Origin: Paracoccaceae bacterium
GTDB lineage: Bacteria > Pseudomonadota > Alphaproteobacteria > Rhodobacterales > Rhodobacteraceae
Assembly (NCBI GenBank): GCA_029243395.1
Contig: JAQWSE010000005.1
Span: forward strand, 124,001-188,000
Length of the DNA stretch: 64,000 nt
Direction: 5' to 3'
Shown in pieces: positions 1-64,000 of this stretch (its first letter is position 1; each line of letters starts with the position of its first letter). The notes under the pieces are model-generated. The model made no database searches, was not told the DNA's origin, and saw nothing but the letters and a program-made list of their open reading frames with translations. Made by a program: the position numbers and the translations under genes.

Positions 1-685
1 TTTTGATGATCCTTCCACTAACCATAATGTGCACATAATCAGGCTTGATATGGGTTAAAAGACGTTGATAGTGCGTAATAATTAAAAAAGATCTATTTGG
101 AGACCTCAGTGCATTCACTCCCTGAGAAACCTGTCTCATAGCATCTACATCAAGCCCGCTATCAGTTTCATCCAAAATACACAATTTTGGCTCTAAAAGA
201 GCCATTTGAAGAATTTCATTTCTTTTTTTCTCACCACCTGAAAAACCTACATTCAAAGGTCGTTTAAGCATTTCCATATCGACACTAAGATCTGAAGCTT
301 TATTTTTAACTAGTTTCAAGAATTCAGCTGGATTAAGTTCTTTTTCTTGTCGAGCCTTTTTTTGAGAATTCAGTGCAGTTCTCATAAAGGATAGGTTCCC
401 TACGCCAGGGATCTCAAGTGGATATTGAAATGCTAGAAAAATTCCTTTTATTGCTCTATCTTGAGCCTCTAGTTCCAATATACTATTACCCTCTAAATTG
501 ATATCTCCCCCAGTAATCTCATAACCCTCCTTTCCACATATAGCATGTGAAAGGGTGGATTTTCCTGAACCGTTGGGTCCCATGATAGCATGCACCTCAC
601 CTGGATTTATCTTCAAATTAAATCCCTGAATTATCTCTTTATCAACTTCTGATATTTTTACCTTCAAATCTTTTATTTCTAACAT
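1..685 (-). CDS. sufC: SufC, Fe-S assembly ATPase (3' end cut by window edge)
   Basis: SufC is the cytosolic ABC-type ATPase of the SufBCD scaffold that builds Fe-S clusters. About 228 codons are visible from the ATG at 685; the family is about 250 residues, so only the C-terminal tail is lost beyond base 1. Seen: Walker A GPNGSGKST at residues 36-44, a signature FSGGEKKR near 148-155 in the SufC form, and Walker B with LDETDSGLD near 171-179. No membrane segments are present, as expected for a soluble ABC subunit. It starts 2 nt after the sufB stop, so the two are translationally linked, and the operon continues leftwards, presumably into sufD. Confidence 0.96.
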   Translation of the reverse strand, partial: MLEIKDLKVKISEVDKEIIQGFNLKINPGEVHAIMGPNGSGKSTLSHAICGKEGYEITGGDINLEGNSILELEAQDRAIKGIFLAFQYPLEIPGVGNLSFMRTALNSQKKARQEKELNPAEFLKLVKNKASDLSVDMEMLKRPLNVGFSGGEKKRNEILQMALLEPKLCILDETDSGLDVDAMRQVSQGVNALRSPNRSFLIITHYQRLLTHIKPDYVHIMVSGRIIK

Positions 686-687
686 TA

Positions 688-2211
688 TTAACCTACTGAA
701 CCTTCCAAACTAATTGCGACTAACTTCTGAGCTTCTAATGCAAACTCCATTGGCAGAGCTTGTAATACTTCTTTGCAAAAACCATTAACAATCAAAGCCA
801 CGGCATCCTCCTCACCAATACCTCTTTGCAAACAATAGAATAATTGATCATCATCTATCTTTGAGGTGGTTGCTTCATGCTCAGTTCTTGAAGAACTATT
901 CTTGTTCTCAATATAAGGAACTGTGTGAGCTCCACATTTGTTTCCGATTAAAAGGCTGTCACATTGAGTGAAATTCCTACTATCTAATGCTTTAGGATGT
1001 ATGTTAACTAATCCTCTATATGTATTTTGAGCCTTACCAGCAGATATACCTTTCGAAACAATTCTACTTCTAGTGCCTCTGCCTAAATGAGTCATTTTTG
1101 TTCCCGTATCGGCCTGCTGATAGTTATTAGCGATCGCAACAGAATAAAATTCCCCCTGACTATAATCTCCTCTTAGAATGCAGGATGGGTATTTCCATGT
1201 GACGGCAGAGCCCGTTTCAATTTGTGTCCACATCACCTTAGACCTAACACCTCGGCAATCAGCCCTTTTCGTAACAAAATTATAGATTCCGCCGTTCCCA
1301 TTCTTGTCGCCAGGATACCAATTCTGAACAGTAGAATATTTAATATCGGCATTATCGAGAGCAACTAATTCTACTACTGCCGCATGAAGCTGATTAGTGT
1401 CACGCATTGGAGCTGTGCAACCCTCTAAATAACTTACCTGTGAGTCTTTATCAGCGATAATCAGTGTGCGTTCAAACTGACCTGTGTTTTCCGCATTAAT
1501 CCTAAAATAAGTACTTAACTCCATAGGACATTTAACCCCTTCAGGAATATAAACAAATGATCCATCAGAGAAAACTGCCGAATTCAAGGTAGCAAAATAA
1601 TTGTCAGATCTTGGGACAACAGTTCCAATATATTTCCTCACAAGTTCAGGGTAAGAGTGTATGGCTTCAGAAATTGAGCAAAAAATGATCCCCAACTTGG
1701 CTAACTCATCCTTAAAGGTGGTTCCTACTGAAACGCTATCAAAAACAGCATCCACTGCCACCTTTGGTTTTACGTCAGCACTAGCGTATTCTGCCCCAAC
1801 AACGCCAGCCAAAAATTCTTGCTCTTTAAGAGGGATCCCTAGCTTGGCATAGGTCTCAAGTAAAGCTGGTTCAACATCCGCTAAAGATTTTGGCCTTTCT
1901 TTGAGAGATTTAGGTTTAGCATAATAATATTGATCCTGGTAATCAATTTTTTTGTATTTCAACATTGGCCAGTTTGGTTCAAACATTTTTGTCCATCGCT
2001 GATATGCTTCCAGTCTCCAAGTCAGCATCCATTCTGGTTCTAAATTCTTCTTTGAGATAAGCTTAACAATCTCCTCTGAAATGCCTTTAGGAGCATAATC
2101 CATTTCGATATCAGTACTAAAGCCGTACTTATAATCTTCTTTCAAAGAGTTGACCGACTCAATTGTTCCTGGATCAATTCCTTTTTTAGCTTCTGTATAA
2201 ACATTTGACAT
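688..2211 (-). CDS. sufB: SufB, Fe-S cluster scaffold subunit
   Basis: SufB is the scaffold subunit of SufBC2D on which clusters are assembled from desulfurase-derived sulfur. The protein is about 507 residues with the family's conserved C-terminal block: the cysteine in [21 protein letters not shown] and a late cysteine in NGFCKEV. I chose the ATG at 2211 rather than an in-frame GTG four codons upstream, because GGGTGAG lies 6 nt before the ATG and the GTG falls inside this ribosome binding site. It lies between the cysteine desulfurase gene (32 nt upstream) and sufC (2 nt downstream), the usual alphaproteobacterial SUF order. Confidence 0.97.
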
Positions 2212-2243
2212 TATGCATCTCACCCATTTTGTTCAAAAATTAT

Positions 2244-3290
2244 TTATGCTGCTTTTCTTTTCCACTCATCCAACTGCAAAGACCAGGCCTCTACAAATCT
2301 CTCTAAGTCTTCAGTCGTTGTGCTTGAACCTATAGAAACTCTAATTCCACAATTGCTTAATTCTTTTGAATATCCCATAGATACCACTGCTCTGCCTTTA
2401 TCTTTCTTTCCATTAGAACAAGCCATACCTGAAGAAACCGAAAACCCTCTTAAATCTAGACCAGCCACTTGTAAATCACCTCGCCATCCAGGAGTTAGAA
2501 AGTAACTCGTATTAGGTAATCGGTTGACCGATGCACCTATTATAATCGTGCTATCGCTCACTTCTCTTAAGAGCTTTTCTAAATAGTCGCGCCTTTTTCT
2601 AATCTCCGAATCCAAACCTGATTTAATTTCAGCTGATCTATATTCCGCCGCAGCAGCAAATCCTATAATATTGGTTAAGCATTCGGTCCCAGATCTATTC
2701 CCAGTTTCTTGGCCACCTCCTCGAATAAGTGGCGCTATTGTTGCTCTGTCATTAACAAGTAATGCACCAACACCTTTTGGACCACCTATCTTGTGAGATG
2801 AAATTGCTGCAAATTCATAAGAAATATCCGAAAAATCAGTTCGAACCTTACCAAATGCCTGAACAGCGTCTGTAAATAAAATTCCCTCTGGTACATCTTG
2901 AATAATACCAGTTTCTGAATTGGCTATTTGCAAACTTGATTCCCCTGGGGAATCCACAGTTACATGACCAAATTTAGATACACTCAAGTGAGGATTAGAC
3001 CAAACTGTCACACAATCATGCTCTATGGGAGCACATTCAAAAAAACGGGAATGAAGCACCATAGAGGCTGCCTCTGTTGCCCCAGAAGTGAAAACAAGTG
3101 AGTGACGAGAGCTCAACCCAACTATTTCTGCTATTTTATCTCTTGCGCTCTCCAGTGCATTTCTTGCTTCCCTACCCTCAAAATGAATTGATGAGGGATT
3201 ACCATATTGTTTTAAAGACTGGATCATTGCAGACGAAGCATGTCTAGATAAAGGTTCTGACGCATTCCAATCTAAATAAATTCGCTGCAT
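2244..3290 (-). CDS. Cysteine desulfurase, NifS/IscS class, SUF-operon type
   Basis: PLP enzyme that takes sulfur from cysteine as a protein persulfide for Fe-S assembly. It is about 348 residues. The PLP lysine is K167 in SSHKIGGPKG and the persulfide cysteine is about C291 in SSGMACSNG. The presence of IGGPKG and the length place it in the NifS/IscS class rather than the SufS class, but it is some 50 residues shorter than E. coli IscS. The start at 3290 (MQRIYLDWN) is preferred because the upstream extension would overlap the iscR stop; the gap to iscR is 4 nt. Alphaproteobacterial SUF operons normally carry such a gene between the Rrf2 regulator and sufB, with a separate sufS further on. 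Confidence 0.93.
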   Translation of the reverse strand: MQRIYLDWNASEPLSRHASSAMIQSLKQYGNPSSIHFEGREARNALESARDKIAEIVGLSSRHSLVFTSGATEAASMVLHSRFFECAPIEHDCVTVWSNPHLSVSKFGHVTVDSPGESSLQIANSETGIIQDVPEGILFTDAVQAFGKVRTDFSDISYEFAAISSHKIGGPKGVGALLVNDRATIAPLIRGGGQETGNRSGTECLTNIIGFAAAAEYRSAEIKSGLDSEIRKRRDYLEKLLREVSDSTIIIGASVNRLPNTSYFLTPGWRGDLQVAGLDLRGFSVSSGMACSNGKKDKGRAVVSMGYSKELSNCGIRVSIGSSTTTEDLERFVEAWSLQLDEWKRKAA

Positions 3291-3294
3291 GATT

Positions 3295-3753
3295 TTAAGA
3301 GTCAGAAATTGAAACAAAATGAGGTACAGCCGGACACGGATTTAGTTGATCTGTCGCTATATCCGACAATCGCATCTGATGCAAAAAAACATAAATATTA
3401 GCGGATAATTGCTCCCACATTTTTGCCGACAACTCTTCTTCCTCCGTCTTTGCTTGTTTTACTAATGACATTTTTTTTTCTGACCCTAAATCCAAATCTT
3501 GATCCACCGCTTTCAGTATATCAGAAACTCTAAGAGTTTCAGGAGATCTAGATATTGTATAACCTCCTGAAGAACCTCGAAAAGATTTAACAATCCCAGC
3601 TTTTCTTAATTTAACAAAAAGTTGCTCTAGATAGGGTAACGAAATATTTTGCCTTTCTGATATCTCTGAAAGACTAACCCTTTTCTGTCCAGGACTTCTT
3701 GACATATCAACCAAAGCGATCAACGCGTATTTGCCTTGGGTATTTAACTTCAT
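3295..3753 (-). CDS. iscR: IscR-like Rrf2 regulator with a single cysteine
   Basis: Rrf2-family winged-helix regulator of 152 residues, first gene of the SUF operon. The N-terminal DNA-binding part (KLNTQGKYALIALVDM, then SLPYLEQLF and RGSSGGYTISR) is clear. Canonical IscR ligates its 2Fe-2S cluster with three cysteines near 92, 98 and 104; here the whole protein has one cysteine, C140 in NPCPAVPHF. IscR of Rhodobacter sphaeroides is known to have a single cysteine and still to bind a cluster, so this is a recognised alphaproteobacterial variant and not a broken gene. A strong match to half of a type-1 IscR site lies 14 nt upstream of the start, which suggests autoregulation. Confidence 0.92.
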   Translation of the reverse strand: MKLNTQGKYALIALVDMSRSPGQKRVSLSEISERQNISLPYLEQLFVKLRKAGIVKSFRGSSGGYTISRSPETLRVSDILKAVDQDLDLGSEKKMSLVKQAKTEEEELSAKMWEQLSANIYVFLHQMRLSDIATDQLNPCPAVPHFVSISDS

Positions 3754-3767
3754 GCCCTAACACCTAA

Positions 3768-3792
3768 ATAGTTGACTAAAACAGATTTAACA
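3768..3792. promoter_or_regulatory. Probable type-1 IscR operator upstream of iscR
   Basis: Bases 3768-3784 read ATAGTTGACTAAAACAG and match the first 17 positions of the 25-bp E. coli type-1 IscR consensus without a mismatch. The right arm (3785-3792) is poorly conserved, matching at only two or three positions. The box lies between iscR (minus, ATG at 3753) and the plus-strand hydrolase (ATG at 3892), so it could act on both. The match is seen directly; binding is inferred. Confidence 0.6.
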
Positions 3793-3891
3793 CGTAACTG
3801 AATATCTAAAATCTAGACAATCTTTCTTTAGAATCATTCTAGAATAATGATCTCATTTGGTCAAGGAGCTAGAATTAAATATGGAGCAAAA

Positions 3892-4542
3892 ATGCCTGAA
3901 GTAATCTTTCAAGGGGCGGATGGTCGACTGGAAGGAAGGTTTCATCCCCAAAGATCTACCGATTCACCGATAGCAATTATCTTACATCCACACCCAGAAT
4001 ACAGTGGCACCATGAATAATAAGATTGTTTATAATCTCCATTATAGCTTTTTTAAAATGGGTTTTTCTTGTTTAAGATTTAATTTTCGAGGTGTGGGTAA
4101 AAGCGAAGGAACATTTGATCAAGGCGTAGGTGAGTTGGCTGATGCCACTTCAGCACTCGATTTCCTACAATCTCATGTTCCAAATGCTCGAGCCTGTTGG
4201 GTGGTTGGATTTTCGTTCGGCGCCTGGATAGGAATGCAAATCTTAATGCGTAGACCTGAGGTTACTGGATTTGTTTCGATTTCCCCCCCTGCAAATACTT
4301 ATGATTTTTCATTCTTGGCGCCTTGCCCATCTTCAGGCCTGATAATCAATGGGTCGAACGACAAAGTCGTTCCCTCAGATAAAGTGACTGAACTAGTAAA
4401 CAAATTACAACAACAAAAGGGTATCATGATCACTCACGAGGTGATCGAAAATGCAAACCATTTTTTCGATCCAGGAATGGATCAAATGTTAGACACAACA
4501 CAAAAATATGTCCGAAAGCGATTAACCGAAAATACCCGCTAG
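3892..4542 (+). CDS. Alpha/beta hydrolase, dienelactone-hydrolase-like small family
   Basis: Cytosolic alpha/beta hydrolase of 216 residues; the substrate is unknown. The oxyanion-side motif LHPHPEYSGTMNN is at about 31-43, the nucleophile S108 sits in GFSFGAW, an acidic residue is in NGSNDKVVP, and the catalytic histidine is in ENANHFF near the C-terminus. An upstream in-frame ATG at 3847 exists, but homologous alphaproteobacterial proteins begin MPEV, and GGAG lies 8 nt before the ATG at 3892, so that start is chosen. It is divergent from iscR and 9 nt upstream of tyrS, so the two probably form an operon. Confidence 0.85.
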   Translation: MPEVIFQGADGRLEGRFHPQRSTDSPIAIILHPHPEYSGTMNNKIVYNLHYSFFKMGFSCLRFNFRGVGKSEGTFDQGVGELADATSALDFLQSHVPNARACWVVGFSFGAWIGMQILMRRPEVTGFVSISPPANTYDFSFLAPCPSSGLIINGSNDKVVPSDKVTELVNKLQQQKGIMITHEVIENANHFFDPGMDQMLDTTQKYVRKRLTENTR

Positions 4543-4551
4543 ACTATTAAA

Positions 4552-5820
4552 ATGCACAAAGATATAGAAATAAAATCAGAGTTTTTAAGAGTACTCAGTT
4601 CTCGTGGATTTATTCACGATTGCACGGATATAAAAGGACTAGATAGTCAGCAATGCATTAATAAGAAATTAATTGCCTATGTTGGTTATGATGCAACAGC
4701 GCAATCTCTCCATGTAGGTCACCTAGTAAACATTATGATGCTGCGATGGCTGCAAAAATTTGGCGGCCAGCCAATAACTTTAATTGGAGGAGGAACAACT
4801 AGAATTGGAGATCCCTCTTTCAGATCTGAAGAAAGACCCATATTAAGTATAAGAAACATTAATTCTAATGTTGTATCACTGCGAACTATTTTCAACAAAT
4901 ATTTGAATTATAAAAACGAACCTAATAAAGCTTTGATGGTTGACAATGAATCCTGGCTTACAGAATTAAATTATCTAGAATTTCTGAGGGATTTTGGAAA
5001 ACATTTTTCTATAAATCGTATGCTGTCTTTTGATTCTGTAAAGACCCGGTTAGACAGAGAGCAGTCTTTAAGTTTTTTAGAATTCAATTACATGCTTTTA
5101 CAGGCTTATGATTTTTTGGAGTTAAACAGAAAATTTAATTGCTCTCTCCAAATCGGAGGCTCTGATCAATGGGGTAATATAGTGTCTGGGATAGACTTGA
5201 TTAGGCGTATTTCCAACAAACATGCCTTTGGATTGACATCTCCACTAATTACTACTGCTGATGGAAAAAAAATGGGCAAATCTCATGGCAAAGCTATCTG
5301 GTTAAATCCCAAACTGCTATCACCATATGAATTTTGGCAATTCTGGAGGAATACAGATGATAGCGATGTAACTAGATTTTTGCTACTGTATACGGAATTA
5401 CCATATGATGATTGTATAAAATATGGCGCATTGAAGGGCCAGCAGATCAATGATGCAAAAATTTTATTAGCAAACCAGATCACTGAGTTATGTCATGGGA
5501 AAACCGCCTCTATGAAAGCAAACACCACAGCGGTAAAAGTTTTTCAGCATGGTGAGATTGACTTTAATTTACCAACTCAAAGAATAAGTTTAAATGAGTT
5601 AAAACCAATGATTACCATCAGTCAATTACTTATCAAGTCAGGATTAGTTTCAAGTGGAAAAGAAGCAAAGCGCTTAATAGCAGAAGATGGAGCTAGGTAC
5701 AACGATAAATTGATTACCTCACCTAATCTCCAATTAACTGAAAAAGACTTTAAAAGCCCGATAAAACTCTCCGCAGGAAAAAAAAGGCATGTACTTTTAA
5801 AGCTTGAAACTGATCAATGA
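4552..5820 (+). CDS. tyrS: Tyrosyl-tRNA synthetase
   Basis: Class I aminoacyl-tRNA synthetase charging tRNA-Tyr, 422 residues, the expected length. The HIGH motif is HVGH in [11 protein letters not shown]; the tyrosine-pocket segments GYDATAQS and GGSDQWGNI are present; the KMSKS loop reads [10 protein letters not shown]-terminal S4 RNA-binding domain is visible ([21 protein letters not shown]). It follows the hydrolase by 9 nt and converges on the cyclophilin gene, whose stop is 10 nt away. The ribosome binding site is weak, consistent with coupling to the upstream gene. Confidence 0.97.
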
Positions 5821-5830
5821 TTTAATAACC

Positions 5831-6400
5831 CTAATCTCCAGAAATAATAGTAACTTGCTTCATAAAATCAGGGTTTTTTGAAATCATTCCATTATTTTCT
5901 TTATTGCCTTTTTTGATCCCATCCACAATATCCATACCGGAGATCACTTTACCAAAGACCGTATACTTTCCATTTAAGAAATGCCCATCTTCTAGCATTA
6001 TAAAAAATTGACTATTAGCGGAGTTTGGATCTTGAGATCGGGCCATGCCTACCATTCCACGATCGAATGGTTGAGTAGAAAACTCTGCCTTCAAATCATT
6101 TAATTTGGATCCGCCCCTTCCTACCATTGTAGGTTGAAATTCATCATATAAGTTTCCATACATCACATCACCACTTTGAGCCATAAAACCCTCAATCACT
6201 CGATGAAAAACAACCCCATCATATTCTTTTTGGGATACAAGATACTTTATTTGATCTACGTGATTTGGAGCTAACTCCTCTAAGAGTTCAATATCAACTA
6301 GCCCTCTAACTTGTCCTGAAATTTCTAAACGCATCAAATCTCTTGCTGAAATTGTTTCAGAATAAAAAAGAAACATTATTCCAATTAAAATTATTCGCAT
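5831..6400 (-). CDS. Cyclophilin peptidyl-prolyl isomerase, exported
   Basis: Cyclophilin-type cis/trans prolyl isomerase of 189 residues. The N-terminus MRIILIGIMFLFYSETISA is a likely signal peptide, which suggests a periplasmic chaperone. The catalytic core is intact: VFHRVIEGFMAQSGD and SQFFIMLEDGHFLNG. It is the second of two tandem cyclophilins, 26 nt after the cytosolic copy, and the two share long identical stretches around the active site. Tandem cyclophilins downstream of coaD are common in alphaproteobacteria. Confidence 0.93.
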   Translation of the reverse strand: MRIILIGIMFLFYSETISARDLMRLEISGQVRGLVDIELLEELAPNHVDQIKYLVSQKEYDGVVFHRVIEGFMAQSGDVMYGNLYDEFQPTMVGRGGSKLNDLKAEFSTQPFDRGMVGMARSQDPNSANSQFFIMLEDGHFLNGKYTVFGKVISGMDIVDGIKKGNKENNGMISKNPDFMKQVTIISGD

Positions 6401-6426
6401 TTTAGTTCTCCCTTAGTCTTCATACT

Positions 6427-6939
6427 TTATTTCAGCCAGGCTGAAATGATCATGTCAGGATTTTCTACTGCCCCATTCTGATTTGAGTCACCCTTTTTTA
6501 TTCGATCCACAAATTTTATTCCCCTAGTTACTTTACCAAAAACTGTGTAATTTCCATTCAGAAAGTGTCCATCCTCTAGCATTATAAAAAACTGACTGTT
6601 CGCCGAATTTGGATCCTGAGATCTAGCCATACCCAAAACACCTCGATCAAACGGAAAATCTGAAAATTCCTGGGCCAAATCTGGCTTTTCTGAACTGCCT
6701 GTACCACACCGATCTAGATCAAAGTTTTTCTCATGATTACCGAATAAAACATCACCTGTTTGTGCCATAAATCCCTCTATAACCCTATGGAAAACAACAT
6801 TATTGTATGAACCCGCATTTACAAGTTCAATGATTCGTTCAACATGATTGAATGCGATTTCCTCAAACAATCTGCAAATAACTATTCCATCTTTCAATTT
6901 TAAATATAATGATGGACCCTTGGGAAGCTTTCTTGCCAT
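6427..6939 (-). CDS. ppiB: Cyclophilin peptidyl-prolyl isomerase, cytosolic
   Basis: Cyclophilin of 170 residues without a signal peptide, hence probably cytosolic. The core motifs VFHRVIEGFMAQTGD and SQFFIMLEDGHFLNG are intact, with the catalytic arginine in FHRV. It lies 21 nt after the coaD stop and 26 nt before the exported paralogue, on the same strand, and all three are probably cotranscribed. The pair differs mainly at the N-terminus and in the loops, consistent with an old duplication followed by a change of location. Confidence 0.92.
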   Translation of the reverse strand: MARKLPKGPSLYLKLKDGIVICRLFEEIAFNHVERIIELVNAGSYNNVVFHRVIEGFMAQTGDVLFGNHEKNFDLDRCGTGSSEKPDLAQEFSDFPFDRGVLGMARSQDPNSANSQFFIMLEDGHFLNGNYTVFGKVTRGIKFVDRIKKGDSNQNGAVENPDMIISAWLK

Positions 6940-6960
6940 GCTTTACACCTCTAATACTTT

Positions 6961-7476
6961 CTATGAATTAATTCTATTTCTTTTTATCTCTGAAAAAGAA
7001 GCTAATCTTTTTTGAACTGATTTAGGTACAAATTCCTTAGTCTCTCCCCCAAACCGAGCTATTTCTTTGACTAGCTTAGAAGCTATAGATTGATAACTGT
7101 TATCGGCCATAAGGAAAACTGTCTCAATTTTGTCTGAAAGCACCCTATTCATTCCAACCATTTGAAATTCATATTCAAAATCTGAAACGGCACGTAAGCC
7201 CCGAATAATTACGTTAGCATTAACATCTTTTGCACACTCGATTAACAAGTTTTCAAAAGGATGTGTTGATATTTCAATTTCTAATTCCTTGGCAATTGGG
7301 TTAATTTCTTCATCAATCATCTGCACCCTTTCTTCCAAACCAAACATTGGTGATTTAGCATTGTTGATAGCAACTCCAATGATGAGTTTATCTACTAATC
7401 TGGAAGACCGGCGTATGATATCAATATGTCCGAGAGTTAAAGGATCGAAAGTTCCTGGGTATAAGCCTATGCGCAT
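6961..7476 (-). CDS. coaD: Phosphopantetheine adenylyltransferase (CoaD)
   Basis: Transfers AMP from ATP to 4'-phosphopantetheine, the penultimate step of coenzyme A synthesis. It is 171 residues with the nucleotidyltransferase signature GTFDPLTLGHIDI at the N-terminus, the RGLRAVSDFEYEFQM segment and SSKLVKE-like SIASKLVKEIA near the C-terminus. The start at 7476 is chosen because homologues begin MRIGLYPGTFDP and GGTGA lies 5 nt before this ATG; a longer reading would overlap uvrA. The uvrA stop is 31 nt upstream, so it may be cotranscribed from the uvrA side. Confidence 0.95.
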   Translation of the reverse strand: MRIGLYPGTFDPLTLGHIDIIRRSSRLVDKLIIGVAINNAKSPMFGLEERVQMIDEEINPIAKELEIEISTHPFENLLIECAKDVNANVIIRGLRAVSDFEYEFQMVGMNRVLSDKIETVFLMADNSYQSIASKLVKEIARFGGETKEFVPKSVQKRLASFSEIKRNRINS

Positions 7477-7507
7477 TAAATTCACCATAAATATATTGAA
7501 CAAAGTA

Positions 7508-10360
7508 TCAGTGCCCAACAGAATTTTCAAACAAAATTCTCTTTAAGAATACCCCAGTAAAACTTTCTTTAATCTTAGCGACCTCTTCTGGTGAGCCTTG
7601 TGCAATCACTTCACCACCAGAATCGCCGCCTTCAGGACCAATATCAATAATGAAATCAGCTGTTTTAACAACATCTAAGTTATGTTCAATTACAATTACC
7701 GAATTTCCTTGATCAACTAGCTTATGAAGAACATTAAGTAAATTTTTCACATCTTCAAAATGTAATCCTGTGGTAGGCTCATCAAGAATGTAAAGAGTCT
7801 TTCCAGTTGACCTTCTAGAAAGCTCTTTTGATAGTTTTACTCTTTGGGCTTCACCTCCAGATAGCGTAGTAGCCGATTGACCGACCTTAATATATCCCAA
7901 CCCTACATTCATGAGGGTTTTCATCTTTTCACGAATGGTTGGCACCGCAGAAAAAAAATCTCCTGCCTCCTGGACAGTCAAATTTAGAACATCGGAAATA
8001 TTTTTTCCTTTAAATTTTATTTCTAAAGTTTCTCTGTTATATCGCTTACCTTTGCAACTCTCACACATAACATAAACATCGGGCAAGAAATGCATTTCAA
8101 TCTTTATGAGACCGTCTCCTTTACAGGCCTCACAACGACCTCCTTTAACATTAAAGGAAAACCTCCCCGGATTATAACCCCTAACTCGAGCCTCTGGCAA
8201 TCCGGCAAACCATTCCCTGATAGGTGAAAAGGCACCGGTATACGTAGCAGGATTTGATCTTGGAGTTCTACCTATTGGAGACTGATTTATGTCTATGACT
8301 TTGTCCAAAAAGTCTATACCTTTTATTTCTTTACATTTTGCAGGATTCGACCTGGAAGAGTTTAAATTCTGGGCTATTGTTTTAAACAAAGTTTCTATCA
8401 CTAATGTTGATTTTCCTCCTCCAGAAACACCCGTAACACAGGTGAAACAACCTAATGGAAAGCATGCATCGACGTTCTTCAAATTATTACCTGCTGCACC
8501 GAGTATTTCCAAGAAAAGACCATTGCCTTTCCTTCTAACGAAAGGAATATCAATCTTCATTGCCCCTGATAAATATTTTCCAGTTTTTGAATCTTCACAA
8601 CATTTAATTTCATGGGGGGTCCCTGCCGCAACAACCCTACCACCATGAATTCCTGCACCTGGACCAATATCTATTAAATGATCAGCCTCTAGCATGGCTT
8701 CTTGATCATGCTCAACTACTATCACTGTATTTCCTTGATCTCTAAGATTTTTTAAAGTGGACAGCAATCTAGCATTATCCCGTTGATGAAGCCCAATCGA
8801 AGGTTCATCAAGAACATAAAGTACGCCCGTTAAACCTGAACCAATCTGACTTGCTAATCTTATCCTTTGGCTCTCTCCTCCAGACAATGTTCCTGACGTC
8901 CTATTTAATGTTAAATAATCCAACCCCACGTCATTTAAGAAATTTAATCTTTCTTTGATTTCTTTTATGATAGGATAACCAACTTTTCTATTTTGCTCAC
9001 TCAACGTTTCAGCAATTTTTTCAAATTCTGCAAAAAGTTCTTTGACAGAAAGGCGAACCATCTGCCCAATATTCATATCGGCCACCTTAACAGCCAGTGC
9101 TTCCGCGTTCAGCCTGTAACCTTTGCATGATATACACTCTCGATTATTTTGGTAACGTTCAAATTCTTCTCTAATCCAACTGCTACCCGTCTCTCTATAC
9201 CTACGTTCAAGATTAGGAATAATTCCTTCAAAAGTTTTATTTACTTCATAAACCCTACCATTTTCATCATATTTAAAAGAGATTTTCTGTCCATTGGAGC
9301 CATTAAAAAACAAGTTTTTAATCTCACCCTTCAGATCTTTCCAAGGAATGTTTATTGAAAAATCATAAGCATCAGCTAACGAAATCAATGTTTGTTCAAT
9401 ATATGGAGATTGCTTTCTAGCCCAAGGAGACAAAGCTCCCTCAGATAAACTCAAAGATTCATTAGGAACAATCAGACTTTCATCAAAAAAAGATTCAATG
9501 CCCAAACCGTCGCATTTCTTACATGCCCCTGTAGGAGCATTAAAAGAAAACAACCGTGGTTCGATTTCTGCAATGGTAAATCCTGATATTGGGCAAGAAA
9601 AATTTTCTGAAAACACTATTCTTGAATTTTCACTTTCCGATAAAACTTCTACAACAGCTATTCCATCAGCAAGATCCAACGCCGTACGAAGACTATCAAC
9701 TAGCCTGCTTTCAATTCCCTGCTTTACAACAAGTCTATCTACGACAACCTCGATATTGTGTCTTATATTCTTTTCAAGGGTGGGAACCTCTTCAAATTCA
9801 TAAAAATGACCATCAATTTTTACTCTTTGAAAACCCTTTTTTTGCAGTTCTGCTAATTCTTTTCTATACTCTCCCTTTCTATCTCTCACAATGGGTGCAA
9901 GAAGAAAAATTCTTTCTTCTTGCTTTAACTCCATTATTTGATCAACCATATCAGAAGGTTGTTGTGCTCTGATTGGTAAACCAGTTTCTGGACTAAATGG
10001 AATACCAACCCTTGCAAATAGCAATCTTAGATAATCATATATCTCAGTGACTGTACCGACTGTAGACCGGGGGTTTTTACTAGTAGTTTTCTGCTCAATC
10101 GATATAGCCGGAGATAACCCCGAAATATGATCAACGTCAGGCTTATGCATAATATCTAAGAATTGTCTTGCATAAGCGCTAAGGCTTTCCACATACCTGC
10201 GTTGACCTTCTGCATATATAGTGTCAAAAGCAAGACTTGATTTTCCAGATCCAGATAAACCAGTAATTACTATGAATTTATCTCGTGGGATATTTATGTT
10301 AATGGATTTGAGGTTGTGTTCTCTAGCACCTTTGACAATAATCTCATCTTTTTTAGCCAT
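7508..10360 (-). CDS. uvrA: UvrA, excinuclease ABC damage-recognition ATPase
   Basis: Subunit A of nucleotide excision repair, which finds bulky lesions and loads UvrB. The protein is 950 residues with two ABC modules: Walker [10 protein letters not shown] near the N-terminus and GVSGGGKST in the second half, with LSGGESQRI and LSGGEAQRV signatures. Zinc-binding cysteine pairs are seen in [24 protein letters not shown] and CESCKGKR. It is divergent from ssb, a common arrangement. The 171-nt gap between them contains no GTTC-N7-GTTC box, so SOS control by LexA is not evident here, unlike in many relatives. Confidence 0.98.
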
Positions 10361-10531
10361 TTAGGTAATCCATTCATTCTTATATCTTATTTTATTGCCA
10401 ATAAGGAAAACTTTTGTTTTTAAGTAGATATTCATGATTCCAAAATAGTAAATATCTGAAATGAAATTTTAGGTTTAAATGATTTAAAAAAAAACATATC
10501 GTAATGCAACATTAGTTATTTGGAGGTAATT

Positions 10532-10999
10532 ATGGCAGGTAGCGTAAATAAAGTAATAATTTTGGGAAACTTAGGAAAAGATCCAGAAGTTCGGACCTTC
10601 CCGAATGGTGGTAAGGTCTGCAACTTCCCAGTCGCGACATCTGAAACATGGCGAGATAGAAACTCCGGAGAGAAACAAGAAAGAACACAATGGCATAATA
10701 TAGCGATTTTCTCCGAACCACTAGTAAACATTGCAGAAAGATTTTTAAAGAAGGGTTCCAAGCTTTATATTGAAGGCCAGTTAGAAACAAGAAAATGGCA
10801 AGATAACGCTGGTGCAGATAGATACAGCACAGAAGTAGTTTTGCGACCATATCGGGGAGAACTTACACTCTTGGATAATAAAGCTGACTCAGAAAATGTA
10901 ACAAGTCAGCCTAGTTCAGAGCTGTTAGAAAAATCGTCAGACCCTGAGAAGGTTGCTAGTTTTTCACCTGATGACTTTGATGATGAAATACCTTTTTAA
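10532..10999 (+). CDS. ssb: Single-stranded DNA-binding protein
   Basis: SSB binds single-stranded DNA in replication, repair and recombination. It is 155 residues: an N-terminal OB fold ([19 protein letters not shown] to about residue 110), a polar linker and the acidic tail DDFDDEIPF, which docks partner proteins. The ATG at 10532 is preferred over an alternative 12 nt upstream because GGAGGT lies 4 nt before it, one of the best ribosome binding sites in the window. Divergent from uvrA and 115 nt upstream of gyrA. Confidence 0.97.
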
Positions 11000-11114
11000 T
11001 CCATAACGATGGCTTTTGAACTATCATTAGAATATGAAATGTAATAATATCCAATTGATAATAATTTCTGCAAACTTTTAACTAAAATGTTGAATAAGAG
11101 ATATTCCCACAATC

Positions 11115-13805
11115 ATGGAAAATGATTCTGACCAGACACCAAAAAGTGACTCAATAGAGACGATTCAGATTCAAGACGAGATGAAAGCATCGTATCTGGA
11201 TTACGCTATGAGCGTAATTGTTAGCCGAGCCATTCCAGACCTTCGAGATGGCCTAAAACCAGTTCATAGAAGAATACTCTATGCTATGCATGAAACAGGT
11301 AATTCTCAGGATAAACCATACAGAAAATCTGCTAGACCAGTGGGTGATGTCATGGGTAAATATCATCCTCATGGCGATAGCGCCATTTATGACGCTTTGG
11401 TAAGGATGGCTCAAGATTTTTCTATGTCTGCTTTATTAATTGATGGACAAGGGAATTTTGGTTCGATTGACGGTGACTCTGCTGCAGCCATGCGCTACAC
11501 AGAGGTAAGATTAGCCAAAATCACTGAAGGTATACTTGCTGATATTGAGAAAGAAACCGTTGACTTTCAAGACAATTATGATGGCAAAGATCTTGAGCCA
11601 ACAGTTTTGCCTGCTAAGTTCCCTAATCTCTTTTTGAATGGTGCTGGAGGTATAGCTGTGGGTATGGCGACCAATATCCCACCTCACAATTTGGGAGAAC
11701 TCATAAAAGCCACAAAGCAGCTAATACTTGAGCCAAATACTACGTTAGAAGAATTGATGTGCATCGTTCCAGGACCTGATTTCCCAACAGGCGGCTTAAT
11801 ACTTGGATACAGTGGAGCTCGTCGAGCCTATTCAGAAGGGCGGGGCTCTATCTTAATTAGATCAAAAACAGAAATTGAGAAAATTCGTAACGATAGAGAA
11901 GGCATCGTAGTAACCGAGCTCCCATATCAAGTAAATAAGGCAACATTGATTGAAAAAATAGCCGATTTAGCAAAAAATAAGAGAATAGAAGGCATATCAC
12001 ATATACAGGATGAAACCGATAGAGTTGGAATACGAATTGTAATTGAATTAAAAAGAGATGCCACCGCTGAAGTAGTGCTTAACCAGTTATTTAGGTTTAC
12101 TCCACTACAAACTAGCTTTGGGTGCAACCTACTTGCTCTTAATAAGGGAAAGCCACAACAACTAAATTTAAAGATGTATCTTGAAGAATTCATCGAATTT
12201 CGAGTTGAAATTGTCACGAAAAGAACAACCTTTGATCTTAAAAAAACCAGAAATAGAAGCCATTTGCTGTGCGGACTTGCTGTTGCGGTTTCCAATATTG
12301 ATCAAGTTGTTAAGCTAATCAGAAACTCTAATGACGGGACAGAAGCAAAGAAAGAACTTATGGAAAAGCGATGGCCCTCAAATAATATACTTCAATATTT
12401 GGAACTAATTGATGATCCGTCTCACAAACCTAATGAAGACGGCACCTACAACCTCACTGAAAATCAAGCCAAGGCAATTTTAGATCTCCGATTACAACGT
12501 CTGACTGCTCTTGGAATGAAAGAAATATCACAGGAACTTGCTCAACTCTCTAAAAATATTAAAGGCTATTTGGAAGTGTTGCAATCCAGGAGAAAAATCT
12601 TAGACATAGTGGTAGAAGAGTTAGATGATTTAACCGAAAATTATGCCACTGAACGTCGATCTCAAATTATTCAATTTGAAGGCGACACTGAAGACGAAGA
12701 TCTAATAGAAAAAGAAGAAATGGTCGTCACTGTTACTGCTGGTGGATACATCAAAAGGACAGCCTTGTCCGAATACAGAGAACAAAAACGTGGAGGGAAA
12801 GGTTCTCTGGGGATGAATCCGAAAGAGGAAGACTTTGTCACGAACTTATTTGTAGCAAATACACATACTCCTCTACTATTTTTTTCTACGGATGGAATTG
12901 TTTATAAAATTAAGACCTGGAGACTGCCGATTGGGGGAAGGAATTCTAGAGGCAAAGCAATAATAAATATTCTGCCAATAAACACGAAAAAATCAGTTGC
13001 GGCCATAATGCCCGTTGATGCCCAGGAAAAAACTTGGGATGATTTGCAAATTTTCTTTTCAACATCAACTGGTAGCGTCAGGCGTAATGCCCTGTCTGAC
13101 TTTACAAAGGTACAGTCGAATGGAAAAATCGCCATGAAATTACCTGATGAAACAAGTTTGGTTGATGTGAGGATTTGTTCTGAATCGGATGACGTTCTTC
13201 TTACAACATCTTTAGGGAAAGCAATAAGATTCCCCGTTTCGGACGTTAGGGTATTCAAAGGAAGAGACTCTACGGGAGTAAGAGGCATTCGATTAGTCAA
13301 AAAGGATTTTGTTGTTTCTATGGCGATAATTAGACATGTAAATGTCTCTTCAGAAGAGAGATCGGCCTATTTTAAGATGAGAAGAGCTATCACTGGTGAG
13401 GAGTCTATTGAAGAAAATACAAGTGGAGACTATGTTACTATATCAAAAGATAGATATACTGAGCTATCAGCTTCGGAAGAGTGGGTCCTAACTTTAACAT
13501 CATCAGGCTTTGGGAAAAGATCTTCAGCTCATGAGTTCAGGGTTTCTGGGAGAGGGGGGCAAGGTATCACCGCTGCTAATTTACTTAGAAGAGATGATAC
13601 CATTGTGGCAGCCTTCCCGGTTGAAGATGATGATCAAATTATGCTTGTTACTACTGCAGGGCAGGCAATAAGGTGTCCTGTGGCTGGAATATCTAGGCAA
13701 TCTAGAACAGCATCTGGTGTTAAGATTTTTAATACATCAGGGGATGAGAAAGTTGTATCAGTTGCATGGATAGCTGAGAAAAATGATGAGGAAACACCTG
13801 CCTAA
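11115..13805 (+). CDS. gyrA: DNA gyrase subunit A
   Basis: Breakage-reunion subunit of DNA gyrase, 896 residues. The active-site tyrosine lies in [10 protein letters not shown], and the quinolone-determining region reads [20 protein letters not shown], with serine and aspartate at the positions equal to E. coli 83 and 87, so the common resistance changes are absent. The GyrA box, essential for DNA wrapping, is QKRGGKGS at the start of the C-terminal beta-pinwheel. Downstream trmFO is 39 nt away on the same strand. Confidence 0.98.
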
Positions 13806-13844
13806 AGCATTGAGAGTTTAGATATAAACTAAGAATAAGAATCT

Positions 13845-15206
13845 ATGGATACTTCTTCAATTAAGATTGTGGGTGCAGGGCTAGCCGGTTGCGAAGCGGC
13901 TTGGCAACTGGCAAATAAGGGATTCCATGTACAGTTATATGAGATGCGACCGATTAAAAAGACCGCTGTACATCACACTGAAAACTTTTGTGAACTGGTA
14001 TGTTCGAATTCTTTTAGATCTAATGACGATACAAAGAATGCTGTAGGTCAATTAAAATGGGAATTAAGGTCAGCCCATAGTTTAATCATGAAAACTGCAG
14101 ACAAACATTCAGTTCCAGCTGGTGGTGCTTTAGCAATTGATAGAGTAAAGTTTTCCAGTGAAATCACCAGAAAAATCAGGGCCCATCCCCTAATAGAAAT
14201 TAAACATGAAGAAGTTACCAAATTATCAACTGAAAATGAGTTAACTATAATAGCTACTGGTCCACTTACATCTAATGCTCTAGCTGAGAAACTTAAAATA
14301 ATTACAAAATCTGAAAATTTAGCATTCTTTGATGCTATCGCACCAATTATTTATAAAGAAGACGTCGATATGAATAAGGCATGGTTTCAATCAAGGTATG
14401 ACAAGGGAGAAAACAGCCTTGAAAAAAGAGCTTACCTGAACTGCCCTATGAATAACGAAGAATATGACTCTTTTGTAAAAAACCTAATTGCTGCGCCAAA
14501 AATTGAATTTAAAGAGTGGGAAAAAGAAACACCATATTTCCAAGCCTGTCTACCCATTGAAATAATGGCAGAAAGAGGTCATGATACCTTGCGATTTGGC
14601 CCAATGAAGCCTGTAGGGCTAAGGAACCCTCACGACAATAACCGTCGCCCCTATGCTGTGGTGCAGCTCAGGCCAGATAACACGACCCAAACTCTATACA
14701 ACATGGTTGGTTTTCAAACAAAAATGACACATTCTTCCCAAGTCAGAATTTTCCAAAATATACCTGGGTTAGAAAATGTTAAGTTTGCAAGATTAGGCGG
14801 CATACATAGAAACACCTTCATTAATTCACCCGAAGTTTTGAGATCTGATTTGAGTTTAAAGAAATCCCCTCAAATTCATTTTGCTGGTCAAATTACTGGG
14901 GTCGAAGGGTATGTAGAGAGTACAGCGATAGGACTACTCGCCGCTCTGTTCATATTCGAAAAAATCACTGAGAAAAAATGTTCCCCCCCACCTCTTACGA
15001 CAGCACTAGGAAGTTTACATAACTATCTTCTTTTACAAGATAATAAATCCTTGTTCCAACCAATGAACATAAATTTCGGATTATTTCCAGAACCACCCCC
15101 AACTGATGGGAAAAAATTGAAAAAAGACGATCGTAAAATAGCGTTTACTTCTAGAGCAAAGAAAGATTGGAATGAATGGTTCAGTCCAAAACATAATCTT
15201 ATATAA
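13845..15206 (+). CDS. trmFO: TrmFO, folate/FAD-dependent tRNA U54 methyltransferase
   Basis: Makes ribothymidine at tRNA position 54 using methylenetetrahydrofolate as carbon donor and reduced FAD. It is 453 residues with the FAD-binding GAGLAGCEAAW at the N-terminus, a conserved CELVCSNSFRSN block near residue 50, and the C-terminal HFAGQITGVEGYVES segment. TrmFO, rather than SAM-dependent TrmA, is usual in many alphaproteobacteria. It sits between gyrA and gluQ; gluQ also acts on tRNA, so a small tRNA-modification unit is likely. Confidence 0.96.
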   Translation: MDTSSIKIVGAGLAGCEAAWQLANKGFHVQLYEMRPIKKTAVHHTENFCELVCSNSFRSNDDTKNAVGQLKWELRSAHSLIMKTADKHSVPAGGALAIDRVKFSSEITRKIRAHPLIEIKHEEVTKLSTENELTIIATGPLTSNALAEKLKIITKSENLAFFDAIAPIIYKEDVDMNKAWFQSRYDKGENSLEKRAYLNCPMNNEEYDSFVKNLIAAPKIEFKEWEKETPYFQACLPIEIMAERGHDTLRFGPMKPVGLRNPHDNNRRPYAVVQLRPDNTTQTLYNMVGFQTKMTHSSQVRIFQNIPGLENVKFARLGGIHRNTFINSPEVLRSDLSLKKSPQIHFAGQITGVEGYVESTAIGLLAALFIFEKITEKKCSPPPLTTALGSLHNYLLLQDNKSLFQPMNINFGLFPEPPPTDGKKLKKDDRKIAFTSRAKKDWNEWFSPKHNLI

Positions 15207-15230
15207 ATAATAGCAGCGATAATTAATAAG

Positions 15231-16076
15231 ATGTTTATTTCTAGATTTGCACCCTCTCCAACAGGACTTCTACATCTTGGGCATGCATATTCAGCCTTAC
15301 TAACGCAGAACCTCGTTACAAGAAATTCTGGTACATTGCACCTAAGAATAGAAGATATTGATATAACGAGATGTACGCCTGATTTTGAAAAACAAATCTA
15401 TAGAGATCTTGAATGGCTTGGAGTTCAATGGGAATCTACTCCCCTTCGACAATCTGAGGAGTTATCAGTTTATAAAAATAGCCTGAAACAGCTTGTCGAC
15501 AAAGGTTTGGTGTATGGCTGTGATTGCACAAGATCAGACATTAAAAAAGCTCTTTCTGCTCCTAACAATTTGGCTAACGATGGTAGTGCAATGGTATATC
15601 CAGGGACATGTAGAGAGAAAAATCTGTCTCTAGATAACCAAAATGTTAGGCTTAACCTCCTCAAATCTAAAAATTACCTTGAGACTAATTACATTAATTT
15701 TTCTGAACAAGGTATTGGTCCTAATAAAGAAAATGGTAATCAAATTTTTGAAATAGGGTGGTTGGAAAAAAAATATGGCGACTTTATTATAGCAAGAAAA
15801 GATATAAAGACATCCTACCACCTTGCAGTGACCATAGATGACGCAAAACAAAAAATTACACATGTCTCTAGGGGTAATGATTTATTCCATGTCACCCCAA
15901 TTCATGTCATTTTACAAAATCTCTTAAACTTGAAAACTCCCGTATATGTACATCATCCTTTAATCACGGATAAGAATGGAAATAAATTGGCAAAAAGCAA
16001 AGGCGCTGAAAGCATTTTAAGTATAAGAAACTCTGGCACAACCATTAAAGAAATAAGGTCTATTCTTGGATTATAA
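15231..16076 (+). CDS. gluQ: Glutamyl-queuosine tRNA(Asp) synthetase
   Basis: Short paralogue of glutamyl-tRNA synthetase that attaches glutamate to queuosine at position 34 of tRNA-Asp. At 281 residues it has the catalytic domain only, without the anticodon-binding half of GltX. Seen: RFAPSPTGLLHLGH with the HIGH-type HLGH, LRIEDIDITR, and the KMSKS-like KLAKSKG near the C-terminus. Zinc-type cysteines are in YGCDCTRS and PGTCRE. It starts 24 nt after trmFO. No clear terminator follows; a 431-nt stretch without a confident gene lies downstream. Confidence 0.94.
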   Translation: MFISRFAPSPTGLLHLGHAYSALLTQNLVTRNSGTLHLRIEDIDITRCTPDFEKQIYRDLEWLGVQWESTPLRQSEELSVYKNSLKQLVDKGLVYGCDCTRSDIKKALSAPNNLANDGSAMVYPGTCREKNLSLDNQNVRLNLLKSKNYLETNYINFSEQGIGPNKENGNQIFEIGWLEKKYGDFIIARKDIKTSYHLAVTIDDAKQKITHVSRGNDLFHVTPIHVILQNLLNLKTPVYVHHPLITDKNGNKLAKSKGAESILSIRNSGTTIKEIRSILGL

Positions 16077-16507
16077 AAGCTTGAGGAAGGTTATTTCTTT
16101 TTCTGAAAAATCAGCTCTCAGCACCACTATGGTAAGCGGTCTATACCTGATTAGCTACTTTACCAATTGGGATCATTATCACAATCTAATTTATAGGTTT
16201 TGCCAAACTTCCCATGGTTAAAAGGTTCACCCTTTAACTAAATATTGTTTATAAATCTTGCTTAATCTCTGCTCTTACTGGATTCAATGATCTCTTGACC
16301 GCCTCCTTTATTGATCAAAGTCAGCATCAGCATCCATCTTATATAGATGTCCGGGCTATTAAGAGATTCAAACCCTAGATGGAATAGCAGTTCGTCAAAA
16401 AATCTTTTCATATATAAAAAAACCTATAGAATCTAAGACTACTATCTTATTAACTAATTCTAAACCGAAAGCTCTGAAAAATTATGCATAGGACGAGTTG
16501 AGAGGAA
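16077..16507. other. 431-nt stretch with inverted repeats and no confident gene
   Basis: Between gluQ and the NifU-like gene. Visible structure: a 10-bp inverted repeat TATAGGTTTT (16192-16201) and AAAACCTATA (16419-16428) enclosing about 237 nt; a hairpin at 16217-16238 with an 8-of-9 stem and a TTCA loop; a short stem CATCT/AGATG at 16335-16349; and GCTATT/AATAGC pairing 16355-16360 with 16383-16388. On the minus strand a 49-codon frame lies inside (16262-16411). A structured RNA or a decayed gene are both possible; I do not recognise either. Confidence 0.4.
16262..16411 (-). CDS. Possible small gene, 49 residues, unrecognised
   Basis: Minus-strand frame with an ATG at 16411 and TAA at 16262. 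The translation begins MKRFFDELLFHLGFESL and continues with a short hydrophobic run (IRWMLMLTLI) before a polar C-terminus. The residue mix is protein-like, but no ribosome binding site precedes the ATG (the upstream bases are a T-run), and a frame of this length arises by chance in AT-rich DNA a few per cent of the time. It could be a small gene, a gene remnant, or coincidence within a structured RNA. Confidence 0.22.
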   Translation of the reverse strand: MKRFFDELLFHLGFESLNSPDIYIRWMLMLTLINKGGGQEIIESSKSRD

Positions 16508-16924
16508 ATGAAACTATACACTGAAAAGATATTGAAACTAGCAACAGAAATACCTCATATTGGAAAAATTGAAAAAGCTGATAGGGTTGTATCACTGAGA
16601 TCTCCTATTTGTGGTTCGTCAATTGTAGTTTACATAAATAAAGTTAGCGGAAGAATTCATGAGTTTAAACAGGAAGTTAAAGCTTGTGCTCTTGGTCAAG
16701 CTTCTGCTTCTATTCTGGCTAATAATGTCATAGGTTTAGACCTATTAGGTATAAGCGCATTACACAGTTGTGTTAAAGATATGTTAGAGAAGAATTTATC
16801 TGCCCCACCACCACCTTTCGCCAATTATGAACTCTTACGTCCTGCCATCGAATTTAAAAACCGTCATGCCTCAATTATGTTAGTACTGGACGCTACAAGA
16901 AATGCCCTGCAGGATGACCAATGA
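16508..16924 (+). CDS. NifU/SufU-like Fe-S scaffold protein
   Basis: Member of the NifU N-terminal-like scaffold family, 138 residues. Two of the usual cysteines are present, in SPICGSS and VKACALGQAS. At the third position, where IscU has cysteine, the sequence reads NRHASIML. From memory, other alphaproteobacterial members also read RHAS here, so the loss is a feature of the subfamily. Role inferred: Fe-S assembly or delivery, apart from the SUF operon at the left edge. AGAGG lies just before the ATG. It is convergent with recG. Confidence 0.82.
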   Translation: MKLYTEKILKLATEIPHIGKIEKADRVVSLRSPICGSSIVVYINKVSGRIHEFKQEVKACALGQASASILANNVIGLDLLGISALHSCVKDMLEKNLSAPPPPFANYELLRPAIEFKNRHASIMLVLDATRNALQDDQ

Positions 16925-16932
16925 AACTATTA

Positions 16933-17043
16933 TTAAAAATTAAAAAATATTAATATTATTAAATAGTTAGAAAGCATTATTGTTAGGGCTAAAGCTCCAG
17001 TTTTACCTATAAAACTCGCCATAGATAATATTTCTTTTCTCAT
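16933..17043 (-). CDS. Possible small hydrophobic peptide (36 residues) behind an SOS-box match
   Basis: Minus-strand frame from ATG 17043 to a double TAA at 16930-16935, lying 71 nt after the recG stop and on the same strand. It begins MRKEILSMASFIGK and the rest (residues 17-36) is almost entirely hydrophobic, ending FFNF: a basic N-terminus with one membrane helix. A perfect GTTC-N7-GTTC lies 18 nt upstream of the ATG. The overall shape resembles SOS-induced small membrane toxins such as TisB, but there is no sequence match that I recognise and the ribosome binding site is poor. The frame might also be read as part of the recG transcript. Confidence 0.3.
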   Translation of the reverse strand: MRKEILSMASFIGKTGALALTIMLSNYLIILIFFNF

Positions 17044-17061
17044 TTTCTTGCTTTTATTTTT

Positions 17062-17076
17062 GTTCTTGTTTTGTTC
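17062..17076 (-). promoter_or_regulatory. GTTC-N7-GTTC SOS-box match downstream of recG
   Basis: Plus strand reads GTTCTTGTTTTGTTC, an exact match to the alphaproteobacterial LexA operator pattern, in the same orientation relative to the minus-strand 36-codon frame as the recA box is to recA. Caution: the surrounding bases are T-rich, and one or two matches to this 8-base pattern are expected by chance in 64 kb, though few in non-coding DNA. Confidence 0.35.
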
Positions 17077-17114
17077 TACAGTACGCAAGTAAATCAGTTT
17101 TGTAAAGATGTAAT

Positions 17115-19220
17115 CTAACTGGCCCTTATTAATGATAAAGATTCTTCTCTACCCATCAAAAACAGTAATAAGCGGATATTGCTTCCCTCAATGCCGTTTA
17201 ATTCTGGGTTATCAGTTACAACTCTGCGTGCATCTTCCTGTGCCCAAGTCAATATATCTAGATGCAAATCTAGATCTGCCAACCTGAATTTTGGGACCCC
17301 AGATTGCTGTGATCCTAAGAGGTCTCCCCCTCCTCGCATCTTTAAATCTTCTTCAGCTATATGAAAACCATTGTCATTATTCCTTAAAATTTCTAACCTT
17401 TCCCTGCCTGAACTACTTAAATTTCTTGAATAAATCAAAGTACAACTTGAAGCTAAATCGCCACGCCCCACCCTTCCTCGCAATTGATGGAGTTGTGCAA
17501 GTCCAAACCGTTCGGCTCCTTCAATGATCATTATTGATGCATTTGGAACATCGATCCCCACCTCAATCACTGTTGTAGCTAATAAGACCTGAACCTCTCC
17601 TACCGCAAAAGATTGCATAGATTCATTTTTTTCTTCCTCAGACATTTTTCCATGGAGAATTTTTACATTAAGAGATGAGTCATATTTTTTCAAAGCCAAA
17701 AAGCGTCTTTCTAGGGCTACTAATTCTGAATTTTCATCCTCTTCAATTAAGGGACAAACCCAATAGGCCTGCCGACCTCTTTTGCAAGCTAATCTTAATC
17801 TTTTCAATAAAGGCTCTATTTTAGTTTCGGAAATTACAGCTGTATCAATTCTTTTTCTATTGAACGGCTTTTCATCAATAATAGAAACGTCTAAATCTCC
17901 ATAATTTGATAGCTGCAAGGTTCTCGGAATCGGCGTAGCTGTCATAACTAATATGTCAATAGAATCTCCTTTCTGGACGAGATCAAACCTCTGTTTTACT
18001 CCGAACCTATGTTGTTCATCTATAACTGCAAATTGCAAATTCTTAAACTTCACTTCTTTCTGAAAAAGAGCATGGGTGCCTATAACTATTTGACTCGTGC
18101 CATCCTCAATTTTTTCTAATTTTTCTTTTCTGATTTTTGGCTTTACTTTTCCTGACAATATTGTGACTTCAATGTCCATACCCTTGATATGTCCAAGCAA
18201 ATTGCTGTAATGCTGTTGGGCTAATAAATCAGTCGGAACCATTAGGGCACATTGCCCAGTATTCTCAGCAAGAAATAACATAGAAATGAAAGCTACCAAA
18301 GTTTTTCCAGAACCTACATCACCCTGCAGCAACCTGAACATTCGCTTAGTGTTCGATAAATCAGTTTTTATTTCCTTTATGCATTTGACTTGTGCCTCTG
18401 TTAGCGTAAAGGGTAAATTTTGTATAAGTAGCCGAGATAATTTTCCTATTATTGGTTTTCGCTTCTTGTTTACTTCCCTAACTTTGTTTCTAGAAAGTGC
18501 CAAAGAAATTTGATGACTAAATAAATCATCATAGGCCAGCCTAAGACAAAAAGGGGAACTCACCGAAAGATCATCCACATTTAGCGGATTATGCAGTCTA
18601 TTAAGACTTTCCTTAAAACTTACCCAGCCATTGATAGAAAGCCTATCATCATTAATCCACTCAACATTATTTATTTCCTTGGGTAGCAGGGTCAACGCCT
18701 TGCTCACGGATCTAAAAAATAATTTCTGAGAAATTCCTTTTGTAAGAGGATACAAGGTTTCTATTTTAGGGATCTCAGTGATTTCATCCAGTTTTTGTAC
18801 ATAATCAGGATGAATTATCTGAAATTCATTACTAAACCTCTCCAATTTTCCAGAAATGATACGTTCTGTATCAATTGGAAAATTAAAAAGTAACCAATCG
18901 CGCTTGGCATTAAAGAAAACGAGATTAAATTTACCAAGATCATCTCTGACTTCAATAAATGAGGGAAGACCAAATTTTCTAAAAACATGCTTAACTACGG
19001 TCGCTTTTACGATCACATTTTCATCAAGATTTTCTTCAGCAACACCCTTTACGAATTTTCGGACCTTCAAACCTGTTGGCTTGGAATAAAGAAAATCTAT
19101 AGGCTTTAGAATCCCAATCTTACCAAGGTGCATCGTAGTCTTAGGTCCAATGCCTTCTAATTTGGCAAGATTTCCAAAAAGAGAAAATAGGAATTCAGGC
19201 CTGTTGGTCAATTTTATCAT
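17115..19220 (-). CDS. recG: RecG, branch-migrating DNA helicase
   Basis: ATP-dependent helicase that regresses stalled forks and processes recombination intermediates. It is 701 residues: N-terminal wedge/OB domain (with EGIGPKTTMHLGKIGI near the start), then two helicase lobes. Walker A is QGDVGSGKT near residue 305, the DEQH box is in VIDEQHRFGVKQR, TATPIPRT is motif III, and the C-terminal QLRGRVGRG is motif VI. Convergent with the NifU-like gene; ligA ends 31 nt upstream, so recG probably shares its transcript. No SOS box lies before it. Confidence 0.97.
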   Translation of the reverse strand: MIKLTNRPEFLFSLFGNLAKLEGIGPKTTMHLGKIGILKPIDFLYSKPTGLKVRKFVKGVAEENLDENVIVKATVVKHVFRKFGLPSFIEVRDDLGKFNLVFFNAKRDWLLFNFPIDTERIISGKLERFSNEFQIIHPDYVQKLDEITEIPKIETLYPLTKGISQKLFFRSVSKALTLLPKEINNVEWINDDRLSINGWVSFKESLNRLHNPLNVDDLSVSSPFCLRLAYDDLFSHQISLALSRNKVREVNKKRKPIIGKLSRLLIQNLPFTLTEAQVKCIKEIKTDLSNTKRMFRLLQGDVGSGKTLVAFISMLFLAENTGQCALMVPTDLLAQQHYSNLLGHIKGMDIEVTILSGKVKPKIRKEKLEKIEDGTSQIVIGTHALFQKEVKFKNLQFAVIDEQHRFGVKQRFDLVQKGDSIDILVMTATPIPRTLQLSNYGDLDVSIIDEKPFNRKRIDTAVISETKIEPLLKRLRLACKRGRQAYWVCPLIEEDENSELVALERRFLALKKYDSSLNVKILHGKMSEEEKNESMQSFAVGEVQVLLATTVIEVGIDVPNASIMIIEGAERFGLAQLHQLRGRVGRGDLASSCTLIYSRNLSSSGRERLEILRNNDNGFHIAEEDLKMRGGGDLLGSQQSGVPKFRLADLDLHLDILTWAQEDARRVVTDNPELNGIEGSNIRLLLFLMGREESLSLIRAS

Positions 19221-19251
19221 ATCAATATTTTATTATAACCTTTTGATAATA

Positions 19252-21324
19252 CTAACTTTTGACTAATTTAATCCATTCATTCTCTGTTAAAACTTTAATC
19301 CCTATTTTCTTAGCCTTTCGTAATTTTGAGCCCGCCCCGGAACCACAAATTAAAATAGATGTCTTAGAAGAAATAGTATTTGAAACTTTTGCACCCATCT
19401 TTTCAGCAAAGGATTTTGCTTCAGACCTAGACATAGCTTCCAAGGATCCAGTGAATACTACCGTCAGGCCAGATACTGGGCTAAGCACGGTTCTTGATAC
19501 TGATTTTGTGATATTTATTTCTAACAAAAGCTCTTCCACAAGTTTCTCTGTCTCTTTACTTTCGAAATAAATTCTTAGTTCTTCTGCACTCTTTAATCCT
19601 ATTCCATCTATATTAGTAAGTTCCTCAAAATCATCAGTTTTACCCCTTGCTATATTAAGCATTTTTTTGTGAAAAACAGGCCACGTCTCATAATATCTAG
19701 CCAATGTTAGAGAAACTACTTCACCTACATAACGTATTCCCAAAGCATTAATAAATCTTTCAAGACCTAAATCCCTACTATCGTCTATAGAATCAAAGAG
19801 ATTTTCTGCAGATTTCTTCCCCCAATTTGCTAATTTTTCTAATGGCCTTACACTATTTTTCCCATGATTTGATTTTAGTCTAAATATATCTACTGGGGTG
19901 GAAAGCCATCCCAAATCATAAAAACAAATAATTTGTTTTTCTCCAAGGCCCTCAATAGAGCATCCTTGTTTTGATACAAAATGTTTCATTCGCTCTAATA
20001 CTTGAGCCCTACATGAAAGTCCTGCATCGCAACGAATAACTGATTCATTTTGTTGTTTTGTTAATTCACCACCACATTCCGGGCAACAATTAGGAAAAAT
20101 AAATGGTTTAGAATCTATTTTTCTTTCTGCAAGATTAATAGATTTAACCTTAGGAATTACATCACCAGCTCTATATACACTAACCAAATCCCCAACCCTA
20201 ATGTCAATGCCATCACGAATTCGATTGCCGGCATTATCAAAACCTTTAATGAAGTCTTCATTATGAAGGGTTGCACTGGAAACCATGACCCCGCCAATCT
20301 CAACTGGTTCTAACTTTGCTACCGGAGATAAAGTACCGGTCCTACCAACTTGAATTTCAATCGAAAGTAATTTCGTGAAGCTTTCTTCTGCTGGAAACTT
20401 ATGAGCAATAGCCCATCTAGGAGAATTTGATCGAGCTCCTAATCTCTCTTGATAACTAAAATTGTTAACTTTGTAGACAATGCCGTCAACTTCATAATCA
20501 AGGCTCTCCCTCTTATTGCAAATGTGTTCATACGTTTGCAGAAGCTGATTTACGCCCCGACAACTATGCCTGTCCGCATTAACAGTAAAGCCAAAGTTGC
20601 TTAGTACTTTCATAAGCTGTTCCTGAGAAGGCACCAAATTATAAGAAATAGTTCCTAGGGAATATGCAAAAAATCTCAAAGGTCGATTTTTTGTTACTTC
20701 GCTATTTAATTGCCGCAAAGAACCTGCAGCAGCATTTCTAGCATTTGCAAAAATCTTTTCTTTTTTACTCCTCTGGAATTCATTAAATTTATTAAAATCA
20801 CTTTTAAGAATATAAACTTCCCCTCTCACCTCTAAAATTTCAGGCGCATTAGAAATTGTCGTAGGGATATCACGAATGGTAATTGCATTGCGTGTTACAT
20901 CTTCACCTATTTTCCCATCACCTCTTGTAGCAGCGGTAAATAACTTTCCATTGATGTACTTCAATGCCAAAGAGAGACCATCAATCTTAGGTTCAGCCAA
21001 ATAATCAAGTTTATGAGAAGATCCTAATCCTAAGAACCTTTTAACAGACTCATCAAATCTTATGACATCATCTTGGTTGAAAGCATTAGATAAAGAAAGC
21101 AGTGGCACATCATGTTTCACCTTAGCAAAGGCAGACAAAGGAGGACTCCCGATATCGATCATGGGATCATTGTCAGCAACTAAATCTGGATTCTCTTTTT
21201 TTAGCTTTTTATACCTTGCAACTAGACTATCAAACTCTCCATCAGTTAAAAGCGGTGAATCTTCTTGGAAGTATTTTTTGCTTGCTAATTCAATTTCTTT
21301 TGCTAATGCAGTTAGCTTATTCAT
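19252..21324 (-). CDS. ligA: NAD-dependent DNA ligase
   Basis: Seals nicks in replication and repair using NAD. About 690 residues. The adenylated lysine is in AEPKIDGLSLAL near residue 115; the OB fold, a four-cysteine zinc finger (CCPECGGEL ... CDAGLSCRAQ), helix-hairpin-helix segments and a C-terminal BRCT domain (VVFTGSLEAMSR) follow in the family order. I chose the ATG at 21324 because AAAGGA lies 5 nt before it; an in-frame TTG nine codons upstream has no such support. Same strand as recG, 31 nt apart. Confidence 0.97.
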   Translation of the reverse strand: MNKLTALAKEIELASKKYFQEDSPLLTDGEFDSLVARYKKLKKENPDLVADNDPMIDIGSPPLSAFAKVKHDVPLLSLSNAFNQDDVIRFDESVKRFLGLGSSHKLDYLAEPKIDGLSLALKYINGKLFTAATRGDGKIGEDVTRNAITIRDIPTTISNAPEILEVRGEVYILKSDFNKFNEFQRSKKEKIFANARNAAAGSLRQLNSEVTKNRPLRFFAYSLGTISYNLVPSQEQLMKVLSNFGFTVNADRHSCRGVNQLLQTYEHICNKRESLDYEVDGIVYKVNNFSYQERLGARSNSPRWAIAHKFPAEESFTKLLSIEIQVGRTGTLSPVAKLEPVEIGGVMVSSATLHNEDFIKGFDNAGNRIRDGIDIRVGDLVSVYRAGDVIPKVKSINLAERKIDSKPFIFPNCCPECGGELTKQQNESVIRCDAGLSCRAQVLERMKHFVSKQGCSIEGLGEKQIICFYDLGWLSTPVDIFRLKSNHGKNSVRPLEKLANWGKKSAENLFDSIDDSRDLGLERFINALGIRYVGEVVSLTLARYYETWPVFHKKMLNIARGKTDDFEELTNIDGIGLKSAEELRIYFESKETEKLVEELLLEINITKSVSRTVLSPVSGLTVVFTGSLEAMSRSEAKSFAEKMGAKVSNTISSKTSILICGSGAGSKLRKAKKIGIKVLTENEWIKLVKS

Positions 21325-21542
21325 TATTTCCTTTTTATTAGAGTTCTTCAATTCTATTAACTGACTTTCTTAAAATTTGTTCATTTAAATACTTTACAAT
21401 ATGATTATACTTTAACCAATGACCATATCATATCGCAAATCTCCAATTTCTAACTCCTTTTCTCATAAAAAAGATTTGGAAAAATAATAAAATCGCTATA
21501 CTTGCTGTGCAAGTCTTCAATCTTTTTAAATTTACAAATATT

Positions 21543-22667
21543 ATGATCAATTCCTTAGGTTTAAAAAAAACACCAAGTCAAACTAGAGTAGTAGTAGCAA
21601 TGTCAGGAGGTGTAGACAGTTCCGTAGTCGCCGCTCAACTCAAAAAAGAAGGTTATGACGTCATTGGGATAACTATGCAACTATACTCAGATGAATCACC
21701 CAACGCCATACCTGGGAAGTGTTGCGGAGGAACAGACATAAAGGATGCGATAAAGATTTCAAGAGATTTTAATTTTCCTCACTATGTGTTTGATTATCAG
21801 ACAGAATTTAAAAGTAGCGTCATCGATGATTTTGCATATTCTTACTCTAATGGTCTTACCCCAATTCCTTGTATTAAATGTAATGAAACAGTCAAGTTTT
21901 CGAATTTACTTAATGCAGCTAAAAACTTAAATGCTGACTGTATGGCTACTGGACATTATGTTCGCAGAAAGCCTGGAAAGAATGGCTTGGAATTACATAG
22001 AGCATTGGATAAATCTAAAGATCAAAGTTATTTTTTATTTTCCACCACACCAGATCAATTGGAGTACTTAAGATTTCCGCTTGGAAATATGAAGTCCAAA
22101 TCAGAAACCAGAATTTTGGCAAAAAATCTGGGATTAAAAATTGCTGAAAAACCTGATAGTCAAGACATTTGCTTTGTAGCTAGTGGAAAATATGTGGATT
22201 TTCTGGAAAACCTTCCCATCAATCATAAAGGATCAGGAGCAATAATTGATAAAAATGGGCATGAAGTGGGACAACATGATGGAATCATAAATTATACTAT
22301 TGGTCAAAGAAAAAGACTTGGTATATCTTCAGCAGAACCTTATTATGTTTTAAGTATTGACCCCGTTTCGAACTGTATTACTGTAGGAAGAAAATGTGAT
22401 CTGGTTAGCAACAAATTTAAGATAAAAAAAATAAATTGGCTTGGAACCAGTAGATTTATAGATAGCCCAGCTGATGGTTGGTCGCTCCAAGTCAAGGTTA
22501 GGTCTACGAGGCCCTCCAAGTCTGCTAATATTTCGCCAATTGATGAGAGCAATGGAGAGGTATCAATTACTGAATATGAAGAAGCTATAGCTCCGGGACA
22601 AGCATGTGTCTTTTATGAAAAAGATTCGTCCAGAGTGCTTGGCGGTGGCTGGATCACCGCAAATTAA
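21543..22667 (+). CDS. mnmA: tRNA-specific 2-thiouridylase MnmA
   Basis: Puts sulfur on U34 of Glu, Gln and Lys tRNAs. About 374 residues with the PP-loop AMSGGVDSSVVA near the N-terminus, the catalytic cysteine in CIKCNETVKF and the second cysteine in SQDICFVASG, and GHYVRR for tRNA contact. The ATG at 21543 is chosen over an upstream GTG at 21507; neither has a strong ribosome binding site. TATACT at 21498-21503 is a plausible -10 element about 40 nt upstream. Followed by yaaA after 28 nt. Confidence 0.96.
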   Translation: MINSLGLKKTPSQTRVVVAMSGGVDSSVVAAQLKKEGYDVIGITMQLYSDESPNAIPGKCCGGTDIKDAIKISRDFNFPHYVFDYQTEFKSSVIDDFAYSYSNGLTPIPCIKCNETVKFSNLLNAAKNLNADCMATGHYVRRKPGKNGLELHRALDKSKDQSYFLFSTTPDQLEYLRFPLGNMKSKSETRILAKNLGLKIAEKPDSQDICFVASGKYVDFLENLPINHKGSGAIIDKNGHEVGQHDGIINYTIGQRKRLGISSAEPYYVLSIDPVSNCITVGRKCDLVSNKFKIKKINWLGTSRFIDSPADGWSLQVKVRSTRPSKSANISPIDESNGEVSITEYEEAIAPGQACVFYEKDSSRVLGGGWITAN

Positions 22668-22695
22668 TTTGATTATATAGTAAAAGGCATGATCT

Positions 22696-23466
22696 ATGTT
22701 AAGCATTATTTCACCAGCAAAAAAATTAGATTTTTCAGCAATACAGATTGAAAATGATTTAACTGCTCCCTTATTCAATACTGAAGCATTTTCATTAGCG
22801 AGTATTGCTGCAGAGTTATCCAAAACAGAACTTGGCCAATTAATGTCACTTTCTGATAATCTAACTCAACTAAATTATGAAAGATTTCAAAAATTTAAGC
22901 AAACACCAAGAGAAATTGATATAAAGCCTGCAGCTCTAGCTTTTAACGGCGACACGTATGTGGGCCTAAAAGCGCAAACATTTTCTGCTCAAGATTTCGA
23001 ATTTGCTCAAGATAATGTACGTATATTGTCTGGATTATATGGCTTGTTGCGGCCATTAGATACTATTCAACCATATAGATTAGAAATGGGAAGCGTTCTT
23101 AAAAACTCCTCAGGAAACAACTTATATGACTTTTGGAGCAAGCGCGTCTCACAAAGATTAGCTATAGAATTAAAGGAAAAAAAATCTAATTCAATCATCA
23201 ATCTAGCTTCCAATGAATACTCAAAAGTTCTGAATAAGAATATCTTGAATACTACAATCATTACTCCACAATTCTTGGAAAAACGAAAATCTGAATATAA
23301 AAACATAAGCTTTTTTTCTAAAAAAGCGAGAGGCGCCATGGCAAGGTTTATCATAATAAATCGAATAGAAACCCCGCCAGATATACGAGCATTTGATCTT
23401 GAAAATTATAAATATAAACCAAAACTTTCCTCAGAACAGCAACCAGTTTTTACGAGAGAAAGCTAA
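22696..23466 (+). CDS. yaaA: YaaA family peroxide-stress protein (DUF328)
   Basis: YaaA-family protein of 256 residues. In E. coli YaaA limits free iron and Fenton damage under hydrogen peroxide. The family's N-terminus is clear (MLSIISPAKKLDFS), as are LNYERFQKF, ALAFNGDTYVGL and RILSGLYGLLRPLDTIQPYRLEMG, all typical of the conserved core, and the C-terminal KARGAMARF. It follows mnmA closely on the same strand and is probably cotranscribed. A peroxide role here is inferred from the family. Confidence 0.93.
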   Translation: MLSIISPAKKLDFSAIQIENDLTAPLFNTEAFSLASIAAELSKTELGQLMSLSDNLTQLNYERFQKFKQTPREIDIKPAALAFNGDTYVGLKAQTFSAQDFEFAQDNVRILSGLYGLLRPLDTIQPYRLEMGSVLKNSSGNNLYDFWSKRVSQRLAIELKEKKSNSIINLASNEYSKVLNKNILNTTIITPQFLEKRKSEYKNISFFSKKARGAMARFIIINRIETPPDIRAFDLENYKYKPKLSSEQQPVFTRES

Positions 23467-23510
23467 ATCCATTAAATCTTATTATTTTATTACTAAATTG
23501 GGGAGATTAA

Positions 23511-24890
23511 ATGAACTTAGAGTTAATCCTAAAGGAACTTGATAAATCTCAAAAATCTGCTGAGATGAGATTATTTGAACTACTTAGTTTTAAATCAATA
23601 TCGACCAATTCCGCATACAAATCTGACTGCTTTAAAACAGCTGAGTGGCTAGTTAAAATGCTTTCAGGCATAGGGTTTTCATCTTCTCTTAGAAGAACTA
23701 CCGGTAATCCCATGGTCGTCGCACATAGCGATGGGGCAAAGTCTGACTTACTTTTTTATGGTCATTATGACGTCCAACCAGTGGATCCTGAGTCATTTTG
23801 GCAAACAAACCCATTTGAACCAGTTATACAAGATACTATCAATGGGCCTGTGATCCGTGCTCGTGGAGCTGCTGACGACAAGGGGCAACTAATGACATTT
23901 GTTGAAGCTTGTAGAGCCATAAAAACTGTGGAAGGAAAATTGCCATGCAGAATCTCTATATTGTTTGAAGGAGAAGAAGAAACCTCATCTCCTTCTTTAA
24001 TTCCCTTTCTCAAGGACCATGCAGAAGAACTAAAAAGTAAACATGCTTTAGTTTGTGATACGGGTATGTGGGATGCTGAAACACCTTCGATCACAAGTTC
24101 ATTGAGGGGTGTGTTGAGTGAGGAAATTACTATTCAAGGACCTAAAATAGATTTACATTCTGGCCTATTTGGGGGAGCTGTTCCAAATCCATTACAAATT
24201 ATGTCAAAATTGATCTCCGGACTCCATTCAGCCAACGGCAGAGTTAATATCCCAAACTTTTATGAAGGAGTTGAAGAAACCTCCTTAGACTTGTTAAGTG
24301 AATGGAAAAAATTGAATTTTTCAGAAATAGAATTTCTCAAAAAACTAGGATTATCCAACCCAGTAGGTGAATCTGGGTTTTCAACTTTAGAAAAATTATG
24401 GAACAGGCCGACTTGCGAAATTAATGGGCTTTGGGGGGGGTATATTGATGAGGGATTCAAGACAGTTATCCCATCTAAAGCCCATGCAAAAATCTCTTTC
24501 CGTCTCGTTGGCCAACAAAATCCAGAAAAAATTAGAAAAGAATTCCGCAACAAATTAATACAAGAATTGCCATCAGATTTTCATATAACTTTTTCTGATC
24601 ATCAAGGATCAAAGGCTACTCAATTTTCTCTTAAATCTCAAATCATGGCTGAGGCCAAAGAAGCATTAACTAATGAGTGGAAAAGAGAGGCTGTTTTCGT
24701 TGGAGGTGGTGGATCAATCCCAATTGTAAAACATTTTAAGGAAATCCTAGATATGGAAACGCTTCTTATCGGATTCAGCCTAGACGATGACCAAATACAT
24801 TCCCCAAATGAAAAATATAATCTCACAAGCTTTCATAAAGGTTCAAGAAGTTGGGTTCGAATTCTTAACAGGCTGTCGAAATTGTTTTAG
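23511..24890 (+). CDS. M20 family metallopeptidase (dipeptidase-like)
   Basis: Zinc peptidase of the M20 (ArgE/DapE/carnosinase-like) family, 459 residues. Metal-site motifs are GHYDVQP near residue 84, RGAADDKGQ near 117, and FEGEEETSSPS with the catalytic glutamate near 154. A dimerisation domain insert follows, then GGGGSIPIVKHF near the end. The long insert and GHYDVQP point to the dipeptidase branch rather than DapE. GGGGAG lies 5 nt before the ATG. Its last 48 nt overlap the convergent small gene at 24843-25139. Confidence 0.9.
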   Translation: MNLELILKELDKSQKSAEMRLFELLSFKSISTNSAYKSDCFKTAEWLVKMLSGIGFSSSLRRTTGNPMVVAHSDGAKSDLLFYGHYDVQPVDPESFWQTNPFEPVIQDTINGPVIRARGAADDKGQLMTFVEACRAIKTVEGKLPCRISILFEGEEETSSPSLIPFLKDHAEELKSKHALVCDTGMWDAETPSITSSLRGVLSEEITIQGPKIDLHSGLFGGAVPNPLQIMSKLISGLHSANGRVNIPNFYEGVEETSLDLLSEWKKLNFSEIEFLKKLGLSNPVGESGFSTLEKLWNRPTCEINGLWGGYIDEGFKTVIPSKAHAKISFRLVGQQNPEKIRKEFRNKLIQELPSDFHITFSDHQGSKATQFSLKSQIMAEAKEALTNEWKREAVFVGGGGSIPIVKHFKEILDMETLLIGFSLDDDQIHSPNEKYNLTSFHKGSRSWVRILNRLSKLF

Positions 24891-25139
24891 TTTTTTTCTT
24901 CCTCCTCTTCTAGACCCCTTAAGGTTTTCTTTCATTAAGCCTTCATTCAAAACCTTGGTCATAGGATGCTTGGGATATAACTTTTCATAAGTTGCTAAAA
25001 GTTTTCTGATTGCATTAAGTGGATCAGTACTATCATCAAGGGCTAAAACCCATCCAAAAAAAATAGACCGGCATTCCTCTTCAGTTACGCCTTCAATATT
25101 ATAAGAATCTAAGATTAATCCTTTTTGGTCATTTTCCAT
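24843..25139 (-). CDS. Conserved small protein, function unknown
   Basis: Soluble 98-residue protein. The N-terminal half (KGLILDSYNIEGVTEEECRS, then FFGWVLAL) followed by a helical part with YPKHPMTKVLNEG resembles a small uncharacterised alphaproteobacterial protein that I recall but cannot name. The C-terminus is strongly basic (GSRRGGRKKLKQFRQ), which might contact nucleic acid; that is inference. AAGG lies before the ATG. It converges on, and overlaps by 48 nt, the M20 peptidase gene. I considered SufE and rejected it: the length, cysteine position and motifs do not fit. Confidence 0.7.
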   Translation of the reverse strand: MENDQKGLILDSYNIEGVTEEECRSIFFGWVLALDDSTDPLNAIRKLLATYEKLYPKHPMTKVLNEGLMKENLKGSRRGGRKKLKQFRQPVKNSNPTS

Positions 25140-25249
25140 TTCACTACCTTAAAAACTTCTTTATTTCTTGAAAAAATTAAAGTTTAAAACAATCTCTGTT
25201 TTGATTAATGTATACTTGCTGAATTAATGATCTCTCCACTAGTAGTTTT

Positions 25250-28177
25250 TTATTTTAATTTGCGGTCGAACAAATCACCAATAAATTTAGACTTTTCAAC
25301 TAATAATTTGTTCAAATCCTCAACGCAATTTATTCTCGCACACATCTTTTGATCTGGAATACCTTTAATTAAATGAAATAAACCCTCATCAGACAACCTC
25401 TCATCACCTGATATTCTTACAGTAAAAATGCAGTAAGTCTGTTGATAGTTAAAATATAAAATATGTGTTATTAATAACTTAGACCCTTCATCTTTTGTAA
25501 AGAATCCTCTATCACACAACCTCTTTATTAATTGCCTAGGCGATTGATGATTAGGTTTGTATCTTAAATTAGTCAATAGAAAACCCATTTGCACTAAGAG
25601 CTCTAACTCTTGCATGCCACCACGACCAAACTTTATTTCCGGAGGAGCAAATGTACTAGAAAATTTTTCTCCTAAAGATTTTCTCATCTTTAGTGTTTGT
25701 TTTTTAATAATATTTAAAGAATGGATGCCCGCACCAAAGACTGCTTCAAATACTCCTAAAACCTGTCTTTTAGTAGTAGTGTCACCTGATATAATACGTC
25801 CTCTAGATAAAGCCATATGCTCCCAGACCCAAGCTTTTTCATTCTGATATGAGTTGAACGAGGATAAAGAAGTAGCTACAGGACCTTGCCTCCCAGAAGG
25901 TCTTAGTCTCATGTCAACCTCATAAAGCCGTCCCTGCTCCGTGAGAGAAGTAAATGCAGAAACTAAGGCCTGGGTGAATCTAGCAAAATAAGTTGTTAAC
26001 GATTTATTTGTCTTTTCTTCAGGATTATATGTGGGCTCTGCATCATAAATTAAGATTAGATCTAAGTCTGAATAAAAATTCATTTCCTTAGAACCTAATT
26101 TTCCCATACCCAAAATACATGGAATTTGTCTTGCAGGAGATCCATAGCGTATCAGCAATTTTTTTTTGATACGCGCGGACAAAAATTCTATGCAAATCTC
26201 TGCAGTATCAGAAAAAAACCTTGCCGCCTGCGATGAATTCATTTTGTTCAGTATCAAGTGTATACAAATCTGAAACTTTCGTTCCTTTGCAAATCTTCTA
26301 AGCTCATTCAATATAAATTCATAATCTGAATCATGCTTAAGCCTTAATCTTAGATCTGATTTGATAACAGTTTTTGGATAGATAGTTTTTAAAAAGTCTT
26401 CTGAAATAAGAAGATCAAATAAAGTAATATCCCGGGCCAGGATCTTGGTAATCGAATTTGAACTCTGACAAATCTGGATGAGTATATTAATAATGCCCGG
26501 GTTGTTCTCTAATAATGGGAAAAGCTGCACTCCAGATGGAAGCTCCCTAAGGAAATTACTAAATTGTGAAAAAGTGTACGATGGATTGGCAGACTGATTA
26601 ATTATGGTTGTCAATGCAGGGATCAAAGCATCAAAGGATTTAAGCGCCCTTGGTGACCTAAAAATAGGAAACTTACGCAGTTCACTAAAATTTTGCAACC
26701 AGTCAGAATTTGATGCTATCAGATAATTTTCCTTAAATGAATTCTCTGAAACATTATTTTCCGTTAGTATTTCACTATTCTTTCCAACTTCTCTAAATTT
26801 GAAATTTGTGAAAAAGTCATCTGTCAAGCGTTTAACATATATTAAAAAATTCCTAAGTTTATTCTTAAATATTTGAGAGCTATCAAAACCTAAGAGAAAA
26901 GATAACTCCTCAAATTTCAAAGAATTTTCAATCGGGAGAGTTTGTGTCTGAGTGTTATTTACCATTTGCAATCTATTTTCAACATTACGTAAAAAGAGAT
27001 ATGCTTCGATGAGACCCTCAGATTGTTCTTTTTTTAACCAATTCATTTCCGCAAGAGCTCTCAACGAATCAATAGTCTTTTGCCCTCTCAATTCTCTCTG
27101 TCGGCCGCCTACTATTAATTGATAAGTTTGAGTAAAGAGTTCTATGTCTCGTATTCCTCCTAACCCAATCTTAATATTATACCCGCTTAACATTTCAAAA
27201 TTAATTGAAGTGGAATCGAGTTTCATTTTTTCTCTAAGATTCTTAACATCATCAATTGCAGCATAATCAAAATGCTTCCTCCAGATGAAGTTCTCCAACG
27301 TATTTAGAAATTTCTGTGCCTCAAGTGTGTCGCCAGCAACTGGTCTTGCCTTAATAAAGGCCATTCTTTCCCAAGTTCGACCAACTTTCTGATAATAGGT
27401 TTGGGCGAAATCTGTAGAAATAACAATTGGGGTAGAAGCCGGATCAGGTCGTAAGCGCAGGTCTGTTCTATAAATAAAGTCATCATCAGTTATACTCGAA
27501 AGAGCCTTTACCAATTTTCTAGCCTTTTTAATATACTCTCTTCGTTCATTAATTTGCTTCTCAACCGATGAGCTCTTAGAACTAAGAAAAAAAATGATAT
27601 CTATGTCTGAAGAATAATTAAGTTCATAAGCACCCATTTTCCCCATAGCAACCACAAAAAACTTAGGCCACTTCCTTTGGATTTTTCCTGACGGTCTAGT
27701 ATCAATTTTATCAAGTAGTACGGCAGTGCTTGATATATCTCCTAGTTCGTCATAAAAGATTTCATCAGTCAATGCGCTGAGTATTGAATCAGCCACAACT
27801 GTCAAAATACTTGAAACATTTTCAAGGGACAAACATCCAGCCAGGTCAAAAAAAGCAGTAATTAAAAAGCTTCTACGCCTTGCTAGTTTACAATTATGCA
27901 CAAGACTTTCTGGGTGAGAACTAACGATGCCAGCAAGAATGTCTTCCAATATTTTTTCGATCGATAAATTACTGACAGCTCTAAGCCACTTTTTTTCATT
28001 TGAGGACAACCTCTCAAGGTAAGGTGAACACTCTCCTACTTTAGAAATAAATCCCCAAAGATCTTGTGGCCATTTCACTTCAAAAGCTTGTACTTCAGAA
28101 TCATTTTTGAAAAAGAGATGAGGGTTACTGCTGATCTTTGACAAACAAACGTCAGGTAAATTCAAATTTAAAGCCAT
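25250..28177 (-). CDS. glnE: GlnE, glutamine synthetase adenylyl-transferase/-removing enzyme
   Basis: Bifunctional regulator that adds AMP to, and removes it from, glutamine synthetase in response to PII. It is 975 residues with two nucleotidyltransferase domains: the N-terminal one has MGAYELNYSSDIDIIFF near residue 185, the C-terminal one has LGSKEMNFYSDLDLILIYD near residue 700. Both keep the D-x-D metal pair, so both activities should be present. Each is followed by its RLRPDP or RLRPSGRQGP motif. The gene stands alone on the minus strand, with ccmH 84 nt upstream. Confidence 0.96.
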   Translation of the reverse strand: MALNLNLPDVCLSKISSNPHLFFKNDSEVQAFEVKWPQDLWGFISKVGECSPYLERLSSNEKKWLRAVSNLSIEKILEDILAGIVSSHPESLVHNCKLARRRSFLITAFFDLAGCLSLENVSSILTVVADSILSALTDEIFYDELGDISSTAVLLDKIDTRPSGKIQRKWPKFFVVAMGKMGAYELNYSSDIDIIFFLSSKSSSVEKQINERREYIKKARKLVKALSSITDDDFIYRTDLRLRPDPASTPIVISTDFAQTYYQKVGRTWERMAFIKARPVAGDTLEAQKFLNTLENFIWRKHFDYAAIDDVKNLREKMKLDSTSINFEMLSGYNIKIGLGGIRDIELFTQTYQLIVGGRQRELRGQKTIDSLRALAEMNWLKKEQSEGLIEAYLFLRNVENRLQMVNNTQTQTLPIENSLKFEELSFLLGFDSSQIFKNKLRNFLIYVKRLTDDFFTNFKFREVGKNSEILTENNVSENSFKENYLIASNSDWLQNFSELRKFPIFRSPRALKSFDALIPALTTIINQSANPSYTFSQFSNFLRELPSGVQLFPLLENNPGIINILIQICQSSNSITKILARDITLFDLLISEDFLKTIYPKTVIKSDLRLRLKHDSDYEFILNELRRFAKERKFQICIHLILNKMNSSQAARFFSDTAEICIEFLSARIKKKLLIRYGSPARQIPCILGMGKLGSKEMNFYSDLDLILIYDAEPTYNPEEKTNKSLTTYFARFTQALVSAFTSLTEQGRLYEVDMRLRPSGRQGPVATSLSSFNSYQNEKAWVWEHMALSRGRIISGDTTTKRQVLGVFEAVFGAGIHSLNIIKKQTLKMRKSLGEKFSSTFAPPEIKFGRGGMQELELLVQMGFLLTNLRYKPNHQSPRQLIKRLCDRGFFTKDEGSKLLITHILYFNYQQTYCIFTVRISGDERLSDEGLFHLIKGIPDQKMCARINCVEDLNKLLVEKSKFIGDLFDRKLK

Positions 28178-28261
28178 CTAAACTCTCACTAAAGGAAATG
28201 TTAGCTGGGGGCAGCCAATATCTACCTTTCATGTTGAACTATAATTGTTTTATTTAGGGAG

Positions 28262-28729
28262 TCACTTCTTTTTAAAATAGTTTTTTAATTCCTCCTCTTC
28301 TATGTCATTTAATTTTAAATTTTCCTCAGGTAGTAATCTATTACTCCTTCTGTGGATGGTTAGCAGGAAAAAAATTGAACTTAGCAAGACTATGGGGCCA
28401 ACCAGCCATAAGATTAAGCTCTTACCTGTAAACTTGGGGGTAAGTAGAACAAACTCACCATATCTCTTTACTACGTAAACAATAACAGCTTCATCACTAT
28501 CACCCAAAACTAATCTTTCACGCACCAACAATCTCAGATCCCTAGCTAACTCTGCATTTGAACTATCAATATTTTCATTTTGGCAAACCAGACATCTTAA
28601 TTCTTTTGAAATCAATCTAGCTCTACTCTCAAGTTTTTCATCTTTTAGAATTTCATCTGGCTCTACTCCCAACAAAAAGTTTGGAAAAGCAACCAGAATT
28701 AACACCAATATTAAATATGCTTTTTTCAT
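28262..28729 (-). CDS. ccmH: CcmH, cytochrome c maturation thiol protein
   Basis: Membrane-anchored periplasmic protein that reduces the apocytochrome c haem-binding cysteines. About 155 residues: signal/anchor MKKAYLILVLILVAFPNFLL, the redox motif LRCLVCQNENI with CxxC, and a C-terminal membrane segment (ILWLVGPIVLLSSIFFLLTI). The ATG at 28729 overlaps the ccmF stop as TGATG, which strongly suggests translational coupling; longer readings run inside ccmF and lack the signal at the N-terminus. Last gene of the visible ccmE-ccmF-ccmH run. Confidence 0.95.
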   Translation of the reverse strand: MKKAYLILVLILVAFPNFLLGVEPDEILKDEKLESRARLISKELRCLVCQNENIDSSNAELARDLRLLVRERLVLGDSDEAVIVYVVKRYGEFVLLTPKFTGKSLILWLVGPIVLLSSIFFLLTIHRRSNRLLPEENLKLNDIEEEELKNYFKKK

Positions 28730-30702
28730 CAACTTTCTTGCAACAATTTTCTCTTTGATGCGACGCCAAGCCTCAACCTCTTGTCGAGCAAGCTTATCAA
28801 ACCACCGATGGATAAGATACATGCCCCCAACCATATCCAGTTGATGAAAGGCTTTATGTATGTCCTTATGACCCAAGAACCTTCCGCCTGCTTTTCTCCT
28901 AAAACAATATACAAGTCTCGAAAAAAACTGTTGTCGATAGCCGCCTCTGTTGTAGTGTTCGAGCTCGTAGGAAAAAAACGTTTTTCTGGATTCATCGTTG
29001 TCAAGTAATTTCCTCTCAAATTCTCCACTATTACGGTTGCATATGTTGAAACATAATTTGGTCCGTGTTTAAAAGAAACATTATCAAGCGTGATCATGTA
29101 TGAGCCCACATCATACGGCACACCTAGGCTTGCCACTCTAATGTCTTCTTTTTCCCAAGCTGTCAGGGTCGAAATTCCGAAAATGATTAGACCAAAACCA
29201 CTGTGTGCAATGATCTTACCCCACTCTGATCCTCTAATATTCAATATACGGTAAACCGTTATGCTAGCTGGGTTAGAAAATGGCTTTATCCTTGAGAAAA
29301 GTTCATTCCAAGTACCAAGAACAACCCAAAGTGATAAAAAAATGCCAACAGGGGCAATTAAGTTATGAAAATTTTGCAACTCCCATGCTATGTACCCAAA
29401 TAATAGAGACAAAAAAAATATCGGATATAACATTCCTAATGACCGGACAGGAACAGCCTTCCTCCAAGGTAAAACAGCACCTAAAGGCATTAACATTGCT
29501 AAAAGAACCATGAATGGAGTAAACGCCTTATTAAAGAAAGGTGCACCAACAGATACCTTTTCGCCAAACACTATTTCAATCATTAATGGCCAAATAGTTC
29601 CGACAAATACCACCATCGTTGAAACCATAAGTAATAGATTATTTGAAACCACCGAGCTCTCCCTACTCATTAGAGAAAATGTAGAATTACTAGAAATCTC
29701 TGATGATCTAATAGCATAAAGCGTCAAAGCTCCTCCAATCACAAAAGTAATCATTATTAGCAACCAGACTCCACGCGTTGGGTCAATCGCAAAAGAATGA
29801 ACAGAAGTTAAAACACCAGATCTCACAATGAATGTCCCAATTAAGGAAAAAGAAAAAGCAATTATAGCTAATAGGACCGTCCAGTTCTTAAGACTTTCTC
29901 GCTTTTCAGCAACAATTGCAGAATGTAACAGTGCAACAGCAGTTAACCAAGGCATAAAGGATGCATTTTCCACTGGATCCCAAAACCACCATCCGCCCCA
30001 ACCTAATTCGTAGTAAGCCCACCAACTACCTAAAGCAATTCCTATAGTTAAAAAAATCCAAGCCAGCAATGTCCATGGTCTTACCCAACGAGCCCACACA
30101 GAGTCAATCTTGCCAAGTAATAAAGCTGCTATGGCAAAACTAAACGATACCGACAATCCCACATAACCCAGGTACAAGAATGGTGGATGGAATGCTAAAC
30201 CAGGATCTTGCAATACAGGGTTTAAACCTTTTCCTTCAAGTTGCGGAACTAAAATTCGTGAAAATGGGTTAGAGGTGAATATTAGAAAGCTTAAAAACAT
30301 TACTAAAATACTTGTTTGGACTCCAACTACCACAGTTTTAAATCTTTGATCTAAATTTTTTCCAAACCAAATTATCAGGCTAGCAAAAAAGGATAGAAGT
30401 AAAACCCAAAGCAACATCGATCCTTCATGATTACCCCAAGTCCCAGATATTTTATAAATTAAAGGTTTCGATGAATGAGAATTTTCAAATACAACTCTTA
30501 CAGAAAAATCAGAAACTATGAATCCATAAACTAAAGAAAAAAAGGAGATACTGATCAGAACCAAAGTTAATGGAACCAAACTACATGCTAATCTCTCCCA
30601 ATTTATCCAGCAGTACAATGATCCAACCATGGCTGCAATGGCAGTAATAGTTGAAAGTGATAAGGCCATTATTAGAGATAAATGTCCTATTTCTATAAGC
30701 AT
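28729..30702 (-). CDS. ccmF: CcmF, haem lyase subunit of cytochrome c maturation
   Basis: Large inner-membrane protein that attaches haem from CcmE to apocytochrome c. It is 657 residues with many membrane segments. The tryptophan-rich WWD haem-handling motif is LGWGGWWFWDPVENA in the first half, and the conserved haem-ligand histidines occur in flanking loops (GTWGNHEGSM, AFHPPFLYLGY). The start is 5 nt after the ccmE stop, and the stop overlaps the ccmH start. With ccmE and ccmH this is the System I maturation pathway; ccmABCD and ccmG are not in the window. Confidence 0.97.
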   Translation of the reverse strand: MLIEIGHLSLIMALSLSTITAIAAMVGSLYCWINWERLACSLVPLTLVLISISFFSLVYGFIVSDFSVRVVFENSHSSKPLIYKISGTWGNHEGSMLLWVLLLSFFASLIIWFGKNLDQRFKTVVVGVQTSILVMFLSFLIFTSNPFSRILVPQLEGKGLNPVLQDPGLAFHPPFLYLGYVGLSVSFSFAIAALLLGKIDSVWARWVRPWTLLAWIFLTIGIALGSWWAYYELGWGGWWFWDPVENASFMPWLTAVALLHSAIVAEKRESLKNWTVLLAIIAFSFSLIGTFIVRSGVLTSVHSFAIDPTRGVWLLIMITFVIGGALTLYAIRSSEISSNSTFSLMSRESSVVSNNLLLMVSTMVVFVGTIWPLMIEIVFGEKVSVGAPFFNKAFTPFMVLLAMLMPLGAVLPWRKAVPVRSLGMLYPIFFLSLLFGYIAWELQNFHNLIAPVGIFLSLWVVLGTWNELFSRIKPFSNPASITVYRILNIRGSEWGKIIAHSGFGLIIFGISTLTAWEKEDIRVASLGVPYDVGSYMITLDNVSFKHGPNYVSTYATVIVENLRGNYLTTMNPEKRFFPTSSNTTTEAAIDNSFFRDLYIVLGEKQAEGSWVIRTYIKPFINWIWLGACILSIGGLISLLDKRLRLGVASKRKLLQES

Positions 30703-30707
30703 CTACG

Positions 30708-31163
30708 CTACTCACTTAGTGAATTATCACGGGGATCGACATAAACTCCTTCAGTTTTGAGCATATCTATCACTTCTTTTGGCATATAACTTTCGTCATG
30801 TTTTGCAAGCAATTCTTCAGCATAGAAAAGACCGTCTTTATAGCGTCCCAGCGCGATGACACCCTGGTTTTCAGCGAATAAATCAGGTAAAATTCCATTA
30901 AATTTCACAGACACTGAATTGACTTTATCCGTAATAATAAAGCTTACCTCCGTTCCTTTTCTTCTGTCTATACTTCCAACTTCAACCAATCCACCTAATC
31001 TAAATTTGAAATTACTCAGAGTTTTTGAACTAAGTAATTGCGTGGGTGACTTGTAGTACTCTATACCATCTTTTAAAGCAAAACCAACTATTGCAGAGGC
31101 AATGCATAGCGACAAAATGCCGAAAAATAGAATCTTAATCCTTTGTTTCTTCCTTGAAATCAT
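30708..31163 (-). CDS. ccmE: CcmE, periplasmic haem chaperone
   Basis: Carries haem covalently from the CcmABCD complex to CcmF. It is 151 residues: an N-terminal membrane anchor (ILFFGILSLCIASAIVGFAL), an OB-fold domain, and the haem-binding histidine in LAKHDESYMPKEV with the conserved tyrosine three residues on. The order argC-ccmE-ccmF-ccmH is tight (12, 5 and -1 nt), so argC and the ccm genes probably share a transcript. Confidence 0.96.
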   Translation of the reverse strand: MISRKKQRIKILFFGILSLCIASAIVGFALKDGIEYYKSPTQLLSSKTLSNFKFRLGGLVEVGSIDRRKGTEVSFIITDKVNSVSVKFNGILPDLFAENQGVIALGRYKDGLFYAEELLAKHDESYMPKEVIDMLKTEGVYVDPRDNSLSE

Positions 31164-31175
31164 TTCAAATATTTG

Positions 31176-32198
31176 TCACGGGAATAAAGGGGAAGTTAAA
31201 AGACCCGAATTTTCCTCCAAGCCAAAAAGCAAATTCGCATTTTGTATTGCTTGTCCAGATGATCCCTTGATCAAATTATCCAATGAAGAGAAGATAACAA
31301 CTACATCCTTTTTACTAGATTCGCAAACCCCAATATGGCAAAAATTTGATCCTTTTACGTGTCTAGTAGAAATTAAGGTATTGGGCGACATGACGTTAAT
31401 AAATTCTTCACCCATATACCTCTTTTCCAAAGACTTTTGTATATGCTGTAAATTACCTTTAACATAAATAGTAGCAAGTATACCTCTATTTTGAGGTAGA
31501 AGGTGAGGAGTAAAAGTAACTCTAACAGGCCTACCAGCTGCTTTACTAAATTCCTGATCAAATTCTGCAAGATGCCTATGTCTAGAAACATTATATGGAG
31601 TATACCCTTCCGAAACTTCACAAAAAATAAATTCTTCTTTTACCTTCCTACCTGCCCCTGAAACTCCGGTCGCCAAATTAATAATTATTTCTTCTGGATC
31701 AATTAAATTTTCTTTTAGTAAAGGAATTAAGGGATACATGCCAGTAGCAGCATTACAGCCAGTCCCTGCAACAATTCGAGAATTTTTGATCTCACTTCGA
31801 TAAAATTCTGTTAAACCATATACAGCTTGAATCTGAAGATCTGGTGCTGGGTGTTTTATTCCATACCATTCCTCATACTTGTTAACATCAGCCAAACGAA
31901 AATCAGCTGAAAGATCTATCACTTTAATATGTTTTGGTAAGTCTCTGATTATATGTGCACTTTTAGTATGGGGTAAGGCACAAAAAACCACGTCTAAATT
32001 GCCAAAATTTATATCCTCAACAGAACAAAGTTTTGGTAGATTCAGATGTTTCAGCGATGGATAGACCTCTCCAAAACTTAGACCGGACTTTGAATCTCCT
32101 GAAACAACGCTCACCTCAAAACCTGGATGTCCAGCAAGTATCCTCACTAACTCCGCACCTGTATAACCGCTCGCACCGAGTATTGCAGCCTGTATCAC
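31176..32198 (-). CDS. argC: N-acetyl-gamma-glutamyl-phosphate reductase
   Basis: Third step of arginine synthesis: NADPH-dependent reduction of N-acetylglutamyl phosphate to the semialdehyde. It is 340 residues with the nucleotide-binding GASGYTGAELVR at the N-terminus, the catalytic C148 in VAGTGCNAATGMYP and a C-terminal HLLPQNRG motif. Lies directly upstream of ccmE. In many alphaproteobacteria argC is next to rpsI; here about 8 kb of other genes separates them. Confidence 0.97.
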   Translation of the reverse strand: MIQAAILGASGYTGAELVRILAGHPGFEVSVVSGDSKSGLSFGEVYPSLKHLNLPKLCSVEDINFGNLDVVFCALPHTKSAHIIRDLPKHIKVIDLSADFRLADVNKYEEWYGIKHPAPDLQIQAVYGLTEFYRSEIKNSRIVAGTGCNAATGMYPLIPLLKENLIDPEEIIINLATGVSGAGRKVKEEFIFCEVSEGYTPYNVSRHRHLAEFDQEFSKAAGRPVRVTFTPHLLPQNRGILATIYVKGNLQHIQKSLEKRYMGEEFINVMSPNTLISTRHVKGSNFCHIGVCESSKKDVVVIFSSLDNLIKGSSGQAIQNANLLFGLEENSGLLTSPLFP

Positions 32199-32251
32199 TA
32201 GTCAAATTCCTTTAATATTAAACAACTAACTGCCCTGATTTGAAAATCAAT

Positions 32252-33112
32252 TTATGCATCAAAATCAAACCCTTCATCAAAGCCATTTTTTTTGTCCGGC
32301 GACAATTTATAGGTTTCAGTTCTAAGAAATCGCATCAGCTCTTCCGCGTGATTGCTATATTGGTTTATTTTCTCTAATGAAAAAGGTTTACCAACAACCA
32401 CTGAGACTTTGTCATTAGTTCTTCTCCCAAATTCCTTAATGAGCAGCGCCATTCTAAGGTTATAATGCAGATGGCTAGCTATTTGAAAAAATCGGCTATT
32501 GCTACCTTCAAAATAAATTGGAACCACCTTTGCTTTAGATTTAGCAATCAACCGGGCTGTAAACTTTCTCCAGCTAGGATCCATTGCCTTACCAAAGGGT
32601 TTTACCGAGGTTGAAACAGTTCCACCAGGAAAAATTCCAACACATCCTCCTTTTACCAGATAACTAATAGCTTGCTTTCTAGTTTCAATGTTTTTGGCTA
32701 TGCCATCTCTAGTTTCATCAAAATTGATTGGTAAAATCACTTGATCCAGGTCCTGCGCCTTCTTAAAGACCCTATGTGCCAGTATTCTAAAATCTTTGCG
32801 CGTAGTTGAAAGAATATAGCCAAGCAGTAAACCATCTAATATTCCATAGGGATGGTTGGCCACTACGATTAGTGGACCAGTTTTTGGAATATTTTCTAAA
32901 CTTCCACCTAAGATATCTAAACTTATTCCATATTTCTCTAATATGACTTCCCAAAAGTCGCGACCAGAAGCTACTTCATTGTCGTAATCCTTAGCTTTCT
33001 TGATTAGAGCAATTCTTCCAGTCATGTTTTCGATTGAACGGATTACTGCTCTTCCTGCCTTGCTCTTTGCTGAACTAGAGTAAGAAATATCACGGGCCAC
33101 CTCTTTTTTCAC
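32252..33112 (-). CDS. Lysophospholipid acyltransferase family protein
   Basis: Acyltransferase of the PlsC type, 286 residues, probably acting at the inner face of the membrane in phospholipid or ornithine-lipid synthesis. The catalytic H-x4-D is in VVANHPYGILDGLLLG near residue 92, and the acceptor-binding motif is GIFPGGTVSTS near 165, both intact. No long membrane helix stands out. It lies 53 nt upstream of argC on the same strand. The exact lipid substrate cannot be told from sequence. Confidence 0.88.
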   Translation of the reverse strand: MKKEVARDISYSSSAKSKAGRAVIRSIENMTGRIALIKKAKDYDNEVASGRDFWEVILEKYGISLDILGGSLENIPKTGPLIVVANHPYGILDGLLLGYILSTTRKDFRILAHRVFKKAQDLDQVILPINFDETRDGIAKNIETRKQAISYLVKGGCVGIFPGGTVSTSVKPFGKAMDPSWRKFTARLIAKSKAKVVPIYFEGSNSRFFQIASHLHYNLRMALLIKEFGRRTNDKVSVVVGKPFSLEKINQYSNHAEELMRFLRTETYKLSPDKKNGFDEGFDFDA

Positions 33113-33211
33113 TTTTGCACCTTTCTTATGGAAAATGGCATAAAAAATGTTTAAACTTTATTACAGTATTACACAAATAATTTAAAGCATGGATTAAACT
33201 TTGTGAACGTC

Positions 33212-33322
33212 ATGGTGTGTCTTCAAGAACTTATTAGCATAGTAATTCAATCTTGTTACCAAAGAAAATTGTGGGATATAGCCCAAAGTCAATCCACTTT
33301 AAGAAAACCGTATAAGTCATGA
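33212..33322 (+). CDS. Possible small upstream reading frame (36 codons) coupled to the next gene
   Basis: Frame starting at ATG 33212 (or GTG 33203) and ending in a TGA that overlaps the next ATG as ATGA at 33319-33322. The following gene has no ribosome binding site of its own, so translational coupling would make sense. The translation begins MVCLQELISIVIQS and becomes basic towards the end. No ribosome binding site precedes it either, so it may be chance. Confidence 0.22.
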   Translation: MVCLQELISIVIQSCYQRKLWDIAQSQSTLRKPYKS

Positions 33323-33717
33323 TTAAAAAATTTGGACAAGTAATCTTCATCATACTAATCATATGCGCCATGGGCGCAATTTTGTTATCAAATTGGCCCA
33401 ATATAAAGAAGAGCTTTCGCAAACCTGAAGTAATTGTTTCAAAAGTCACCTTACAAAACGAATGTACAATCACGTCGGATGCATTTATTGTAGTGCATGT
33501 AAAGAGTAAACGTTTTGCCCATTTTTCTAATGATTTAGCACGAATAAAACTACATGAAGGGGATTTAATTAGGTTAGCTATATCACCTAAATATCCAAAC
33601 TTTGTTTACAGTGGCGAATCTTATAAAGCAAAGGGAGAATTGACCATAACTGCTAATTGTGAAGTTGATCCTAGAATGAAATCAATCTTTAATTCCATGC
33701 GGGATCAGTTCAACTAA
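33319..33717 (+). CDS. Single-pass membrane-anchored protein, function unknown
   Basis: Protein of 132 residues with an N-terminal hydrophobic segment (FGQVIFIILIICAMGAILL) and a 100-residue, probably periplasmic, domain that looks beta-rich, with two cysteines (NECTITSD, ANCEVDPR) that could pair as a disulfide. I do not recognise a family. The start has no evident ribosome binding site but overlaps a short upstream frame by ATGA. It is convergent with nadC, 55 nt away, with an 8-bp inverted repeat (TATTTCTA/TAGAAATA) in the gap. Confidence 0.55.
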   Translation: MIKKFGQVIFIILIICAMGAILLSNWPNIKKSFRKPEVIVSKVTLQNECTITSDAFIVVHVKSKRFAHFSNDLARIKLHEGDLIRLAISPKYPNFVYSGESYKAKGELTITANCEVDPRMKSIFNSMRDQFN

Positions 33718-33772
33718 TTTATTTCTAAAATCAACAAAAAATCTAAAATGGGAAATAGAAATATTTAAAACC

Positions 33773-34606
33773 TTAGACATCTAGTCCAATGTCTATGCAT
33801 CTCGCAGATTGCGTGATGGCTCCTACTGAAATGTAGTTGACACCAGTCATCGCTTTTTCCGTGATATTATGAAGGTTAACATTACCTGAACACTCTAGAG
33901 GAATACTATTATTTACTAAATCTACCGCCCTTTTCATTTCACTTGAACTCATGTTATCCAGCATAATTAAGTCAGCACCCGCATTAATAGAAGCCTCAAC
34001 CTGCGGAACAGTATCACACTCAACTTCCACCTTTGTAAGTATAGGGGCTCTTTCTTTAATGCGTTTAACTGCCTCAAAAATATTTCCAAATAAGGCAATA
34101 TGATTATCTTTCAGCATGACGCCAGAATCTAATCCAAATCGATGATTTTTTCCTCCTCCACAGTAAAATGCATATTTCTCAAATAATCTAAGACCAGGAG
34201 TAGTTTTTCTTGTATCAACTAGATGAGCTTTGGTGTGAGAAATTGCCTTCACATAATCATTCGTAATGGTAGCAATCCCACACATTCTCTGAAGAATGTT
34301 TAGTACAACCCTTTCAGCACTTAAAATTGCAGAAGCCTTTCCAGAAACTACAGCTATCTTAAAACCACTTTTTACTCGATCTTTATCATTACAAAAGGTC
34401 ACAAATTCTAGTTCTGAATCAACTTGATGGAAAATTGATTGAGCCACTTCTAGCCCAGAAATTATTGCAGGTTCCCTAACTACGAGATTAAATGTTTTAT
34501 GCATCCCAGGGTCTACTAAGATCTGAGAAGTCAAATCAAAGTTTCCTATATCTTCTCTTAACCAATTCTTAATATAGTCAATCAGTAAATTGTTATTGAT
34601 TAGCAT
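33773..34606 (-). CDS. nadC: Nicotinate-nucleotide pyrophosphorylase (quinolinate phosphoribosyltransferase)
   Basis: Converts quinolinate and PRPP into nicotinate mononucleotide in NAD synthesis. It is 277 residues with the family's LREDIGNFDLTSQ near the N-terminus, LNILQRMCGIAT, VDTRKTTPGLR near residue 135, and the C-terminal VEVECDTVPQ ... LDNM segment. nadA and nadB, its usual partners, are not in the window. It starts 13 nt after the TAXI permease stop, so the transporter and nadC may be cotranscribed; whether this reflects a shared substrate is unknown. Confidence 0.95.
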   Translation of the reverse strand: MLINNNLLIDYIKNWLREDIGNFDLTSQILVDPGMHKTFNLVVREPAIISGLEVAQSIFHQVDSELEFVTFCNDKDRVKSGFKIAVVSGKASAILSAERVVLNILQRMCGIATITNDYVKAISHTKAHLVDTRKTTPGLRLFEKYAFYCGGGKNHRFGLDSGVMLKDNHIALFGNIFEAVKRIKERAPILTKVEVECDTVPQVEASINAGADLIMLDNMSSSEMKRAVDLVNNSIPLECSGNVNLHNITEKAMTGVNYISVGAITQSARCIDIGLDV

Positions 34607-34619
34607 TGAACCAAAATCC

Positions 34620-36515
34620 TCAAACTTTTTGTAATCTTATAATTAATGTCAATAATGCCCAACCAGCCAAAAGAAAGACACCTTTGAATGCAAATTGAGG
34701 CAGAATAAGCACTAAAGATATTGAACCTAATATAACTTTAAGAATATAGAAATAGTATTTTTTTGCCTCAATTGAAAAAGCTATTGAAATAAAAACACAA
34801 GAAGAAATCAAGAAAAAAGCATCAACCACGATAATCAATGTATCAAAAGAATGCAAAAGACTAGGCATTGAAATGAAGGAAAAGGGTAATATAAATGCTG
34901 CCGCTGAAAGCTTCAATGCCAAAATAGCTAATGCAAATGGATTAGATTCAGAGATTGCACTGGCAGCATATGCTGCAACGGCCACCGGAGGAGTCATTGC
35001 AGATAAAACTGCGAAATAAAATAGGAACAAATGCACATTAATTAAGGGTAACTCTACTATTTCAACCAGTGTTGGAGCTACAAGAACTGCTGAGAGAATA
35101 TAAGCGCTAGGTGTAGGCATACCCAGGCCTAAAATAATTGTGACTAGAGCAGCAAAAATGCAAATTATTAGCTGACTATCTCCGCCAATGGCAAAAGCGA
35201 TATTTGAAAATTTTGCGGCCAAACCAGTCATGGTAATACCTCCGATTACAAGTCCAGCGGAAGCACAAGCGGCGGTCACAGGGATCATCCTCAAAGTTGC
35301 TAAGGATAAAACATCTATAGTTTTTAAAAGAGAGACTTTAGACTTGGGATGAATTAAAGCTATTAACCATATTAGGCAGGTACTAATTGCAGCTACCATT
35401 GTTGGTGAAAAGCCTAAAACTAGCATAAAAATTAACCCAATCAATGGCATTAGGTATAAGAAGTCATAAATATTTATGACTCTAAAAGCGTCTTCCCCAT
35501 ATACACTAATTGAATTTGATACTGGTGAACGAAAGTGCACCTGGATAAGCAAACTTAGATAATACACCAAAGCTGGAAAGAGCGCTACTGATACAATTGA
35601 TAAGTATGGAATCTCCGTAAATTCAGACATAATAAATGCAGCTGATCCCATTACAGGAGGTAGCAGGCTACCACCCGTTGATGCCGCCACTTCAATTCCA
35701 CCTGCCATACCTGCTGGATATTTGAACTTTTTCATCAATGGTATAGTGATGGAACCAGTGGCCACCACATCAGACGTGGGACTACCTGACATAGTGCCAA
35801 ACAAAGCTGATGACAGAACCGAAATTTTAGCTGGTGCTCCTCTCGTTTTACCTGTCAAACGCTTAGAGACATTGAAAAAAAAGTTACTCCCACCGGATTT
35901 CTCAAAAAAAGTTCCAAATAAAACAAAAAGGAATGCATATGTCGCAGCCACCCTAATTGGAATTCCAAATAAGCCATCAGTAGTAAAGACATTAATATCA
36001 AGAAAATGACTTGTCGTAATAACGCCATGCCCTAAAATTCCAGTGATATAGTGTCCAAACAAATTATATGCGATGAAGGCAAGTATAATTGTTAATAAGA
36101 CTGCTCCTATAGCACGTCTCGTAATCTCAAGACTTAAAAATACAATTAATGAAGAAAAGAAATATTCCGAAAGGCTTAATTCATTTAGTAAGGAAATTCT
36201 CGTAGAGATATTTTCTATCTCGGAAATAAAATAGATAGCCGACATGAATGCAGAAAAAGCCAAAAACCAGTCCATGACACTGGGTATTTTAGTGTCTGAG
36301 CGTGAGGATCCACCGATATAAAGAAACGAAGGAACCAAAATCAAACACAAATAAATTATTGATGTTGCTAAAATATCCAATCGTGAAAAAATAGCGGAAT
36401 ATAATACCCAAATGGCAACACAAGAAGTGTATATCCTTAATAGATAATCAAATCTTGTAACAACCTTTCTGCGAACACTTGTTACAAAAAAGCCCTTTAA
36501 TATAGAATTAAACAT
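34620..36515 (-). CDS. TRAP transporter permease, fused small+large subunits (TAXI type)
   Basis: Fused DctQM-type permease, 631 residues with roughly 16-18 membrane segments, of the kind paired with TAXI binding proteins. The first third corresponds to the four-helix small subunit; the rest is DctM-like, with SALFGTMSGSPTSDVVATGS, GGSLLPPVMGSAAF and LGLGMPTPSAY, which form the conserved transport core. The binding-protein gene is 69 nt upstream on the same strand. Uses a sodium gradient in characterised relatives. The substrate cannot be read from sequence; organic acids are typical. Confidence 0.93.
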   Translation of the reverse strand: MFNSILKGFFVTSVRRKVVTRFDYLLRIYTSCVAIWVLYSAIFSRLDILATSIIYLCLILVPSFLYIGGSSRSDTKIPSVMDWFLAFSAFMSAIYFISEIENISTRISLLNELSLSEYFFSSLIVFLSLEITRRAIGAVLLTIILAFIAYNLFGHYITGILGHGVITTSHFLDINVFTTDGLFGIPIRVAATYAFLFVLFGTFFEKSGGSNFFFNVSKRLTGKTRGAPAKISVLSSALFGTMSGSPTSDVVATGSITIPLMKKFKYPAGMAGGIEVAASTGGSLLPPVMGSAAFIMSEFTEIPYLSIVSVALFPALVYYLSLLIQVHFRSPVSNSISVYGEDAFRVINIYDFLYLMPLIGLIFMLVLGFSPTMVAAISTCLIWLIALIHPKSKVSLLKTIDVLSLATLRMIPVTAACASAGLVIGGITMTGLAAKFSNIAFAIGGDSQLIICIFAALVTIILGLGMPTPSAYILSAVLVAPTLVEIVELPLINVHLFLFYFAVLSAMTPPVAVAAYAASAISESNPFALAILALKLSAAAFILPFSFISMPSLLHSFDTLIIVVDAFFLISSCVFISIAFSIEAKKYYFYILKVILGSISLVLILPQFAFKGVFLLAGWALLTLIIRLQKV

Positions 36516-36584
36516 TCGAATTCCCAGTTCAAAAAACTTTGTGACAAAGAAGTTGGTTATTGGAATCTCATGTTCAAATCTTTA

Positions 36585-37574
36585 TTAATTGTTATCCATA
36601 ATTATGGCTGCTTTCTTATGGTAAGGAATAACATTGACTGAAGCAGCTAGCTTAAGATCAAAACTTTTCATCGCTGGGTGAATTTTCTGGATTTCCCCTG
36701 GATACAAAAAAATTGCCTTTGCCACCAACTCTACCTTCGCGGCATTACTTCCCTTTGATGCCACCAAGGCCGCTTGAGCTCCAAAAGTGTCGACATCTTC
36801 CCTAAGCCATTCATATGAATCTGCTTCGATAGTGAATGGCTTAGAACCAAACTCTTCAGACATCATATCAATAACTACTTTATCAACAGATAACATCCTC
36901 AAATCTCTTACTTTTGCAATAGCTTTAATTTTACCGCTTCCTATAAACGTTGCATTAACCCAAATATCTGCTTTACGGTCTTGCATAATTTGTGATGCAG
37001 ACTTAGAGCCTTGATACTGAATGCTTCCGCCCAAGGATAGTATTTTTTCAAAACTCACTCCTGATTTTTGAAGGGAGCTTTCAGCCAAAATGGATGGTAA
37101 TATACCCTTACGATTGACGACCAAATTTACCTTTAAATCTTTTTTTCCAAGATCTGAAATTGTTTTCAAACTATGTTTTTTTGCAAAGTCTCTGTCAACA
37201 AGCCATTGCATGGGCGCCCAATTATAAAGTAGTGAAATAGCTCTAGTGCCAGTAATAGGCGAAGAAAACGGTTTTACACCTTTTTCAGCCATAACAATTT
37301 CACCTATATGAGCAATAGAAATATCACATTTACCTGACTTGGTTTGCACTATATTAGCAAACCCCCCACTAGAGGTCTGATATGTTACTACAGAACTTGG
37401 GTCAACTTTTTGAACAGCAGAATTCAAACCAGCCCCCAACAAAGACCACAGACCCCCAGGACTTCCACCACACAAAATGATATTTTGACTATTTGCAAAA
37501 CTATTGTTGGCTACTAAGGCCATGGTTAACAGAATAAGAAAGTAAAGAGGTCTAAAAAATGTGTTACGTTTCAT
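36585..37574 (-). CDS. TAXI-family TRAP solute-binding protein
   Basis: Periplasmic receptor of the TAXI (TRAP-associated extracytoplasmic immunogenic) family, 329 residues. A signal peptide spans about residues 1-28 (RPLYFLILLTMALVANNSFA). The N-terminal GGSPGGLWSLLGAGLN is the characteristic TAXI glycine-rich ligand loop, followed by TSSGGFANIV and CDISIAHIGE. Paired with the fused permease downstream. TAXI receptors studied elsewhere bind glutamate or 2-oxoglutarate-like acids, but specificity here is unknown. Confidence 0.92.
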   Translation of the reverse strand: MKRNTFFRPLYFLILLTMALVANNSFANSQNIILCGGSPGGLWSLLGAGLNSAVQKVDPSSVVTYQTSSGGFANIVQTKSGKCDISIAHIGEIVMAEKGVKPFSSPITGTRAISLLYNWAPMQWLVDRDFAKKHSLKTISDLGKKDLKVNLVVNRKGILPSILAESSLQKSGVSFEKILSLGGSIQYQGSKSASQIMQDRKADIWVNATFIGSGKIKAIAKVRDLRMLSVDKVVIDMMSEEFGSKPFTIEADSYEWLREDVDTFGAQAALVASKGSNAAKVELVAKAIFLYPGEIQKIHPAMKSFDLKLAASVNVIPYHKKAAIIMDNN

Positions 37575-37675
37575 ACTTACTCCCCCGACTCTTTTTGCTA
37601 AAAATGAATGAATGAATATACCCTGTTTTTAATGATGAAACCATCATTTTATTTTAAATCTCTACAATCGTTATA

Positions 37676-38314
37676 TCATTTTTCCTTGAAAAGTAGTGTC
37701 AAGCTAGTTCGAACCGAGGAATCCACGGAAAAGTAATGATTTCCTTCAGAGAATGAATACTTGTTCACCAAAGTATAATTGCCCAAATCACAAAACATTT
37801 TGTAGTAATTGTCTTTAAAACTTTTCAATCCCTTAAAATGTACATATTCATTTGCATGTGGTTGCTGTGGATCAAAGTCAATAATCGACAAAAATCTACC
37901 AGGTTTCAACAAAAGATCTGCTTTCTTCAAGCAATCAGTGATTTTGTCCCTAGACACCAAATATAAACAAAAACCAAAATGGATTAAGTCAAACTTTTCT
38001 GATTGCGAAGGCAGTGAATCCGCAGTACCTACCTCGAAAACACATTTGTCTCCATAGTTCTGGTTGGCATAATCGACAGCCAAACTACTAGGTTCAATTC
38101 CATACCCTTTGCTATTCAATTGCCAACACATTTGGGATAACTTGTTACCTCCACCAGAACCTATCTCAAGGATGGTCTGAACTTCTTTTTGAAAAGGCAT
38201 CAACCAATTACACAAAACAGAAATTTCCGGAGAATTTTCAGTCAATTTGTGAATGTTTCTCTTGAACCACTCATCACCTTCTGATTTTAAAAATTTTCTT
38301 TCTTGATTTGGCAT
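37676..38314 (-). CDS. Class I SAM-dependent methyltransferase
   Basis: Cytosolic methyltransferase of 212 residues. The SAM-binding glycine motif is ILEIGSGGGNKLSQ near residue 48, motif II acid is in GYGIEPSSLAVDYA and the post-motif FDLIHFGFCLYLV is clear, as in methyltransferase family 11/25. Substrate unknown. It lies just downstream of the TAXI receptor start (101 nt upstream of it, same strand) and directly before the rpsI-tail repeat region, in a pocket of accessory genes. Confidence 0.8.
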   Translation of the reverse strand: MPNQERKFLKSEGDEWFKRNIHKLTENSPEISVLCNWLMPFQKEVQTILEIGSGGGNKLSQMCWQLNSKGYGIEPSSLAVDYANQNYGDKCVFEVGTADSLPSQSEKFDLIHFGFCLYLVSRDKITDCLKKADLLLKPGRFLSIIDFDPQQPHANEYVHFKGLKSFKDNYYKMFCDLGNYTLVNKYSFSEGNHYFSVDSSVRTSLTLLFKEK

Positions 38315-38607
38315 TTATATTTGATCTTTCAATTAGTAAAATCATGCAAGCTATGCTAAACGCGGGATTTCTCTTAATATTAAGAAAAATATCACACCGC
38401 AAGATACTAAAACCCGGTATGGTGACAATAAATATGCATTCACTTGAAAAGATCTACCGTTTTACACAACACAAAATTCTCAAATCGATTTTATCTCATA
38501 TACTCAAAGTATACAATTTTATTCGTATATTAATTGTTCAAAACTATTCCCCTTTAACTATGAGAATTTTTGAAAGCTATAAACTAGTTGTGCTTGTAAC
38601 ATGCATT

Positions 38608-38711
38608 AAACGTTTATTCATAAAAAAAGCACTTAGTTTTGGCTAAATGCTTTATTTTATTACATAAATTGCAACTATGTATACTTGATATTTTAACGCT
38701 TTGCAAACTTA
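38608..38711. repeat. rpsI-tail repeat, copy 1
   Basis: About 100 nt nearly identical to 40064-40164. On the minus strand it encodes a remnant of the rpsI end (FAKR then TAA, against FSKR then TGA in the real gene), followed by the same AT-rich spacer with TATACTTGATAT-type bases and the same terminator hairpin. Similarity stops abruptly upstream of the last four codons of rpsI. It lies about 1.45 kb from copy 2, and the LCM-type methyltransferase gene is between them. Confidence 0.85.
38622..38652 (-). terminator. Duplicate of the rpsI terminator (copy 1)
   Basis: Minus-strand hairpin AAGCACTTAG / CTAAATGCTT with a 6-nt loop, one pair weakened to a wobble relative to copy 2, followed on the minus strand by a run of seven T. 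It follows only a four-codon rpsI remnant, so it has no full gene of its own. Confidence 0.65.
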
Positions 38712-38801
38712 TATCTCTAAAAACCTAACAAAATCAGTATGTAACAGAGGTGTTATAAAAACGTGCATCATTCGTGCATTATAAGGTTTGTTAAAAATCA
38801 T
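38709..38801 (-). CDS. Possible 30-residue peptide abutting the rpsI-tail remnant
   Basis: ATG at 38801 is preceded at 3 nt by AGGAG, one of the stronger ribosome binding sites in the region. The frame begins MIFNKPYNARMMHV and ends EI then TAA exactly where the rpsI-tail repeat begins. No family is recognised and so short a frame could be chance; the ribosome binding site is the only positive evidence. Confidence 0.2.
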   Translation of the reverse strand: MIFNKPYNARMMHVFITPLLHTDFVRFLEI

Positions 38802-38962
38802 AGTCTCCTAAACGCTGGCTAAGTTAACTCTGATATCATTTCTAAAAATTTTGTCCATGTTTATAATGGCTTATGGCTAATGTGTTTGAAATTTACATTT
38901 TTCAAATGCAGATGTAACTTAGTTTGAAAAAGGTAAAAATTTTACGCTAACTTAGGACAAGT

Positions 38963-38982
38963 AATATATTGGGAAATATATT
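38963..38982 (+). promoter_or_regulatory. AT hairpin holding the only SD-like bases before the LCM methyltransferase
   Basis: AATATATT-GGGA-AATATATT is a perfect 8-bp stem, ending 2 nt before the ATG at 38985. The loop GGGA is the only Shine-Dalgarno-like stretch, so folding could modulate initiation; it could equally be a DNA operator, since each arm is itself palindromic. Confidence 0.4.
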
Positions 38983-38984
38983 TT

Positions 38985-39872
38985 ATGAAAAAAAATAAAG
39001 GAATTGAAACTTCATATAGCATCCCAATGATTAGGGCTTTGGGAATGTTATACCCAAAAAACAAAAGGATTTATAACGATCCCTTTGCTGAAAAAATATT
39101 ATCTGGTTTTAATAAATATTTTGTTAAACTCTTGCATGTTCCTTTCGTTCATAAAGTAATAACAAACTTTTATGAGAAAAAATATTCTGGTTTTTTGGGG
39201 TACTTTTTTTGTCGTTTCAGATACTACGATGATGTTATAAAGCTATGCCTTCAAAAGAATGATATAGATGTAATCGTTAATATGGGAGCTGGTATGGATT
39301 GTAGACCTTACTATATTGAAGGTTTAGACAAGCTTCATTACTATGAAATCGACCATCCCAAAGTAATAGAAACGAAAAAGAAAAAGTTAAGGAATGTTTT
39401 AGGAGAACTACCTAATTTTGTTACTTATGTTGAAATTGATTTTGATAAGCAGAGCATTGAAAACGTACTTCAAAAAGCAGGATATAATCCAAATTTGAAA
39501 ACACTATTCATTTGGGAAAGTGTCTCCGCATATCTTACAAAAGAAACAAATGATACCATTTTTAGTTTTGTTTCAAAAGCAAACGAAGGAAGTCAATTTG
39601 TATTTTCTTATGCAACTATGGATTTTATGAACGGTAAAAATCTGTCTCATAAGACTCTCAAACTGCTCTATGAAAGAATTAGAGTAAAGAAAGAACTAAT
39701 ACTTCAACATGGTTTTGAGCAAAACGAAATTGAAAAATACCTACTAAATTTCTCAATTTCCACTATTGAGCATATTGGCTCAAAAGAATTGAAAGAAAGA
39801 TATATACATCCATTAGATCTAAAAATGGATGTTGCGGAAGTTGAACGATTTATTTTAGCAGAAGTTAACTAA
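38985..39872 (+). CDS. LCM-family (leucine carboxyl methyltransferase-like) O-methyltransferase
   Basis: SAM-dependent methyltransferase of the PF04072-type family, 295 residues. Typical bacterial features: SYSIPMIRAL at the N-terminus, YNDPFAEKIL, the SAM motif VNMGAGMDCRPYYIEG near residue 98, EIDHPKVIETKKK, and LFIWESVSAYLT near 165. Bacterial members methylate carboxyl or hydroxyl groups of small molecules, often in secondary metabolism; the target here is unknown. It is the only gene on its strand between 33.7 and 41.7 kb and is flanked on both sides by copies of the rpsI tail and terminator, which suggests it arrived by insertion. Confidence 0.85.
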   Translation: MKKNKGIETSYSIPMIRALGMLYPKNKRIYNDPFAEKILSGFNKYFVKLLHVPFVHKVITNFYEKKYSGFLGYFFCRFRYYDDVIKLCLQKNDIDVIVNMGAGMDCRPYYIEGLDKLHYYEIDHPKVIETKKKKLRNVLGELPNFVTYVEIDFDKQSIENVLQKAGYNPNLKTLFIWESVSAYLTKETNDTIFSFVSKANEGSQFVFSYATMDFMNGKNLSHKTLKLLYERIRVKKELILQHGFEQNEIEKYLLNFSISTIEHIGSKELKERYIHPLDLKMDVAEVERFILAEVN

Positions 39873-40063
39873 AGTTTTTGCCAAGTTTTACCATCTAAGT
39901 CTGGTTGCTTGTAAAGTATCAAACTACCAGCAGCCATAATTGAAATATCAACTCTGTCTACATACTTGCTCATTGTTAAAAACTGTAAGCTTCTATTGCA
40001 CTAAAGGTGCATCAGCGTAACACTAGGACATTAAAAAATATAGAGAATTTACAAATGCACATC

Positions 40064-40164
40064 AAACGTGCATTCATAAAAAAAGCACTTAGTTTTGGCT
40101 AAGTGCTTGATTTTATTCCATAATTTGTAATGATGTATACTTGATATATCAACGCTTTGAAAAC
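40064..40164. repeat. rpsI-tail repeat, copy 2 (in place)
   Basis: The native copy: last codons of rpsI (about 40149-40164), spacer and terminator. It aligns with 38608-38711 over about 100 nt with roughly a dozen differences. Just outside, ATGCAC-N7-GTGCAT forms an inverted repeat at 40055-40073. Related CGTGCAT motifs occur near copy 1 at 38762-38779. Confidence 0.85.
40078..40108 (-). terminator. Intrinsic terminator of rplM-rpsI
   Basis: Perfect 10-bp stem AAGCACTTAG / CTAAGTGCTT with a six-base loop, followed on the minus strand by seven T. It lies about 40 nt after the rpsI stop. On the plus strand the stem is followed by GATTTTATT, so it could also stop transcription from the methyltransferase gene ending at 39872. 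Confidence 0.9.
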
Positions 40165-40640
40165 TGAAAACTTCTGCGAGCTTTTGGCTTTCCATATTTC
40201 TTTCGCTCTACAACCCTGCTATCTCTCGTTATAAACCCAGCAGTCTTCAAGGACGGTCGTAAAGTCGGCTCAAAAAAACTTAGCGCTTTCGATATTCCAT
40301 GCTTAAGTGCCCCCGCCTGTCCAGAGAGTCCCCCTCCTTTTACAGTAGCATTTATGTCAAACTGGCTTTTTACTCCCGCCACAGAAAATGGCTGGTTTAC
40401 CAGCATTTGCAGAACTGGTCTGGCAAAGTACTTACTCATATCTTTTCCATTTACTATAACAACACCGGCGCCCCGTTTCAGCCAAACCCTGGCTACAGCA
40501 CCTTTTCTTTTACCTGTTGCATATGAGCGTCCAAATTCATCTGTTTTTGATTTAACTTCTTCAATCATTACCTCTTCAGGGGATTGAGGATCTTCTTGTA
40601 ATGATTTTAAGTCTTCTAGAGATTTCTTTGTCTCTTCCAT
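40149..40640 (-). CDS. rpsI: 30S ribosomal protein S9
   Basis: Small-subunit protein whose C-terminal tail reaches the P-site tRNA. It is 163 residues with an acidic N-terminal extension of about 35 residues, as in other alphaproteobacteria, then [34 protein letters not shown] and the C-terminal [24 protein letters not shown]-type tail. Cotranscribed with rplM, whose stop is 3 nt upstream. Its last four codons and terminator are repeated at 38608-38711. Confidence 0.98.
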
Positions 40641-40643
40641 ATT

Positions 40644-41117
40644 TTAATTTCTCTTTATATTTTTTTTGTTCATGTTTTTAATATCTACTGACTCGGGGTT
40701 TTGTGCTTCATGGGGGTGGTCGCTTCCAGAATAAACCCTAAGATTTGTCAATTGTTGTCTTGACAAAGGTCCTCCAGGCAACATTCTCTTAACGGCCTTC
40801 ATGACTACCCTTTCTGGAAACTTACCTTCCAGGATATCAATAGCTTTTCTAGATTTGATTCCTCCTGGATAACCGGTATGCCAGTAATATGTTTTATCTT
40901 CTCGCTTTTTACCCGTAAGCTCAATCTTTTCTGCATTCACTATGATCACATTGTCGCCCATATCCATGTGTGGCGTAAAGGTTGGCTTATGTTTACCCCT
41001 AAGGTAGCTTGCAACTAAGGACGCTAACCTGCCAAGTACAAGGCCTTCAGCATCAATCACCAACCACTTTTTTTCAATGTCAGCCGGTTTTATGGAGAAT
41101 GTTTTATTAATAGGCAT
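40644..41117 (-). CDS. rplM: 50S ribosomal protein L13
   Basis: Early-assembly large-subunit protein, 157 residues from the ATG at 41117 ([18 protein letters not shown]). This start matches the alphaproteobacterial family, although no clear ribosome binding site precedes it; the reading open 21 codons further upstream is not conserved in character. Core motifs: [38 protein letters not shown] and [18 protein letters not shown]. First gene of rplM-rpsI. Confidence 0.97.
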
Positions 41118-41245
41118 TTTTATACTATCGAATAATTCATAAGGTTGCGTCCCTTTTAAGAAAATTTTTGGGTTCGTCAATGATAATCGTCAGATATACT
41201 GAATTATTTTTACCAGCTTAGCATTATGGCGGTTGTTTGTTAGAA

Positions 41246-41665
41246 TTAACTTGTGCTGGAAGGTAATGAATAAGTAAAAATTGCATGTGCCACCAATTGA
41301 GACATGTCTTCAGAAAAAATTTCAACATCTCCAACTACCAATTTTCTACCTGATTTTTTAATTTTTGCAGATGCTATGAGATTACTATGTTCAGGTTTTC
41401 TTAAAAAATTTATAGAGACATTCGTAGTTAGAGCTAACGTACTAGAACCTGGTAATGAGATCACAGCCAAATAAAATGCAATGTCGGCTAATTCAAACAT
41501 GGTTGGACCCGAAATCGTATTTCCTGGCCTTAAATTCGCTTCAGTTGCGACTAGCTGCACCTCACTTAGGGAATGTTCTAACTTCAATATAATATACTTA
41601 CCTCTAATCTGAGGAAAAATTTCTTCCAAATATTTGGTCATCTCATCTATTGAAAACTTGTTCAT
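41246..41665 (-). CDS. PaaI-family hotdog thioesterase
   Basis: Hotdog-fold acyl-CoA thioesterase of 139 residues. The family motif with the active-site region is TISGPTMFELADIAFYLAV near residue 50, followed by TTNVSINFLRKPEHSNLIASA. Hydrolyses acyl-CoA or aryl-CoA in relatives; substrate unknown here. Divergent from enoyl-CoA hydratase (55 nt apart) and upstream of rplM on the same strand. Thioesterase, hydratase and rplM-rpsI are commonly neighbours in alphaproteobacteria, so this is an ancestral arrangement. Confidence 0.88.
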   Translation of the reverse strand: MNKFSIDEMTKYLEEIFPQIRGKYIILKLEHSLSEVQLVATEANLRPGNTISGPTMFELADIAFYLAVISLPGSSTLALTTNVSINFLRKPEHSNLIASAKIKKSGRKLVVGDVEIFSEDMSQLVAHAIFTYSLPSSTS

Positions 41666-41720
41666 AATTTCTTATTCTGAAAGTCGTTTTTTAATCTATG
41701 CATAGTATAAGGGGAGTTTA

Positions 41721-42509
41721 ATGAGTTCAATTCTTTTACATGAAGTCAAGGATAAATCCGAGATACTGACGTTTAATACTCCAGAAAAATTAAATGTACT
41801 ATCTGAAGAAATGCTCAAGGATTTATCAGCTGCACTAAGCAAGTGCGCTTCAAATCAATCAACTCATGTAGTCATATTACGATCTACTGGAAAAGCCTTT
41901 TGTGCGGGACATGATTTGAAACAGATGCAGAATGCAAGAAATAATTCAGATAAGGGGTTAAAATACTTTAATAAGCTTTTTAGTCTATGTTCAAAAGTAA
42001 TGATACAGATTAAGAATCTGCCAAAACCTGTCATTGCCGAGGTACAGGGAGTAGCTACGGCTGCAGGTTGTCAGTTAGTAGCGACTTGTGATATCGCGGT
42101 GTCTTCAAACATTGCCCGGTTTGGAGTGAATGGCGTTAATATAGGGCTGTTCTGTTCCACTCCAATGGTGGCACTTTCAAGAAATATTGGACGAAAGAAA
42201 ACTTTCGAAATGCTTGTCACAGGTGATTTTATGACTGCTTCTGAAGCGAAAGAGTCTGGCCTAATCAACCACGTTGTAAGTGAGGACCAACTTTCAAACA
42301 GGACTGATGAGCTAGCATCGAAGATATCAAAAAAATTTAAACGGGTGGTAAAAATAGGGAAAAAAGCTTTTTATGAACAAGCTGAGATGAAACTAGAAAA
42401 TGCTTATGAATATACAGCAAAAATTATGGCTGAAAACATGGTTTTAGATGAGACTGTAGAGGGCATTTCAGCCTTTATAGAGAAGCGAAATCCTAAATGG
42501 ATAGAATGA
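41721..42509 (+). CDS. Enoyl-CoA hydratase/isomerase family protein
   Basis: Crotonase-fold enzyme of 262 residues. The CoA/oxyanion motifs are SEILTFNTPEKLNVLS, AFCAGHDLKQM (first oxyanion glycine) and EVQGVATAAGCQLVATCDIAV (second). At the position of the usual first catalytic glutamate the sequence has GVNIGLFCSTPMVALSRNIG, as in the hydratase branch recorded as 'enoyl-CoA hydratase' in this neighbourhood, so the reaction is uncertain. GGGGAG lies 6 nt before the ATG. Convergent with ctaA. Confidence 0.9.
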   Translation: MSSILLHEVKDKSEILTFNTPEKLNVLSEEMLKDLSAALSKCASNQSTHVVILRSTGKAFCAGHDLKQMQNARNNSDKGLKYFNKLFSLCSKVMIQIKNLPKPVIAEVQGVATAAGCQLVATCDIAVSSNIARFGVNGVNIGLFCSTPMVALSRNIGRKKTFEMLVTGDFMTASEAKESGLINHVVSEDQLSNRTDELASKISKKFKRVVKIGKKAFYEQAEMKLENAYEYTAKIMAENMVLDETVEGISAFIEKRNPKWIE

Positions 42510-42532
42510 AAATTGGCTTAATTACCTGGAAC

Positions 42533-43606
42533 CTAGCCTTTTCTCTCAATATATAAATTAAATTTCAGATTCAATATAGAAAGTAATAACAATATAGCCA
42601 CTAATTGGTGTGCTAAACCCAAATATAATGGAACAGAATTTAATAAAGCAAGGACACCTATGATCACTTGCAATGATAAAAAACCAAGCAAAAAATGGTA
42701 ATTGATCTTTTGAACTGGATATGAATTGGCCCTTCTTATTCCTTTCACCCATATGATAGTGCCCAAGATAAAAAGCGTGTAACCCATCAACCGGTGATTA
42801 AATTGCACCAGGGCAGGGTTTTCCAAAAAGTTGATATAGCCAGGAACCAAATAGAATATGTCCTCAGGAACGATTTTTCCATTCATTAAAGGCCAATCCG
42901 TATAACTCTGACCGGCATTTATTCCCGAAACTAATGCACCAAGAAAAACTTGTACAAAGAAGCATCCTAATAATAAATTAGTAAGAATTTCCTCTATTGA
43001 GCTCCTTCCGACATTTATTTTAGGTGCTGTTTCATCTGACCAGGTACCATTTATTCTGATAAGTAAATAAATCATGGAGAAAATTATTAGTGCCAAGCTT
43101 AGATGGACGGCCAACCTATAAGAAGCAACGTCCAATACCTTTTCTTCCAAATCTAACCCAGATTTTACCATCCACCATCCGATAAATGCCTGAGCTAGCC
43201 CAAGAATTCCTAAAAAGAGGCCCGAGATAAACAAAAATCTTGGCATGCTAGTAATATAATTTAAAAAAATAAAGCCAAGGAACCAAACTAACCCTATCAA
43301 TCTACCAAACTGACGATGCCCCCATTCCCACCAAAAAATATACTTGAACTCTTCTAGAGTCATAGAGTTATTTTGTAGGATAAATTCCGAAGTCTTCTGG
43401 TATTCATTAAACAAATGAATCCAATCATTTAGTGATATGGGTGGAAATGCTCCCATTAAAGGATCCCAATCTGTAATTGATAATCCAGAGTCGGTTAATC
43501 TGGTAAGGCCACCAATAAGAATCATAAAAAAGATTAAAATAAGAAGTATGAAAAGCCATATTTGTACAGCTTGCCTATTGTAAGAATTACTTAAACCTGG
43601 CTCCAT
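42533..43606 (-). CDS. ctaA: Haem A synthase (COX15/CtaA)
   Basis: Inner-membrane enzyme oxidising haem O to haem A for aa3-type cytochrome oxidase. It is 357 residues with eight predicted membrane segments. Haem-ligand histidines are seen in WEWGHRQFGRLIG, YRLAVHLSLALI, QFNHRLMGYT and GLAHQLVAI. GGLTRLTDSGLSITDWDPLMGA near the N-terminus is the COX15 signature. Convergent with enoyl-CoA hydratase. Shows that this organism respires with an aa3-type oxidase. Confidence 0.96.
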   Translation of the reverse strand: MEPGLSNSYNRQAVQIWLFILLILIFFMILIGGLTRLTDSGLSITDWDPLMGAFPPISLNDWIHLFNEYQKTSEFILQNNSMTLEEFKYIFWWEWGHRQFGRLIGLVWFLGFIFLNYITSMPRFLFISGLFLGILGLAQAFIGWWMVKSGLDLEEKVLDVASYRLAVHLSLALIIFSMIYLLIRINGTWSDETAPKINVGRSSIEEILTNLLLGCFFVQVFLGALVSGINAGQSYTDWPLMNGKIVPEDIFYLVPGYINFLENPALVQFNHRLMGYTLFILGTIIWVKGIRRANSYPVQKINYHFLLGFLSLQVIIGVLALLNSVPLYLGLAHQLVAILLLLSILNLKFNLYIERKG

Positions 43607-43743
43607 TCAAATTTTCCCAGACAGTGCGTGAATTAAGTTAGACCCTTTTAGTCTTTCCCACATTACAATTAACCCAAAGTTAAGTTTTTGTATTGCGTCT
43701 TGGCGACGCATTTTAAGGCTTTGAAATCTCTCAATGAGTTGCA

Positions 43744-44475
43744 TTATAGGGAGTTTCTCCGTTTTGAGAGCGCCTTAATAATGCCAAACAAAGTTCTGAT
43801 ATCTGGATTAGTTAAAGGTATCCTATGGAACAAGTTTTCAATATTCCTATTGAGGCTATCTCTTTTATCTTCTGGCCAAAAATAACCAGAATGGTTGAGT
43901 TCAATCTTTAGATTATCAACTAAGCTATTTACTTCAGATTGAGTAGCACTACTTAAATGAGCATTAGCATCCTTTGTTGTGAACTTCTCATCACCAGATA
44001 TTCTGAACCACTCATATGCTAAAACGGCTACCGCATGTGAAAGATTTAGAGACCTGAACTTGGTGTTTACAGGTATTGAAATTATTGCATTTGCGATTGC
44101 TATTTCTTTACTTTCTAATCCGGCCCGCTCAGAACCAAAAATTATCCCAGTTGACTCACCCTTTTCAACCAATTCTTTTATCAATTTCATACCTTCATAA
44201 GGATTAAAAATCTCCTTAGAAAACTTTCTTGAACGAATAGTTGTTGCAAATACAAAGTTTAAGTCATGAACCGCGTCTTCAACGGTGGAATGGACAAGGC
44301 ATTTGTCCAGGATTTTGCCCCCACCCGAAGATACAGTTGCAGCTTTTTCGTTAGGCCAACCATCTCTAGGAGCTACCAACCTAAGTCCCTCCAAACCAAA
44401 ATTCCACATTACTCTGGCTGTTGCACCTATGTTTTCTCCCATTTGTGGTCTAGCTAATATAAAATTGGGCTTCAA
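43744..44475 (-). CDS. trmJ: TrmJ/SpoU-family tRNA/rRNA methyltransferase
   Basis: SPOUT-class RNA methyltransferase; TrmJ makes 2'-O-methyl at position 32 of tRNA. About 243 residues with LARPQMGENIGATARVMWNFGLEG at the N-terminus (part of motif 1), GIIFGSERAGLESKEI (motif 2) and SIPVNTKFRSLNLSHAVAVLAYE (motif 3 knot). The start is taken as TTG at 44475, because GGAGG lies 5 nt upstream and homologues begin at MKPN; the ATG at 44517 has no such site. Divergent from icd, a common alphaproteobacterial pair. Confidence 0.9.
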   Translation of the reverse strand: MKPNFILARPQMGENIGATARVMWNFGLEGLRLVAPRDGWPNEKAATVSSGGGKILDKCLVHSTVEDAVHDLNFVFATTIRSRKFSKEIFNPYEGMKLIKELVEKGESTGIIFGSERAGLESKEIAIANAIISIPVNTKFRSLNLSHAVAVLAYEWFRISGDEKFTTKDANAHLSSATQSEVNSLVDNLKIELNHSGYFWPEDKRDSLNRNIENLFHRIPLTNPDIRTLFGIIKALSKRRNSL

Positions 44476-44610
44476 AATGTCCTCCAAAAAAAAAGCTTGA
44501 ATAGATACTGTAAACATGTTGATAGAGAGCAGAAATATAAAAAAATCGCGTAATATAACTTTCTAATAATTTAAAAGTGGCTAACAGAAATCAGTTGGAA
44601 AAACAATACA

Positions 44611-45837
44611 ATGTCGCAAATGCAAAAAAAAATTAAAGTCAATAATCCTGTCGTTGAATTGGATGGGGATGAAATGACACGAATTATCTGGAAATTTATT
44701 AAGGAAAAGTTGGTCCTTCCTTTTCTAGATGTCGATTTACATTACTATGACCTAGGGATCGAAGAAAGAGATAGAACCGAAGACCGTATTACTATTGCGG
44801 CAGCTGAAGCTATTAAGAAATACGGCGTCGGCGTAAAGTGTGCCACAATTACCCCAGACGAAGCTAGAGTCGAAGAGTTCAAATTAAAAAAAATGTGGCG
44901 ATCACCCAATGGAACTATAAGAAATATCCTTGGTGGAGTAGTTTTTAGAGCTCCTATAATCTGTAAAAATGTGCCTAGGTTAGTCCCAGGATGGACAAGT
45001 CCTATAGTAATAGGAAGACATGCATATGGAGACCAGTATAGAGCGACTGATTTTCTATTTCCTAGCAAAGGCAAGCTATCGATAAAATTTGTTGGTGATG
45101 ATGGTAATATCATTGAGAAGGAGGTATTTGACGCACCTTCAAGTGGTGTTACTATGGCAATGTATAATCTTGATAGTTCGATAATAGACTTTGCCAGGGC
45201 ATCTATGAATTACGGACTTAAATTGTGCTGGCCAGTATATCTGTCTACTAAAAATACAATCCTAAAGGCCTATGATGGAAGATTTAAAGATCTATTTCAG
45301 AAAGTTTATGAGGAAGAATTTAAGGTTAAATTCGAAGCTAAAGGTATAACTTATGAACACCGATTAATTGATGACATGGTAGCCTCGGCCCTAAAGTGGT
45401 CTGGCGAATTTGTATGGGCGTGTAAAAATTACGATGGGGACGTCCAATCTGATACTGTTGCTCAAGGTTTTGGATCGTTAGGTCTTATGACTAGTCAACT
45501 GATGACCCCAGATGGAAGAACTTTGGAAGCGGAGGCAGCACACGGCACAGTCACCAGGCATTATAGAGAGTTCCAAAAAGGTAATGAAACTTCTACCAAC
45601 TCAATAGCATCGATTTTCGCATGGACAGGCGGCTTAAAACATAGAGCCAAACTTGACGCAAATACTGCTCTAGAAGAATTTTCAACAAAACTTGAAAACG
45701 TAGTTGTAGAAACTGTCGAATCTGGTTTTATGACTAAGGATCTAGCCCATTTAATTGATCCAAAGCAACCATGGCTTAATACAACTCAGTTTTTGGAAAA
45801 AATTGAAGAAAATCTCCGAAAATCTCTAGATATTTAG
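44611..45837 (+). CDS. icd: NADP-dependent isocitrate dehydrogenase
   Basis: TCA cycle enzyme making 2-oxoglutarate and NADPH. At 408 residues it is the eukaryote-like homodimeric type usual in alphaproteobacteria, not the E. coli type. Seen: [14 protein letters not shown] near the N-terminus (metal-binding region), [29 protein letters not shown] with the substrate-binding serine, and [12 protein letters not shown] for NADP. Divergent from trmJ and convergent with alaS (17 nt apart). Confidence 0.97.
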
Positions 45838-45854
45838 ATCTATGCTTGTCCTCC

Positions 45855-48530
45855 TCAACCCAAGTTTTGATCCAGGAAAGTTTCCACATCTTGTACTATT
45901 CTTTCTATCTTTTCTATGCCATGCCCTCCACCTTGGGCAAAATCAGGTCGGCCACCCCCCTTACCATTTGTTAAACTTGAAATAATTTTTATGACTTCAA
46001 CAGCCGAAATCACATCACATAAATTATCAGTTACCCCAACGGTATAAGATATTTTATCCATATCTTTATCTTTGGATAGATTTATTATTACGCCAAACTC
46101 TATTTCCTTTTTTTGCTGATCGGTTAAAGATCTCATATCCTTACTTTCAAATTGATCGAGAGTATTAATCACCAAATGCACTCCATGAATTTCCTTTGAA
46201 TAATTATCTACTTGTTTTTGATTAGAAACCTTGCCTACGCCTTTTTTCAGTTCCGCTATTTGATCTAAAAGTAATCTCTTATCTGAAAGTAATGTATTTA
46301 TTCTCTCACTAATCTTATTGACTGGGGCTTTTAACATAACTGCTATTTCAGAAATATTACTGCGGTTAGATTGAGCAAATTTCAATGCATTTAATCCCGT
46401 CAAGGCCTCAATGCGCCTAACACCAGAACTCGAAGCAATTTCAGCTTTAATGACAAAAGAACCAATCATACCAGTTCTTTCAACATGGGTACCACCACAA
46501 AGCTCCATAGAATATTGATTTGTATGCTCTATTCTTGATTTGCGTTCATCAGCATTACCTATCATAACTACACGTACTTCTTCGTCATATTTTTCACCGA
46601 AAAGAGCTTGTGCACCAAGCTTCTTAGCAGCATTTAGGTCCATCAACCTTATAGAAATAATAGAGTTTTGTAAGATTTTTTTGTTAACGATTTTCTCAAC
46701 TAACATGATATCTTTGGTCGACAAAGGCTTGTCATGTGAAAAATCAAATCGGATTTTTTCAGCATCATTAAGTGATCCTCTCTGATTTACATGAGTTCCT
46801 AAAACATCTTTCAAAGCTTGATGCATAATGTGAGTTGCTGAGTGGTTAGCTGATATTCCCTCCCGATTGAAGTCATCTACTTCCAATCTTAGAAGATCTC
46901 CAGCAGACATTTTACCTTTGATTACCTTTAATTTGTGGACAAAGAGATTTCCAATTTTCTGCACATCTTCAATAACGGCCTCCATTTCATCATTAAAGGC
47001 CCTACCAATGTCAGCCACCTGACCGCCACTTTCAGCATAGAATGGTGTTTGGTTAAAGACTGCTTCAACTAAATCATTATTACTGACTTTCGCGTGCTGA
47101 ACTCCTTTAACTACTAAAGCTAAAACCTTTGCCTGTGACCTGCAAGTATTATATCCTAAGAACTCAGTTGCCCCTAATTTACTACCAAGTTCAAACCAAA
47201 TAACATCTAATTTCTTATCACCTGATCCAGACCAAGCCTTTCTTGCCCTTTCTTTCTGCAACTCCATTGCCTGCTCAAAGCCTTTTAAATCTACCTGCAA
47301 TTGTCTCTCCCGGAGAGTATCTTGTGTCAAATCTACAGGAAAACCGTATGTATCATATAACTTAAAGGCAACATCTCCTGATACTTTATCTCCATCTTTT
47401 AAATCATTGATTTCATTGTCTAAAATCTTTAACCCCCTATCTAAGGTTGTCTTGAATTTAACCTCCTCATTGAGTAAACTATCTTGGATCAATTCTTTAG
47501 CTTCAATAAGTTCTGGGAATGCTGTTCCCATCTCCCGGGTCAATGCCCCAACCATTTTGTGCATCATGGGTTCTTTCACGCCCAGAAAATGAGCATGACG
47601 CATAGCTCTTCGCATTATGCGTCTTAAAACATATCCTCTTCCTTCATTGGATGGGAAAATACCCTCTGCTATTAAAAATGCAATTGACCTAATGTGATCA
47701 GCAATCACCCTATGATGGACATTCATGTCCCCATCTGGGTCCTGAGAAGATAAGTTTGCTGACTCCTCAACTAATCCTCTCATAAGATCAGTATTGAAGT
47801 TATCATGTGTTCCTTGCAGAACAGCACCCATTCGTTCCAAACCCATGCCAGTATCAATTGAGGGTTTTGGTAGGTTTGATTGACTGCCATCCTTTGACTG
47901 ATTGTATTGCATAAAAACTAAATTCCAGATTTCTACAAATCTATCCCCATCCTCTTCGGATGAACCAGGAGGTCCTCCTTGCACACTTGGACCATGATCA
48001 TAGAATATTTCTGAACAGGGGCCACAAGGACCCGTTGAGCCCATAGACCAAAAATTATCAGTACTTTTTATTTTTATGATCTGAGAACTAGATAGTCCTG
48101 CATGTTTCTGCCAAATCTTAATAGCTTCTTCATCAGTATGGTAAACGGTGACGAGTAACTTCTCTTTTGGCAAATCAAACTCTTTGGTGATTAAATCCCA
48201 AGCAAGAGGTATAGCTAACTCTTTAAAATAATGACCAAAGGAAAAGTTGCCCAGCATTTCAAAAAAGGTATGATGTCGTGCCGTGTATCCTACATTATCT
48301 AAATCATTATGTTTTCCGCCAGCGCGCAAACACTTTTGACTAGTTACAGCGGATCTATAGTCTCTTTTTTCTGCACCAGTGAAGACATTTTTAAATTGTA
48401 CCATTCCTGAATTCGTAAACATCAGGGTTGGATCATTATTGGGAACTAAAGACGAACTTTTAACGACTTCATGTCCTTTCTTCTCAAAAAAATCCAGAAA
48501 AGTCGTCCGAATTTCTGCTAGCCCAACCAT
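45855..48530 (-). CDS. alaS: Alanyl-tRNA synthetase
   Basis: Class II synthetase charging tRNA-Ala, 891 residues. Domains in order: catalytic (N-terminal TFLDFFEKKGHEVVKSS, CLRAGGKHNDLDNVG and FFEMLGNFSFGHYF), tRNA recognition, the editing domain with HSATHIMHQALK and CGGTHVERTG for zinc, and the C-terminal C-Ala with GGRPDFAQGGG. AGAGGA precedes the ATG. A 7-bp inverted repeat (ATAGTAT/ATACTAT, 48551-48574) sits just upstream in the promoter region; E. coli AlaRS binds a palindrome at its promoter, so autoregulation is conceivable. Confidence 0.98.
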   Translation of the reverse strand: MVGLAEIRTTFLDFFEKKGHEVVKSSSLVPNNDPTLMFTNSGMVQFKNVFTGAEKRDYRSAVTSQKCLRAGGKHNDLDNVGYTARHHTFFEMLGNFSFGHYFKELAIPLAWDLITKEFDLPKEKLLVTVYHTDEEAIKIWQKHAGLSSSQIIKIKSTDNFWSMGSTGPCGPCSEIFYDHGPSVQGGPPGSSEEDGDRFVEIWNLVFMQYNQSKDGSQSNLPKPSIDTGMGLERMGAVLQGTHDNFNTDLMRGLVEESANLSSQDPDGDMNVHHRVIADHIRSIAFLIAEGIFPSNEGRGYVLRRIMRRAMRHAHFLGVKEPMMHKMVGALTREMGTAFPELIEAKELIQDSLLNEEVKFKTTLDRGLKILDNEINDLKDGDKVSGDVAFKLYDTYGFPVDLTQDTLRERQLQVDLKGFEQAMELQKERARKAWSGSGDKKLDVIWFELGSKLGATEFLGYNTCRSQAKVLALVVKGVQHAKVSNNDLVEAVFNQTPFYAESGGQVADIGRAFNDEMEAVIEDVQKIGNLFVHKLKVIKGKMSAGDLLRLEVDDFNREGISANHSATHIMHQALKDVLGTHVNQRGSLNDAEKIRFDFSHDKPLSTKDIMLVEKIVNKKILQNSIISIRLMDLNAAKKLGAQALFGEKYDEEVRVVMIGNADERKSRIEHTNQYSMELCGGTHVERTGMIGSFVIKAEIASSSGVRRIEALTGLNALKFAQSNRSNISEIAVMLKAPVNKISERINTLLSDKRLLLDQIAELKKGVGKVSNQKQVDNYSKEIHGVHLVINTLDQFESKDMRSLTDQQKKEIEFGVIINLSKDKDMDKISYTVGVTDNLCDVISAVEVIKIISSLTNGKGGGRPDFAQGGGHGIEKIERIVQDVETFLDQNLG

Positions 48531-48625
48531 AATTCCTCTTATTATAAACTATAGTATGTCCAATAAAATACTATAATTGTAACGCGTTAAATGTCTTCAT
48601 AAAGCTTATTAGGTCTAGCTCTCAA

Positions 48626-49699
48626 TTAATCTTTTTCCAAAAGAGCAGGTTCTTCGACAATTTCCTTAGAACTATCATTTCCTAAACCATTTGCATTTCT
48701 AATCTTTGCTTCAATCTCTACCGCTAATTCTTGATTATCAATTAAAAATTTCTTTGCATTTTCTCTACCCTGACCTATTCGATCATCACCGTAAGAAAAC
48801 CATGCACCAGATTTCTCAATGATACCAAATTTAACACCTAAATCAATTATTTCGCCTGCCTTTGAAATACCTTCACCATACATTATATCGAATTCCACCT
48901 GCTTAAACGGCGGTGAAACTTTATTCTTTACAACTTTAACACGTGTTGCATTCCCGACTATTTCATCACGATCTTTTAGGGCTCCTATACGTCGAATATC
49001 CAATCTTACCGAAGCATAAAACTTTAATGCATTTCCTCCAGTTGTCGTCTCTGGACTCCCGAACATCACTCCTATCTTCATTCTAATCTGGTTTATAAAA
49101 ATTACCATGCAATTAGAACGACTTATAGAGCCTGTCAACTTTCTCATTGCTTGGCTCATCAACCTAGCTTGAGCGCCTACTTGCGCATCACCCATATCCC
49201 CTTCTAACTCCGACCTAGGGGTTAAGGCTGCCACGGAATCAACCACTACCAATGAAACAGCACCAGATCTAACTAATGTCTCCGTAATCTCTAATGCTTG
49301 CTCGCCTGTATCGGGTTGAGAAATAAGTAATTCATCCAAATTTACCCCTAGTTTCTTAGCATAATTAGGGTCTAAAGCATGTTCGGCATCGACAAATGCA
49401 CAAATACCTTCTGTCTTTTGCTCCTCTGCTACTACATGGAGGGCTAAGGTTGTTTTTCCAGAACTTTCAGGTCCATATATTTCAACAATTCGACCCTTGG
49501 GAAGTCCTCCAATACCAAGGGCTATATCTAAACTAATTGATCCTGTTGAAACTGCTTCAATATCCATCACTGGATTTTCTTGTCCTAATTTCATTATTGA
49601 GCCTTTTCCAAAATTTCGCTCAATCTGGGCTAGTGCAGTTTCAAGTGCTTTTTCTTTATCCATTACAAGTCTTTCTGAAAAATCAACAAGTTTTGTCAT
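48626..49699 (-). CDS. recA: RecA recombinase
   Basis: Strand-exchange ATPase and SOS coprotease, 357 residues. Walker A is GPESSGKTT near residue 80, [10 protein letters not shown] is Walker B, and the L1/L2 loops are visible (QALRKL-type [27 protein letters not shown]). The ATG at 49699 has AAGGA 7 nt upstream. A perfect LexA-type box lies 82 nt upstream (49782-49796), so SOS induction is expected. Order trmJ / icd / alaS / recA is typical of alphaproteobacteria. Confidence 0.98.
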
Positions 49700-49781
49700 T
49701 TATATTTCCTTATTTCATATCTTTGTTTCGGTAGCAACATTACAAACTTAAAACTCAATAAAAATGATGGAATCACATTTT

Positions 49782-49796
49782 GTTCACTTTATGTTC
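49782..49796 (-). promoter_or_regulatory. LexA (SOS) box upstream of recA
   Basis: Plus strand reads GTTCACTTTATGTTC, an exact GTTC-N7-GTTC match to the alphaproteobacterial LexA operator, in the rsmB-recA gap and in the expected place for recA. Confidence 0.85.
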
Positions 49797-49833
49797 TTGC
49801 ATTTTTTTTTTCATTTAGCAAGATGATTCTGGA

Positions 49834-51048
49834 TCAATCTACTCTCTTTAAAACCGCTCTAAAAAACCCATCTCCTGCTACTAAGGGATGTAAAAACATT
49901 CGATTTAAATCTCTGAAATTGTGGTTTTGCATCAAAAAAAAATTTACCTGTGCATCACCTTCTTCTGGTAACAAAGAGCAAACCACATAAATGATAACAC
50001 CCCCAACTTTCACGTGAGAACTAGCTTCCTTGAGAATTTTTGCCTGATTTTCCTTCAATTCTTCAAGCCTATTTTTAGTTAAGTTCCATTTGGCTTGGGG
50101 ATCGCGTCTCCAAACACCTGATCCAGAGCAAGGTGCGTCCACAAAAACAACATCACAAGATGATCTGTAATTATTTAAATCTAAAATATTTAATAATTTT
50201 ATGGTAGCACCTGCCCTGTTAGCCCGACTTATCAATTCAACAAGTCTTTTCTGATTAATATCAAAAGCTAATAATTCTCCTCTGTTCATAGTAGTAGAAG
50301 CTATTGCTAATATTTTTCCTCCCCCACCAGCACAATAATCAAGAATACATTTACCTTCGATTATTTCAGGTAAATCACACATGACCTGAGAAGATAGATC
50401 TTGGATCTCGATCATTCCAGAATTATAACTTCTAGAAGATTTTACCAATTTCCCACCTTCAATAACTTGAAGCGCATTTGTAGCAATGCTTAAACGAGAA
50501 CATAAGATTCCCTCAGCAGCTAATTTCTTTTGGGCTTCAGTCGTCTGATTTTTGATCAGATTTACACGCAAATAAAGTGGGGCTCTTTCTTGCATTTCTT
50601 TCATAACTGATTTCAAGTCTGCTCCAAGTGATTGCGATAATCCATCGGCCAAAAATGATGGGTAATTAAAAGCTATTGAGCTTGGAGCTTCTGCCAAAAT
50701 TTGGTTTTTCTCATCCAGTATTTTGATTTCGTTTGAATTTGGAGGATTGAGAAAATATTCATTTTCCTTTATTTCGTTTATCAATTCATCTTTTTTATAA
50801 TGATCAGCCAAATAGGATAGAATTAAAAGGCGGCCATTTTCTTTATAGCCTCTCAATTCAAATGGAAAGATAAGTGATTTTCTTTTTCTAAGAACTTCAA
50901 AAATTATATCACGAATGGAATATCTATCGCCAGAACCGGCAAATCGATTACCTCTAAACCAGCTTTTTAAGGCTACCTCAATTGGTTTGCCTATGAGATA
51001 ATCATCGATTATCTCAATTGCCGCTGCTGCTCTTGAAATTGCACGCAT
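49834..51048 (-). CDS. rsmB: RsmB-type rRNA (cytosine-5) methyltransferase
   Basis: NOL1/NOP2/Sun family RNA m5C methyltransferase, 404 residues. The SAM-binding motif is LDYCAGGGGKILAIA; the two catalytic cysteines are in VDAPCSGSGVWRRDP and VVCSLLPEEGD. An N-terminal NusB-like helical part is present, as in RsmB. Assignment to 16S C967 is by family and could instead be a close NOP2 relative. guaB ends 14 nt upstream, so they are probably cotranscribed. Confidence 0.9.
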   Translation of the reverse strand: MRAISRAAAAIEIIDDYLIGKPIEVALKSWFRGNRFAGSGDRYSIRDIIFEVLRKRKSLIFPFELRGYKENGRLLILSYLADHYKKDELINEIKENEYFLNPPNSNEIKILDEKNQILAEAPSSIAFNYPSFLADGLSQSLGADLKSVMKEMQERAPLYLRVNLIKNQTTEAQKKLAAEGILCSRLSIATNALQVIEGGKLVKSSRSYNSGMIEIQDLSSQVMCDLPEIIEGKCILDYCAGGGGKILAIASTTMNRGELLAFDINQKRLVELISRANRAGATIKLLNILDLNNYRSSCDVVFVDAPCSGSGVWRRDPQAKWNLTKNRLEELKENQAKILKEASSHVKVGGVIIYVVCSLLPEEGDAQVNFFLMQNHNFRDLNRMFLHPLVAGDGFFRAVLKRVD

Positions 51049-51062
51049 ACCCTTAAAAGAAA

Positions 51063-52535
51063 TTAAACCTCTTCTATGCCCAGTTTACTCCAGTAATTTG
51101 GTGCTTCCCTTGTTATCTTAACATCATGTACATGACTTTCTGAAAGTCCAGACCCTGAAATTCTAACAAATGAACAACCTTTTCTCATAGATTGAATATC
51201 CTTGTTACCAGTATACCCCATAGCTGCCCTTAATCCACCAATGAGTTGGTGGATTACATTATTGACGGGCCCCTTATATGATACCTGCCCTTCTATCCCT
51301 TCTGGAACCAACTTCTCAGCTTGAACTTCTTTTTGAAAATAACGATCTGCAGATCCTCTGGCCATCGCCCCGAGAGAACCCATACCACGATAAGTCTTAA
51401 AGCTCCTACCTTGGAATAAAATTATCTCTCCTGGTGCCTCATCGGTGCCAGCCAACAACGATCCTATCATCGCGCAAGTCGCTCCTGCTGCTATGGATTT
51501 TGCAAAATCTCCTGAGAACTTTATACCTCCATCAGCTACTATTGGAATTCTTCCTGTTTCAGCTTCCTCAACGCAATTCATTATTGCTGTCAATTGAGGA
51601 ACTCCTACTCCAGCTACTATTCTAGTAGTACAAATAGAGCCTGGGCCAATACCAACTTTTATTCCATCTGCACCCGCATCAATCAACGCCTTTGTTGCAT
51701 CTCGGGTGGCCACATTTCCTGCAATCACTTGCACACCCTTAAACTCTTTCTTTATTCTCCCGACGGCATCAATAACTGAAGAAGAATGTCCATGAGCAGT
51801 ATCTATTACCACAATATCAACTTCCGCATCAATTAATGCCCCAGACCTATTGAAGCCATCCTCCCCAACAGTGGAAGCTGCAGCGCACCTTAACCGACCA
51901 AGTGAATCCTTACATGCGTAAGGATTTAATACAGATTGCTCAATATCTCTTATTGTGAGAAGTCCTGATAATTGATCATTTTGATCTATCACCAATAGTT
52001 TTTCAATTCTCCTTTCTCCCATTAGTTTTTTTGCTTCATTCACGTTTATTGGCTCGCTCACTGTAGCCAGATCCTCTTTTGTCATTATTTCTTTTACTGG
52101 GATGCCATCGTTCTCTACAAAACGAATATCTCTATTTGTCACTATGCCAATAACTCTCCGACTATCGCTGATAACCGGAAAACCAGTTATCTTATACTTT
52201 CGAGCTAGCTCTTTAGCTTTTTTTACGGTGTCATCAGGTTTAAGTGTTATTGGGTTAGATACAATTCCACTTTCAAACCTTTTTACCGAAGAAACATGTT
52301 CCACTTGCTCTTCAATACTTAAATTTCTATGAACAACACCCAAACCACCCGATTGAGCCATGGCAATAGCCATTTTTGTTTCGGTTACTGTATCCATCGC
52401 TGAAGAAATTAGTGGAATATTTAGTTTTATATCTTTAGTAATCATGGTCTCAGTGTCCACCATGTCAGGAGTTACAGAAGACGCTGCCGGAACTAGCAAA
52501 ACATCATCAAAAGTTATGGCTTCTCTGATTTTCAT
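51063..52535 (-). CDS. guaB: IMP dehydrogenase
   Basis: NAD-dependent oxidation of IMP to XMP, the committed step to guanine nucleotides. It is 490 residues: TIM barrel interrupted by a tandem CBS domain (about 95-205). The catalytic cysteine is in [11 protein letters not shown], with GADGIKVG and the mobile flap [10 protein letters not shown]. Full length with both CBS repeats. Followed by rsmB after 14 nt; rlmE ends 77 nt upstream. Confidence 0.98.
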
Positions 52536-52612
52536 TAATTCAATGCACTTTCTTACCCAAATTTGGTTTACCGAAATATTAAAAAAGTTATTAAAACCAT
52601 AATATTCATAAG

Positions 52613-53374
52613 TTATTGTTTGATAAAATCTAAGGCCACTACATACTTTTCCGAACTATCAGACCTACTAGATTTTGGTTTAAAATTAATGACTTTCTTG
52701 AACTTACTTTTTATAGTTCTTTGTAAATTCATTTCCGCACCGCCCGTAAGAACTTTAGCAATAAAATTTCCACCGGGTTTAAGATAGTCAAAAGAAAAAT
52801 ATGCAGCAGCTTCACATAATGCCATAATTCTTAGATGATCAGATTTTTTGTGTCCTGTAGAATTTGCTGCCATGTCAGACATTATAACATCTGCCGGCAC
52901 AGACAATAGACTGGCAATTCTTAGGGAAAAATCAACTTCTAAAAAATCACAAACATGAAATTCGGCCCCCTTGATAGGAGAAACTGGTTTTAAGTCAATA
53001 CCTAAAACCCGGCCTGCTTTCTTAGTCATTATTTTGTTGTCTGCATTAGTTTTATCTACGGCCACCTGAGCCCAACTTCCTGGCGCCGATCCCAAATCTA
53101 CAACAGTATCACCAAATTTAAATATACTAAATTTTTCATTGATTTCTAAAATTTTAAAAGCTGCCCTACTCCTAAAGCCTTCATGCTTAGCAAGCTTAAC
53201 AAATGGATCGTTTAACTGTCGCCTTAACCAATTGGTAGAGGATAACTTTCTTCCCTTAGCAGTTTTGACTGAGACTTTCTTTCCTTTATCAATTACGGTT
53301 GCCAAAGTTTTATTTGCCGATAAATTATTTTTTGAACGTGGTTTATTACTGTTGCTAGGCGATATTTTTCTCAT
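52613..53374 (-). CDS. rlmE: RlmE, 23S rRNA U2552 2'-O-methyltransferase
   Basis: FtsJ-family methyltransferase acting late in 50S assembly. About 253 residues, with a basic N-terminal extension of about 60 residues, then FRSRAAFKILEINEKF, the SAM motif VVDLGSAPGSWAQVA and the catalytic KDKE-type residues (including DFLEVDF, MSDMAANSTG and FIAKVLTGG). The start at 53374 (MRKISP) is chosen over an upstream one, and overlaps the end of ppx by 20 nt, implying coupling. Confidence 0.94.
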   Translation of the reverse strand: MRKISPSNSNKPRSKNNLSANKTLATVIDKGKKVSVKTAKGRKLSSTNWLRRQLNDPFVKLAKHEGFRSRAAFKILEINEKFSIFKFGDTVVDLGSAPGSWAQVAVDKTNADNKIMTKKAGRVLGIDLKPVSPIKGAEFHVCDFLEVDFSLRIASLLSVPADVIMSDMAANSTGHKKSDHLRIMALCEAAAYFSFDYLKPGGNFIAKVLTGGAEMNLQRTIKSKFKKVINFKPKSSRSDSSEKYVVALDFIKQ

Positions 53375-54503
53375 TGATCCTACCAAAATGGTTGTCTGCA
53401 CTCATTAGTGAATACAGTATCCCCTCCCTTAACCCCCGATCAGCCACCCTCATACTTTTAGTTGGCCAAATTCTCAACAAAGTCTGCATGATGGCAGATC
53501 CAGACATGATCAATTCAGCTCTATCCCGCCCTATACCAGGTTCTCTTTTTCTTCCTTCAGGACCAAGCTGTAAAAATTTTTTAATTACTGCGTCAATATC
53601 AGCAGCTTTTAAGTCAAGACCATCTACCTTCAGCCTGTCATATCTGCGAAGACCCAAATGTACTGCTCCCAAGGTAGTCACTGTTCCCGAGGTGCCAATC
53701 ATTTGCAAATCTTCTTTCTTATCACTTATATTCTCTGAAAAGTAAGGTAAAAAATTTTCAATTTGTTGTTCAAAATCGCAAGACATTAAAGCAAATCTGG
53801 CATTATCATCTTCAACATCAGAATACCTTTCCAACAAAGTTGCCACCCCAAGTGGCACCGAAATCCAATCAACTATTCTTACTCTCCCTTTGCCTCTAGA
53901 AAAATTTCTTGTACCAGCTGATTTGTGATGACCTAGTTGCAATTCTAACATTGCTGCCACTCGATGTTCTTGAGGAACACGAACTAAATCAATCCAAACT
54001 AATTCAGTAGAACCTCCTCCAATATCAACAATTAAAACTTGAGATACCTTACAGTCTAGCAAGGGAGCACAACTGATCACAGCCAACCTAGCCTCTTCTT
54101 CAGGTTTTATAAGTTCTAAAGTTAGACCCGTATCCCTCTTCACCTTACTGAGAAATTTCCTGCCGTTCTTCGATCGCCTGCATGCCTCTGTAGCTACCAG
54201 GCGTGACCTTCTCACCTCAAATCTTTTAAGCTTCTTAGAACAAACGTGTAAGGCCTGAAGGGCTCTAGCAATGCCTGCTTGAGATAGTTCCCCAGTTCTC
54301 TCTAAGTCAAGTCCAAGCCTGACTGACTTTGAAAAAGCATCTACTATTTCGAATCTGGGACCAGTTGGTCGGGCGATAAGCATTCGACAACTATTTGTTC
54401 CTAAGTCTAATGCTGCGTACAATGATTTCTTACTTCTTTCTTCGCCCCTTTTAAATTCATCCTTATGCCTTACCAACTTAGGATCCTTGCCTAAGTTCAC
54501 CAT
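53355..54503 (-). CDS. Ppx/GppA exopolyphosphatase-family protein
   Basis: ASKHA-fold phosphatase of 382 residues acting on polyphosphate or pppGpp. Phosphate-binding motifs: AALDLGTNSCRMLIAR near residue 33, and VDIGGGSTELVWI near 165. The catalytic-glutamate region ATEACRRSKNG is present. It has only the N-terminal two-lobe part, lacking the C-terminal HD-like domains of E. coli Ppx, as is usual for the alphaproteobacterial members next to rlmE. Divergent from the methyltransferase gene at 54785. Confidence 0.9.
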   Translation of the reverse strand: MVNLGKDPKLVRHKDEFKRGEERSKKSLYAALDLGTNSCRMLIARPTGPRFEIVDAFSKSVRLGLDLERTGELSQAGIARALQALHVCSKKLKRFEVRRSRLVATEACRRSKNGRKFLSKVKRDTGLTLELIKPEEEARLAVISCAPLLDCKVSQVLIVDIGGGSTELVWIDLVRVPQEHRVAAMLELQLGHHKSAGTRNFSRGKGRVRIVDWISVPLGVATLLERYSDVEDDNARFALMSCDFEQQIENFLPYFSENISDKKEDLQMIGTSGTVTTLGAVHLGLRRYDRLKVDGLDLKAADIDAVIKKFLQLGPEGRKREPGIGRDRAELIMSGSAIMQTLLRIWPTKSMRVADRGLREGILYSLMSADNHFGRINEKNIA

Positions 54504-54784
54504 AAAATTACCCTTTCACAAAAAATAGTAGAACCGGAATTTAGTAAAATTAACCTCTTATTGACCAGTTACCAGTTAGCTTACTACTTTTCTATTTGAT
54601 ATCAGGGTAGTATAAACATTGAATTAACTCAACAGGTTTAAATCTTTGCTCTTTAGTGTCGTCTTAGGTCATAAATCTGTCGATTTCAGAATAACAAAGC
54701 TGTCAAGTCACCTGTTACAAACTTTTGGGGAAGTGATGCTGACAAAAAAATCTACCAATTTTTCCATAGTAAGATAAGAGAAAT

Positions 54785-55729
54785 ATGACGAAAACTGTTC
54801 TAGAAAGTTTAAATAAAACAGTAATAATTGGCCATGATGAACCATTTTGTGTAATAGGTGAAAGAATAAATCCTACCGGCAGAAAAAAATTGGCCGCCGA
54901 ACTTGAAGCAGAAATTTTTGATACAGTAAGGCATGATGCATTACATCAGGTAAGTTCAGGAGCGTGCGTGTTAGATATTAATGCTGGAGTGGTATATAAT
55001 ACTAATCCTAACCCTAACGAAACTGAACCAATCTTGATGGAAAAATTGATAACACTAGTACAAACTGTTGTGGATGTACCCCTATGTATTGACAGTTCTG
55101 TTCCCGCCGCACTAGAAGCAGGACTTAATGTAACGAAAGGGAGACCCTTATTAAACTCAGTTACAGGTGAAGAAGAGCGCTTGGAAGTGCTTCTGCCTTT
55201 AGTAAAGAAATTTAATGTGCCTGTCGTCGCAATTTCAAATGATGACACCGGCATATCAGAAGACCCTGACATACGTTTTGCAGTTGCAAAAAAGATAGTC
55301 CAACGGGCTTCTGATTTTGGCATTCCTGCAAATGACATTGTGGTTGATCCTTTGGTGATGCCCATTGGGGCAATGGCAACTGCAGGTCAACAAGTGTTTA
55401 AACTTGTTAAAAGGTTGCGAGAAGAACTGAAAGTCAATACTACATGCGGAGCTTCAAACATATCCTTTGGCTTACCCAATAGGCATACTATTAATGCCAC
55501 ATTTCTACCAATGGCAATAGCTTCTGGAATGTCCAGTGCTATTATGAATCCAACAAATCCAGATGAAATGAGCGCCATTCTAGCAGCCAATTTACTTATG
55601 AACAAAGATGCTAATGGATCAAAATGGATTAAGAACAATAGATCACTTGACCAAAAAACTGAATCAAATGGAAGTATTGGAGAAAGAAGAAGAAGAGGTG
55701 ACCGTCATCGACGGAGCAGTCCAAGATAG
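54785..55729 (+). CDS. Methyltetrahydrofolate:corrinoid methyltransferase (pterin-binding TIM barrel)
   Basis: DHPS-like TIM-barrel protein of 314 residues that moves a methyl group between methyltetrahydrofolate and a corrinoid protein. Seen: VIGERINPTGRKKLA near the N-terminus, VLDINAGVV near 60, CIDSSVPAALEAGL near 100, VDPLVMPIGA near 200 and CGASNISFGLPNRHTIN near 225, the MetH/AcsE pterin-site pattern. The C-terminus is short and arginine-rich (ERRRRGDRHRRSSPR), which looks like a real tail. Forms an operon with the RACo gene 41 nt downstream. A free-standing pterin module fits a split MetH or a methylated-amine pathway; see findings. Confidence 0.9.
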   Translation: MTKTVLESLNKTVIIGHDEPFCVIGERINPTGRKKLAAELEAEIFDTVRHDALHQVSSGACVLDINAGVVYNTNPNPNETEPILMEKLITLVQTVVDVPLCIDSSVPAALEAGLNVTKGRPLLNSVTGEEERLEVLLPLVKKFNVPVVAISNDDTGISEDPDIRFAVAKKIVQRASDFGIPANDIVVDPLVMPIGAMATAGQQVFKLVKRLREELKVNTTCGASNISFGLPNRHTINATFLPMAIASGMSSAIMNPTNPDEMSAILAANLLMNKDANGSKWIKNNRSLDQKTESNGSIGERRRRGDRHRRSSPR

Positions 55730-55770
55730 CGTTTAACAACTTCTTTCAAGATTTGATACCGGAGTTTATT

Positions 55771-57822
55771 GTGACAGATGGTAAAAAAAAAGAAATTCCT
55801 GAAACTCAGCAACATTTAGTTGTTTTCACCCCGTCAGGCTTGAGAGGACATGTTCCTAATGGAACAAGTATTTTAGAGGCTGCACGAAAATTTGGAGTAG
55901 ACCTGGATAGTGTGTGTGGAGGACGAGGGATTTGTTCTCGTTGCAAAGTGAAGCCAGCAATCGGAACGTTTCCAAAATTTGGGATGACCACGACTAACCA
56001 ATGTCTCAGTCCTTGGAATGATGTAGAAGAAAAAGTTAATAAAAAAAAGCTCTTTAAAAAGGGTCAGAGGCTTGGTTGCCAAACAAAAATAATTGGTGAT
56101 GTTATAGTTGATGTTCCTAGTGAGAGTCAGATCCACAAACAAATAGTCAGAAAAAGAGCTGAGGTCAGAGATGTTTTAGTTAACCCTGCTACAAAACTTT
56201 ATTATGTAGAGGTTTCTCCTCCTAATATTCATAATCCAACAGGAGACCTGCAAAGATTAAAACTTGCTCTTGAAAAACAGTGGAACATAACTGATCTTGT
56301 AATTTCTATAAACAAAATTCAGACAATTCAGACCTTACTACGTAAGGGAAATTGGGCAGTAACTTGCGCTATATTCAGCCAAAAAAATTCTGCCCCTGAA
56401 ATTATAAGCATTTGGCCAGGTTTTTTTGAATCCCAAATCTATGGTTTAGCTGTGGACCTTGGATCTACAACAATAGCAGCCCATCTCTGCAATCTAAGAA
56501 CAGGAGAAGTGATATATTCCACTGGGGAAATGAATCCCCAAATTAGATTTGGAGAAGATCTGATGAGCAGGGTCAGCTATTCTATGATGAACATAGATGG
56601 AGCTGAAAATTTAAAAGTTGCAGTTCAGGAATCACTGAACGACCTCATTGAGAAAATAATCCAGGATTGCAAAATAGAAGCTAAACAACTTCTTGAAATT
56701 ACGTTAGTTTGTAATCCTGTCATGCACCATTTATTCCTTGGCATTAATCCCACAGAATTGGGACAAGCACCATTTGCACTTGCAACTTCTGAGTCACTTT
56801 ACTTAAACAGTTGGGAGGTCGGATTAACCTCCCTAGACAATTGTAAAGTTTATGTTCTCCCATGCATTGCAGGACATGTAGGGGCAGATGCCGCGGCAGT
56901 AATTCTTTCGGAGACCCCAAATACATCCAAAGAAAATGTGCTCATCATTGATGTGGGCACCAATGCTGAGCTCATATTAGGAAATGAGAAAAAAGTTTTA
57001 GCATGCTCTTCGCCTACTGGTCCAGCCTTCGAGGGAGCACAAATATCATCAGGGCAAAGAGCTGCTCCAGGGGCTATAGAAAAAGTTAGAATTAATCCTC
57101 TAACCAAAGAACCAATATTAAAGGTCATTGGTTGCGAAAGTTGGTCAAATGAACCTGAATTTTCTGAATACATTAAAATCCAGGGAATCTCTGGTATTTG
57201 TGGTTCCGGGATAATTGAGGCGGTTGCTGAAATGAGAACGGCTGGCGTATTAGACGGATCTGGCTTGATAGGATCTGAGGTAGACACCGGTTCCGTAAGA
57301 TGTATTTCAGAAAAAAGAACTAATAGTTATATCCTATATGATGGAACGAGAGAAGGTCGGGCTTTAATCAAGGTTACAAATTCTGATGTCCGAGCAATCC
57401 AATTAGCCAAGGCAGCACTTTTTGCTGGAGCTAGACTGCTAATGGATGAAATGGGGATCAAAAAAGTTGATCGAATTGTATTGGCAGGAGCATTTGGGGC
57501 TCATATTTCAACAAAACACGCTATGATTTTAGGAATGATACCAGATTGCAAGTTAGATAAAGTTACCTCTGCAGGTAATGCAGCTGGAACAGGTGCTCGA
57601 ATAGCTCTCTTAAATATTGATGCCAGAGAAGAAATTTCAAACACTGTTAAAAATATAACAAAAATAGAGACAGCTATGGAGCCTAGATTTCAAGAATATT
57701 TCGTTTCTGCTTCAGCTATACCTAATTCACTATACGAATTTGAAGAATTAAACAAAATTGTCCATTTACCTAATATAAATTTCAACAAGAAAAGGCGCTC
57801 AATTCGTAGAAAAGCAAAATAA
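55771..57822 (+). CDS. RACo-type reductive activator of corrinoid proteins (ferredoxin + ASKHA)
   Basis: Keeps cob(I)alamin methyltransferases active by ATP-driven reduction of oxidised cobalt. About 683 residues. The N-terminal 2Fe-2S ferredoxin has cysteines at about 49, 55, 58 and 78 (CGGRGICSRC, then NQC). The C-terminal ASKHA ATPase shows AVDLGSTTIAAHL and LIIDVGTNAELIL, GICGSGIIEAVAEM and VLAGAFGAHI. I chose the GTG at 55771 because GGAG lies 6 nt upstream; a TTG at 55753 is possible. Such proteins are best known from anaerobes (RACo, RamA), but relatives occur in aerobic marine alphaproteobacteria. Confidence 0.9.
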   Translation: MTDGKKKEIPETQQHLVVFTPSGLRGHVPNGTSILEAARKFGVDLDSVCGGRGICSRCKVKPAIGTFPKFGMTTTNQCLSPWNDVEEKVNKKKLFKKGQRLGCQTKIIGDVIVDVPSESQIHKQIVRKRAEVRDVLVNPATKLYYVEVSPPNIHNPTGDLQRLKLALEKQWNITDLVISINKIQTIQTLLRKGNWAVTCAIFSQKNSAPEIISIWPGFFESQIYGLAVDLGSTTIAAHLCNLRTGEVIYSTGEMNPQIRFGEDLMSRVSYSMMNIDGAENLKVAVQESLNDLIEKIIQDCKIEAKQLLEITLVCNPVMHHLFLGINPTELGQAPFALATSESLYLNSWEVGLTSLDNCKVYVLPCIAGHVGADAAAVILSETPNTSKENVLIIDVGTNAELILGNEKKVLACSSPTGPAFEGAQISSGQRAAPGAIEKVRINPLTKEPILKVIGCESWSNEPEFSEYIKIQGISGICGSGIIEAVAEMRTAGVLDGSGLIGSEVDTGSVRCISEKRTNSYILYDGTREGRALIKVTNSDVRAIQLAKAALFAGARLLMDEMGIKKVDRIVLAGAFGAHISTKHAMILGMIPDCKLDKVTSAGNAAGTGARIALLNIDAREEISNTVKNITKIETAMEPRFQEYFVSASAIPNSLYEFEELNKIVHLPNINFNKKRRSIRRKAK

Positions 57823-57924
57823 TTTCATATAACGTCATCTCCTTGCTATTTCTTATGGTTTAGTATTTAAACGGGTATTCTGATCAGGTATGATAAATTC
57901 ATGTTAATTCTTGAGGAAAACTAA

Positions 57925-58326
57925 TTGCAACTTTTTAGACTAATATATTATTCTCAGCCATTTGGTTATGACCTCCCTATGCTAAATGGTATCTTAACTG
58001 ATGCAAAAACTTATAACCCTCCAAATAATATAACGGGCGCCCTAATATGTCGCGAGGACATATTCTTACAGCTTTTAGAAGGACCCAAGGATAGTATATT
58101 ACTGACCTATAGCAAAATATTAAATGATGATAGGCACTTAAATATAAAAGTTCTAGTAGAAGAATTTTGTGAAAACCGTATTTTTCCCAAATGGCATATG
58201 AAAGACGATCCCGCTAGAAGTTGGTTCTGGACCAAAGAACAAATACACTCCGGTATATTGCAAACCATCTCCAAGTGCGAAGTTATAGAAGCATTTGAGA
58301 AAGTAGCTCGTAGTGTTTCAGAATAA
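57925..58326 (+). CDS. Stand-alone BLUF blue-light photoreceptor
   Basis: BLUF domain binding FAD and sensing blue light, 133 residues with only a short C-terminal helix after the domain, like cyanobacterial PixD. Photocycle residues align with PixD: Y8 (FRLIYYSQ), N31, Q49 (FLQLLEG), W90 and M92 (FPKWHM). The start is TTG with GAGG 7-10 nt upstream. No output domain is attached, so it presumably acts through a partner. The neighbouring genes do not include a known PixE or PapB partner; the coiled-coil gene 208 nt downstream is a candidate by position only. Confidence 0.92.
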   Translation: MQLFRLIYYSQPFGYDLPMLNGILTDAKTYNPPNNITGALICREDIFLQLLEGPKDSILLTYSKILNDDRHLNIKVLVEEFCENRIFPKWHMKDDPARSWFWTKEQIHSGILQTISKCEVIEAFEKVARSVSE

Positions 58327-58534
58327 CTTGATTTTGAAAAAGGCATTTAAATAAATCATGGATTATTTTTGTCTTTTCTAATTCTCTAAAATTCCGGGAT
58401 TAATGGATTAAGTGAAAGTTAATTACATTATTTTATTTGTTTACCTTAGATTCTATACTTATAGTTAACTCAAGAATGTATGTTGGGAATCAAAACTAGT
58501 TTTTTAAAGATAATTAAACGTCGGAGATTGGTTA

Positions 58535-59263
58535 ATGGACAAGAAAGACGATTTGAAATCAAAAATTAAAAAGAATAGAAAAGCCATATTTGTGTTAGAT
58601 GGAAAGATAGAAGGTAATAGATCCAAGATTGAAGAACTTAGATCTGCTGCTGAGCGAGATAATGCATCAATCGCAAGGAATTATACTGCTGCATTCTACG
58701 GGAATCATCATCTGACAAATCGAAATTCAGAAGAGATATTTAAAAACAGAATTGCCATACTCAATAATATGGATGTTGAAGGAGAGGTTGAAGTTAGCTT
58801 CCGAGAAACAATGATTAATTTGGCAAATGTAGATTTCTTTACTCATAGAGCAGAAGTAAATCAAGAAGTAATCGATATAAATGAGAAGCTAACTGTCGTA
58901 AATCGGCTACTCATAGAAATTAACCAAGCAATTATGACTAGAAACGAGAAGTCTGTGAAATTCAATCGAAGAAATCTTGACACTAATAAAAGATTCTTGA
59001 ACGGTGAGTTTCACCCATCGAAGGCAACCGTTTCTGCAAACGCCAAGCGCTCAAAAGACAATGAAGAGCGCTGCGAAAAACTTTCTAAAGCTGCAGAAAA
59101 AAACAAATCAAAAATCGAAAAATTACGACAACTGGGCCAAGTTAATTCAGCTAACGTATTGAAGAATTCCATTGAAATTTCTAGGCGAAGAAGTCAAATA
59201 ACTGAAAATCAAGAAGAAGTACTTAAAGATCAAATAGATATTGCAAGTACAGTATTTAACTAA
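58535..59263 (+). CDS. Coiled-coil protein with heptad ladder of asparagines, unrecognised
   Basis: Soluble 242-residue protein without signal peptide; I do not recognise a family. It is almost all helical, charged and Asn-rich (about 10%). Asn recurs every seven residues: 109, 116, 123, 130, 137, 144 and 151 without a gap; also 57, 64, 71 and 78, then 169, 176, 190, 204, 211 and 225 in a third block with other residues at 183, 197 and 218. Between them position +4 is mostly hydrophobic (I, T, I, M, V, L, L in the central block), giving I-x-x-N heptads as in N@d layers of trimeric coiled coils. CGGAG lies before the ATG and a TATACT -10 candidate is at 58454-58459, so it probably has its own promoter. 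Confidence 0.75.
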   Translation: MDKKDDLKSKIKKNRKAIFVLDGKIEGNRSKIEELRSAAERDNASIARNYTAAFYGNHHLTNRNSEEIFKNRIAILNNMDVEGEVEVSFRETMINLANVDFFTHRAEVNQEVIDINEKLTVVNRLLIEINQAIMTRNEKSVKFNRRNLDTNKRFLNGEFHPSKATVSANAKRSKDNEERCEKLSKAAEKNKSKIEKLRQLGQVNSANVLKNSIEISRRRSQITENQEEVLKDQIDIASTVFN

Positions 59264-59333
59264 GAAAAAATGGTTGAAATTAGATCTGAGAGCATTCACC
59301 ATTGTATAGTCGTTATAGCTTTACTAAACAAAA

Positions 59334-59347
59334 ACTTTTGCAAAAGT
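59334..59347. promoter_or_regulatory. Perfect 14-bp palindrome upstream of the TRAP operon
   Basis: ACTTTTGCAAAAGT is its own reverse complement and ends 31 nt before the dctP ATG. It is a candidate operator for a regulator of the transporter. No regulator gene is adjacent. Confidence 0.45.
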
Positions 59348-59378
59348 CGGTTGATGTTATTTTATGGGAGAAAAATAA

Positions 59379-60395
59379 ATGAAATTCTTTGAAATTTTAA
59401 AAATTAACTTTAGAGTAGGCCTTTGTACTCTGCTACTAGCATGTTTTTCGTTTTCACTAAATGCAGCTGAGTACACTGGTAGATTATCAATGCACTGGAA
59501 TGATAAACATCATTGCACAAAACATGCGCAGATGTTTGTGGATGAAGTTTTCAAGCAGTCCAATGGAAGATTAAAAATAGAAGTTTTCCATTCTGGGCAA
59601 CTTTTTGGTATTAGAGAAATTATGGGAGGCATTACATCTGGTGCTGTTGACTTGGGTGGTGTTGTTGGAGTTGTCGGTTTCCCCAAAATAAACAAAAACT
59701 TTAATGTGGCCACAATACCAGGACTATTTGATTCTTTTGAGCAGCAGAGAAAGTTTTTCCAAAGATCTGACAAAGGTTCGGAGATTTGGAATGACCTTTT
59801 AAAGAAAACTAATTCTACTTTAGTTATGTATAATCCGGTTGGTCCCGTGATGACATTTAGTGGAGCTAGGGAACTGACAGGCGTTGATGCGATGAAAGAC
59901 TTAAAAGCAAGGAGATTAATTGGAGCTGAAGAGCCAATGTGGAAGGCCTACGGTGCTAAAATTGTTGGACTGAAAACAAGCGAAGTTTATACTGCACTTC
60001 AAACTGGAATGATTGATACAATTAATACACCTCCCCAGAGTATAAGAGCTTATAGTTGGTGGGAATTCTTAAAATTTGGTCAAAAACCTTATCAATATTT
60101 TGCTGACGCATATATTATGGCTAATAGTGATTGGTTTAATAAACTACCAAATGATCTTCAAAAAATTGTTTCGGAAGCAGGGAAGAAATTCGGGGACGTT
60201 TCAACAAATAAGATAATCGGTGTTGGTGAGGAGGTCATCTCTGAGTTTGAAGCAAGAGGTGGAAAAATGACTGTTCTAACTGGAGCTGAAAAAGACAAAT
60301 TTGACAAACTAATGTCTGAAAAAGTCCTTCCAGCAATGATGGATAAATTTGATGCTGATGCTTTGAAAGCTGCTGAAGCTTTTGTCAAAAAATAA
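59379..60395 (+). CDS. dctP: TRAP transporter solute-binding protein DctP
   Basis: Periplasmic receptor of a tripartite ATP-independent transporter, 338 residues. Signal peptide about 1-30 (FRVGLCTLLLACFSFSLNA). The DctP fold is clear: SGQLFGIREIMGGITSGAVD, KARRLIGAEEPMWKAYGA with the conserved ligand-salt-bridge arginine near 170, and LQTGMIDTINTPPQS. TRAP receptors of this kind bind organic acids; the specific ligand is unknown. GGGAG lies 8 nt before the ATG. Followed by the small and large permease genes. Confidence 0.95.
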   Translation: MKFFEILKINFRVGLCTLLLACFSFSLNAAEYTGRLSMHWNDKHHCTKHAQMFVDEVFKQSNGRLKIEVFHSGQLFGIREIMGGITSGAVDLGGVVGVVGFPKINKNFNVATIPGLFDSFEQQRKFFQRSDKGSEIWNDLLKKTNSTLVMYNPVGPVMTFSGARELTGVDAMKDLKARRLIGAEEPMWKAYGAKIVGLKTSEVYTALQTGMIDTINTPPQSIRAYSWWEFLKFGQKPYQYFADAYIMANSDWFNKLPNDLQKIVSEAGKKFGDVSTNKIIGVGEEVISEFEARGGKMTVLTGAEKDKFDKLMSEKVLPAMMDKFDADALKAAEAFVKK

Positions 60396-60436
60396 ATATA
60401 ATAACTAAAGTTTAATTATTCTATATTATAATTTAA

Positions 60437-60949
60437 ATGAATAGTTTTCTTTTGCCATTGCAATTTATAAATGGAATTTTGAGTAAAGTTACATTTTTTA
60501 TTGCAATGACTATAGTTTCAATAATGGTTTTAGCACTTTCTGCAAGTGCTTTGACAAGGTATATTTCAGGCCATGGTTTTGATTGGTTTATAGAACTTCC
60601 CCCAGCCTTGGTAAGCTGGCTAGTTTTTCCAATGTTAGGACCTTTGTTAAAGACTGGGAATCATATCGAGGTCGATTTTGTTAGCACAGTAATGACCCAG
60701 CGTTCTATTAAATTTGTAAAATTTTTTGTATATTTGATCAGTTTAATATCCTCTTTTATTTTTTTTAAAGCAGGGCTAGATGCGACTATTTTATTTTACA
60801 ATCTTGGTCAAATGATGGAGTTAGAAATAGATATACCAATTTGGTATATGTTTTTGTCTTTTCCAGTAGGTTTCATTATAATGGGTTCGTTTTCATTGGA
60901 ACTGCTAATAACCACTTATCAAGAAATTCACGAAGATAGCTCGATCTAA
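60437..60949 (+). CDS. dctQ: TRAP transporter small permease DctQ
   Basis: Four-helix membrane subunit of 170 residues. Characteristic features: RYISGHGFDWFIELPPALVSWLVF and GPLLKTGNHIEVDFV, the conserved DctQ loop between helices 2 and 3. Its stop overlaps the dctM start as TAATG, so the permease subunits are translationally coupled. There is no ribosome binding site in front; TATAAT bases lie 10 nt before the ATG, probably by chance. Confidence 0.92.
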   Translation: MNSFLLPLQFINGILSKVTFFIAMTIVSIMVLALSASALTRYISGHGFDWFIELPPALVSWLVFPMLGPLLKTGNHIEVDFVSTVMTQRSIKFVKFFVYLISLISSFIFFKAGLDATILFYNLGQMMELEIDIPIWYMFLSFPVGFIIMGSFSLELLITTYQEIHEDSSI

Positions 60950-62220
60950 TGTTTTCTTTTGCGGTGATATTATCATTCATTTTGCTATTTTTGTCAGTCC
61001 CAATATTTTTAGTGTTCGGATTAGGTAGTTCAGTAGCCGCCATATGGGGACTAAATTTGCCCTGGTCCACACTTATCCAAATGGCATTTGAATCAATGAA
61101 TAAACATGTACTTATTGCCGTACCATTATTCATTTTTTCAGGAATGGTGATGCTTAGAGGTGGTGCTGCGAATAGATTAGTTAATTTTGCAACCTCGCTT
61201 GTAGGACATTTACCTGGCGGGCTAGGAATTGCCATGGTTATTGCGATGGGCTTTTTTGCTGCCTTTTGCGGTTCAATTTTAGCAGCAATTACAGCTATTG
61301 GAACAATAATGATGCCTAAAATGATAGATGCAGGTTACCCAAAACCTTTCGTAATCGTATTAGCAGCATCTGCAGCATTACTTGAAGCACTAATCCCACC
61401 CTCAAATGCAGCAATTTTATATAGTGCCTTAACTTACGTTCCGGTTTCACAGACTTTCGCAGCAGGTATTATTCCAGGATTAATTTTATTGTTATTTATG
61501 ATTGCACTTGTTTTATTTAAATGTCGGCACATAAAAAAATATAAAAGAGCCACAAATCATGAGAAATTGATACTTGGGATAAAAGCTTTTCCTGCATTAC
61601 TAACTCCATTGATTATCTTAGGAGGAATATATGGAGGTTTTCTAACACCCTCAGAGTCAGCTGCTGTTTCAGGAATTTGGGCAATTTTTATGGGATTTTT
61701 TATTTATAGAGAGCTCACAATAAGCTCATTACTACAAAGTACAAGAGAAACTGCAATTACCACTTCTGTAATATTTTCTATCATTGCAATGGCAACATTT
61801 TTAAGCAAAGTTTTCACTTACACTCAATTTCCTCAATTTATTATTTCATCAATTACGGAAATGGGAGTTGGATTAAATTTCTTTTGGTTTGCCATGGCTC
61901 TGATCTGTTTGATTTTGGGAACTTTCATTGAAATAGTTCCGGTATTTTACCTTACCATACCAATTTTTTCTGCTATTATTTTATCATTTGATCAGAGTTT
62001 AATACATCTATATGTAGTCTTTGTTGCATTTGCTGGAATTGGGATGATTACACCACCTGTTTGCGTTGGAATTTATACATCCGCAAGCGTCATACGGGAA
62101 AATCCGGGTAGTGCATTTAAAGAGGTGCCACTTTTTACAATTGTAGGAATCATATACGGCATACTTATGATCTTATTCCCGGCACTATCAACTTGGTTGC
62201 CATCCGTCTTGACACAATAA
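60949..62220 (+). CDS. dctM: TRAP transporter large permease DctM
   Basis: Twelve-helix transport subunit, 423 residues. Core motifs: MAFESMNKHVLIAVPLFIFSG, FFAAFCGSILAAITAIGTIMM, ASAALLEALIPPSNAAILY and FAGIGMITPPVCVGIYTSA near the end, which form the two pseudo-repeats. Sodium-coupled in characterised relatives. Last gene of dctPQM; convergent with the aminotransferase gene, 26 nt away. Confidence 0.95.
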   Translation: MFSFAVILSFILLFLSVPIFLVFGLGSSVAAIWGLNLPWSTLIQMAFESMNKHVLIAVPLFIFSGMVMLRGGAANRLVNFATSLVGHLPGGLGIAMVIAMGFFAAFCGSILAAITAIGTIMMPKMIDAGYPKPFVIVLAASAALLEALIPPSNAAILYSALTYVPVSQTFAAGIIPGLILLLFMIALVLFKCRHIKKYKRATNHEKLILGIKAFPALLTPLIILGGIYGGFLTPSESAAVSGIWAIFMGFFIYRELTISSLLQSTRETAITTSVIFSIIAMATFLSKVFTYTQFPQFIISSITEMGVGLNFFWFAMALICLILGTFIEIVPVFYLTIPIFSAIILSFDQSLIHLYVVFVAFAGIGMITPPVCVGIYTSASVIRENPGSAFKEVPLFTIVGIIYGILMILFPALSTWLPSVLTQ

Positions 62221-62246
62221 GAGTAAATGTCTTTATTTTAAATAGC

Positions 62247-63104
62247 CTACGAGTGCGCCCAGTCCCAATAAAGATTTCTGACTTTCTTGGTAATTGGTCC
62301 TATTTGATAGTTAGTTGAGTCAAAACTTTTTACAGGCGTTACTTTCATCATATTACCAGACATGAACACCTCATCTGCATCATGCACATCTTGAAAAGAG
62401 AGTATGCATTCATGGACCTTGTGCCCAGCAGCTAACAAATTTGATATATGTCGATTTCTGGTTATACCTGCCAAAAATGTTCCGTTAGGAATAGGAGTAA
62501 ATATTTCACCATCCTTGACTATGAAAATATTTGATGTAGCGGTCTCAGCAACATTACCCATTACATCAGCAACAAGAGCATTAGAAAAACCCTTGGCACG
62601 TGCTTCTGCAAGCATTCTGGCATTATTAGGATACAGGCAGCCAGCTTTTGCATTAACCACATTGTCCTCTAATACTGGCCTTCTAAAACTGGTCGTTGTC
62701 AGTGTGGCTGCGGTATTAGGATCAGCCATTGGTAAATCCTCTAAGCATACAGCGAATCCTGTTATCCCCTTTTTTGGTACTATTGCAAGATCGCCTCCAT
62801 CAATAGCCCAATACATTGGCCGAATATATACAGCTTCTTTTGAATTCGATTTCTTTAGGCCCTCTAATATTATATCAACCATTTCATTTGGAGACACAGT
62901 AGGCGTAATCATCATAGCTTCTGCGGAGCGGTTTACTCTTTCGCAATGTGCTTTAAGATCAGGCGCAACTCCGTCTAAGAATCTGGCGCCATCAAAGACA
63001 CTAGTTCCTAGCCAAGAACCATGATCAGCTGCCCTCATTACAAATTTATCCTCGGAATGCCAAGAACCGTTGAAAAAAGTACGGATATTTGAGCCTGTGG
63101 CCAT
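62247..63104 (-). CDS. Branched-chain-type aminotransferase (PLP fold class IV)
   Basis: Class IV transaminase of 285 residues, nearest in type to IlvE. The PLP lysine is K153 in NAKAGCLYPNN, and GNVAETATSNIFIV holds the conserved acid for the PLP ring nitrogen; GTFLAGITRNRHI is the phosphate-binding segment. It could serve branched-chain amino acids, D-amino acids or aminodeoxychorismate; the sequence does not decide. The ATG at 63104 (MATGSN) is preferred to one 18 nt upstream, since GGGAAT-type bases sit before it. Convergent with dctM. Confidence 0.85.
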   Translation of the reverse strand: MATGSNIRTFFNGSWHSEDKFVMRAADHGSWLGTSVFDGARFLDGVAPDLKAHCERVNRSAEAMMITPTVSPNEMVDIILEGLKKSNSKEAVYIRPMYWAIDGGDLAIVPKKGITGFAVCLEDLPMADPNTAATLTTTSFRRPVLEDNVVNAKAGCLYPNNARMLAEARAKGFSNALVADVMGNVAETATSNIFIVKDGEIFTPIPNGTFLAGITRNRHISNLLAAGHKVHECILSFQDVHDADEVFMSGNMMKVTPVKSFDSTNYQIGPITKKVRNLYWDWAHS

Positions 63105-63263
63105 TAACCTATTCCCTTCCAAATATAAATACTACTTGCTAAACTTAATTTCATCGAAAGATAAGGCCCCCACTCCTCATTTGCAATGAAATCCCAGTGC
63201 TAGCAGGTCACCCTAAACATTTTCTACTCGACCCTAATCACCTCTAATTTAAAATGACAAGCC

Positions 63264-63677
63264 TTAGCCATAAATCTTATCGGAAAGGCCATAGATTAAT
63301 AACCCATTAATCAACGTAAAAATTGCAGGCGCCAAGTAAGCTTCAGCCGTATAATCAACTCCTTCTAGTTGAGAAGCCTCAGATGAATTTACAGTCAAAT
63401 AGCCCAGGACAGTAAAGATTACGCTTTGTAAAAATAAGATCACAAAATAGGTCCAAGTTCCCTCTACCCCCCTGAAGAGAAGATAAAATCCCACTAAAAA
63501 TGTGGCTAAAACGAATGATCCAGCAAGTCTTGCAGGTAATAGAGCTGACTGGTGGATGCCATATTTTTCCAGAAAATTTTCCGTATTCAGTACCGATTGA
63601 TATGCGTAATACGCTCCTCCAGCAAGATTTAGCAAGTAGATTAAAAAGAAAAACCAATTATTAAATGATTCAATCAT
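63264..63677 (-). CDS. Small four-helix membrane protein, function unknown
   Basis: Membrane protein of 137 residues with about four hydrophobic segments: FFFLIYLLNLAGGAYYAY, LAGSFVLATFLVGFYLLF, FVILFLQSVIFTVLGYL and APAIFTLINGLLIYGL. I recognise no family or catalytic motif. It lies 42 nt after the GFA-family gene on the same strand and may be cotranscribed. GCGGC-type bases precede the ATG, with no strong ribosome binding site. Confidence 0.65.
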   Translation of the reverse strand: MIESFNNWFFFLIYLLNLAGGAYYAYQSVLNTENFLEKYGIHQSALLPARLAGSFVLATFLVGFYLLFRGVEGTWTYFVILFLQSVIFTVLGYLTVNSSEASQLEGVDYTAEAYLAPAIFTLINGLLIYGLSDKIYG

Positions 63678-63719
63678 AATTGCCGCCTTATATTAATAAA
63701 TTCAATAAATTAAGTAATT

Positions 63720-64000
63720 TTATTCATCCAATAAATCACCCGACCCGCCCATTTCTTTTGGAAAATCTTTGAATTTTGGAAGCCCATCTTTCATTGGAAG
63801 AACCGAGCTCTCATAATTGACATGCACGGTAGGCTTATATTCAAAATCTTCAAGAATTGATGCATAAACGTCGATTGCTTTATACGTGGTAGAATGATCA
63901 GTAAGAACATGCCCTCCACAATTTTTGCACCAGGTTCTGTCATGCCCCTCCACATGTGCATAACTTGCTGTATTGCCTTGACCCGCAGTTATTTTTACCT
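63720..64000 (-). CDS. GFA-family protein (5' end cut by window edge)
   Basis: C-terminal 93 codons of a protein of the glutathione-dependent formaldehyde-activating (GFA/CENP-V) fold, reading to the right edge. The zinc-binding WCKNCGGHV is present near the start of the visible part, with ITAGQGNTASYAHV upstream as in the family. The usual length is about 130-150 residues, so the N-terminus with the other zinc cysteines lies beyond 64000. An in-frame GTG at 63953 is internal and not the start. A formaldehyde role is only family knowledge; many members have unrelated functions. Confidence 0.85.
   Translation of the reverse strand, partial: VKITAGQGNTASYAHVEGHDRTWCKNCGGHVLTDHSTTYKAIDVYASILEDFEYKPTVHVNYESSVLPMKDGLPKFKDFPKEMGGSGDLLDE

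Follow-up and report, generated by a model that had tools for sequence, protein, structure and literature searches.

The window, a 64,000-nucleotide stretch of contig JAQWSE010000005.1 from a Paracoccaceae bacterium, carries an asparagine-ladder ORF directly downstream of a BLUF photoreceptor gene (Table 1). The ORF is a real gene. It begins with an ATG codon, is preceded by a Shine-Dalgarno-like motif, and shows a dN/dS of 0.11-0.13 in comparison to its two closest homologues within the genus. A scan of its flanks for promoters and terminators gave results at chance level. Further upstream, at 54785-57822, a methyltransferase-like gene of the pterin-binding type precedes a gene for a RACo-type reductive activator, which suggests a corrinoid methyl-transfer module.

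Table 1. Positions of genes and predicted features in the window
Feature	Coordinates	Strand	Basis and remarks
BLUF photoreceptor gene	57925..58326	+	PF04940, E=2.8e-24; directly upstream
Shine-Dalgarno-like GGAGA	58523..58527	+	Direct sequence reading; 7 nt before ATG
Asparagine-ladder gene	58535..59263	+	ORF and homologues; 242 aa, computed pI 9.5, 27.9 kDa
Predicted helix A, residues 3-77	58541..58765	+	AlphaFold2; ladder Asn 14, 28, 49, 57, 64, 71 (consensus also 42)
Putative belt, helix A part, residues 50-62	58682..58720	+	Conservation; N49/N57 phase shift lies here; candidate docking site
Predicted A/B turn, residues 78-83	58766..58783	+	AlphaFold2
Predicted helix B, residues 84-155	58784..58999	+	AlphaFold2; Asn 95, 109, 116, 123, 130, 137, 144, 151; antiparallel orientation probable
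Putative belt, helix B part, residues 100-104 (DFFTH)	58832..58846	+	Conservation; candidate docking site
Predicted B/C turn, residues 156-165 (NGEFHPSKAT)	59000..59029	+	AlphaFold2
Predicted helix C, residues 166-241	59030..59257	+	AlphaFold2; Asn 169, 176, 190, 204, 211, 225
Putative belt, helix C part, residues 218-219 (RR)	59186..59191	+	Conservation; candidate docking site

The asparagine ladder and its family

The original prediction described Asn recurring at seven-residue spacing, and the spacing is as claimed at residues 57, 64, 71 and 78, at residues 109, 116, 123, 130, 137, 144 and 151, and at residues 169, 176, 190, 204, 211 and 225. An extra ladder that was absent from that description lies upstream of N57 (N14, N28 and N49, with the consensus adding N42), and the phase shifts by one residue between N49 and N57. 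In total, 11 Asn-Asn pairs at spacing 7 were observed vs a mean of 3.27 (sd 1.61) in composition shuffles, and 11 pairs were reached in 5 of 100,000 shuffles. None of the 100,000 shuffles produced seven Asn in a row at this spacing; the longest run was six residues (33 of 100,000).

Homologues were searched for in the genus, the family, related orders, 399 genomes across the phylum, and plasmid and viral-labelled records. The carriers comprise about 40 genomes or records, and all identified ones are Alphaproteobacteria. Within the genus, 9 of 12 genomes (including that of the window) carry the gene, as do four genomes that belong to the same family but to other genera. A different alphaproteobacterial family, f9, has it in 15 of 32 genomes. 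It was also recovered from 10 of 81 genomes of the order containing f109 and f240 and from 2 of 28 genomes of the order containing f19, with further copies on one Octadecabacter arcticus plasmid and one viral-labelled contig. Besides the window genome, the 399 genomes across the phylum gave only partial matches, in G1084, G795, G1065 and G876. As these mainly cover the C-terminal ladder and lie within long ORFs resembling YadA-type adhesins, they were judged convergent, and homology to adhesins was rejected. A phage or viral origin was also rejected; no phage match was found, and the single viral-labelled homologue adjoins a glutathione-dependent oxidoreductase gene. Pfam, NCBIfam and PHROGs returned no match to the ladder family above curated or usual thresholds. 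The family is unnamed in these libraries, and no description of it was found in the literature.

Among 16 homologues there are 20 invariant columns, 11 of which are Asn, and the ladder is conserved over a range of 28-92% identity. When 33 homologues including the most divergent were considered, ladder Asn were retained on average in 77% of sequences and non-Asn positions in 35%. Members from f240 and f19 have a weaker third ladder, and a small number of paralogue-like relatives (L040, L083-L085) have lost most Asn. Conservation of heptad Asn, on which the original prediction depended, therefore holds for most members and breaks down in the most divergent ones. Since most homologues keep the Asn and few lose them, these residues are selected in most of the family but dispensable in some relatives.

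Several individual copies deserve mention. Length is kept while most Asn are lost at L040 7997-8647, L084 1743-2414 and L085 1-627. Genome G706 encodes one Asn-poor relative plus a full ladder protein elsewhere in the genome, and G1177 encodes two Asn-poor relatives. The G006 homologue (L007 1400-2181 / L043 8390-9093) has a frameshift near codon 25 that is either an assembly error or a true disruption. The O. arcticus protein WP_044039177.1 (hypothetical protein, pOA238_160) is a full-length family member, 35% identical to the window protein. Unlike the window gene, its gene is plasmid-borne, lies between two IS6-family transposase genes (L044 8627-11988), an arrangement pointing to mobility, and is without a BLUF neighbor.

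Predicted three-helix rod and its proposed layer register

The window protein was modeled as a monomer using AlphaFold2 and an alignment of 32 homologues, from which the Octadecabacter plasmid homologue was left out. The model has a mean pLDDT of 95.1 and a pTM of 0.77 and consists of three long helices (Table 1). The same three long helices were predicted for a 26%-identical homologue, L078 (pLDDT 94.8). Based on these models, an architecture of one chain with three helices and two short turns is likely. The chain would fold as an up-down-up antiparallel three-helix coiled coil with helices of 72-76 residues, forming a rod ~110 angstrom in length if each residue adds 1.5 angstrom.

Short turns restrict how the helices can be paired, such that antiparallel residue sums (i+j) would have to lie near 161 for helices A and B and near 321 for helices B and C. 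When 784 offset pairs were scored for Asn layers spanning all three helices, the maximum of 2.77 fell at 159 and 320; the runners-up scored 2.2, 2.1 and 2.0, each one or two heptads off, and the median was 0.05. Agreement modulo seven follows from the heptads themselves, and thus the informative part is that the best heptad matches the one that the turns allow. At the proposed register the window protein has full Asn triads at 14/144/176, 28/130/190, 49/109/211 and 64/95/225, while layers 21/137/183 and 35/123/197 are Leu-Asn-Leu. The layers lying between Asn layers are mostly aliphatic (e.g., I18/V141/C180, I25/I133/A187 and I46/V112/V208). Homologue L033 has seven full triads in 10 layers, and WP_044039177.1 has six triads. 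Positions 21 and 35, where the helix A ladder lacks Asn, share layers with the corresponding vacancies of helix C (183, 197), with a chance probability of 0.067. Because the three ladders share layers, the triads could be completed without other chains.

Asn covariation within layers, calculated from few sequences, was weak for helices A and C (0.31 vs 0.18 elsewhere), neither A-B nor B-C showed any, and smoothed conservation outside of the ladder did not single out the register. Taken from the model and the ladder alignment together, antiparallel packing and burial of the Asn are inferred, and we regard the exact layer register as fairly probable.

A profile search of the PDB returned N@d stalks as the only structures at E<0.01 (UspA1, E=0.0007; EibD, E=0.004), which agrees with the original placement of Asn at core positions in an I-x-x-N pattern. 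Foldseek searches of the PDB and viral models with the window protein and a homologue gave no match at E<=0.001, and no PDB entry among the matches listed had a TM-score above 0.42. A known globular fold would have counted against the original prediction, and no significant match to one was obtained. For homologue L078, the second-ranked Foldseek match was 7zr2, an engineered spike HR1 mimic (probability 0.99, TM 0.36/0.39), and the third was 4tql, a designed three-helix bundle (probability 0.91). HR1 mimics have been described as single-chain antiparallel trimers in which one helix is reversed (PMC9778920). The engineered mimics (gp41, SARS-CoV-2; 7zr2) and 4tql have a helix-loop-helix-loop-helix single-chain layout in common with the ladder protein. 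They differ from it in being man-made, with TM-scores of 0.34-0.39 and a comparably extensive Asn ladder not established, and no homology is claimed.

N@d layers have been described in coiled coils of three parallel chains, mostly those of adhesin stalks and viral fusion proteins. The stalks of trimeric autotransporter adhesins (UspA1, 2qih; EibD, 2xzr) share I-x-x-N heptads, Asn d layers and multi-layer runs with the ladder protein. However, each stalk consists of three chains running in parallel, which are secreted and have a YadA barrel as their anchor, whereas the ladder protein would be one chain with an antiparallel helix B and without a detected head, signal or anchor, and the likeness looks convergent. 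UspA1 527-665 has been reported to contain eight N@d layers, and its d-position Asn coordinate chloride (PMC6839023). In simulations, chloride in Asn triads was unfavorable in two trimers and behaved differently in a third (PMC12933892), and so ion binding in the ladder protein must not be assumed.

No match to anchor, secretion or enzymatic families was found in Pfam, NCBIfam or PHROGs. A C-terminal YadA anchor in particular had no Pfam or NCBIfam match, and the 242 aa terminate in helix C. As judged by sequence reading, the N-terminus (MDKKDDLKSKIKKNRKAIF) is charged and without the hydrophobic stretch of an export signal. With no secretion or anchor domain found, the ladder protein is probably soluble and cytosolic, as was originally supposed.

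Gene neighborhoods and alternative explanations

The original interpretation combined N@d-type core Asn, which stand, with a one-helix homo-oligomeric scaffold or filament, which does not fit a model of three helices and two short turns with ladders in common layers. In its extended form this alternative posits a parallel homotrimer of long helices, perhaps a filament, held by intermolecular N@d triads. The best PDB profile matches, UspA1 and EibD, are indeed parallel trimers, engineered single-chain HR1 mimics tend toward trimer self-association (PMC9778920), and the two-turn model rests on a monomer prediction, which is blind to oligomers. Nevertheless, two turns were predicted in both members folded (window protein and L078), the ladders match near the offsets that the turns impose, and the vacancies shared by helices A and C would be an accident in a straight homotrimer, all of which make an extended homo-oligomer unlikely. 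The three long helices, their suitable length and a pI of 9.5 could also point to a BAR-like protein that dimerizes into a basic, membrane-curving crescent on the inner membrane. BAR domains (SNX1-SNX5, FAM92A1) and the bacterial BAR-like protein BdpA (PMC8687657) likewise have three long antiparallel helices in 200-250 aa, and some of the higher TM-scores were to BAR domains (SNX1-SNX5 8abq, 0.39/0.41; FAM92A1 8ceg, 0.38/0.42). This explanation is very unlikely, however, given that the best TM-score was 0.42 among the matches listed and thus below the 0.5 expected of a BAR fold, with E >=1. BAR, F-BAR and I-BAR profiles run on 16 members gave no match above the cut-off and nothing beyond one weak FCH match (E=0.027) in a single member. 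BdpA also has a signal peptide, whereas the ladder protein shows none.

Other explanations rely on the neighboring genes. Short BLUF proteins often act via separate partners, and the adjacency to BLUF noted in the original prediction was recovered, directly upstream and on the same strand, in 8 of 8 testable genus members but at no other fetched locus of the family. A dedicated role as light-signaling partner of the adjacent BLUF protein is quite improbable in light of those other loci, the 208 bp gap between the two genes, and the farther genus members, in which the ladder protein is about 81% conserved vs 58-62% for BLUF. In f240 and f19, the gene order is DUF1538-PII-PII-ladder in 8 of 8 homologue-bearing loci, and the second P-II-like gene lies 3-25 bp from the ladder gene. 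The DUF1538 protein UmpAB is a Na/Li/K:H antiporter (PMC5484666), and the ladder protein might accordingly act with P-II-like proteins in an accessory role, regulating a DUF1538 cation/proton antiporter. Yet DUF1538 was not found in the window genome, and an obligate partnership was for this reason rejected; most of the genus is also without it. Other genomes have DUF1538 and P-II-like genes without an adjoining ladder gene, and even an accessory role is quite improbable. A fused DUF1538 gene (UmpA-UmpB-like) with one or two P-II-like genes forms a recurrent alphaproteobacterial operon (L077-L082, L037, L086), which at L129-L132 and L134-L137 is without the ladder gene. No paper was found connecting DUF1538 with P-II.

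In f9, the ladder gene adjoins or lies near J-domain and TerB-domain genes (L032, L038, L041, L091, L092, L036, L090). Neighbors vary between lineages and point to no fixed partner, which counts against the favored explanation given below. A gene that moves between contexts is better suited to an adaptor than to a fixed pathway component, although this proves nothing.

Proposed role of the ladder protein

Taken as a whole, we favor, with some confidence, a probably cytosolic single-chain antiparallel rod with Asn register layers and a proposed adaptor function. The core would alternate aliphatic and Asn layers, the latter serving as register keys. Each buried amide would have to face amides at equal height, which would impose a unique fold and prevent mixing with other coiled coils. 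Speculatively, water or an anion (e.g., chloride) may be bound within an Asn triad, as in the N@d layers of adhesins.

Outside of the core, conservation peaks at residues 36-62 of helix A, and at the proposed register D100, F101, H104 and R219 lie at similar height. This belt near layer 57/102/218 (Y50, G56, N57, D100, H104, R218 and R219) is proposed as a docking site for a partner. The rod could then act as an adaptor or scaffold that is recruited by lineage-specific modules, namely BLUF in the genus and DUF1538/P-II in others; this adaptor role is speculative and put forward tentatively. A bolder version is a single-chain anion ladder, in which up to seven Asn triads stacked within one chain would bind chloride or another anion in the cytoplasm. 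The stability of the rod would then follow the internal anion level, and the rod would signal salt or anion conditions to its partners, speculatively the P-II-linked cation/proton antiporter in some lineages. We consider anion sensing by the ladder protein to be highly improbable, and the complete anion-ladder scheme extremely so.

If the single-chain rod is correct, the ladder protein, whose middle helix would be reversed, would represent a natural use of the layout that protein engineers adopted to mimic trimers in a single chain. It would also provide a compact natural system for testing whether helix register and orientation are dictated by buried Asn triads, and a testbed for anion retention by triads whose amides come from antiparallel helices.
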